Virus record (IMG/VR): IMGVR_UViG_3300004151_000025
Span: 1-32,403 of that record
Source of the DNA: a virus
DNA length: 32,403 nt
Direction: 5' to 3' (one strand)
Shown one piece after another: positions 1 through 32,403 of the stretch. Under the pieces are notes generated by a model, which was not told where the DNA came from, did no database searches, and worked only from the letters and a program-made list of their open reading frames with translations. The translations under genes and the position numbers were made by a program. The stretch's first letter is position 1, and every line of letters starts with the position of its first letter.

Positions 1-33
1 ATTATCAATGAGATTAGGGAGGAGAAAGCATGA
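1..33 (+). CDS. 3' end of an upstream gene (partial)
   Basis: The first frame is open from the window edge and ends at a TGA (31-33) after the residues IINEIREEKA. The stop overlaps the ATG of the next gene as ATGA, the coupling seen throughout this genome, so this is probably the tail of a real gene. Nothing can be said about its function. Because a downstream gene is half of a split Rad50-like ATPase, the missing Walker A half could lie upstream, but these ten residues do not test that. Confidence 0.5.
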   Translation: MINEIREEKA

Positions 34-242
34 GTGCTGAATTCTGGATATCTGGTAGAATTCTCATGGGAGACAATCGTATTTGGGAGTTCCAAGGACT
101 GTGGGATTCTGAGGGGAAAGCAGTAACTTCATGTATGGATGCCTCATGGTTTGTCGCCCCTGTGACGCTTAATGAAGCAGTTCCTCTAGAAACGGAGTAC
201 TTTCCAAATGCGTATTATCCACTTGGTTGGAATGTGAAGTGA
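30..242 (+). CDS. Hypothetical protein, 70 aa
   Basis: A small soluble protein of unknown function, rich in Trp, Glu and Asp, without a transmembrane segment or recognisable domain. The start is well supported: a strong purine-rich ribosome binding site (AGGGAGGAG) lies 4-5 bases before the ATG, which overlaps the stop of the preceding frame as ATGA. It is the first complete gene of a rightward run of short, overlapping genes that ends with the Rad50-like ATPase fragment and one more small gene, so it is probably an early or DNA-metabolism accessory gene by position only. Confidence 0.6.
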   Translation: MSAEFWISGRILMGDNRIWEFQGLWDSEGKAVTSCMDASWFVAPVTLNEAVPLETEYFPNAYYPLGWNVK

Positions 243-421
243 AGGGTATAAATAGGAATGATCCTAGATACTTAGCAGGAACCTGTGTGCTCTGCCAACA
301 CTATCTGTTTGACGAAGCCCAGTATTCTGAAGAGTGTCGTGGATGTAGACGCTTCTACCCAAGTTTGTTTGTGTTAGAAGCAGAGTACAGAGAATGGACG
401 ATGGAGGGAACAGATGAATAA
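239..421 (+). CDS. Small zinc-ribbon-like protein, about 60 aa
   Basis: The protein has two cysteine pairs, CVLC near residues 16-19 and CRGC near residues 33-36, spaced as in a small zinc ribbon, so it probably binds one zinc ion and may contact nucleic acid or protein. I prefer the GTG start at 239 because it overlaps the upstream TGA as GTGA, the 4-base coupling common in this operon. A TTG at 227 would add four residues but has no ribosome binding site. The downstream membrane peptide starts inside its last codons. Exact function is unknown. Confidence 0.6.
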   Translation: MKGINRNDPRYLAGTCVLCQHYLFDEAQYSEECRGCRRFYPSLFVLEAEYREWTMEGTDE

Positions 422-566
422 ATTCTTTGAGTGGCTAGGTAATCAGGTATCTGCATGGTTTGTGGCTCTTGCCACTTTGTGCATCTATGCTGGAGCCCTT
501 GCTGGTATCCTGTGGTTTGCTTCATGGGCCATTAAAGGGCTGCTTCGTAATTGGGGGATCATGTAA
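414..566 (+). CDS. Small single-span membrane protein, 50 aa
   Basis: The ATG at 414 is preceded by a good ribosome binding site (GGAGGG, 403-408) and opens a 50-residue frame. Residues 14-37 are strongly hydrophobic (WFVALATLCIYAGALAGILW is the core), flanked by an amphipathic N-terminus and a basic C-terminus with KGLLR. It is therefore a single-pass membrane peptide. It overlaps the upstream gene by 8 bases, and its TAA overlaps the next ATG as TAATG, a typical translational-coupling arrangement. Its place in an otherwise cytoplasmic operon is odd; the role is unknown. Confidence 0.6.
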   Translation: MNKFFEWLGNQVSAWFVALATLCIYAGALAGILWFASWAIKGLLRNWGIM

Positions 567-808
567 TGGATACTAAGGAATTTGAGGCTATCCAGAAAAA
601 GATAGTCGTCCTAAAGGACAAGAAATCTAAGGCTGATGGAGCCATTGAATCTATCATGGCAGACCTCAAGAACAAGTTTGGTATCAACAGTATAGAGGAA
701 GCAGAAAAGGAACTTGAGAAGAAAGAGGCTGAAATCAAGGAAAATGAAGAGTTCCTTGATTCAGAGTATGCTGAACTAAAGAAATTACACCATTGGGAGT
801 TTGTGTGA
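566..808 (+). CDS. Coiled-coil protein, 80 aa
   Basis: Nearly the whole protein is charged and helical, with repeated Lys/Glu heptads (for example IEEAEKELEKKEAEIKENEE), predicting a coiled coil. I chose the ATG at 566 (TAATG overlap with the upstream stop) over a TTG fifteen bases earlier that would lie inside the upstream gene. The gene sits two positions before the Rad50/SbcC-like ATPase fragment. A separate coiled-coil subunit near such an ATPase is suggestive of an SMC/Rad50-type complex made of pieces, but this is only inference; no family was recognised. Confidence 0.65.
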   Translation: MDTKEFEAIQKKIVVLKDKKSKADGAIESIMADLKNKFGINSIEEAEKELEKKEAEIKENEEFLDSEYAELKKLHHWEFV

Positions 809-1005
809 TAAGTGAAGAGACCAAAATGAAATGGCACACTCAGCTTAACACTATACAACTTGCTCGACAAGCTAATGTTTTGGAACTGAATGAATGGGAA
901 GCAGGGTTCATAGATGGTGTGTTTAATACCATGCAAGCTAATAATGGTATGATCTCATTCAAGCAATCTTCTGTACTGTCTAAAATATACAAGAGGATCG
1001 GATGA
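805..1005 (+). CDS. Hypothetical protein, 66 aa
   Basis: A short, probably all-helical soluble protein of unknown function. The start is a GTG at 805 overlapping the previous TGA as GTGA; the sequence GGGAG at 795-799 gives a well-placed ribosome binding site. A TTG at 793 is possible but lies inside that ribosome binding site. The stop overlaps the ATG of the Rad50-like gene as ATGA, so the two are translationally coupled. Residues such as NEWEAGFIDGVFNTMQANN and the basic end (SKIYKRIG) resemble small phage recombination-operon proteins, but I recognise no family. Confidence 0.6.
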   Translation: MISEETKMKWHTQLNTIQLARQANVLELNEWEAGFIDGVFNTMQANNGMISFKQSSVLSKIYKRIG

Positions 1006-1607
1006 TGGTATCTCAATACAAAGAAGCCCTTCAGCAAGAGAAAGGTAAATTGTCAATCCTACAGAAACAATTAGCTCAATTTGTTACTACCAAAGAAACC
1101 CTTGAGAATAGAGCCAAAGCTATTCAGGAAGCACAGCTTTATATCCAGAGAGTTGCTGTAGAGACTCAGGCTAAGGTGGTTGTAAAGATTGAGGCTATTG
1201 TTAATAAGGTTATCCAGACAGTATTCCCTGATTACTCTTTTGAGCTCAAGTATGAGATTAAACGGGGCAAATCGGAAGCTCAGTTGAAGTTCTACAAAGG
1301 ACAGAATGAGATAGATGTTATGGAGTCAGATGGAGGAGGTGTCTGTGATGTAGTGTCTGTAGCGTTACGCCTTGCTATCTGGAGCTTATCTGATACAGCT
1401 AATGTTATGTTCTTAGATGAACCAGATAAGGGTCTTTCTACTGATTTGAGGCCAAGGTTCTCTGAGGTTTTGCATGAACTATCAAACAAGCTCAATCTTC
1501 AGATCATAGCACCCAGTCATTCTACATCTACACAGGAGATAGCAGATAAGCTCTTTACAGTGACATCTAAGCAGGAAGGGCAATGGAAGATAGCAAAGGT
1601 ATCGTAG
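1002..1607 (+). CDS. Rad50/SbcC-like ATPase, C-terminal half only
   Basis: The N-terminal 100 residues form a charged coiled coil. The rest matches the C-terminal lobe of an SMC/Rad50/SbcC-type ABC ATPase: a degenerate signature motif at about residues 110-120 (SDGGGVCDVVSVALRLA), a Walker B (VMFLDEP) near residue 140, the D-loop DKGLS and a His switch in IIAPSHS near residue 170. There is no Walker A anywhere in its 201 residues, whereas complete family members of 500-1000 residues begin with one. A partner protein must supply the P-loop if this is active. Such proteins act with an SbcD/Mre11-type nuclease on DNA ends. The start ATG overlaps the previous stop, and AGAGGATCGG provides the ribosome binding site. 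Confidence 0.75.
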   Translation: MMVSQYKEALQQEKGKLSILQKQLAQFVTTKETLENRAKAIQEAQLYIQRVAVETQAKVVVKIEAIVNKVIQTVFPDYSFELKYEIKRGKSEAQLKFYKGQNEIDVMESDGGGVCDVVSVALRLAIWSLSDTANVMFLDEPDKGLSTDLRPRFSEVLHELSNKLNLQIIAPSHSTSTQEIADKLFTVTSKQEGQWKIAKVS

Positions 1608-1849
1608 AGAAAGAGGTAGATGGCTACTTTGGTAAGGAGAAATTCAGATTACCTCCTATGCCAAAGTACCCAATACCTGTGCATGACAGATATGGGTTTG
1701 AATCTCTATACGTACGAAAGTTTGATGAGTACTTTGGAGTGTTTGCTAAATTTCATCCAGATGGAGGTATAGATATAGCAACACTAAATAACAGGTCATG
1801 GGAAGACTTTCCAGATTACCCCGATCTCATAAACACCACTATAAACTAA
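1583..1849 (+). CDS. Hypothetical protein, 88 aa
   Basis: The last gene of the rightward operon. It starts inside the 3' end of the ATPase gene (25-base overlap) behind the ribosome binding site AGGAAGGG, and ends just before the bidirectional terminator. The protein is acidic and aromatic-rich, with a proline-rich stretch (LPPMPKYPIPVHDRYGF) at residues 23-39, and has no membrane segment. No family was recognised. Its coupling to the ATPase suggests a related role in DNA metabolism, inferred from position only. Confidence 0.6.
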   Translation: MEDSKGIVEKEVDGYFGKEKFRLPPMPKYPIPVHDRYGFESLYVRKFDEYFGVFAKFHPDGGIDIATLNNRSWEDFPDYPDLINTTIN

Positions 1850-1854
1850 AAATA

Positions 1855-1879
1855 CCCCCATTGCGGGGGCTTTCTTTTT
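1855..1879. terminator. Bidirectional rho-independent terminator
   Basis: A stem of five C and five G (CCCCC-ATTGC-GGGGG, 1855-1869) is followed on the plus strand by CTTTCTTTTT and on the minus strand by TATTTTTAGTTT. It lies between the converging ends of the plus-strand operon (stop at 1849) and the minus-strand late operon (stop at 1891), so it can end transcription from both sides. Confidence 0.85.
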
Positions 1880-1890
1880 AATTGGTAGTC

Positions 1891-2427
1891 TTATACATCC
1901 ACACCTATTGTCATCAGTAGGTTTATATTACTCACTGTAGTGCCCAGATTCTGTACTTTTATAGCATACACCGTATCTGGTTTTAAATATATGAAAGAGC
2001 TTGTTGCTTTATCTGCAGATCTTTGGCTACCTTGATTCTCTCCACTTAGATAGTCAGGAGGTGTCTCAAAGTCCCCTACAACAGTTTGAGCATTGTTGTC
2101 CCCAGCTGTAATATCAAGTAACCTACAAACAAGGTCTAGCTTGTTTCTGTTTAGTTGAAATGGTGTTAAAGTTGCACCACCTGATCCTCCTATACGAGCC
2201 GCCTCTATAAGAGTTATGAGATGCTCCCCTCCAGTCTTACCTATAGATGCAGCCTTATATAAGGTCTTTGCTTCTGCGGGTGTCTTAAATACTATAGAGC
2301 AATACCCAGATATAGGTACTGCCACAAAGTATTTACCTATACGCCAAGCCTTTCCGGCTACAATAAGCTCATCCTCGTAAGGAACAGTGGTGGAGTGGCT
2401 GAACTCAATCTCTGCTGCATATGGCAT
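1891..2427 (-). CDS. Probable virion-associated protein, 178 aa
   Basis: A soluble, beta-rich protein with the segment IGGSGGATLTPFQLNRNKLD at residues 79-98. This resembles a recurring phage family I recall in which a beta-rich N-terminal part is followed by a G-x-x-x-TP-x-N-x-N-R motif; members are usually encoded among virion genes and described as fiber or decoration-like. The length is close to those proteins. The start has a clear ribosome binding site (GGAGG, then CAACT, then ATG). It is the last gene of the leftward operon, directly downstream of the spanin-like genes and just before the terminator. The structural role is inferred. Confidence 0.55.
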   Translation of the reverse strand: MPYAAEIEFSHSTTVPYEDELIVAGKAWRIGKYFVAVPISGYCSIVFKTPAEAKTLYKAASIGKTGGEHLITLIEAARIGGSGGATLTPFQLNRNKLDLVCRLLDITAGDNNAQTVVGDFETPPDYLSGENQGSQRSADKATSSFIYLKPDTVYAIKVQNLGTTVSNINLLMTIGVDV

Positions 2428-2436
2428 AGTTGCCTC

Positions 2437-2871
2437 CTATTTCACAGCTATAATAATGCCCTCTACTATACAGGTAACGGCTAGGGCTATAATGATGTTA
2501 TTCTTTATCTTGTGCCAAGACTCTGATTTTGTTAAGAACTTCTGTAAGTTCTGTAAGGTCTCCTCGGTCTGCACTTGCTGCTTCTCTTTGTTGGTTAAAT
2601 AGATCTCTCTCTCGTTTAAGGTTTGCTCTATCTGCTTCAAGTTGGACTCTTTGCTCGCGAATAAGGTTTCTCTCAAGGCTAAGTCCTGCTCGTTCTCTAA
2701 CAAGATACTCTCGCGTAAGTTTAACGATTCTACCAATCTGTTCACTATAGCCTGAGCCAGATCCACCTGAGTTACTATCTTTTCTGAAGTATCCTGTGAG
2801 ATATCCTGCGCCGAAAGTACTACAGAGAATAGCAATACTAATGGCAACAGCAATAAGAGTTTTTCGCACAT
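2437..2871 (-). CDS. Spanin-like envelope protein with signal peptide and C-terminal TM, 144 aa
   Basis: The N-terminus (MCEKLLLLLPLVLLFSVVLSA, residues 1-21) is a classic export signal with a possible signal-peptidase I site after LSA. Residues 25-115 form a long coiled coil with heptads of Leu/Glu, and residues 124-143 (IIIALAVTCIVEGIIIAVK) are a C-terminal membrane span. Signal, coiled coil and C-terminal TM is the layout of unimolecular spanins, which tie inner and outer membranes together during lysis, but here no lipobox cysteine follows the signal, so outer-membrane anchoring by lipid is not evident. The ATG overlaps the stop of the holin-like gene (TAATG) behind AGGAAGG. A second frame is read from the same site. 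Confidence 0.7.
   Translation of the reverse strand: MCEKLLLLLPLVLLFSVVLSAQDISQDTSEKIVTQVDLAQAIVNRLVESLNLRESILLENEQDLALRETLFASKESNLKQIEQTLNEREIYLTNKEKQQVQTEETLQNLQKFLTKSESWHKIKNNIIIALAVTCIVEGIIIAVK
2498..2869 (-). CDS. Overlapping i-spanin-like protein in a second frame, about 123 aa
   Basis: A second open frame runs inside the preceding gene. Its GTG start at 2869 lies two bases after the neighbour's ATG (ATGTG), so one ribosome binding site could serve both. From this start the protein has an N-terminal membrane span (residues 5-26, LIAVAISIAILCSTFGAGYL), a Gly/Ser linker (residues 32-41) and a charged coiled coil to the end: the layout of an inner-membrane Rz-type spanin. The frame stays open for 149 codons, rarely expected by chance in AT-rich DNA. 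Against it, a 21-base periodicity imposed by the first frame's heptads could create a false coiled coil. The TM and start placement make it worth annotating, with moderate confidence. Confidence 0.45.
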   Translation of the reverse strand: MRKTLIAVAISIAILCSTFGAGYLTGYFRKDSNSGGSGSGYSEQIGRIVKLTREYLVRERAGLSLERNLIREQRVQLEADRANLKRERDLFNQQREAASADRGDLTELTEVLNKIRVLAQDKE

Positions 2872-3092
2872 TATACCTTCCTCTTGAGGATTCTCCGCTT
2901 TCTAGGTTTAGGCTTATCTTCCTCAGTATCAAACTGGATAAAACCAATCTTCTCTACATCAGATTTCTTGATGAGAAATACAATGGCTCCTATGGTTGCC
3001 CATATAACGGCAACCCCTGCAGCAAGAAGTATGAGGATGTTTTTAAGCCCTATAGTGGCTATGATAGTTGCAATAGCTCCAAGTATTTCCAT
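2871..3092 (-). CDS. Holin-like membrane protein, 73 aa
   Basis: The first 43 residues hold two hydrophobic helices (about residues 2-17 and 19-42, the second including ILLAAGVAVIWATIGAIVFL) separated by a short Lys/Asn turn. A charged tail ending in KPRKRRILKRKV follows. Two spans with a strongly basic C-terminus and a length near 70 residues are typical of class II-type holins. It sits immediately before, and overlaps by TAATG, the spanin-like pair, which fits a lysis cassette in the order holin then spanins. A ribosome binding site (AAGGAGACAAAC) precedes the ATG. Other roles for a small membrane protein cannot be excluded. Confidence 0.6.
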   Translation of the reverse strand: MEILGAIATIIATIGLKNILILLAAGVAVIWATIGAIVFLIKKSDVEKIGFIQFDTEEDKPKPRKRRILKRKV

Positions 3093-3102
3093 GTTTGTCT
3101 CC

Positions 3103-4347
3103 TTAGTTTACAGTTTCCATTATGATACGGGTGTTAGGAATGGCATTGCGCACGTTATATCTCTCTAATTCCTCTATGATGTTGTAGCCCCTATACTCAT
3201 CAGCATTCTGAAGGTCTATCTTTATACCATGATAACCTTTATCTTTATTCACTATATAAAGGTTCTGGGAAGCTCTGCTAACAAACATGAGGTCATTAGT
3301 ACTATAGCTATTCCCACCACAAAGGCTTGATGCCCGACTAACAATATCTCCTACAGAAGCAGAATGAATATGTCCACAAAATACACCATGAATAGGAATG
3401 CCTTTGTAAGCATATTGCTGAAGGAGCACTCCGATCTGTTTATCGCTAATAGCACCCTTCAGATAGTTTCCATGAATGAGAAGCGCATTAAAGCCATTAT
3501 CCAGAGTTACAACCTGCTGCATATTGTTGATACTATCAATGAATTCAACGGGTTTACCTGTAAATAGCATACGAAGGTTATTGTAGATAAGATAATCAAA
3601 ATTGTTGCTTGAAAGTACGTCACAGGAATCCATATCATCTATCCCAAGCCTCGACTCATTGCCAGACACTCCCGCCACAGATACAGTATAATCATTAGCT
3701 AGATCAATTATAACCTGCTGTATAAGATAGGTGGCAAGAAGAGATGCTCTTACCTGAGAGGTGGCAGAAACAAGTTTCTCAGACAACCTACGATCACTGT
3801 TAATAATGTCGCCAGTTAAGAATAAATAAACCTGTGTGACTCCCATAGCATTAAGGATAGCTTTGCTCTCTGCAATATACTTCTGGAGTCTCTTAGACGC
3901 TACTGTAAAGTCATAGCAGTTGCCGTTACTCTCTCTAGGATCTATCAGTTCATTCATATGAAAATCTGATGCATGTAAAATTGCAATTCTCTCAGATTTA
4001 CTGGCTGGTTTAGTAATTATATCAAACTTAGTTAAAGGGCATTCAGAAAGAAGGTTGATGTATTCCTGATAGGTTGAATCCAGAACATTATAGAGCCTGT
4101 ATGACTCTCTATTTTCTTTCCTGATTACAGCATTAATATCATTAGCTTTCTGTGCCTTAGCCGCTAGATCTACCAGCTTGGCTTCAGGGACTGTAATATC
4201 TTCACTATCTTTAATAAACTGTTTATACTGTCTCTTATATCTGGTTATGGTTTCTTGCGGAAGGCCAAAATGAGCACAAGCTATCTCGTCTCCGTTAGCT
4301 ATGGCAAACTCTACTACTTCCGTACATCGGTCTTTTGATATAGACAT
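3103..4347 (-). CDS. HTH-metallophosphoesterase, 414 aa
   Basis: The C-terminal two thirds carry all metal-ligand motifs of a calcineurin-like phosphoesterase in order: D128-x-H130 (ASDFH), G179-D180, G229-N230-E231, H292 (IHGN) and G325-H-x-H328. These bind two metal ions and hydrolyse phosphodiester or phosphomonoester bonds. Residues 1-45 look like a helix-turn-helix (FGLPQETITRYKRQYKQF), so DNA binding is plausible, and residues 55-100 are helical. SbcD/Mre11 nucleases share this catalytic fold, and a Rad50-like fragment is encoded at 1002-1607, but linking the two is inference. The gene has its own GAGCC-box promoter and a strong ribosome binding site (GGAGG). It separates the lipase/peptidase pair from the holin-like and spanin-like genes. 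Confidence 0.75.
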   Translation of the reverse strand: MSISKDRCTEVVEFAIANGDEIACAHFGLPQETITRYKRQYKQFIKDSEDITVPEAKLVDLAAKAQKANDINAVIRKENRESYRLYNVLDSTYQEYINLLSECPLTKFDIITKPASKSERIAILHASDFHMNELIDPRESNGNCYDFTVASKRLQKYIAESKAILNAMGVTQVYLFLTGDIINSDRRLSEKLVSATSQVRASLLATYLIQQVIIDLANDYTVSVAGVSGNESRLGIDDMDSCDVLSSNNFDYLIYNNLRMLFTGKPVEFIDSINNMQQVVTLDNGFNALLIHGNYLKGAISDKQIGVLLQQYAYKGIPIHGVFCGHIHSASVGDIVSRASSLCGGNSYSTNDLMFVSRASQNLYIVNKDKGYHGIKIDLQNADEYRGYNIIEELERYNVRNAIPNTRIIMETVN

Positions 4348-4371
4348 CTATCCTCCATAAAGTATTAATTG

Positions 4372-4407
4372 AGTATACTATATGGAGTTAGTATGTCAAT
4401 GGGGCTC
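4372..4407 (-). promoter_or_regulatory. GAGCC-box promoter 1
   Basis: On the minus strand: GAGCC (4407-4403), 3 bases, TTGACA (4399-4394), 16 bases, TATACT (4377-4372). This is near-consensus for a sigma70-type promoter. It lies in the short gap upstream of the metallophosphoesterase gene (ATG at 4347). The GAGCC overlaps the TGA stop of the peptidase gene. Confidence 0.8.
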
Positions 4408-4855
4408 ATACTGGCTTATACAAACGTATAGATTCGAGGAATCCGTTCTTAACAGTAAGGCTATTGGGAATGGGGTCATATATTACCTTTTTGTTTTTAT
4501 CTATCACTACGAAGTGTCTGAACTTGTTCTTTGGATTAAAATAGCATCCAATAGCATAATACCCTTCAGGTATGATTGTGGTAGGATCATAATGCTTATT
4601 TAGGTATGTGTATGAGGCCCCCAGAACACTGCAAACTCCATTGGGATTCATAATTAAAAGCTCGTTGTAGTCATCAAAATCACCGTCATTATTCATATCC
4701 CCACTAATGTGCCCTAGTTTTATGCACTTTGCCCAAAGCATATTAATATCGTTAGTAGTGAACTCTTTGCCTACAGAATTGGCTAAGCTCATAAAATAGC
4801 ATCCATACTTCTTTATATATGGATCTAGTCCAGCAGTAGTTTGTTTTATCTTCAT
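4406..4855 (-). CDS. Papain-like cysteine peptidase, DUF261-like, 149 aa
   Basis: The ATG at 4855 has a strong ribosome binding site (AGGAG, 5 bases upstream) and overlaps the lipase stop as ATGA; the longer frame upstream has no such signal. The protein shows a C39/papain-like arrangement: Cys19 in YGCYFMSL, His114 in FRHFVVID and Asp127 in VIYDP. This resembles the DUF261 family, which I recall mainly from spirochete plasmids and phages. Residues 53-65 (DMNNDGDFDDYNE) look like a calcium-binding EF-hand/dockerin-type loop, so calcium may stabilise it. There is no signal peptide. Next to a lipase and a XhlA-like membrane protein, it may cleave peptidoglycan cross-links or envelope proteins during lysis, but the substrate is unknown. 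Confidence 0.65.
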   Translation of the reverse strand: MKIKQTTAGLDPYIKKYGCYFMSLANSVGKEFTTNDINMLWAKCIKLGHISGDMNNDGDFDDYNELLIMNPNGVCSVLGASYTYLNKHYDPTTIIPEGYYAIGCYFNPKNKFRHFVVIDKNKKVIYDPIPNSLTVKNGFLESIRLYKPV

Positions 4856-5517
4856 AGTATCTCCTTTGAAGCATCTCTTTCCATGAGATTTTGTATATAT
4901 GTCTCTGGCAGATGATTTAGCCAGAATCTCCATATGTATTTTCTAGGTAGTCTAATTCGGGGGTATCGTTTATATCCTAACAGTTCAGGAGGAACTGCAG
5001 GGACGGGGTCTTTGTCGGTTACATAGTATATAGAATGATCTATGCGCTTCTCAAATGAAGTCTCAAACGCTTTATTACCTATGTTAGGAGCACCAGCAGT
5101 ATACACCGTTATATGTGCTCCAAAGTTATACTGAACATCCACTGCAGCTAGCCTAGCCAAAGCACCTCCAAGGCTATGTCCGCAAAACACATAATCAGTA
5201 CTTCTTCTGGATAGTTGCATCACATTATGTACCTCACTTCTAAGAGCTAGGTAGGATGCGAGAAAGCCTGAATGAATTCTAATATCTGTATCTGCATTAT
5301 AGGGGGATTTATACAATGGGAATAGGAAGTTCATTACCCAGTTCCTCTTATGGATGGTTGGTTTAAATACAAACCACCTTGTGCCTCCAACCATAAATGT
5401 CTTAAACCCTACATTAAGCAATTGATCATTACACTCTAAACCATCTTGCATGAATGGCATAAATGATTTACTATACATATTCATCATAGACAGACATGGA
5501 ATGTCTTTATTTTCCAT
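4852..5517 (-). CDS. Class 3-type lipase (alpha/beta hydrolase), 221 aa
   Basis: A complete catalytic triad is visible: nucleophile Ser115 in GHSLGGALA (113-121), Asp170 in VTDKDPVPAVPP and His202 in NHLPETYI. The preceding HSGFLASYLALRSEV (82-96) and the oxyanion region also fit the fungal-type class 3 lipase family, which hydrolyses acylglycerols or phospholipids. There is no secretion signal or membrane helix, so delivery would need holin-type release. It starts within the end of the XhlA-like gene and overlaps the peptidase start as ATGA, so the three are coupled. Phage lipases are uncommon; the known analogue is mycobacteriophage LysB, which acts on mycolate esters. Here, outer-membrane lipid is the likely target, by inference. 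Confidence 0.8.
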   Translation of the reverse strand: MENKDIPCLSMMNMYSKSFMPFMQDGLECNDQLLNVGFKTFMVGGTRWFVFKPTIHKRNWVMNFLFPLYKSPYNADTDIRIHSGFLASYLALRSEVHNVMQLSRRSTDYVFCGHSLGGALARLAAVDVQYNFGAHITVYTAGAPNIGNKAFETSFEKRIDHSIYYVTDKDPVPAVPPELLGYKRYPRIRLPRKYIWRFWLNHLPETYIQNLMERDASKEIL

Positions 5518-5944
5518 TAGGAACCTCTACGGACTCTACCCATGATTTAACCTCATCTATGCCTTTTAAGACAAGTGGGCGAGAGAAAGCAAGCATTATA
5601 ACGCATATAATGGCAAAGATGCTCCATAGGACGTATCTAAACATCTTAGCTAGGAGCTTGTTGACTGCATTGTCGAACATCTCTGGGATGTCATTCTTAA
5701 TGGATTGTATGTCCTGCTTCATAACAGTACGCACTTCTTGTATATCAGCCTTTACTTCCTTCTTAAAGGTTACAAGATCTTGGGACACGGTATCCATCCT
5801 GTTTGTTAAATTTTGTATCATTTGCTCATGCTCTATATCTTTGTTTAGCTGAGTCTGCTGAACATCTTTTATGTCTAGATCCTGTCCCTTTATTCGGAAC
5901 TCTAGTCTCTGTATTTCTGTACATTCTTCACATAGGGAACTCAT
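5507..5944 (-). CDS. XhlA-like coiled-coil membrane protein, 145 aa
   Basis: Residues 1-95 are a charged coiled coil (repeated Gln/Lys/Asp heptads), with a CEEC pair at residues 5-8. Residues 103-122 (YVLWSIFAIICVIMLAFS) form one membrane span, followed by an amphipathic tail. A cytoplasmic coiled coil plus a single span is the layout of XhlA-type hemolysin/holin accessory proteins and of Borrelia phage BlyB-like proteins, which assist lysis, though XhlA is usually shorter (about 90 residues). The start overlaps the stop of a 45-residue gene as ATGA; the end overlaps the lipase start. The context of lipase, peptidase and holin supports a lysis role. Confidence 0.55.
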   Translation of the reverse strand: MSSLCEECTEIQRLEFRIKGQDLDIKDVQQTQLNKDIEHEQMIQNLTNRMDTVSQDLVTFKKEVKADIQEVRTVMKQDIQSIKNDIPEMFDNAVNKLLAKMFRYVLWSIFAIICVIMLAFSRPLVLKGIDEVKSWVESVEVPNGK

Positions 5945-6078
5945 TTCTTCACCTGTGCCGTTACTTGGGTATCTATATTTCTCAATACAGATAGCATGAT
6001 CTTGCCCTGAAGCTCCAGTAAGCCCTGTACAACTATATCAAGTTCTTGAGGTGTGAGTTCTAGTAATATCTTATCCAT
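5941..6078 (-). CDS. Small helical protein, 45 aa
   Basis: A 45-residue frame starting with ATG at 6078 behind the ribosome binding site AAGGAGACTCAC. The protein (starting MDKILLELTPQELDIVVQGL) is an amphipathic helix rich in Leu, Ile and Gln, without a membrane span. Its TGA overlaps the XhlA-like gene's ATG as ATGA. It falls in the gap after the tail tip gene and begins the lysis module. The function is unknown; a partner or inhibitor of the XhlA-like protein is one possibility. Confidence 0.6.
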   Translation of the reverse strand: MDKILLELTPQELDIVVQGLLELQGKIMLSVLRNIDTQVTAQVKK

Positions 6079-6088
6079 GTGAGTCTCC

Positions 6089-9000
6089 TTATGGCAGCAC
6101 ATAATATGGTGGAACGAAGCAAATCTGTAAATCCTGCCCTATTGCAGAAGTAGAAGATGTATTTATATTTAGTAGAGAAGTTCCTGCAGAGTTGCAGAAA
6201 TTTATACCTGTTCCGCTAAAAACTAAATAACTGCAATGATATATGCCGAATCTACCCATACACCCAGTTTCATGATTACCAGCTTCAACACCGCTATATG
6301 CTTGCATAATATCATATACAGTTTCACCTGCCACAGTTGAATCAAACTGAAGATATATAACACGGTTGTTTAGATTTATTTGAATATCTCCGGCCTCAGA
6401 ATACAACCGAGCATTCGCACCAATAGCTATGCACTCCTCAACTGTATTTGAGGTAGATGTTGGGGTATATAAGCTAACAACACTTGTAGACCCTCCTATA
6501 ATGGTATTACTACCTCCACCAGTAAGATAAGTTCCGCTGCCGTTTCCTATTATAGTATTATTAGAAGGACTTCCAGTTAAATAGGAACCTGCGTTGCTCC
6601 CAATGCACACATTCCATGGGCCAGTGGTTAGCAACTCCCCTGCACCGATACCAAATAAGGTATTGTAATACCCAGATGTTAGAGATTTTCCAGCATAAGC
6701 CCCATATAGACTATTATAATATCCTGAAGTTAAGGCATATCCAGCTTGATAGCCTGAAGCAGTGGTAAAGTAAGTAGTTGCGCCACTAGCACCCTTCCCT
6801 GCTTCTGTGCCTATAAGGGTATTATAATTACTATTGCTTCCACTATTTGATATATTCTTTCCTGCATCTGTACCAACAATAACATTGCTTCGGAACAGAC
6901 TCTGTAGATTTGCTTTCAAAGACCCATCTGCACCTAAGTAAAAGCCATTCTTAGAAACATCAACTTCAGCACCTGTACTATCAAATCTATCTCCACCGTA
7001 AATACTACCACCAGTTAATATCTTAATAAACCTAGAAAATAGATTCTCGTAATAAGTAGCACCATAATCAGATACAGTTCCATAACTAATAGTGGCTATA
7101 GGACTCCACACAGTGCTCCAAACATACATCTGTACACCATACAAACCAAGTTGATTTACCCACGTTCCACTGGGGCTGCTTGCGGAGGACATAACTACTG
7201 GGTTAGTGGTTATCTTGAGGATATCGTTAATAGAAGCATTGCCTAGGTACTTGCTATCTTCGGTTCTACTCCACGAAGAAGTCCCTCTAACAAAGACACC
7301 CCTATGAGCGGTATCTGCCGTGGCTGAATATCTAGTGTACCAATCGCCAGTATTAAATGATGCGGGAGCAGCATCTAAATACATTCCAAGATACTTCGGA
7401 GTATACGTGGTTACAACAGAAGTCATAGATGTGGCGGCGGCCACCCAAGTACTGCCATCATAGTAATATTGGGTCTCGTTAGCTGTATTGTAGTAGGTAT
7501 CATTAGCTACCATACCAGAAGAAGGTGCAGAAGCCAGTTTACCAAAGTTCTTAGTGGTTAATCTGGCTGAATTTGCTAATGTAACAGCCCCCGCAGCAAC
7601 TGTGCATCTATACATCAATCCAGAGTCCAAGAATAGATCTCCGACTTTGGCACCAGCTTGAGCTAATGCAAGAGTTGCAAATACAGTACTCTTGACATCT
7701 ATAGCTTCTTGCACAGCCTCAGGTGTTCCTATAGTATGTACACTATTATAGCTTTCTGATATATTTATATTGACAGAGGCACTAACGGTTTGGCTTGTAA
7801 GGCTTTCTCTTGTAGGGTTATAAGATAGACAGGTGTATGTGTAGAGCTCTTTACTTTCGTCCCATTGCTTGTTCTGAATAAGTGCATACGTGTTTGTACC
7901 TTCACCAGATAGTACGATGCGTACCACAGATCCTCTGGTAAAATCATTCTCAGAAACTACTGTGTATTGTTTGCATCCATTCTTGTATTGCGCCGCTATA
8001 GCGAGAGCTAATGCATCTCCAATGGTTTTACTGTAGGTATAGGTAGAGGTATATGTATAGACTTCCGTAGGAGTAGTTACAAGATTCTTTATAGCAGTTC
8101 TTTCTGCCGATTTATACCAGACGGTTCCATATACATCGTTATAATACAGCAATTTAGAAGCGCCAGAAGTGTTTCTATAAAGAAGCCGACATTTCTTATT
8201 ACCAAAAGACTCTGTTATTACCGTTACACCAGTTTCAAAACGTCTATCGACATAGTGACTTTCGGTGGATATAATAGCAGTAAAATCTGAGCTATAATTC
8301 TTATAGTTATAATCCAGTTGCTGTTGTATAGCTTTATTGGTAGCATATTTGATAGCGTCATCAGTGTATTCTTGATACACGATCTGCTTGTTACCTGTAG
8401 TCTCATCTATAGCGTTTGCTTCCGGGGGATAATCTGTATTATTAAGGATAGCATAACCTTCAAACGTACCATCATCTGCATAACCACAATTGGAATCTCT
8501 ATACAGACGCATGTGGTTAGCAGAATTCATGTCATAGTAAATGACTTTAACACCATCATATTTGTTAATGGTGTGCTCTATAGATATTTCATCTATAATA
8601 TTATCTTCATTGAATTCTGGTACAGTAGCAGGAATAGGGGTATTCCATTGTATGGGAGCAACTATGTTAGCTTCGTCCAGAGACAGGGTATAGCCGTATT
8701 CATAGAGTAGTGTGTCTAATACAGATCGTATAGTAGCTTTGGCATCAGGAGGGGAAAATCTGGGTATAACAGTAGATATAGATGCTGAACTAACCATAGA
8801 GGCAGACCATCCAGCTAAGGATGCCAGCCTATGCACTATGGAGTTAGCGGTATCAGCAGGGTTCATAACAGCACAGCCTGCATATAGAACGTCCCCTACT
8901 TCTTTGTCAAAATAATCGAGATCATCCGTTGCAGATATTTTAATAAAAGTATTGTCTAGGATGCCATTGTATTCCCTAGAGGACTTAGGCGGGATATGCC

Positions 9001-9325
9001 CAGCAAACACAGGTACAGCAATAGAGGTTTCTATAAGAAGTTGTACACCAGATTCAGTTAGAATCGGCTGATCTGCTTCTGTATGGAGTACAGCACCTTC
9101 TCTGAGATCAAATATTCGTAGAGGGCAATTAACTATAGAGGACACCACTTTGGTGTAAATAGAGGCATCATAGATGAGGCTAAAAGAACAAGTGTTCTGC
9201 GCGGCATGATAAGTATCATTAAACGCAGATTCCTGTATGGAGAGGGTGTCATATTTGACAAAATCGGACACATCAATGTATCCGTTTCCATCCACGAAGT
9301 CTATATATACTTTACGTTGTCCCAT
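6089..9325 (-). CDS. Tail tip / receptor-binding protein, 1078 aa
   Basis: The start MGQRKVYIDF at 9325 has GGAG six bases upstream and is preferred over an upstream frame extension. Residues 1 to about 380 resemble a baseplate-hub/tail-tip domain (beta-rich, with FAGHIPPKSSREYNG and a segment like EDNIIDEISIEHTINKYDGV typical of hub proteins). Residues 540-760 are low-complexity, fiber-like sequence with repeated GSTW/W-type motifs. Residues 832-948 contain glycine-rich repeats of about 17-19 residues predicted to form a beta-roll, and the last 100 residues are a Cys- and aromatic-rich tip. It probably closes the tail and binds the host surface. It has its own GAGCC-box promoter at 9347-9381. 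Confidence 0.75.
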   Translation of the reverse strand: MGQRKVYIDFVDGNGYIDVSDFVKYDTLSIQESAFNDTYHAAQNTCSFSLIYDASIYTKVVSSIVNCPLRIFDLREGAVLHTEADQPILTESGVQLLIETSIAVPVFAGHIPPKSSREYNGILDNTFIKISATDDLDYFDKEVGDVLYAGCAVMNPADTANSIVHRLASLAGWSASMVSSASISTVIPRFSPPDAKATIRSVLDTLLYEYGYTLSLDEANIVAPIQWNTPIPATVPEFNEDNIIDEISIEHTINKYDGVKVIYYDMNSANHMRLYRDSNCGYADDGTFEGYAILNNTDYPPEANAIDETTGNKQIVYQEYTDDAIKYATNKAIQQQLDYNYKNYSSDFTAIISTESHYVDRRFETGVTVITESFGNKKCRLLYRNTSGASKLLYYNDVYGTVWYKSAERTAIKNLVTTPTEVYTYTSTYTYSKTIGDALALAIAAQYKNGCKQYTVVSENDFTRGSVVRIVLSGEGTNTYALIQNKQWDESKELYTYTCLSYNPTRESLTSQTVSASVNINISESYNSVHTIGTPEAVQEAIDVKSTVFATLALAQAGAKVGDLFLDSGLMYRCTVAAGAVTLANSARLTTKNFGKLASAPSSGMVANDTYYNTANETQYYYDGSTWVAAATSMTSVVTTYTPKYLGMYLDAAPASFNTGDWYTRYSATADTAHRGVFVRGTSSWSRTEDSKYLGNASINDILKITTNPVVMSSASSPSGTWVNQLGLYGVQMYVWSTVWSPIATISYGTVSDYGATYYENLFSRFIKILTGGSIYGGDRFDSTGAEVDVSKNGFYLGADGSLKANLQSLFRSNVIVGTDAGKNISNSGSNSNYNTLIGTEAGKGASGATTYFTTASGYQAGYALTSGYYNSLYGAYAGKSLTSGYYNTLFGIGAGELLTTGPWNVCIGSNAGSYLTGSPSNNTIIGNGSGTYLTGGGSNTIIGGSTSVVSLYTPTSTSNTVEECIAIGANARLYSEAGDIQINLNNRVIYLQFDSTVAGETVYDIMQAYSGVEAGNHETGCMGRFGIYHCSYLVFSGTGINFCNSAGTSLLNINTSSTSAIGQDLQICFVPPYYVLP
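6480..6830 (-). repeat. Beta-roll-type repeats inside the tail tip gene
   Basis: The encoded protein shows about five imperfect copies of N-x-[LIC]-x-G-x-x-[AS]-G-x-x-L-T-x-G, for example YNSLYGAYAGKSLTSGY and YNTLFGIGAGELLTTGP, roughly every 17-19 residues. Such glycine/alanine/asparagine repeats build left-handed beta-rolls or trimeric stalks in adhesins and phage fibers. Confidence 0.7.
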
Positions 9326-9346
9326 TTTTTTCTCCAATAGACACAC

Positions 9347-9381
9347 ACTACAAGGTTACATAGGGTGTGTCAATAAGGCTC
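9347..9381 (-). promoter_or_regulatory. GAGCC-box promoter 2
   Basis: On the minus strand: GAGCC (9381-9377), 3 bases, TTGACA (9373-9368), 15 bases, TGTAGT (9352-9347). The -10 is weaker than in the other copies. It lies between the 67-residue tail gene, whose TGA falls in the box, and the tail tip gene that starts at 9325. Confidence 0.65.
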
Positions 9382-9583
9382 ATCCAAAGTAGAGGTTACA
9401 TGCCTTTAATACGTTTTCATCAGCAATAGAACCAATATCTGTAGTTGAGTCTATGGTGTATCGATAATATGATGTAGCTATAATAGTTTCATTTTCAATA
9501 ACCCTTGTTACTTCACGAACTTGAATAACGTTAATCTCTGGTAAGTATTCGATTCTGTCTACAGTCGTTGTTTTAGTTAGCAT
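9380..9583 (-). CDS. Small tail-region protein, 67 aa
   Basis: The start MLTKTTTVDR at 9583 follows GAGGG five bases upstream. The sequence pattern VDRIEYLPEINVIQVREVTRVIENETIIATSYYRYTI is familiar from 60-70 residue proteins encoded beside tail fiber genes in many phages (a short beta-rich domain with R-x-x-x-V-I-E...YR/HR). The role of that family is not established to my knowledge. It lies between the HNH gene and the tail tip gene, overlapping the HNH stop by 11 bases, and its TGA stop is part of the next promoter's GAGCC box. Confidence 0.6.
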   Translation of the reverse strand: MLTKTTTVDRIEYLPEINVIQVREVTRVIENETIIATSYYRYTIDSTTDIGSIADENVLKACNLYFG

Positions 9584-10067
9584 GGTTTCCCTCATATATC
9601 TCACTATATCCGTATTTTGCCTCGGCTTCTCTTCTAGCAGAAATAGCATCTTCTTTGTTGTGATAATATCCCAGATCAAGTGTTTTTTTATTAACTACTA
9701 TACGTGCTCTCCATTTATTGCGAGACTCACACCACTGTACCCCTATAACACCAGATGTGTTATTTTTTTGCATAGAACGGTTTATCATGTTTATAGTGTG
9801 TGTACATATTCGTAAATTTGCTTTTCTACAATCAAGAGTATCTCTGTTTATGAGATCAATGCACATCCCAGAAGGACATTTAAGTAAATCTCTATGTAGA
9901 TATTCTCTAATAACAGTTCCGTTTACTGTTTTAATATATCTATGAAAATAAACCCTTCCTTGTGGATTGTTTGTTGCTGATCTTACTGCAACCCATTTAT
10001 GGTCACTTATAAATTCAGCGTCATCAGGGTCTATTTTCACATTATAACCAGCAATAGTGGTTTCCAT
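9573..10067 (-). CDS. HNH/AP2 homing endonuclease, probably degenerate, 164 aa
   Basis: The N-terminal part is an HNH-type endonuclease core (HRYIKTVNG, LHRDLLKCPSGMCIDLINRDTLDCRKANLRIC, residues about 42-88 in two blocks), and residues 102-151 are an AP2 DNA-binding domain (TSGVIGVQWCESRNKWRARI). In active relatives the motif reads D-H, with His as the general base, as in the other HNH protein of this window (VIDHINNNTLDNRK). Here it is D71-L72, so cleavage activity is doubtful although Asn84 remains. Such genes are selfish elements inserted between phage genes; this one separates the fiber gene from the small tail gene. The ribosome binding site GGAG precedes the ATG. Confidence 0.8.
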   Translation of the reverse strand: METTIAGYNVKIDPDDAEFISDHKWVAVRSATNNPQGRVYFHRYIKTVNGTVIREYLHRDLLKCPSGMCIDLINRDTLDCRKANLRICTHTINMINRSMQKNNTSGVIGVQWCESRNKWRARIVVNKKTLDLGYYHNKEDAISARREAEAKYGYSEIYEGNHAN

Positions 10068-10080
10068 CTAAGTACTCCTA

Positions 10081-11847
10081 TTAGGTATTGTATGTAACAG
10101 AAAATCGTATGATAGAGCTATTAGAAAGATTTGTACCATTTAATTGTGTTGCCGTTCCGGTCTCTGCGACATAGTATAAATGGATGCTTGTAGATGCAAG
10201 TTGCACAAACCCTTCTAACATGCCGGTATAGGTTGATGCTGTTATAAATAAAGTTGCTGGGGTTATATATTGTTGGGCGTTTCCATTAACAAATGGAAGT
10301 CCGTCAATTAGAACCGCGCCAGTTAGCCCGCCTTTGTTTGTGAGTACAAGGGCCCCTGTAGCACTCGCACTTCTTCCTATTTTTGTACATGTACCCGACT
10401 GCACTGAATAGGTTATTCCTGTTGTAGAACCACCTATAGATATTGACGGGGTGAATGTTGATTCCTCGTAGTCATCAAGTGTATTAGCATCAGCAGATGG
10501 TACTTGCGTTGCGGGAAATCGTAAACCATTAGAACCTAAGAATCCATATGCATCATTTACTGCAATCGCATGAGGGACGCCAGTGTTAGCTTTCTGTTGT
10601 GAGTCAACCGCGTCGTCGCCGTTGTGGTAGCGTATTCCATCAGAAAGCGACCACGTTCTATTGTCACACCCAATATCGTGAATAATTCCAGAAAAGAATG
10701 CCCCTGGTGTTGTATTGCTGTTTGCTCCAATCCTTAAACTTGTTGAACTAATTACAGGCGTCAGTGTTAATGCTGTGGTTGTTTCCGATCCGTCATTGAT
10801 CGACCAGATAACATTAGATGCTGTCATGGCTATTTTATATGTATAAATAGTACCCGCCACTATTGTCGGTATCAATGTAATTGCTTGAGAAGCCGACGCG
10901 GAGCTTATTGCAAATATCAAAGACGCCGCAGATTGTACGACTCTAACGCCTGTAAATCCAGAATTATTGCTATTGTCTAACAATCGCGCCGTCTGCGTGA
11001 TATTTGCAGTAGCAAACTTCCCGTAAATCGTCCCAGTCGTCCCTATCACTGGGTTATCAAACTGCAAATACTGCGCGCCGTTAAACGACAACCCAAGCCC
11101 GCGAGGTGCGGGCACTGGCAACACGCCGTTATTCGTCGCCCTGTTACAACACGCTTTGTCATAGACAGGTGTATCGTAGAGGCCGGAGCCGATGCAAATT
11201 GATTCTAGATACCATGTTATTGCAGTAGTCGCGGGCGAGTTTGGTATAAGTGATAGATTATCGCTTCCGGTTCTTGACCAATAAATATCAGCAATATATT
11301 TATCAGCACTAATTTTAGTAAAACGCATGGCAGTTAAAACAGTCGATCCAATAACAGTAGTTATGTTTGTAAGCTCTGTCGCTGATCGAACAACAATACG
11401 GACAAGTTTATTTTGATATGTTGCGCTTGAGATAAATGCGGTCGCTGTACTGCCCGCAGTTGACACGACTTTAAGCGACGAGTTTTCAACCGAAAGAGTT
11501 ACGCCGGATCCGCCTGTCCACCCAGTCGTTACCGTCCAGTCCTTATCATGCCAATATAAACGACCCGCCACGTTATCCGGGAATATCGGCACACCGTCGC
11601 CATTGATACGCATGACGCGGGAGAGATCGGAGAGAGGCTTTACAGAGGCTTGCGTAGCATATGGATTGGTTCCAGAAGGGGTTCCACCATATCCAGCTAA
11701 GGCACTCTTCTGAGTAGTTGAAGGAAGCCTACTACCTATGTTTCTTTTATACGTCACCCCACCAACTACAGAAGCAACCATTTCCCCTGTTGCAGGTTCC
11801 GAGAGTACTTCAGTTAGGGCACTTATCTTTACGCCATCATCTGCCAT
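10081..11847 (-). CDS. Tail fiber protein with LamG-like domain, 588 aa
   Basis: Residues 1-90 are an N-terminal attachment region (SALTEVLSEPATGEMVASVV). Residues about 245-405 form a laminin-G/concanavalin-like lectin domain (LSFNGAQYLQFDNPVIGTTG through IIHDIGCDNRTWSLSDGIR), suggesting sugar binding. The C-terminus from residue 455 has the pattern DDYEESTFTPSISIGG...KIG...GLPF found at the tips of many phage receptor-binding fibers. It probably helps determine host adsorption. The central coding region is noticeably GC-richer than its flanks, consistent with module exchange. GGAG precedes the ATG, and the gene follows the tape measure by ten bases. Confidence 0.75.
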   Translation of the reverse strand: MADDGVKISALTEVLSEPATGEMVASVVGGVTYKRNIGSRLPSTTQKSALAGYGGTPSGTNPYATQASVKPLSDLSRVMRINGDGVPIFPDNVAGRLYWHDKDWTVTTGWTGGSGVTLSVENSSLKVVSTAGSTATAFISSATYQNKLVRIVVRSATELTNITTVIGSTVLTAMRFTKISADKYIADIYWSRTGSDNLSLIPNSPATTAITWYLESICIGSGLYDTPVYDKACCNRATNNGVLPVPAPRGLGLSFNGAQYLQFDNPVIGTTGTIYGKFATANITQTARLLDNSNNSGFTGVRVVQSAASLIFAISSASASQAITLIPTIVAGTIYTYKIAMTASNVIWSINDGSETTTALTLTPVISSTSLRIGANSNTTPGAFFSGIIHDIGCDNRTWSLSDGIRYHNGDDAVDSQQKANTGVPHAIAVNDAYGFLGSNGLRFPATQVPSADANTLDDYEESTFTPSISIGGSTTGITYSVQSGTCTKIGRSASATGALVLTNKGGLTGAVLIDGLPFVNGNAQQYITPATLFITASTYTGMLEGFVQLASTSIHLYYVAETGTATQLNGTNLSNSSIIRFSVTYNT

Positions 11848-11857
11848 TTAGTTCTCC

Positions 11858-14800
11858 TTATACTGTAAGCAATCCGCGCTTACGTCTTATGTACATATTC
11901 TGGGCTATAGTATCTGCTAGGTTATCCTCAGAGGTAACAGAGCCAGACACATACACGTTCACATTTATAGCACCATTATCTGATGTTCTATTGCCACTAG
12001 ATAAACTTAGCGCACCGGAACGAATTCCATCCATGAAAGTAGCGGGGATAATACCTTCGTCTTTGTGTACTGTAGTGAGCATGTCTTGAGGTACACGCGG
12101 AGTTCCAACTGCAAAGCCTTGAGACTTTAGTGCCTCTAAGTCACGTTGTGCCTGTGTATTTACAGCTGTCCAGTTACGTAACTCTTGCTCATGTGTACCC
12201 TTGTCTGCCCACGCCCCTATATTAAATCCACCAGATTGATTTATAAGATTCTGATCGTTTATTGCTGCATTTCGGAAACGTTGCATCTGTACTTGTGAAT
12301 TTTTTACAGCATCTTCTGCTGCTTTTATTTTTGTAGCATATGCGGCTTTATCTGCATCACTCTGTATAGAAGCAGCTGTTTTTGCTGCCCCATACGCATT
12401 AAGAGCAGCTTCTACTGCCCTTTTCATAGCAGATTCTAGGTTCTCTGAATTAAGTCCTGCATCTTTGAGAAGTTTATATTGCTGCTCTTCTGTAAGACCT
12501 TCTGTATTTTCAAGGACGTCCTTGAGATCATACAGTTCCCACAACCTATTGTACATAGCTGCTGTGCTCGTGATGGCCTTATCCATAGCAGATACGAGAA
12601 CATAGTCGGTGTTTATCTTTTGAGCACTTAATCCTGTGGCTTTATTTTCGTACTCTGTGGCAGTGATCGCACCCACTTCATAGAGATCCTGTAAACTGCT
12701 AAGTTGTTTATCTACAGCATCGTTGATCTTCTTAGTTAAATAGTCTATAGTCTGATCGAGAGAACTTTTCATGTTCTCTATGAGTTTTGCAAAATCCTTC
12801 ATAGCTTCTGTAGAAGTTTCAAGAGCATCCAAGTACTCGATGTTTACTCCAGCCCATCCCAATGCAAAATTTATTGCCCCTATAACTGCATTAATAACGC
12901 CTATAATAGCATTTCCAAAAGGAACTATTACATAATCATATAACCATGTAAAAGCGTTTCCAAGCATTTGAAGAGGTGCAAGAATCAGTGCATTTGTAAT
13001 ATAAAAAAGTGCATTCGCCATTTTAATGATACCCCCTATTACAGAGAATACCTGACCTAGTACTTTTCCGAATTGATTCAACCATTGAACTACTGGTTTG
13101 AATGCATTAGACATTATTGCCCCAAAACCAGCATTCTCTTTCATACTTTCAAACACAGTTGTAATGGGATTTAAGGCGGCACCTACGTTTTCTATAGAGG
13201 ACAGTAATTGTATAAAGCTGGAGGCTACAGATGCTACTAAGCCCACTACACCACCTTGTGCAAACCCTGAGACGGCGTTACCAGCCTCAGTACCTTGTAC
13301 CGAAGCTACGGCAGTTCCTGCAAGCCCTTTAGCCATGTTCTTTGCAAACATAGCAGGGTTTGTGCTGTCTATAGCCGCTTGGAATGCATTTCCAGCCATA
13401 GCTTGAAAGTTATCAAAAATAGCACTAGATTGACCTGTAAGTTCAGAGAAACGTGCAATACCTTTCTGCTTCTTGCCTTCAGCAGTTATATCTTTCTCCA
13501 GTTTAAGAAGTTGTCTATACTCTTCTATTATTTTATTCTGTATATCATATCTTTCCTGATCTGACTCGGCAAGTAAAAGATTGTTCTTATAGGACTCTTT
13601 ACGCTTATCAAATTCGGACTGAGCACTTTCCATGGCTTTTCTGGTACTTAGATCGATATCATCCATAGAAGATAGGGTGCGCTTAGCGGCATATTCAAGA
13701 GGTGTCCACCAAGTACCAAGATTTATTTCTTTGATCTTCTTAGCTCTTCCACCTATACCCTCAAGTTCAGCACTTATCTGAACAAGCCTATCCCGTATCT
13801 TCTCATCATATGATGTATTGAATAATCCGGGTATATTTGCTCCAGATCTTAAGGCTTCTTGAAGAGCTTCATATTCGCCTGACAGAGATTCCTTTAACAT
13901 GTCTTTCGTATAGGCTTTGCCGAAGACATTCTTCTCAGCCTGCCTTGCAGATGCAAATCCAGATATGTAATCCTTTGCACCCTGCCCACCGAGAGCATTA
14001 AGATCTATATTAGAGAAGTCTTCATAAATAGTGGCAGGCATACCCGTAAGACCTGCAAGGAATTCCATCTGTTCCTGTTCCATAGTCTTGGAAACATGCT
14101 TCAACCCCTCTTGTACTTTCTTATATTCTTCAAGGGCCTGAACAGAGGATTTAGTATTAAGGTATTGTTTCCATGAGGACTCTTCAAGAGCCCCCACGTT
14201 TATAAGTATTCTAGCAGTAGTTCCTTCAGCAAGCTGGTATTCCTCAGCAACCTTTTTAACATCTTCGGCTAAGAGTACGGCTCTTGTGCCACCCATACCC
14301 TGACCGCCGCCAGCAGCCGTGGAGTATGCCTTAGCAGCATATTCTACAGCAAGTTCATTAGAGCGAACATTCGGGTTGGCAGATTCCTTGTTGCGTTCAT
14401 GCTGCTTCATCATACCGCCGATAGCCAAACCTGCGGCAGCAGTAACACCTACAAGGGCAAGTATCCACGGGTTCGCTATTATAAGAGCAGTAAGCTGTAC
14501 CATGAAGGCTTTGAGTCCTGCAGTAGCTGTAGCAAAAGCCATGGACATAGCAGATCCAAATGCAACCCCACCAGTAGAGAATGTGGCAAGAGCTGTAGCA
14601 CCCTTAATCAACCCGTCAGATATATTAAAAAGAAGTCCCGGTATGTTCATAAGCACAGACTTTGCCAACTGCAACGCTTTGAATGTAACCCACATTTTCA
14701 AGAATAGGGTGAGTGCAGGCAGTAAAGTAATAAATATCTTTAGCACTCCTGACAATGCAGAGGCTATTAAACCTATATCTTCGGATAGACCTTTTACATA

Positions 14801-15637
14801 GGATTGAAACCCAGAACTTTGAAACTGGGTTGTTAGATCCTCTACAGTATCTTTTATGACATTTGTAGTAGGCTCCATTAGCTTACCTGCAGTCTGCTCG
14901 GCTATATCGCCCAACATGGCCATCTTACCTGTCAACGTATTCATGTAAGCGTCGAGGATACCCCCAAATCTGCCACCAGCAGAGGTCATGTTCTTAAATG
15001 CTTTCTCTACTTCCTTAAATCCAATCTTACCCTGACTAGCCATCTTCTGAATCTGGTCAGAGCCAACACCCATGACCTTAGCTAATTCTTCATATATAGG
15101 AATACCACGCATACCAAACTGCATAAGATCCCTAGAGTATGCTCTACCCTGAGATCTTAGAGTTCCATATACATAGGCAATATCATCAAGTCTATTTCCC
15201 GTTGCTATAGCTACAGAACCAAGGGTCTCCATAGTGGGAACGAGTTCTTTAGCAGCAAAACCATATGCCATTAACTGCTTGGCAGAACCAGCAGTCTCTT
15301 TGAAGGTCAACGGACTATTAACAGCAAAGTTATACAAGTCCTTCATCTGCTCTTTTGCAGCAGACATAGACTTCATCATAACACCAAAACTCATGGTCTG
15401 ATTTTCTACAAACTTATTAAACTCTATACCAGAAGACATTACCTTAGCTGCTTTCTGCACAGCGACAGCAAGACTAGCATACTGTGCAATCATGCCACCA
15501 ATAGCAGAAGCCACCGATTTCTCGGAGGCTGTCATGCTACGGGTAACGTTGTCTTGGAAGCCCTTTATGGCGTTATTTCCCTGATTTACGCCCGTTACCT
15601 GAACTTCCAGTATTGCTCTTGCTTTGCTCTCGGGCAT
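11858..15637 (-). CDS. Tape measure protein, 1259 aa
   Basis: The longest gene of the tail module, immediately after the chaperone genes as in lambdoid and other siphophages. Residues 60-260 match the conserved N-terminal tape-measure domain (FGVMMKSMSAAKEQMKDLYNF, SPLTFKETAGSAKQLMAYGF, MRGIPIYEELAKVMG, GGILDAYMNTLTGKMAMLGD). Hydrophobic segments occur near residues 300-420 and 870-960, and Lys/Glu/Ala-rich helices fill the rest. It sets tail length and takes part in DNA injection. The ATG at 15637 with GAGGAG seven bases upstream is favoured over a TTG six bases earlier. The start overlaps the chaperone extension by 65 bases. No muralytic domain is apparent. Confidence 0.9.
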   Translation of the reverse strand: MPESKARAILEVQVTGVNQGNNAIKGFQDNVTRSMTASEKSVASAIGGMIAQYASLAVAVQKAAKVMSSGIEFNKFVENQTMSFGVMMKSMSAAKEQMKDLYNFAVNSPLTFKETAGSAKQLMAYGFAAKELVPTMETLGSVAIATGNRLDDIAYVYGTLRSQGRAYSRDLMQFGMRGIPIYEELAKVMGVGSDQIQKMASQGKIGFKEVEKAFKNMTSAGGRFGGILDAYMNTLTGKMAMLGDIAEQTAGKLMEPTTNVIKDTVEDLTTQFQSSGFQSYVKGLSEDIGLIASALSGVLKIFITLLPALTLFLKMWVTFKALQLAKSVLMNIPGLLFNISDGLIKGATALATFSTGGVAFGSAMSMAFATATAGLKAFMVQLTALIIANPWILALVGVTAAAGLAIGGMMKQHERNKESANPNVRSNELAVEYAAKAYSTAAGGGQGMGGTRAVLLAEDVKKVAEEYQLAEGTTARILINVGALEESSWKQYLNTKSSVQALEEYKKVQEGLKHVSKTMEQEQMEFLAGLTGMPATIYEDFSNIDLNALGGQGAKDYISGFASARQAEKNVFGKAYTKDMLKESLSGEYEALQEALRSGANIPGLFNTSYDEKIRDRLVQISAELEGIGGRAKKIKEINLGTWWTPLEYAAKRTLSSMDDIDLSTRKAMESAQSEFDKRKESYKNNLLLAESDQERYDIQNKIIEEYRQLLKLEKDITAEGKKQKGIARFSELTGQSSAIFDNFQAMAGNAFQAAIDSTNPAMFAKNMAKGLAGTAVASVQGTEAGNAVSGFAQGGVVGLVASVASSFIQLLSSIENVGAALNPITTVFESMKENAGFGAIMSNAFKPVVQWLNQFGKVLGQVFSVIGGIIKMANALFYITNALILAPLQMLGNAFTWLYDYVIVPFGNAIIGVINAVIGAINFALGWAGVNIEYLDALETSTEAMKDFAKLIENMKSSLDQTIDYLTKKINDAVDKQLSSLQDLYEVGAITATEYENKATGLSAQKINTDYVLVSAMDKAITSTAAMYNRLWELYDLKDVLENTEGLTEEQQYKLLKDAGLNSENLESAMKRAVEAALNAYGAAKTAASIQSDADKAAYATKIKAAEDAVKNSQVQMQRFRNAAINDQNLINQSGGFNIGAWADKGTHEQELRNWTAVNTQAQRDLEALKSQGFAVGTPRVPQDMLTTVHKDEGIIPATFMDGIRSGALSLSSGNRTSDNGAINVNVYVSGSVTSEDNLADTIAQNMYIRRKRGLLTV

Positions 15638-15938
15638 TATCAAGCTCCTCGTGCTCTATTGCTTTTGCTTCCAGCTCTAATGCCGTAATGCCCTCAAGTA
15701 TATCAGTAGGCTCGTTAGCCCAGCCATTTCCATTGGGCATACCCCATAATTTTGTATAATTATAAACGCCTATGATGTAGATAAATAATGGATCTGATAC
15801 GTATTTTTTAACTTCATCTCTTGTAACTATTACAGGCTCATCGTTGATCTTACAGAGAAGGATAGGTACTCCACCCTTTTCCTTCCTATAAGTGTCTTTA
15901 TGCCTCCCGGCGTGAACCAACCGGAAGGCAATTCTCAG
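15573..15938 (-). CDS. Tail assembly chaperone extension (gpT-like), made by -1 frameshift
   Basis: This frame has no convincing start and no ribosome binding site of its own. It is reached by a -1 slip at the A AAA AAC heptamer ending at 15938, giving a fusion of 138 residues of the first frame plus about 121 residues here (259 in all), just like gpGT of lambda. The extension is charged and ends in a Ser/Gly/Asn/Lys-rich tail (SKSNTGSSGNGRKSGK). In lambda-like phages the GT fusion and G bind the tape measure and recruit tail-tube subunits without entering the virion. The 3' end overlaps the tape measure start. Confidence 0.85.
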   Translation of the reverse strand: MRIAFRLVHAGRHKDTYRKEKGGVPILLCKINDEPVIVTRDEVKKYVSDPLFIYIIGVYNYTKLWGMPNGNGWANEPTDILEGITALELEAKAIEHEELDNAREQSKSNTGSSGNGRKSGK

Positions 15939-15944
15939 TTTTTT
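15902..15944 (-). promoter_or_regulatory. Programmed -1 ribosomal frameshift signal
   Basis: In the zero frame the mRNA reads A AAA AAC (15944-15938) followed directly by the TGA stop. After an 8-base spacer comes a 9-bp stem, GCCTTCCGG (15929-15921) with CCGGGAGGC (15910-15902), including one G-T wobble, closing a 10-base loop. Slippery heptamer, spacer and stable hairpin are all optimally arranged for -1 slippage into the gpT-like frame, which is open from this point. Confidence 0.92.
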
Positions 15945-16351
15945 TCGTCAATTACCTTGTTGTTCAGAATAGACTGCAGATGCGCAAAGATTTCTGAAAC
16001 AAGTTCATCCAGTTCGACACCAGCAGAAAGGAGCTGTGAAGCATTCTTAATCTGCACCTCTTTACCATCACATTCAACAGAGAGTCCAGAAATCGCCGTT
16101 ACAAGCTTGTTGATGATCTTGGTGCGGTCAAGCACATAAGTCATCTTCTGCTCCATGACAGGATTTCCTTTCTCATCATACTTGTCCTTCGAGGGAACAA
16201 GATCAAACTTCAACGGTGCAAGATCTTCCTTGATGGAAATGGAGGGAGCTTTGTAATAGACCTTGATCTGCTCTACTTCGGAAAGCTCTCGGTTACCATT
16301 CCACTCAGGAATAAATTCTCTGGTCAGGTTAGTGCTTACAGCTACTTTCAT
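15935..16351 (-). CDS. Tail assembly chaperone (gpG-like), 138 aa
   Basis: This gene lies between the major tail protein and the tape measure, the canonical place of gpG-type tail chaperones. The acidic, partly helical protein starts MKVAVSTNLTREFIPEWNGN and ends VIDEKN at a TGA immediately after the slippery heptamer; some ribosomes shift to the -1 frame and make the longer gpGT-like product. The family is poorly conserved in sequence, so the assignment rests mainly on position, length and the frameshift signal. AAGGAG before the ATG serves as ribosome binding site. Confidence 0.85.
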   Translation of the reverse strand: MKVAVSTNLTREFIPEWNGNRELSEVEQIKVYYKAPSISIKEDLAPLKFDLVPSKDKYDEKGNPVMEQKMTYVLDRTKIINKLVTAISGLSVECDGKEVQIKNASQLLSAGVELDELVSEIFAHLQSILNNKVIDEKN

Positions 16352-16383
16352 TAGGTATCTCCTTATAATGAATAATTAGTTAA

Positions 16384-17052
16384 TTAGGTAGTGGGGGTCT
16401 CTACTTCAAGGCAGTACAGAATAGGATCAGAGTCAACAAAGTGGAAGCTAGAATCCCAAGTCTGGGCATCTCCAACTGCAGCACCAGCTTTCCAACCCTC
16501 AACTTCGATTTTACCGAAGAGGAATGTGTAGATTTCGCCAGTCGTAGTATTGTCGTCCTGGAGCAATCCACGGAAGTAGTAGGGGGTTCCATCGACCGGG
16601 GTAAGAACTGCAGCAGCATTACCTGCAGTGTCACCATTGATTACACGTACAAACTTATTGGCAACTCCACCAGCTTTATTGATCTGGTCTACAAAGTTAA
16701 TGCCTGACATAGCACCAACAGCATCAGCCTTACTTGCACGGTACTTCTTTACATTGTCGGCAAGAACAGTTACTTCGATTGCATCCTTACTGAAGGTGAC
16801 ATCCCAGCTAGAGATATCCTCAGCAAGAGCAAATGTAATGGGATAGGCAGAGTTAGTGGCACTAAAGGTCTTAGTAGCATCGCCTTGCCAAACATCTCCA
16901 ACCTTATATCCCACAGGGAATACAGTAGTTCCATCAATAGCTTTAATTACATACCATGCACCCTTGGTAGCCGCACCAGTAATAGCAAGAGTCCCAAGAG
17001 TACCCTTCTCCAAAGTGGCATCAGCACCAATTAACCTGATTTTCTCAGCCAT
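16384..17052 (-). CDS. Major tail (tube) protein, 222 aa
   Basis: The start MAEKIRLIGA at 17052 follows AAAGGAG, a better start than the longer upstream frame. The protein is beta-rich, without Cys until its last residues, with repeated alternating segments (TFSATNSAYPITFALAEDIS, VTFSKDAIEVTVLADNVKKY) of the sort seen in tube proteins of siphophages. It lies between the connector/terminator genes and the gpG/gpGT chaperones and has its own strong GAGCC-box promoter plus a 5' leader hairpin, consistent with very high expression. No sheath gene follows, arguing against a contractile tail. Sequence identity of tube proteins is low, so the call rests on context. Confidence 0.75.
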   Translation of the reverse strand: MAEKIRLIGADATLEKGTLGTLAITGAATKGAWYVIKAIDGTTVFPVGYKVGDVWQGDATKTFSATNSAYPITFALAEDISSWDVTFSKDAIEVTVLADNVKKYRASKADAVGAMSGINFVDQINKAGGVANKFVRVINGDTAGNAAAVLTPVDGTPYYFRGLLQDDNTTTGEIYTFLFGKIEVEGWKAGAAVGDAQTWDSSFHFVDSDPILYCLEVETPTT

Positions 17053-17106
17053 AGTTTTCTCCTTTTCGTTTATGCCAAACAATGGCACTTCTAGTTATAT
17101 TGTTAG

Positions 17107-17122
17107 GCACTCACAGGAGTGC
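17107..17122 (-). promoter_or_regulatory. 5' leader hairpin of the major tail gene
   Basis: A perfect 6-bp inverted repeat (GCACTC-CTGT-GAGTGC on the minus strand) lies between promoter 3 and the ribosome binding site of the major tail gene, in a leader of roughly 80 bases. No T-run follows it, so it is more likely an mRNA-stabilising 5' stem-loop than a terminator. Confidence 0.5.
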
Positions 17123-17141
17123 TTTGTTCCATGTATGAATT

Positions 17142-17177
17142 ACTATACAGTAGTGTATCTTTTTGTCAACAGGGCTC
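17142..17177 (-). promoter_or_regulatory. GAGCC-box promoter 3
   Basis: On the minus strand: GAGCC (17177-17173), 3 bases, TTGACA (17169-17164), 16 bases, TATAGT (17147-17142). It lies between the tail terminator-like gene and the major tail gene, which it should drive. Confidence 0.85.
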
Positions 17178-17182
17178 ATCCG

Positions 17183-17614
17183 TTAGGGTCTACTATAGGT
17201 CTCAGTCCACTGACAACGAGCAGTAAATTGCCACCTATAGCACCCGTTCAATCCGGGGAATCCTGTAATCGCAGAACATGTTATAGATATGTCTGATGCA
17301 CCATTCAAGTTGCCCCTATAATTCTCTACAGCTTTCTTAGCTAACTCTATACATTCTCTACCCGGTGCCATCTGGGTAGCACCATTATCCACACTGATAC
17401 GGACATTATTGACTTCTTCCACTTTGGAAGCCCCAATCCGTTCCCTAGTGCCACCAGTAGGCTCCAGAACGAGCCAAGGCATCTTAGTAGTAGAATCATA
17501 TGTAGGAACCTGAACTACAAAAATTTTCCCTATACCACCAAGTTTAGTAGTCAGGTTCTTACAGACGGTTATGGTGGTAGATTGCAGGTATGTAAGCAGC
17601 TCTTTTTCTATCAC
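17183..17614 (-). CDS. Tail terminator/completion protein, 143 aa
   Basis: Located directly before the major tail protein and after the gp10-like gene, the usual place of tail terminator (gpU-like) proteins. The sequence has the expected mixed alpha/beta pattern: an N-terminal helix (IEKELLTYLQSTT), strands around PWLVLEPTGGTRERIG, and a C-terminal strand with YRWQFTARCQWTETY. Tail terminators of this type cap the growing tube and join it to the head. It begins just two bases from the end of the upstream gene. Assignment is by order, size and predicted fold, not by a signature motif. Confidence 0.6.
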   Translation of the reverse strand: MIEKELLTYLQSTTITVCKNLTTKLGGIGKIFVVQVPTYDSTTKMPWLVLEPTGGTRERIGASKVEEVNNVRISVDNGATQMAPGRECIELAKKAVENYRGNLNGASDISITCSAITGFPGLNGCYRWQFTARCQWTETYSRP

Positions 17615-17615
17615 C

Positions 17616-18194
17616 CTAGCCCTCCTTGTGAGCTTTACTATTCATAAACTTTTGAAGTGATAACTTATACTGAGTTAGTGCATATTTTAGGATCTTCTCT
17701 TTATTGGGTTCTATAAAAGGATCACCTTCTGTATTAGTATTCCTGATGTGTTCTAGTATCATGGCAAAATCAAATGCTTCTCCGGGAGATCTATCAGGGT
17801 CTATTCCCAAAACCTCTTTACACCACTCTTTCATGGACTCTTCAAACTCTTCATGCCCCTCAAAGTGTTTATGTATGCCCGAATATTTTTCTCTGTATAT
17901 TGCATGAGGCGCACCAGAACCAGCTATTAATATTCGGCTATCTTTACTTCCGGTAGGGGTCTCTAAAGCATCTTCACTATGACTACCTTGAATGGCAGAA
18001 GTAATGCCTTTATCTGTAGCATACATGAGTGAATCAGAAAGCCTGCCAGAGGCATCATGTTTAGATGTGATGGCTTTCATCTCTTGTACAGCATATGCAC
18101 CTGTATCTTGCAATACTCTATCAAGAGCATCGGTCATCTTGGTGGCATCTTCAGCTATCCAGCCATCTAGCTTATATTTAGCATGTTTAGCCAT
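17616..18194 (-). CDS. HK97 gp10-like minor tail/neck protein, 192 aa
   Basis: The protein begins with a basic helix and has the segment TGAYAVQEMKAITSKHDASGRLSDSLMY (residues about 31-58), matching the pattern of gp10-type neck/tail completion proteins in which a helix is followed by (T/S)G-x-L-x-x-S. Further on, an Ala/His/Ile-rich stretch (SGAPHAIYREKYSGIHKHFE) corresponds to the usual Y-G-x-x-x-H region. The C-terminal 70 residues are a helical extension. The ATG overlaps the upstream stop as TAATG. It lies between the head-closure and tail-terminator genes, as expected for the family. Confidence 0.65.
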   Translation of the reverse strand: MAKHAKYKLDGWIAEDATKMTDALDRVLQDTGAYAVQEMKAITSKHDASGRLSDSLMYATDKGITSAIQGSHSEDALETPTGSKDSRILIAGSGAPHAIYREKYSGIHKHFEGHEEFEESMKEWCKEVLGIDPDRSPGEAFDFAMILEHIRNTNTEGDPFIEPNKEKILKYALTQYKLSLQKFMNSKAHKEG

Positions 18195-18553
18195 TAGGTA
18201 CTCGGTGTGATTTCAATTAGGAACTGCTCACGCTTCAAACTATATCCACAATAAGGCAGAATAAAGTTCCAAGTCTCTGGAGTACCTTTATTTAATCTCT
18301 GTACACCATCTGCGTCGATAATTCCATATCCCTCTTTAACGACACCGTCATAATCTATGGGAGACATCCCAAATTCAGTGATGCTTTGAAAGCTCTGTTG
18401 ATTCATAATGGAATCCGTTCCTGTCACGGACTCTGTGTACATGGGAATAGTTGCAACAAGCTCCCACGATGCACTGGTATCAGTCCATCCAGACGGAACA
18501 GCTGGTTTATATATGTCTACATTTTGTAAAAGTCTACTGAATAATTCTTGCAT
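18194..18553 (-). CDS. Head closure / head-tail adaptor protein, 119 aa
   Basis: A small beta-rich protein in the position of the second head-tail connector (SPP1 gp16-type stopper), after the DUF4054-like adaptor and before the gp10-like protein. The pattern of short strands (WELVATIPMYTESVTG, YGIIDADGVQRL, YCGYSLKREQFLIEITPS) fits the beta-barrel of such stoppers, which close the portal after DNA packaging and form the tail-docking surface. The start has an AGACT/GGGGAGA-type ribosome binding site just upstream. Identity is inferred from gene order and length. Confidence 0.55.
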   Translation of the reverse strand: MQELFSRLLQNVDIYKPAVPSGWTDTSASWELVATIPMYTESVTGTDSIMNQQSFQSITEFGMSPIDYDGVVKEGYGIIDADGVQRLNKGTPETWNFILPYCGYSLKREQFLIEITPST

Positions 18554-18562
18554 AGTCTCCCC

Positions 18563-18925
18563 TTAACTCAAGAGAGCTGTGTAAATATTCTCAGCAGTAG
18601 TGAGAGCCCCAACACCAGAGGATTGCCTAAGGCGTTTGAGCTGCATACCAAAGTTTGAAAGTTCAAGATCGTTGCGGATAACTCCAAGGCCGCCAGTAGA
18701 CTCATAAAGCCTACCAGCACCTTGATAAGACACTACACCCGCCTTACCCCCACGTTCGGCAGTAAGATAATAAGTGTGTGCAGCCATAAGAGCAATGGCA
18801 AGGCTGTAGTTGACACCATAGAATTTCTGACTGGTCTGCATAGTTGCAAGATCAATGTAGCTTTGTACATTGGCATCGAGAGACAGTTTGTTGTATATCA
18901 CAGTCAGAATTTGCAATGGTGTCAT
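18563..18925 (-). CDS. DUF4054-like head-tail connector, 120 aa
   Basis: The sequence pattern of an early helix, then LAIALMAAHTYYLTAERGGKAGVVSYQGAG (residues 43-72 in order) followed by a helical end with LSNFGMQLKRLRQSSG matches DUF4054, a helical connector family equivalent to HK97 gp6/SPP1 gp15 that attaches under the portal. Length (about 120-130 residues) also fits. It follows the 155-residue head gene and precedes the stopper-like gene, the standard neck order. Confidence 0.7.
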   Translation of the reverse strand: MTPLQILTVIYNKLSLDANVQSYIDLATMQTSQKFYGVNYSLAIALMAAHTYYLTAERGGKAGVVSYQGAGRLYESTGGLGVIRNDLELSNFGMQLKRLRQSSGVGALTTAENIYTALLS

Positions 18926-18931
18926 TCTAGG

Positions 18932-19399
18932 TTATCCCTTGATCTCTCCAGATTCGACTCCAGAAATCTGCTTCTGAAGTTCCACTCGAACGTCTTGGCG
19001 AAGTTCCTCGTCATACCACTTCTTGAGGGTAGGAATATGAAACGTCCCCTTGACTATATTAATGACTTTCTGTCCCTTACGATCAATGTCAGCAAGGGAC
19101 GCAGGGACAAGTCGCTTCGTAGTCTCTTTTGCATCATCAGAAGGGCGGATGAGTTCTTTGGGAAATCCAATAAACTCAATATCCTCAGCATCTTTATCCT
19201 GCTTGACAACATCAGCAGCAGGAACCTTAGTCCATTCCTCAGTCAACTTGCCTGCATCAATACGACGCTGTGCATTCTTACGGGCGGCAGCCCATTGTTC
19301 ATTAGGGACTTCATTGTATCCGGGAGCAATATCAATAGCTCTACCAGTTCCAGTCATAGGAATTCCAATGAACCCATCAGCAGTAGAATTAACAATCAT
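18932..19399 (-). CDS. Head-associated protein, 155 aa
   Basis: A gene between the major capsid protein and the first connector. The N-terminal part reads TGTGRAIDIAPGYNEVPNEQWAAAR (residues 16-40), the (V/I)-x-PG-x-N-x-(V/I)-x-x-x-x-W pattern that I recall from small phage head proteins in this position; the remainder is a charged helical tail. The precise function of this group is unclear to me (neck or head completion are possibilities). The AAGGAG ribosome binding site lies 6 bases before the ATG. A hairpin just upstream (19431-19460) may lower its expression relative to the capsid gene. Confidence 0.5.
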   Translation of the reverse strand: MIVNSTADGFIGIPMTGTGRAIDIAPGYNEVPNEQWAAARKNAQRRIDAGKLTEEWTKVPAADVVKQDKDAEDIEFIGFPKELIRPSDDAKETTKRLVPASLADIDRKGQKVINIVKGTFHIPTLKKWYDEELRQDVRVELQKQISGVESGEIKG

Positions 19400-19430
19400 A
19401 GGTATCTCCTTTATGATTTGATTACAAGAA

Positions 19431-19460
19431 ATCCCTGCACAGATCTCTCCATGCAGGGAT
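19431..19460 (-). terminator. Hairpin after the major capsid gene, possible partial terminator
   Basis: A perfect 9-bp inverted repeat (ATCCCTGCA / TGCAGGGAT) with a 12-base loop lies 8 bases after the capsid stop. On the minus strand it is followed only by TTTCTTG, a weak T-tract, so it is probably a partial terminator or an mRNA 3' stabiliser that keeps capsid mRNA abundant over downstream genes. Confidence 0.6.
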
Positions 19461-19467
19461 GCTTACA

Positions 19468-20403
19468 CTAGATGTAAAGAGCTTTGATGATCGATTTCGG
19501 ATAGAAAACGGTCACACCAGCAGTCTTTGCACGACAAGGAACGGTATAGTTCAAGCCGTCCTGAAGCAGATCTTCCTGAGTGAAGGGCATTGGAAGGTCG
19601 AACACCAGCTTATCAGCAGAGTTCTTCCAAGCAATCATCATACCAGTCGAATCCCCACCAGCACCGGCAGCAGTGTCAAGGCCCTGAAGCCAGATGACAT
19701 TCTTGATGTAGGGAGTATTCTTGAGGAAGTAATTCAGAACGGTAGCACCCTCGGAATCCGTTGCAATCTTCTTCTGAGAGATGAGCAGATACTCATTCAT
19801 CGGAAGAGCCAACGTATCAGGGATCTCAATACCATTAGTAGAGGTAAGACCATAGTTCACAATACCATAGAGGTCAGCAAGGATCTCATCAGAAGTCTTA
19901 TGAGCAAAGTCGGTCTTTCCGCCAGTTCCATCAGGAACAGTGTATTCAGAAATACCAGCCGCGTTATAAAGCCCTTTTAGACCAGTCGTTGCTTCCCCGG
20001 AACGAGCAATCTCGTCCAGCTTCATCTCGATCTGTTCCCGAGCCACAGTAGCTCTCATGGATTCAAGAGGAAGACCAATCTTAGCTGCGCGAGCAATCTC
20101 ATCCTTATTATAACCATAACCAGAATGAACAGGTTTTACCTTAACGGTTGTCTCGGTTCCATACACATCGACGCGAGGGAAGTCAGTTGCATATTCCGTG
20201 CCGCCCATCTTCGCCATACCAACTTTGGTATAGGAGCGGTGAGTAATATCAACTGCCAAAGGATCACCTTCCATGGATTTGGGAAGAAGATTAAAAAGTT
20301 TTGGCTTATCGAAGATTACATCGTAATTTCGTGCACGAATCGTCTCAAGCTGACGGGTGAAGAAGATTGACTCTCCACTATCAAGATTTACATACTGAGG
20401 CAT
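19468..20403 (-). CDS. Major capsid protein, DUF2184-like, 311 aa
   Basis: The N-terminal region FFTRQLETIRARNYDVIFDKPKLFNLLP (residues 14-41 in order), followed by D-x-x-R/H...AK and FPRVDVYG...KPVHSGYGYNKDEIARAAKIG (residues 75-110), is the pattern of DUF2184 capsid proteins, an HK97-fold group of phage major capsids. The size (about 310-340 residues) agrees. The gene is preceded by the protease/scaffold and a decoration-like gene and followed by neck genes. The end of the gene carries a stable hairpin, in keeping with strong expression. GGAGGAGG upstream of the ATG is among the best ribosome binding sites in the window. Confidence 0.85.
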   Translation of the reverse strand: MPQYVNLDSGESIFFTRQLETIRARNYDVIFDKPKLFNLLPKSMEGDPLAVDITHRSYTKVGMAKMGGTEYATDFPRVDVYGTETTVKVKPVHSGYGYNKDEIARAAKIGLPLESMRATVAREQIEMKLDEIARSGEATTGLKGLYNAAGISEYTVPDGTGGKTDFAHKTSDEILADLYGIVNYGLTSTNGIEIPDTLALPMNEYLLISQKKIATDSEGATVLNYFLKNTPYIKNVIWLQGLDTAAGAGGDSTGMMIAWKNSADKLVFDLPMPFTQEDLLQDGLNYTVPCRAKTAGVTVFYPKSIIKALYI

Positions 20404-20417
20404 CTTGTTCCTCCTCC

Positions 20418-21158
20418 TTATTTCATGCCACGCACTTCAAGAAGTGCAAGGCCACCAGATGCATTGGAACGAAAGAACGCACCAATATCATAGTTATTAG
20501 TAGAAACATCGGTGAACTTACCAAGAGTTCCAGCACCACCGACACCAGAGACATAAGCAGGATCTTTGTCAACAACAGAGGATTCAACAAGAACCCAGAG
20601 CATGCCTTCCTTGACAATGTTCACAGCCTGAAGAGCTTCCCACTTGGAAGTACCTGCACCAAAGTTCTTGCCACCAATCTGAATGAAAGGAGCAACACCA
20701 AGGAATTTCAGGTTAGTACCATAGGTAATGGCACCAGTAGCGGCACCAGCAACAGTAATAGCACTCGTAACAACGAGGTCAAGTCCAGCAGGGGCATTAA
20801 CAAAGAAGATACGAGCAGTACTGGCAACAGCAGTAATACCAAGGGCAACAAGTTCTGCCTTAGCATTGATAGCCGCAATATGTGCAGTCATGGTCGTAGC
20901 ATGATCCGTGGCGTGGGTATTAGCAACCGAAATGCCATTGATCACAGTGGTGAGTACGGAAGTGGCTTCAGTGTCACTAACATACGTTACAGTAGCCTTA
21001 TCCTTATGAGGGCCATACGCTTTATTTTCAACACCAACAGGGCCAAAAATAGGCGAACCAAAAGCGATGTCTTCCTGAGCGATAGCCGAATCTACATCAG
21101 CTTTCATCCCATAGAGGAGACCCGCAATAGCAACATCGGGAGTTCCGTAAGCAGCCAT
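20418..21158 (-). CDS. Head decoration / structural cement-like protein, 246 aa
   Basis: The gene lies between protease/scaffold and major capsid, the usual place of decoration proteins. The N-terminal segment FGSPIFGPVGVENKAYGPHKD (read in parts, residues 33-53) and the C-terminal SNASGGLALLEVRGMK resemble DUF2190/gp24-like cement proteins, in which a beta-domain sits at three-fold sites of the capsid. The middle (residues 60-150) is an Ala/Thr/Val-rich insert. GGAGG precedes the ATG. Exact family cannot be confirmed without a profile search. Confidence 0.6.
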   Translation of the reverse strand: MAAYGTPDVAIAGLLYGMKADVDSAIAQEDIAFGSPIFGPVGVENKAYGPHKDKATVTYVSDTEATSVLTTVINGISVANTHATDHATTMTAHIAAINAKAELVALGITAVASTARIFFVNAPAGLDLVVTSAITVAGAATGAITYGTNLKFLGVAPFIQIGGKNFGAGTSKWEALQAVNIVKEGMLWVLVESSVVDKDPAYVSGVGGAGTLGKFTDVSTNNYDIGAFFRSNASGGLALLEVRGMK

Positions 21159-21171
21159 TTATCTGCCCTCC

Positions 21172-21738
21172 TTATTTCTCACCAGCATAACGCTTGAGCA
21201 TTCGCTGACGAGCAGCTTCAGCAGTGTTATCGGCACCATCAATCTTTACAGCAGAAGCACCACCAGCTACACGAGCGGCAGCATCTGCACTAGAAAGTTC
21301 CTTAGCATTCATTTCCTCAACAGCACAATCGAAACGTGCGTTGATATAAGCTTCGTCCCTGCCATCCAGCTTAACGTCTTTAGAATTAGCCAGAATAACA
21401 GCTTTCTTGATGTCAATGTCAGCCATGTCCATTTTGACTTCAACTTCAGCTTTCTTGGCAGCATCCATAAGAGCGATCTTCTCTGCTACACGAGCATTGA
21501 TAGCGCCCTCATCGAGCTTTGCCTTTTTCATGTCTGCTACCAGAATTTCAGCAGCATCGAGCCGTTCCTTGAAAGAATCCCTTTCAGCCTCAACAGCAGA
21601 TTTAGCATCAACCGTGGCTTTAAGATCCTTCTCAGTGGAATCGAGTTTGGTCTGAGCCGTATTGAGTGCAAGGATTACACGCTCTTCAGCCTGATAATCA
21701 ATAGAATCAATCTTTACGACTTTCATATTTTCAGCCAT
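21172..21738 (-). CDS. Internal scaffold protein (alternative start), about 188 aa
   Basis: Inside the protease-scaffold gene, the in-frame ATG at 21738 (MAENMKVVKI) is preceded by GGGGGA about five bases upstream, a strong ribosome binding site for an internal position, and it falls exactly at the end of the protease domain. The product would be only the helical scaffold, as with lambda Nu3 inside C. Shared reading frame and exact placement support it; protein evidence is absent. Confidence 0.5.
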   Translation of the reverse strand: MAENMKVVKIDSIDYQAEERVILALNTAQTKLDSTEKDLKATVDAKSAVEAERDSFKERLDAAEILVADMKKAKLDEGAINARVAEKIALMDAAKKAEVEVKMDMADIDIKKAVILANSKDVKLDGRDEAYINARFDCAVEEMNAKELSSADAAARVAGGASAVKIDGADNTAEAARQRMLKRYAGEK

Positions 21739-22353
21739 CTTTTCCCCCTTGTTAGGTTTTATATCTTTAGCCACAGCAACGGTGGCATCATCACAAAGTA
21801 TTGCATCTTCAGAATCCATACGGAGAACAGCGGCATCTCCGGCTCGTGCAATCGGGACGAGAGCAAGATGATTTGCCTTCAAATTGACTTGCTTTCTGGT
21901 ATACTGCATCCCGCACCACACACCAGCTTCCTTAACGAGATCACAGGAGTACCCTACACTAAATGAACGCATTCCACTGTTTACAGCATTAATGCCATCT
22001 TGTTTTGTCACACTTACATCAGTTGCAAGAAAGATATTATCACCAATAGGATTGTCCCCTGTATACCCAACAGCAAGTTCATCAAGTTTCACTCTGTCAG
22101 TAATTAGAGTACCGTCTGAATTGGTTTGGTGTCTAACAAATATAGGAATGTGTTTAGTAGACTCTACAAAACCTTCATCAAATACAACAGAAGGTTCTCG
22201 AAGTTCATATTCCATATGCCCATCTTTCATCTTATATGGAAACACACCAATAGATGTTATAATAGAACGAGCGGATATTGAGCCATCTTCTTTGACCACT
22301 GCTTTGGTTGTGAGGTCTTTGATGTCAAAAGTGTCGAACCTATTAACTGACAT
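21172..22353 (-). CDS. Prohead protease-scaffold fusion, DUF2213-like, 393 aa
   Basis: Residues 1-185 resemble DUF2213 head maturation proteases: VFPYKMKDGHMEYELREPSVVFDEGFVES, then IPIFVRHQ, AVGYTGDN and MRSFSVGYSCD (likely nucleophile Ser in SFSVGY) and NHLALVPIARAGDA (His). Residues 206-393 form a long Ala/Glu/Lys helical region typical of scaffolding proteins. Such fusions build the prohead and are then cleaved. A strong internal start at residue 206 probably yields free scaffold. The ATG is coupled by TAATG to a 19-residue micro-gene and served by GAGCC-box promoter 4. Confidence 0.75.
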   Translation of the reverse strand: MSVNRFDTFDIKDLTTKAVVKEDGSISARSIITSIGVFPYKMKDGHMEYELREPSVVFDEGFVESTKHIPIFVRHQTNSDGTLITDRVKLDELAVGYTGDNPIGDNIFLATDVSVTKQDGINAVNSGMRSFSVGYSCDLVKEAGVWCGMQYTRKQVNLKANHLALVPIARAGDAAVLRMDSEDAILCDDATVAVAKDIKPNKGEKMAENMKVVKIDSIDYQAEERVILALNTAQTKLDSTEKDLKATVDAKSAVEAERDSFKERLDAAEILVADMKKAKLDEGAINARVAEKIALMDAAKKAEVEVKMDMADIDIKKAVILANSKDVKLDGRDEAYINARFDCAVEEMNAKELSSADAAARVAGGASAVKIDGADNTAEAARQRMLKRYAGEK

Positions 22354-22412
22354 TATTTTTTAGTTCCCTTATTGGATTTCTTTTCTTGTTTAGGTTTAGT
22401 TCCACATGCCAT
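22353..22412 (-). CDS. Micro-protein, 19 aa, coupled to the protease gene
   Basis: ATG at 22412 has GGAGT five to six bases upstream, and the frame (MACGTKPKQEKKSNKGTKK) ends in TAATG, sharing bases with the protease start. It is the first frame after promoter 4. The peptide is one Cys followed by a Lys-rich tail. It may be a real micro-protein or mainly a translational leader that regulates the protease gene. Confidence 0.45.
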   Translation of the reverse strand: MACGTKPKQEKKSNKGTKK

Positions 22413-22442
22413 AGAGGACTCCTATTTGGAAGTGTATACTTT

Positions 22443-22478
22443 ATAATACAGTGGTGTATACTTTTGTCAAGGGGGCTC
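22443..22478 (-). promoter_or_regulatory. GAGCC-box promoter 4
   Basis: On the minus strand: GAGCC (22478-22474), 3 bases, TTGACA (22470-22465), 16 bases, TATTAT (22448-22443). It should drive the micro-gene, protease/scaffold and capsid genes. The box overlaps the stop of the DUF2292-like gene. Confidence 0.82.
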
Positions 22479-22638
22479 ATCCCCTAGGATACTCTTCGGG
22501 CTTCTCTACTCTTAATTTTTCAACTATTTGCATCTCAATAAATGAACCTTTCTCGGCCCAACTTATTTTGGCTTCTCCATAGCTGATTTCATTCATAGCC
22601 CTTTCTAGCTTCACTAGGAGTTCTTCCGGTAATATCAT
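22477..22638 (-). CDS. DUF2292/YezD-like small protein, 53 aa
   Basis: The sequence runs LLVKLERAMNEISYGEAKI (residues 7-25), then SWAEKGSFIEMQIVEKLRVEK, which fits the short DUF2292/YezD pattern: a helix, I-x-(Y/F)-G-x, a strand, a turn, and a strand ending in x-x-E-K-x-R. That domain is found in small bacterial proteins of unclear function. The ATG at 22638 overlaps the MuF-like stop as ATGA with AGGAG six to seven bases upstream. The stop falls in promoter 4's GAGCC box. Confidence 0.6.
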   Translation of the reverse strand: MILPEELLVKLERAMNEISYGEAKISWAEKGSFIEMQIVEKLRVEKPEEYPRG

Positions 22639-23606
22639 ATTTTATCTCCTAAAGTTCTATCAACACCTGCAGCGTAAGAATTCCAACTTGGTGAGGCTGT
22701 ACATCTATCCATAATAGCCATACCAGCTTGAAGAAACTCCATCTTTCCTGTCTTTTTCTTCCAAGTGACCCCAAGATCATCAGAGTAGACTTCTGAATTC
22801 CTCCAAGTGCAAAGTAATCCTTCCATAATATAATGACTAGGAATGGCCTTCCTATACTTACCATTAGGGTTACCTCGGACTTTCTCATCCCTTGCCGTGT
22901 GCCAGAAATAAGTCTCCATGCCGATGTACATAGACTGTTCTCTGGTAATAATGCTATTGAGCTTGCCCACTTGGTCTCTGGCAATAACATAAGATCTATG
23001 CCCAGTCAAAGAAGCATCTATCTTGCTGACAGCTTCTATAATCTGTTCCTTTCCCCAACCGTTCTGCAATCCGTCTATGACAGTATTGTTAATCTTAGTA
23101 ATATATTCTTCACCAAGGTTCTTAATGAGCTTGTAGTTTTGCTTCTCCCATAGAGCCCTAGCTTCAGGCCACCATGGTTTCTCGATAGCTATAGGAATTC
23201 CCCCAGATAGTACAGTGATCTGCTTCTGGAAGTATGCTGAATTAGCTCCAAGTATCTTCTCAGCTATATCAGCAAGCATTCTACCCAGTTGACCAGATGA
23301 GATAGCATTGACGCCATAAACAAGCTCAATTTCTCGCATCATTTCTTCCATGAGGATATCAAGATCATCCTCTACAGAATCTTTACGGATAAAATAGGCA
23401 TCAATGTAGCTGTCTACAAAAGGCACACACAATCCAACAAATGTAGACGTTATGTTCTTTATCTGTTTGTAGTATTGTCTCTCTATACCGATAGGATAAG
23501 TAATAGGCTTCAAAGGGCGATTTCTAGTTCGCTTCCTTTGAGTCTTGGTCATTGCAGATCGAGCAAATTTAAGTTGTGTCTGAAAGCTATTCTGTGCTGG
23601 CGTCAT
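22635..23606 (-). CDS. MuF-like minor head protein, 323 aa
   Basis: Follows the portal gene directly (20-base overlap), as do Mu gpF/SPP1 gp7 minor head proteins. The C-terminal half carries the MuF-domain pattern: RSYVIARDQVGKLNSIITREQS (residues about 205-226 in order), then YFWHTARDEKVRGNPNGKY and a closing FLQAGMAI region. The first 60 residues are basic. Such proteins sit inside or at the portal vertex of the prohead, and may be ejected with DNA. There is no additional toxin-like domain after the MuF region (323 residues is a normal length). Confidence 0.8.
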   Translation of the reverse strand: MTPAQNSFQTQLKFARSAMTKTQRKRTRNRPLKPITYPIGIERQYYKQIKNITSTFVGLCVPFVDSYIDAYFIRKDSVEDDLDILMEEMMREIELVYGVNAISSGQLGRMLADIAEKILGANSAYFQKQITVLSGGIPIAIEKPWWPEARALWEKQNYKLIKNLGEEYITKINNTVIDGLQNGWGKEQIIEAVSKIDASLTGHRSYVIARDQVGKLNSIITREQSMYIGMETYFWHTARDEKVRGNPNGKYRKAIPSHYIMEGLLCTWRNSEVYSDDLGVTWKKKTGKMEFLQAGMAIMDRCTASPSWNSYAAGVDRTLGDKI

Positions 23607-25047
23607 CAGAACCCTCTTCAGGCTCTACAGGATTCTCTGGGTCAGGAGGTGCTGTTTGCTCTGGGGTTTCTTGCATCTCCTCATAGAGAGCAATGTCAAA
23701 CATATCATCATAGCCATATTTCTTAGCTACTTCGGTAGGATCACACCCAGCTTCAACAAGAGCCTGTGCAGTACGGATTCTAATTTCCTCTGTCTCGGCT
23801 TCAGTCTTAGCGTTCTTAGCTTTCTCTTCTTCTGTGAGCTGGTAGAGGCTATTAAAGGTGATCTCTACAGAATCAGGGTCAATGCCTTTCCAAGAACAGA
23901 TAAGATTGATAAGTTTGCGCATAGGAGGCATCAGCCTGTTGCGCTGCTGGGCTTCTATAAGATCGAAGAACTGTCTAGTGTCACTTTCACCAGTAGCATT
24001 AAGTCCAGCAGGAGAACGTCCATAGAGACGCGTGACGGGAATACCAGTAGAACCGGAAAGTTGAAGCATGAAACGGTCAACCATTTCAGGAAGACCAGCA
24101 AGAGTAGTGTATTGTTTCTGATAGTCTTCATCTTTATCAAGTACTGCTGCATTGATAATAGATTTAGAGGCGTTTATAGCATTAAGGCGTTTTACAAGAC
24201 CTGATTGAGCTTCACCAGTAGAGTCGCTGGCAAGAAGCTGTGCCAATCCCTCAAACTTATATACACCAAAAGTGAAGTCATAGAGAATATTAACGATGGA
24301 TTGGGTAATGCCACCAAGATCTCGAATTGCCTCGTTTATCTTCTGAAGGGAGCTAATGCCCCAATAACGAATGTCCTGATTGAGACCATTATATTTACCA
24401 ACAGGCACAGGATCGTTACGAAATTCGAGAACTCTGGTATAATGAATATAGACATCTACCATTTGATTCTGGATGTAATATCTTACATTATATTTAAGGA
24501 TTTTACCATACGTAGGAGAAGTGGGATCAAGGTCAAAGACACTGTTTGCAATGTCTACACAAGTGCGATCTACTACTTTAAGATATTCTATGTTTCTAAT
24601 ACCCTTTTCGTAAAGAGGAAGCTCTATGCTTCTGCCATCTAAAGCACCCATGATAATGAGAGAACCTCCATATAGTCGCTGCCACTTAATAGCAGTATTA
24701 AAGGCTTCTTCAGCATTAAGTGCCTCTAGCACACTGTTGATAGTCTTGCGTTGCTTTTCGCCCTCGATCCAGATCCATTCACGGGTCATATCATCTGCAA
24801 CAATGTCGATGATACGAGAAGCCAGACCGTCACCCAGATACATTTCAAGGAGTGTGCCATCATCAATAATAGTGGCGCCATTGTAACTGGTATATTGTGA
24901 CTTATCCTGAGTCTGTGCCAAACCGACCAGACTGTTCTTCCAGTCATCTTGACGGACAACTGGAGCACTATCTAGCCTAGTTTCTGGGAGAGGATTCTTA
25001 CGAGGACGACCAACTGGTCTTTTTATGGTTGTGGGAGTTGTAGACAC
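23587..25047 (-). CDS. Portal protein, DUF1073-like, 486 aa
   Basis: The region DGLASRIIDIVADDMTREWIWI (residues 74-95 in order), then FNTAIKWQRLYGGSLIIMG, and RLYGRSPAGLNATGESDTRQFFDLI near residues 341-365 are signatures of DUF1073-type portals. The dodecameric portal is the DNA entry and exit channel and docks the terminase. The acidic Pro/Glu-rich C-terminus is disordered. An AT-hook-like motif (PVGRPRKNP) lies at residues 11-19, unusual for a portal. The start is a GTG at 25047 downstream of promoter 5, with GGGGTG as ribosome binding site. The gene lies between terminase and the MuF-like gene, as usual. Confidence 0.87.
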   Translation of the reverse strand: MSTTPTTIKRPVGRPRKNPLPETRLDSAPVVRQDDWKNSLVGLAQTQDKSQYTSYNGATIIDDGTLLEMYLGDGLASRIIDIVADDMTREWIWIEGEKQRKTINSVLEALNAEEAFNTAIKWQRLYGGSLIIMGALDGRSIELPLYEKGIRNIEYLKVVDRTCVDIANSVFDLDPTSPTYGKILKYNVRYYIQNQMVDVYIHYTRVLEFRNDPVPVGKYNGLNQDIRYWGISSLQKINEAIRDLGGITQSIVNILYDFTFGVYKFEGLAQLLASDSTGEAQSGLVKRLNAINASKSIINAAVLDKDEDYQKQYTTLAGLPEMVDRFMLQLSGSTGIPVTRLYGRSPAGLNATGESDTRQFFDLIEAQQRNRLMPPMRKLINLICSWKGIDPDSVEITFNSLYQLTEEEKAKNAKTEAETEEIRIRTAQALVEAGCDPTEVAKKYGYDDMFDIALYEEMQETPEQTAPPDPENPVEPEEGSDDASTE

Positions 25048-25080
25048 AAAGGCACCCCTATATGATAAAGTGTATACTTT

Positions 25081-25116
25081 ACTATATAGGGGTGTATCTT
25101 TTTGTCAATAGGGCTC
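25081..25116 (-). promoter_or_regulatory. GAGCC-box promoter 5
   Basis: On the minus strand: GAGCC (25116-25112), 3 bases, TTGACA (25108-25103), 16 bases, TATAGT (25086-25081). It lies in the gap between terminase and portal and should drive the portal gene. Confidence 0.85.
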
Positions 25117-25125
25117 ATCCAGCTA

Positions 25126-26478
25126 TTACTGGTACAGAGCCTTCCAAGACCCTAAATTAGTGAATTTACCTTCACGTAACATTGATGCACATGCATCAGC
25201 AGCATCATCATGGAGTTTTGTGGTAGAAGTCCAGTCAAGTATCTGATTCAAAAACTCCGGTTCTGTCTCCTTAGCCCATTCTATATGATTCCATCTATCA
25301 TATAAATAAGTTTCTATTTTTTTCTGTTTCTGCATAGACTCCCGGTAACTATGCCCCCATATTCCGTAGCTTTTAGCTCTAGGATCAGCAAGAAGCGAAT
25401 CCAACGTATACCCATGGTCAGCATTATCCTCCATATACACTTCTCTACAGTTATATTGAGCTAACTTAGTAAAAATATCTGATAGGAGATCCTTAATATG
25501 GCCTTTATATAGATAACCAACCATATTTATTTTACCATTAGGAAGATCACCTGCTATACAGAGTGCGGTATAATCTTCGCCGCCATATGATGCATCTACT
25601 AATGCCTTTATGTGTTTAACATGAGGGGCGTCCCATGAACCCATGTGTGGATCATGAAAAATCATATCCGCAGTGGATGTAAATGTAAGAAGATAGTTAC
25701 AATCAAATAATGCACCAGTCTGGGTACGCCGTGCCTCTTCTACTTGCGCGTCTGTTAAAAGACCTGTTGAGGTGTATGGGTAACGCCTAAATGGGATACC
25801 TGCATTTTCCAATACTGCAAGAGCATCCTCTCTATGCCAACTAGAACCGATTATTGATGCGGGGCACCCTCTGTTCAATATATTTGACAGTAGTTCATTT
25901 ATCATCATTATAGAGAATGCTCGTTCGCGGTCGAACACACGATCGAGGTATGACGTTCCATCATCAATTAATAATCTGTCAGTATGAAATCCCGTAAAAT
26001 TACCATTTAGTCCTAGTCCTGTCAGAGACGCTTCTTTGGTATGTTTAGTACGAATAGATAAATTTAACTTTCCTTCTTTCCTCATATCGAATAGTGGCTC
26101 TTTTAAGGCACTATCAGGAATATTGTTATTTGCATCTGCATACCAACAATGCATCAGTAAGTAATATATAGGTGGGGATTCTGCTATATTCATAATTTCA
26201 CGCACCATTTCGGCGCTTAGGCTGTATGACTTTCTGACTATGGCGATAGTCTGTTCTGGATCTTGCATCCAACAATAAATCACGCCAAGTTCTGTTATAC
26301 TGGTACTTTTATAGCTACCACGATGCCCAAGCAAACCATGTTTCTCTTTATGGTCTAGACACCAATGCATCCAATCACTGTGCAAGGGGGTCAATAGGGT
26401 CTTGCCACACAAATGACCTATCAGGTGAGGGTATTGTTTTATCTTTTCTATGTCTTCCCAACTGTAGGGGCTGTGCAT
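25126..26478 (-). CDS. terL: Terminase large subunit, 450 aa
   Basis: The ATPase part has a Walker A variant GHRGSYKST (51-59, Lys57), a Walker B LLIDD (Asp172-Asp173) and a motif-III-like IIGSSWH near residue 212. The C-terminal nuclease shows the three acidic clusters of RNase H-type terminases: ALVDASYGGEDYTA (Asp295), VYMEDNADHG (Glu350/Asp351) and KLHDDAADA (Asp424/425, Asp428). The protein pumps DNA into the prohead and cuts it. Length is normal. The ATG overlaps the stop of the HNH endonuclease as TAATG, so translation is coupled to that gene. No obvious small-subunit gene is adjacent. Confidence 0.92.
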   Translation of the reverse strand: MHSPYSWEDIEKIKQYPHLIGHLCGKTLLTPLHSDWMHWCLDHKEKHGLLGHRGSYKSTSITELGVIYCWMQDPEQTIAIVRKSYSLSAEMVREIMNIAESPPIYYLLMHCWYADANNNIPDSALKEPLFDMRKEGKLNLSIRTKHTKEASLTGLGLNGNFTGFHTDRLLIDDGTSYLDRVFDRERAFSIMMINELLSNILNRGCPASIIGSSWHREDALAVLENAGIPFRRYPYTSTGLLTDAQVEEARRTQTGALFDCNYLLTFTSTADMIFHDPHMGSWDAPHVKHIKALVDASYGGEDYTALCIAGDLPNGKINMVGYLYKGHIKDLLSDIFTKLAQYNCREVYMEDNADHGYTLDSLLADPRAKSYGIWGHSYRESMQKQKKIETYLYDRWNHIEWAKETEPEFLNQILDWTSTTKLHDDAADACASMLREGKFTNLGSWKALYQ

Positions 26479-27209
26479 TATATAACACCTTCCTGTTTTA
26501 GTTTTTCAATGTATGCACATCGAACTTTATGACCATCTTCTGGATTGATAAATGTCCCCAACCACTTGGTTCTACCCTTTAATATGTATCTAGCTTTCCA
26601 TTTCCCTGAAGCACTGTCCCAAGTAACCCCCTCATATCCTGAGGAATTTGTTCTCATAACTGGGGCAGTAGCTTCCATATATATTGTCTTAGCACGAGCT
26701 TCATCATATACCCTATCAGGGAAATTAACTAAAGCAAATTCACCAAACAAAAACCTAGCTACATCATCGTAGGCCGTAGCAGCATCTGTTAAATCTATGA
26801 AACTCCCAAGAGCATAGTTTTTCTGTTCGTACTTTATTGTTGCTTTATATCGTCCAGTGCACTTATCCAGTTTAGCACCCTTATAACCAGAGGTGTTTCT
26901 GGTTTCTCTTCGTTTATTACGTGCATTCTCTTTCTGCGTACAAAATCGCATGTTACACTTTCTATTGTCAAGTGTGTTATTATTTATATGATCTATCACA
27001 GTTCCATCTATATAACTACATCCCATGATAAATCTATGAAGTTTTATTGTTTCATATTTACGAAGCCCATGTTTTATCTTAGTTCTAAAATAATATCGGT
27101 TATGTCTCCTCAATAAGGAGTTGTCTACCCACCAGTTATACTGCTGTATTTTCTCTACATCCTCATCGTCAACTAAAACAGTGTATCCACTTATGTTTAT
27201 CTCAGCCAT
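26478..27209 (-). CDS. HNH homing endonuclease with two AP2 domains, 243 aa
   Basis: An intact HNH core is present: KLHRFIMG and VIDHINNNTLDNRKCNMRFC (residues 57-90 in two blocks; Asp73, His74, Asn86). Two AP2-type DNA-binding domains follow, at about residues 105-165 (NTSGYKGAKLDKCTGRYKA) and 187-238 (NSSGYEGVTWDSASGKWKA). HNH/AP2 proteins are mobile homing endonucleases common in phages. This one is placed just before terminase and coupled to it by TAATG; HNH proteins next to terminase sometimes aid DNA packaging, but the AP2 domains favour homing. The start overlaps the SH3-like gene by 8 bases. Confidence 0.87.
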   Translation of the reverse strand: MAEINISGYTVLVDDEDVEKIQQYNWWVDNSLLRRHNRYYFRTKIKHGLRKYETIKLHRFIMGCSYIDGTVIDHINNNTLDNRKCNMRFCTQKENARNKRRETRNTSGYKGAKLDKCTGRYKATIKYEQKNYALGSFIDLTDAATAYDDVARFLFGEFALVNFPDRVYDEARAKTIYMEATAPVMRTNSSGYEGVTWDSASGKWKARYILKGRTKWLGTFINPEDGHKVRCAYIEKLKQEGVI

Positions 27210-27396
27210 CTATCTTCTCCATAGTCCCAAGAAATTTCATGTTACCCTTTAATGATACACACCAACCTATTTCTATATCGCCTTCTAAGCAATAGGCCAT
27301 TCCTTCTCCTTTCTGGTAATGACTAAATACACCAAGCTCCCATCTATCATCAATAGAATTTCTCCATAACACTTTCATCCCTTTTCTGAATTTCAT
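27202..27396 (-). CDS. SH3-like small phage protein, 64 aa
   Basis: The pattern KFRKGMKVLWRNSIDDRW, then FSHYQKG, a Tyr-Cys pair (AYCLEG), W-C and GNMKFLGTMEK is like a short phage protein family I recall, with consensus F-x-x-F-D-K-V-L-V-R-x-x...W...FSHY...C...GN-x-x-L-x-G-T. It probably folds as a small SH3-like beta-barrel; function unknown. AGGAGTAACTT precedes the ATG, immediately after the T-run of the upstream terminator, so it is the first gene of the segment leading into HNH and terminase. Confidence 0.6.
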   Translation of the reverse strand: MKFRKGMKVLWRNSIDDRWELGVFSHYQKGEGMAYCLEGDIEIGWCVSLKGNMKFLGTMEKIDG

Positions 27397-27411
27397 AAGT
27401 TACTCCTAAAT

Positions 27412-27440
27412 AAAAAGCTACCAGCAATAATACTGGTAGC
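27412..27440 (-). terminator. Rho-independent terminator, minus strand
   Basis: A perfect 8-bp stem (GCTACCAG / CTGGTAGC, loop TATTATTG) is followed on the minus strand by TTTTTATTT, ending just before the ribosome binding site of the gene at 27396. It should stop transcripts arriving from the accessory genes upstream. Confidence 0.8.
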
Positions 27441-27464
27441 CTAGTAGCTTTGTCAAGTGGGCTC
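27427..27464 (-). promoter_or_regulatory. GAGCC-box promoter 6, nested in a terminator
   Basis: On the minus strand: GAGCC (27464-27460), 3 bases, TTGACA (27456-27451), then TATTAT (27432-27427) after 18 bases. The -10 is the loop of the terminator hairpin and the -35 lies before it. Expected transcripts start inside the right arm of the stem. The 18-base spacer is longer than the 15-16 of the other copies, so activity may be weaker. Confidence 0.6.
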
Positions 27465-27466
27465 GT

Positions 27467-27799
27467 CTACATCTCTCCAGTCCACAGATACTTAAACCGC
27501 TTCCCGAAGGAAGCCTCTTTATACTTCTGAATCTCTGTTTTCAAACCAAGTTTTACAGCATCTTCACCATTTGTATAACGTTCATATTCTCTAGTGATGT
27601 AGGACAGTTTCTCGTGTAACGCGTTCATAGCATAATCCTTCGTAAGATACTCTGCGTTTACACCAAGCCAGTCGCCATAGTGCACATAAATCTTATCCAT
27701 GTTCGCTTCAAGCTCTTTCACCCTAGCAAACCCATCACGCTCAATCTTAGTCAGCTCCTCATACCGTTCAATCGGCAGCTCTACTTTACCTTCCATCAT
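27467..27799 (-). CDS. Helical hypothetical protein, 110 aa
   Basis: A charged, largely helical protein (ERYEELTKIERDGFARVKEL, LHEKLSYITREYERYTN) with weak coiled-coil propensity and no known motif. The ATG at 27799 directly follows the stop of the upstream gene (TAGATG). It is the last gene before the terminator and promoter 6, so it closes the accessory block. A small-terminase role would fit its place near terminase, but nothing in the sequence (no helix-turn-helix) supports it. Confidence 0.6.
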   Translation of the reverse strand: MMEGKVELPIERYEELTKIERDGFARVKELEANMDKIYVHYGDWLGVNAEYLTKDYAMNALHEKLSYITREYERYTNGEDAVKLGLKTEIQKYKEASFGKRFKYLWTGEM

Positions 27800-27979
27800 C
27801 TACCCTCGTTTCACACTCAGTAGTTTCTTAGCCTCATCCACATCGTAGACCTTCTCAGTACTCCCGAACCTAGCCCTGAGCATCCTACCCTTAATAGAGA
27901 TGATTTCCCCAGACTCTCCAGTGAAATACCATCCATCTACAACAATTTGTCCAACTACCATATCTCGTTCTGCTATCAT
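27800..27979 (-). CDS. Small beta-rich protein, 59 aa
   Basis: A 59-residue frame from ATG at 27979 (AGGAG upstream), ending in TAG directly before the next ATG. The sequence MVVGQIVVDGWYFTGESGEI, then KGRMLRARFGSTEKVYDVDE, suggests a compact beta-barrel-like fold. Its start overlaps the previous stop as ATGA, so it is a real member of the operon. Function unknown. Confidence 0.6.
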   Translation of the reverse strand: MIAERDMVVGQIVVDGWYFTGESGEIISIKGRMLRARFGSTEKVYDVDEAKKLLSVKRG

Positions 27980-28185
27980 GCAAACTCCTTATCCATATCT
28001 CGTTTGTAATTCAGATAGTCATTCATAGCTTTCTGATACCTGTATTCCTTATCCTTAACCACATCCCATGCTTCTTTTATCTTAGTACCATTCTTACAAG
28101 TGGCCTGCAGAGCAAGTGCATGATTGTAGGCCATTCCATGATGATGCTGCGCCAGAGCCATCACATGAAACAGATCCTCATTCAT
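27976..28185 (-). CDS. Helical hypothetical protein, 69 aa
   Basis: Starting at ATG 28185 behind GGAGG, the protein begins MNEDLFHVMALAQHHHGMAY and continues as helices with alternating basic and aromatic residues (YRYQKAMNDYLNYKRDMD). The long upstream open frame is not used because the ribosome binding site fits only this start. A cluster of three histidines (HHH, residues 14-16) could bind metal. It overlaps its neighbours by 8 and 4 bases. No family recognised. Confidence 0.55.
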   Translation of the reverse strand: MNEDLFHVMALAQHHHGMAYNHALALQATCKNGTKIKEAWDVVKDKEYRYQKAMNDYLNYKRDMDKEFA

Positions 28186-28360
28186 GCAGATCCTCCAAAA
28201 GGATTGCACAGTCATCCATAGGAACAAGTACTCCGAATTCTCCCATGACTCCGCTGTACATATCTTTACCATAGTCACTCACACGGGTAATGTAAGTGCC
28301 TTCAGCAATGAACTGGTGCGTGATGAAGTCCTGCGTATCCTGAATTACCTTTACTGTCAT
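28178..28360 (-). CDS. Small hypothetical protein, 60 aa
   Basis: Preceded by AGGAGG seven bases before the ATG. The protein (MTVKVIQDTQDFITHQFIAE through LLEDLHE) is acidic and beta-rich, without membrane segment or known motif. It overlaps the next gene's start by 8 bases. It belongs to the block of short accessory genes read leftward from about 31.1 kb. Confidence 0.55.
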   Translation of the reverse strand: MTVKVIQDTQDFITHQFIAEGTYITRVSDYGKDMYSGVMGEFGVLVPMDDCAILLEDLHE

Positions 28361-28370
28361 TTAGTTCCTC

Positions 28371-28601
28371 CTAGTTGTTAGAGAGCTGAATGGCCCCATT
28401 GTAGAAGTGAAAGTGCTTCATATTATAATTAGTACCTTGTTCGCCAGTCTTATCTCCGTCTACCCCAAGTAGGCATGTACCACAAGCCTCTTCCCAGAAG
28501 AAGTAGATAGATTCTTGACCCATCTCACCGGCATTCACTTGCATCAAGCAAGGATACGTGATCCCAGTATTCACTGTAACATTAAGTTCAACTGCTCTCA
28601 T
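28371..28601 (-). CDS. Hypothetical protein, 76 aa
   Basis: A soluble, beta-rich protein with three Cys (Cys19 and the pair CGTC, residues 40-43), starting MRAVELNVTVNTGITYPCLM. GGAGG lies six to seven bases before the ATG, which overlaps the preceding stop as ATGA. The CGTC pair could be redox-active or metal-binding. No family recognised; an accessory gene by position. Confidence 0.55.
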   Translation of the reverse strand: MRAVELNVTVNTGITYPCLMQVNAGEMGQESIYFFWEEACGTCLLGVDGDKTGEQGTNYNMKHFHFYNGAIQLSNN

Positions 28602-29035
28602 TCTTTACCTCCATTCATATACGTTCTAGTCAATTCCAAACCACCTTCCCAGAAGATGGTGATTCCTCTACCCTTTGCGTACCCAATCAGCCAAGCCAAT
28701 GAAGGCCGCTCTCTAAGGTACTCTTCTTTGGTCTTACATGGGGCACCAAGAACAAGAATTTCTTTGTGTCGTTCCTCCAATAAAGCCTGTGCAACCATAT
28801 AGCAAACAGAATTATGCAACGGAAATCCTCGTGATCTCATGGTATCTACAGAGATCTTACTAAAGTCCCATCGCTTAGACTCATCCGGTACAGGTAGGTT
28901 ATGAAACTCAAATACACGGTCTGCTATATTGATAACGGGAGATTTAATTGTCCCCAGTACCCAAAGCTCTGTAGCTATATCAAAGTCATACGTAGTGGGA
29001 GCATTGCCCATGATAACAAGGGTTCTACTTATCAT
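28598..29035 (-). CDS. Rossmann-like conserved phage protein, 145 aa
   Basis: From the ATG at 29035 (AAGGAT upstream) the protein begins RTLVIMGNAPTTYDFDIATELWVLG, a nucleotide-binding-like strand-loop-helix, and ends with KEEYLRERPSLAWLIGYAKGRGI. This matches a recurrent phage protein I recall with an N-terminal VLILGSGPS-like loop, a middle FE-x-H region (here FEFHNLP), and a C-terminal EYL-x-x-RPS-x-x-(Y/W)LIG-x-A-x-GRG motif. Its biochemical function is not known to me; a nucleotide-sugar or nucleotide role is plausible from the fold. It is coupled to the next gene by ATGA. Confidence 0.6.
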   Translation of the reverse strand: MISRTLVIMGNAPTTYDFDIATELWVLGTIKSPVINIADRVFEFHNLPVPDESKRWDFSKISVDTMRSRGFPLHNSVCYMVAQALLEERHKEILVLGAPCKTKEEYLRERPSLAWLIGYAKGRGITIFWEGGLELTRTYMNGGKE

Positions 29036-29126
29036 ATTTATCCTTGTACATCTGAACCAGCAACAACACAGCCACAATCAACGCACCAATACCCCACCCG
29101 ATAATCTTATAAGTAAGTAGATTCAT
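29025..29126 (-). CDS. Single-span membrane micro-protein, 33 aa
   Basis: ATG at 29126 has GGGAGG six to seven bases upstream and opens a 33-residue frame with one hydrophobic helix (IIGWGIGALIVAVLLLVQMY, residues 8-27) and a basic end. It overlaps the start of the next gene by 11 bases. The strong ribosome binding site and clean membrane topology support expression. The role is unknown; it could be an accessory lysis or membrane-modulating peptide. Confidence 0.55.
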   Translation of the reverse strand: MNLLTYKIIGWGIGALIVAVLLLVQMYKDKYDK

Positions 29127-29129
29127 GTA

Positions 29130-29225
29130 TTACCTCCCTTGCCCACTTGGAGCATTAAACCACACATCAAAAACTGCCCTGAAGAACTCCGCAACCAATG
29201 TCACGATCTTTTTTCCAATCTGCAT
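29130..29225 (-). CDS. Amphipathic micro-protein, 31 aa
   Basis: ATG at 29225 follows GGAGG by six bases and lies within the 3' part of the upstream gene in another frame. The peptide starts MQIGKKIVTLVAEFFRAVFD, a basic amphipathic helix, and ends APSGQGR. Its stop codon lies within the ribosome binding site region of the next micro-gene, giving translational coupling. No homologue recognised. Confidence 0.45.
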   Translation of the reverse strand: MQIGKKIVTLVAEFFRAVFDVWFNAPSGQGR

Positions 29226-29403
29226 AGATAGCCTCCAACATTTTGGTTTGATCCCCGCAGCCGGAAGCATTTATATAGTCCATGATTTCTACAAATGCTT
29301 CATCCATATCTACTCCATCGCTGTAAGCATCATCAAGTGCAATAAGAATAGATTCCTCAAGTTCCTGATATGCCTTCGTGTATGCAATCATGTCATTACT
29401 CAT
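29167..29403 (-). CDS. Acidic helical protein, 78 aa
   Basis: Starts MSNDMIAYTKAYQELEESIL at 29403 behind GGAGG, downstream of a near-consensus promoter at 29428-29456. The protein is highly acidic (about 17 Asp/Glu) and helical, with a C-terminal Cys pair. Small acidic phage proteins often mimic DNA or inhibit host enzymes, but nothing specific supports this here. A 31-residue frame overlaps its 3' end. Confidence 0.55.
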   Translation of the reverse strand: MSNDMIAYTKAYQELEESILIALDDAYSDGVDMDEAFVEIMDYINASGCGDQTKMLEAIYADWKKDRDIGCGVLQGSF

Positions 29404-29427
29404 TTGAACCTCCATTCGATATGTAGT

Positions 29428-29456
29428 ATTTTACCACGTTTCCTTGTAATTGTCAA
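29428..29456 (-). promoter_or_regulatory. Sigma70-like promoter without GAGCC box
   Basis: On the minus strand: TTGACA (29456-29451), 17 bases, TAAAAT (29433-29428), overlapping the end of the transglycosylase gene and upstream of the gene starting at 29403. The sequence before the -35 is a CT-rich run, not GAGCC, so this looks like a constitutive or early promoter. Confidence 0.7.
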
Positions 29457-29958
29457 GAAGAAAAAGCACTTGTTCAGCATAATCTTTACATTCTTTCGGG
29501 ATGTCATCAAGACTTTTTAGCTGCCTTACATTCTCAAACCCAAATGTGTAACTCAGCACACCTAGATAGACGGATCCATGCCAATATTCAATCAGCCATG
29601 CAAGATAATTGCAGCCCACTTCGGCAGAGTGGCTAGGGTTATCCCACTGGTAATCATTCTGAGGGATATTGGAGAACCTTGATACGAGCCCTAAACCCCT
29701 AGGACTATCATAAAGATACTTCCTGTACTCCTGAAAGAGCCCATCTGATCTATATCCACCAACCACCCTAGAACGCGCCTTTGGATTGAACCTAGACTCA
29801 GAATAGGCCACACAATGGGCCAACCCCCTAGGAAGCTCTGCATGAGCCTCGTAATAGGATATGATTGACTTAATATACTTAGGTTCTTTCCAATCTTTTG
29901 GCTTCTGTGCGTATGCAACAGAACATAAAGCCAATATACACAATAGTACTTTTCTCAC
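29431..29958 (-). CDS. Secreted lytic transglycosylase (endolysin-like), 175 aa
   Basis: The N-terminus MRKVLLCILALCSVAYAQKP is a signal peptide with a cleavage site after AYA. The mature part has the lysozyme-like SLT pattern: LAHCVAYSESRFNPKARS (catalytic Glu54), GLFQ at about residues 73-76, and a later region with EVGCNYLAWLIEYW...GVLSYTFG equivalent to the usual N-x-x-x-G-x-x-YL...AYN-G motif. It should cleave the peptidoglycan glycan strand in the periplasm and is the best candidate endolysin, exported by the host Sec system. The start is GTG at 29958, because ATG two bases earlier is followed by TGA. AGGAG is upstream. Confidence 0.8.
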   Translation of the reverse strand: MRKVLLCILALCSVAYAQKPKDWKEPKYIKSIISYYEAHAELPRGLAHCVAYSESRFNPKARSRVVGGYRSDGLFQEYRKYLYDSPRGLGLVSRFSNIPQNDYQWDNPSHSAEVGCNYLAWLIEYWHGSVYLGVLSYTFGFENVRQLKSLDDIPKECKDYAEQVLFLLDNYKETW

Positions 29959-29966
29959 ATTTACTC

Positions 29967-30074
29967 CTAAAAGAATTTGTCTTTATTAAGGCCAATAATT
30001 ACAATACCAGCCAATACAATAATCACACCTGCTGTCTTGGTAATAGTGTCAAATATCGTGTACATATTATTCAT
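29967..30074 (-). CDS. Single-span membrane micro-protein, 35 aa
   Basis: A 35-residue frame (MNNMYTIFDTITKTAGVIIV start) with one hydrophobic helix at residues 14-29 (TAGVIIVLAGIVIIGL) and a charged end KDKFF. It overlaps the upstream lipoprotein gene by 8 bases (ATGAATAA) and ends inside the ribosome binding site of the transglycosylase gene. The ribosome binding site is weak, so coupling to the upstream gene is likely. A small holin or holin accessory just before an endolysin is an attractive idea but unproven. Confidence 0.5.
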   Translation of the reverse strand: MNNMYTIFDTITKTAGVIIVLAGIVIIGLNKDKFF

Positions 30075-30519
30075 TTGCTGCTCTTGAATTATACTTTATA
30101 TAACAGGAACGAAGAGCTTCGTCCAAAGTTAGTCTAGCTATCTGTTCATACCTACCGTAATAGGGATATACAGTCATGGTTTCTCCCTCATAAGGAACAC
30201 CATTAAGGGTAACTATCATATGATTTCCCCGAGGGGTTTCTATAGCAACCAGATAGACCTCGTAGCCAAGTTTCCTAGCAAAATACCCAACAAGGATACA
30301 GAAATCCTCACAATCCCCTGTGCCCTTTTCTATAGTCTCTTGTGGAGCTTGCCAATGGTCGGTGAACTCTGCTTTGTAGTAAAGTTCTGTAGTTACATAT
30401 TCCTGAAGGTCTTCCATAGAAGTAAAAGACATAGATGGAGTCCTAATAAGCGTCATAGGATCCGCGAAAAAGGCACACCCCGACAAAAGAACACTGAGCA
30501 CAATAACAATGTATCTCAT
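30067..30519 (-). CDS. Lipoprotein with transglutaminase-like cysteine peptidase domain, 150 aa
   Basis: The N-terminus MRYIVIVLSVLLSGCAFF carries a lipobox (LSGC, Cys15), so the mature protein is lipid-anchored in the envelope. Residues about 45-125 resemble a transglutaminase-like/bacterial cysteine peptidase core: GTGDCEDFC (Cys70), a helix, EVYLVAIETPRGNHMIV (His100) and a following YP-x-Y segment; the third acidic residue is not certain. It is coupled to a 32-residue membrane peptide upstream (ATGA) and to another downstream. Candidates for its role are envelope or peptidoglycan processing, or a lipoprotein expressed to block superinfection. Both are inference. Confidence 0.7.
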   Translation of the reverse strand: MRYIVIVLSVLLSGCAFFADPMTLIRTPSMSFTSMEDLQEYVTTELYYKAEFTDHWQAPQETIEKGTGDCEDFCILVGYFARKLGYEVYLVAIETPRGNHMIVTLNGVPYEGETMTVYPYYGRYEQIARLTLDEALRSCYIKYNSRAANE

Positions 30520-30614
30520 AAACCACTCCTTTTAACCTTGCCACTAGCTACGACTACTATGAGTCCCACAATAGCCAATAAAACCGCTACAATACAAATG
30601 ATTATTTCTACCAT
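30516..30614 (-). CDS. Single-span membrane micro-protein, 32 aa
   Basis: A 32-residue frame starting MVEIIICIVAVLLAIVGLIV: almost entirely a membrane helix, with a basic C-terminus (SGKVKRSGL). Its TGA overlaps the lipoprotein ATG as ATGA and its last codons include the AGGAG serving that gene, a coupling layout. The ribosome binding site upstream of its own ATG is weak. Role unknown. Confidence 0.5.
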   Translation of the reverse strand: MVEIIICIVAVLLAIVGLIVVVASGKVKRSGL

Positions 30615-30643
30615 ATTAGTCGAAAAGCCCCTTTTCTACTGTT

Positions 30644-30850
30644 TTAGTAGACGATGTATTCCATGTAATCAAGCCACATATCAAAGTTTAGCCACATACA
30701 GGTAGAAATTTGCTCATAAGCTGGGCTCTGACGGATAAAGTGCCTACGTTCCTGACAGATAGAGAGATACGATTGGTACTCTACCTGTAGCTGATCTTCC
30801 ATGATGTACTGATATTGAGGCAGATATTTGAGGTTAAATAGTGCTTTCAT
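30644..30850 (-). CDS. Tyr-rich hypothetical protein, 68 aa
   Basis: The ATG directly follows the TAA of the upstream gene (TAAATG) with AGG seven or more bases before it. The protein is rich in Tyr, Gln and Met (LPQYQYIMEDQLQVEYQSYL) and has Cys at residues 32 and 51. It has no signal, membrane span or known motif. Coupling to the well-supported upstream gene is the main evidence that it is translated. Confidence 0.5.
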   Translation of the reverse strand: MKALFNLKYLPQYQYIMEDQLQVEYQSYLSICQERRHFIRQSPAYEQISTCMWLNFDMWLDYMEYIVY

Positions 30851-31072
30851 TTAATTACCTGCCTTGAGACTATTAATAATGGCCTCTATATCTGAAATCG
30901 TTTGCCATTTTCCATCAGCGTATCCTTCACAGTAATCGTTTTGTGGATCACTTTCAATAGAATGCCGAACATCATTCAACAGTAATTCCAGTACCTCGAT
31001 TTTTGCTAACCTTTCGGCTTCCTTAATTGCTTTCTGGTAATCAATCGATGCTTGTATCATATCGTCTGTCAT
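30851..31072 (-). CDS. Acidic helical hypothetical protein, 73 aa
   Basis: The ATG follows AGGAGG by seven bases and lies about 20 bases downstream of an extended -10 promoter. The protein is a helical bundle-like sequence (ASIDYQKAIKEAERLAKIEV, then EAIINSLKAGN) of unknown function. It opens the accessory operon that runs leftward from 31.07 kb. Confidence 0.6.
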   Translation of the reverse strand: MTDDMIQASIDYQKAIKEAERLAKIEVLELLLNDVRHSIESDPQNDYCEGYADGKWQTISDIEAIINSLKAGN

Positions 31073-31098
31073 TTAGAACCTCCTATTGATCTATAGGT

Positions 31099-31127
31099 AT
31101 TATAGCATAGGTAGAAACTTTATGCAA
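31099..31127 (-). promoter_or_regulatory. Extended -10 promoter
   Basis: On the minus strand: TTGCAT (31127-31122), 17 bases, TATAAT (31104-31099), with TG one base before the -10 (TGCTATAAT). A consensus -10 with the TGn extension compensates for a poor -35. It lies just upstream of the gene starting at 31072. Confidence 0.7.
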
Positions 31128-31136
31128 GCCCTAAAA

Positions 31137-31186
31137 ACGAAAAAAGTCAGGAATTTTGCTGTTTTCCTATATTCCATGTTCCTGAC
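31137..31186 (-). terminator. Probable terminator, minus strand
   Basis: An inverted repeat (GTCAGGAA / TTCCTGAC, 31146-31153 with 31179-31186) with a 25-base loop that can fold further is followed on the minus strand by TTTTTTCGTTTTT. It separates the 31213-31599 gene from the next operon and its own promoter. The long loop lowers confidence. Confidence 0.55.
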
Positions 31187-31212
31187 GATGGCAGTATGAA
31201 CAAAGTACCTCC

Positions 31213-31599
31213 TTATTTCCATTCATGTGAAATATGATTACTAGGAATAGAAGCCTTTGGATCCTTATTTTTGTGGCTCCAGATCTGGAAAGCGATGTAC
31301 GACCAAGGGTATAGTTTCATACCTATACCATCAAAAATGATGATATCTGCATGGATATACCAGTCACCATAGTCAGGACTACTATATGACTGAAACCAGC
31401 TAGTTGAGTGCTTATTATGTTTCTCCCAAGTCCGTTTAGCATACATTCGCTTAAAATCCTTAAATGAGCCCCAAGCCCATTTTTCGGCGTGGCTTTGTAC
31501 CATGTCTAGATGGGTGAGATAGCAAGCCGGTTCAACTATACCCGCAGCCCCCAAAGCAAAAAGCCCAATTACCCCTACAATAATAAGTATTATGCTCAT
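31213..31599 (-). CDS. Membrane-anchored hypothetical protein, 128 aa
   Basis: The ATG at 31599 lies seven bases after AGGAGG; the ATG two codons earlier is too close to it. Residues 2-25 (SIILIIVGVIGLFALGAAGI) are an N-terminal membrane anchor or uncleaved signal. The remainder is soluble and aromatic-rich (TSWFQSYSSPDYGDWYIHAD, YPWSYIAFQIWSHKN), probably exposed outside the inner membrane. No family recognised. It is the first minus-strand gene after the non-coding region, has its own promoter at 31630-31658 and is followed by a terminator, so it is a single-gene unit, possibly expressed early or from a prophage. Confidence 0.6.
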   Translation of the reverse strand: MSIILIIVGVIGLFALGAAGIVEPACYLTHLDMVQSHAEKWAWGSFKDFKRMYAKRTWEKHNKHSTSWFQSYSSPDYGDWYIHADIIIFDGIGMKLYPWSYIAFQIWSHKNKDPKASIPSNHISHEWK

Positions 31600-31629
31600 A
31601 TTCATACCTCCTTTTAACCTCTGTAGCAC

Positions 31630-31658
31630 ATTATATACTATAAGGGAAATAAAATCAA
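31630..31658 (-). promoter_or_regulatory. Sigma70-like promoter of the rightmost minus-strand gene
   Basis: On the minus strand: TTGATT (31658-31653), 17 bases, TATAAT (31635-31630). The -10 is perfect and the -35 has four of six matches. No GAGCC box precedes it. Confidence 0.7.
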
Positions 31659-31659
31659 G

Positions 31660-32403
31660 CTCAAATTCCCCTATATAGGCTCTTATTTTATTTTTCTAAA
31701 ATTTTGAGGTATATGGGTGGGTAGGAGAAATACTACAGGAAGAAAGGGCTATAGGGTGAGCGGTTGGCCTATAAGAGGGTAAAAATATGGTGCGGAATAA
31801 CGTGGCAGTACTATAGAGTATGAGGGGGGTACGGGGGGTCTACCAATTCCCTACCTTGTCCGCGCTCTATGCGCCTTAGTGTATGCATTGTCCCTTGTCT
31901 ATGTACTGTATACTATATCCTATATAGCACTATCCCTAGTATGTATCTATTAGCAGAAGACAGAAGGAACATTATGTGCAGTAAATACCTATTATCCTAC
32001 ACTATGGGCATGATCGTATATATCTATGTACTGTACAGGGATAGTATAGCAGTAATAAGCATAGTGCTTAGAATGGTAGCATATATAAGCGGCACGCTTA
32101 CTTTGTAGGGCTGAGCACGGCACTATTCCCTAACATATGCAGATATGTGCATACATAATACCCTACATTATATCATCTAGTTACCATAACTACGTTATAT
32201 CGTACTATCACGATATGGCACACTTCCTAATCATAGGGTCAGTATGACACACACAACTGGGTCAATATGACACACTTATTATCTTATTACATAGGTATAA
32301 TAAAGCCCCAGCACGTTAATACTAGGGCATATATACAGGTATTACTATGGTGTTATACTAGGCTATACTTGCTAGGGGCATTATCCATAGTATTGTAGTA
32401 CTC
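31660..32403. other. Non-coding region, about 745 bp, with no convincing gene
   Basis: No frame here has a ribosome binding site plus plausible protein sequence; a 79-codon plus-strand frame (31869-32108) lacks both. The DNA is crowded with CTAT, TATAC, GTAC and CTAG-type words, contains the palindrome CCTATATAGG near 31673, a 13-bp direct repeat TCTATGTACTGTA (31898-31910 and 32023-32035) and the 17-bp repeats listed separately. I see no tRNA. Control region, replication origin or packaging site are possible. Confidence 0.5.
32236..32275. repeat. Two 17-bp direct repeats, possible operator or iteron
   Basis: GGGTCAGTATGACACAC (32236-32252) and GGGTCAATATGACACAC (32259-32275) differ at one base and are 23 bp apart, about two helical turns. 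A shorter related word (ATATGGCACAC) lies just upstream near 32213. A TATAAT follows at 32296-32301 on the plus strand, so the repeats could be binding sites controlling a rightward promoter. Confidence 0.65.

Follow-up and report, generated by a model that had tools for sequence, protein, structure and literature searches.

Dual initiation at the sequence AUGUG has been demonstrated in E. coli, both in vitro and in vivo (PMC9841429). At an aligned SD spacing of 12/14 both codons are used, with AUG favoured about 2-3.5-fold in vitro and about 10-fold in vivo, and the use of GUG drops sharply past 12/14 (PMC9841429). In the case of E. coli tamA, two SD motifs jointly give both starts (PMC9841429). 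The second products made at AUGUG in E. coli are only 10-15 aa long, and their function is not known (PMC9841429). S. aureus can pick GUG precisely at AUGUG (PMC13009471).

Here, we describe a locus in the 32.4 kb virus record IMGVR_UViG_3300004151_000025 at which about 370 bases are apparently read in two frames at once. The window, that is, the whole stretch of DNA that was analysed (32,403 nucleotides), carries the following features around this locus.

2437-2871, (-) strand: gene A, starting at ATG 2871, 144 aa, ending 9 nt ahead of the ATG of the next gene
2501-2869, (-) strand: gene B, starting at GTG 2869, 123 codons and then TAA
2867-2871, (-) strand: overlapping starts ATGTG, with ATG 2871 for A and GTG 2869 for B (sequence AAGAGGAAGGTATAATGTGCG)
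2875-2883, (-) strand: ribosome binding site (RBS) GAGGAAGGT, duplex energy to the anti-SD -8.8
2437-2500, (-) strand: A-only tail past the last sense codon of B, encoding the C-terminal TM with normal codon usage and serving as an internal control
2871-3092, (-) strand: gene of a 73-aa holin-like protein with a hydrophobic N-terminal half and a basic C-terminus, its stop overlapping the start of A
1891-2427, (-) strand: gene of 178 aa (phrog_5335, function not known), downstream of A
1002-1607, (+) strand: gene of an SMC-like ATPase (phrog_15167), convergent

Organization of the Overlapping Frames and Their Start Site

B is wholly nested within A, in the +2 frame, and ATG 2871 shares bases with the stop codon TAA that ends the 73-aa gene upstream (TAATG). 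The initial annotation had described an ATG and a GTG start two bases apart behind a single RBS, a second frame open for 123 codons, and two membrane/coiled-coil proteins of different design; all of this was confirmed. A has a signal-peptide-like N-terminus (MCEKLLLLLPLVLLFSVVLSA/QD), a coiled coil at about residues 25-112 that is free of Gly and Pro, and a C-terminal TM at about residues 124-143. B begins with an N-terminal TM (VRKTLIAVAISIAILCSTFGAGYLTGYF), followed by a Gly/Ser linker and a coiled coil at about residues 40-120. The 17-residue Kyte-Doolittle maxima are 2.84 and 2.33 for the N-terminal helices of A and B, respectively, and 2.76 for the C-terminal TM of A. AlphaFold2, run on the single sequences, gave two long helices in each protein with a mean pLDDT of 84.8 (A) and 82.7 (B), values that, for models made without an alignment, are weak support where coiled coils are concerned. 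Foldseek searches with the two models returned nothing below E 1.

In the RBS, the motif AGGU sets ATG/GTG at a DtoStart of 12/14 and AGGA at 13/15, each motif being only 4 nt long; in the other genes of the phage, the mode of the aligned SD spacing is 13-14. The locus therefore shows what defines an ambiguous AUGUG site, namely starts offset by two and an aligned SD spacing of about 12/14, on a spacing scale that comes from E. coli (PMC9841429) and on which 12/14 and 13/15 fall on the ambiguous window or just past it. The two interleaved SD registers would place either the AUG of A or the GUG of B in the P-site, and a single RBS would give rise to both proteins in a ratio set by competition between the start codons. 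A fixed 1:1 ratio of the partners, as had been suggested, is not supported and is unlikely by analogy, AUG being favoured 2-10-fold at 12/14 in E. coli (PMC9841429), the species from which the AUGUG rules are derived. TTG 2947 was also considered as the start of B and was rejected for its weaker SD (-2.9 vs -8.8).

A related start was observed elsewhere in the window. The SLT endolysin gene (29431-29958, (-) strand) starts at ATGTGA (29958-29960), where the ATG is directly followed by TGA and the gene is read from the GTG; this resembles the A4 start-stop context treated in PMC9841429.

Coding Constraint in Both Frames

The codon usage of the 28 other genes of the same phage was used for the null models. 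Under these, the exact probability that B is open given protein A is 3.5e-8, and that A is open given protein B is 6.1e-6. The values rise to 0.012 (B open) and 0.069 (A open) with codon usage taken from the overlap itself, a null that is circular and over-conservative, since these frequencies already carry any constraint. Within the overlap, third-position T in A is found 12 times vs 38.6 expected (z -6.0), and the bias is normal again in the 20 codons of A past the B stop (6 vs 7.6 expected). Third-position G in B is depleted as well (7 vs 21.8 expected, z -3.9). Among 523 comparison windows of 122 codons taken from the other genes, the lowest z values were -4.1 (T) and -3.3 (G), and the fewest stops were three in the +2 frame and one in the +1 frame, against zero in both frames of the A/B overlap; its remaining third frame has 17 stops. 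None of these equal-length windows from the 28 genes resembles the A/B overlap.

Two single-gene explanations have to be weighed against these numbers. That A is the only gene and B a chance open frame would agree with the ATG of A, its TAATG overlap with the upstream gene, its end near the next gene, and its C-terminal TM, which is not shared with B and has a normal codon usage. We regard this as quite improbable, given how rarely B would be open by chance and that third-position T is depleted in A solely where B overlaps. The codon score of B (0.15) is also typical for genes of the phage, against -0.42 to -1.02 for the +2 frames of other genes. However, protein A alone already confers a mean score of 0.06 on frame B, and since each frame owes part of its score to its partner, the raw codon score was discounted as proof and the exact open-frame and third-position tests were used instead. 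The converse, with B as the only gene and A open by chance, would fit the low codon score of A and, in B, a synonymous codon usage and a third-position T that are both normal. It too appears improbable: A would rarely be open (P 6e-6), B is depleted in third-position G, the coil of A is more polar than in all 5000 resamplings, and A runs about 21 codons further than B, encoding a TM there and reaching the SD of the following gene.

The proteins themselves carry further signals. The N-terminal hydrophobicity is beyond that forced by the partner frame (P 0.003 and 0.004 by resampling of each frame given the other). Heptad periodicity is significant in both A and B (P about 0.002 each vs shuffles) and exceeds what the partner frame imposes (0/3000 and 0.001). 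The length of the open pair was rejected as sole evidence, because GC-rich DNA yields long open ATGTG pairs by chance. A 113-aa open frame at 22649-22990 ((-) strand), within the gene at 22635-23606 and in its +1 frame, which is open for 118 codons, is most likely open by chance and cautions against reliance on length alone.

An assembly indel or a programmed frameshift could also fuse pieces of both frames into one protein. The A/B region is present in one record only, since a second IMG/VR record of the same phage (L003, 1-8786), with head proteins 100% identical to those of the window, stops short of it. Yet stops are avoided in both frames in every third of the overlap and the third-position depletions run throughout, and a frameshift artefact is disfavoured because, in a single gene that had been broken, only one frame would look coding at any point; we consider such a fusion highly improbable.

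Dual coding of A and B is therefore likely. Codon constraint, avoidance of stops, hydrophobicity, the heptad pattern, and the geometry of the SD together give good support to the earlier proposal that two proteins arise from co-located starts, and for translation of both frames, which is predicted, the codon constraint is indirect support. Given dual coding, shared initiation at the AUGUG is the simplest route to the two products.

Searches for Homologues

No homologue of A or B was found in IMG/VR peptide scans or in 43 related phage records, in which a single weak match to A (E 0.005) lay within a 429-codon frame. Three further genomes, queried with A alone, gave no homologue and one weak match (E 0.0097). 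A, B, and the neighbouring exonuclease were absent from 393 Spirochaetota genomes, and tblastn with E up to 1 retrieved no homologue from phages (A and B) or plasmids (A alone queried). No support for spanin homology of either protein came from PHROG, Pfam, NCBIfam, or BFVD. A weak, sub-threshold match of A to FlbB, a flagellar collar protein (E 1.9e-4 with a bit score far under the cut-off), is probably due to coiled-coil bias.

Neighbouring genes were used as anchors as well. The exonuclease led to one distant locus (L002) and the 178-aa gene to none. In the terminase alignment, the relatives are at most 36% identical, apart from the identical fragment L003, and the ATPase alignment gave no additional informative cassette.

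The best genome match by terminase is a Spirochaetia bacterium (33%). A class 3 lipase and a DUF261 protein are encoded among the late genes (4406-5517, (-) strand), between a tail-fibre-like gene and the exonuclease. The DUF261 family is known from Borrelia. The terminase match and DUF261 are weak hints of a diderm host, perhaps a spirochaete, against which stands the negative result in the 393 Spirochaetota genomes. Also beside late genes are two similar proteins (9573-10067 and 26478-27209, (-) strand; 33% over 159 aa, a similarity that emerged through L003), whose pattern suggests HNH/AP2-type homing genes.

Position in the Probable Lysis Region

The nearest relative found is IMGVR_UViG_3300037504_001227, with terminase, portal, and capsid 36%, 41%, and 38% identical, respectively. 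The convergent ATPase bordering the late genes is 36% identical between the two phages, and the small coiled-coil gene preceding it is also similar. Facing the ATPase, the relative carries genes for a 77-aa holin-like protein, an 89-aa protein with an N-terminal TM, and a 92-aa lipoprotein. The 89-aa i-spanin-like gene begins with TAATG, as A does, and is overlapped by 77 nt by the o-spanin-like lipoprotein gene. This slot is a conventional overlapped spanin arrangement, the pair being identified as spanin-like by its anatomy; no spanin family was matched when its proteins were searched against family collections.

The A/B pair occupies the same slot, directly downstream of the 73-aa holin-like gene, a lysis-cassette location as expected of spanins. 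The 73-aa protein probably has two TMs; it has no family match, and its holin-like label comes from hydrophobicity only. The SD of the 178-aa gene (AGGAGG) overlaps the stop of A, and as this gene comes after A/B, the pair is not the last of the late genes. A and B have no sequence similarity to the spanin-like proteins of the relative, and the correspondence is by position only.

By predicted topology, B has the features of an i-spanin, that is, an N-terminal TM and a periplasmic domain, often a coiled coil. An o-spanin lipobox was found in neither A nor B by a scan of the window; applied to the relative, the scan recovered its o-spanin-like gene. The sequence AILC in B (Cys 16) was considered as a lipobox candidate and rejected; it was not picked up by the scan and has Leu directly before the Cys. 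To our knowledge, Leu in this position fits no usual lipobox. The only lipobox protein of the window is a 150-aa transglutaminase-like protein (30067-30519, (-) strand; Pfam just below the cut-off) with a weak match to LapG. A has the C-terminal TM of a unimolecular spanin and lacks the N-terminal lipobox that goes with it. With no lipobox in either protein, nothing evident would anchor an A/B complex in the outer membrane. The spanin reading put forward initially thus stands as regards position, in the slot of the relative's spanin-like pair, and falls short in the lipobox, which is missing from both frames. We term A/B spanin-like, by position and anatomy, and do not file the pair as a spanin, because of the missing lipobox and the lack of resemblance to the proteins of the relative; by the definition applied here it is not a member.

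Both genes could be real and yet not form a lysis pair, acting for example as a holin and a regulator, as a superinfection-exclusion pair, or as other envelope proteins. The missing lipobox, the lack of spanin homology, the function-unassigned gene that follows, and the weak FlbB match of A are compatible with such roles, but A/B comes directly after a holin-like gene and in the slot equivalent to that of the relative's spanin-like pair, and we consider these roles rather unlikely. Given dual coding, a lysis role is fairly probable in view of this position. We favour, with moderate confidence, the reading that A and B are both real genes of the lysis region, which overlap almost completely, are co-initiated, and form a spanin-like complex in late lysis. 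Both products are predicted to be membrane-targeted and helical, B being anchored N-terminally like an i-spanin and A having a signal-like N-terminus, a coiled coil, and a C-terminal TM. From its position, the pair would most likely assemble into a coiled-coil complex that acts in the last lysis step, the disruption of the envelope or outer membrane, and stands in for a conventional spanin pair.

If confirmed, a natural full-length AUGUG pair would mean that evolution uses ambiguous initiation as a bicistronic device, and, with a lipid-anchor-free A/B complex, the gene architecture and the type of spanin-like complex would both be new. Other such pairs would escape gene callers that do not allow near-total overlap. 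A/B also offers a compact test case of two proteins that share almost all of their codons.

Comparison with Known Systems

Among spanins, lambda Rz/Rz1 and further two-component pairs with embedded or overlapped genes are, like A/B, membrane/coiled-coil pairs in overlapping frames beside lysis genes, and B resembles the i-spanin of two-component systems (PMC6139136). In Rz/Rz1, however, the second start lies inside the first gene (PMC6139136), whereas the starts of A and B coincide, A/B has no lipoprotein partner, and A has a C-terminal TM. The unimolecular spanin T1 gp11 shares with A an N-terminal export signal and a C-terminal TM, but its periplasmic domain is mainly beta, while A is predicted to be helical and has no lipobox (PMC6139136). 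Lambda S105/S107, as cited in PMC9841429, is also a lysis gene with adjacent starts and two SD motifs; unlike A and B, its products are in-frame and are one protein in two versions.

Outside lysis, E. coli pqiA and tamA, of the AUGUG/GUGUG ambiguous start sites, are close to A/B in start geometry, with the two-base AUGUG offset, an SD at 12/14 or two motifs, and initiation in both frames (PMC9841429). Their second frames are 15 aa and 10 aa long, respectively, while A and B are both full-length and under mutual coding constraint. Thermus rnpA-rpmH, as cited in PMC9841429, makes two complete proteins behind one SD, their starts separated by a few bases, but it is bacterial, encodes unrelated proteins, and uses two AUGs in AUGGAUG rather than AUGUG. 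In a limited open-access literature, we found no earlier case of two full-length proteins under mutual constraint that share an AUGUG start. Co-initiated overlapping genes within a lysis cassette are likely new. That a single AUGUG serves two full-length partners whose lipid-anchor-free, envelope-disrupting complex replaces the spanin pair of related phages is possible, although doubtful. Simultaneous starts, which with near-total overlap had been suggested to be a new arrangement, have precedents in E. coli AUGUG sites and Thermus rnpA/rpmH; what appears to be new in A/B is the full-length, mutually constrained AUGUG pair.
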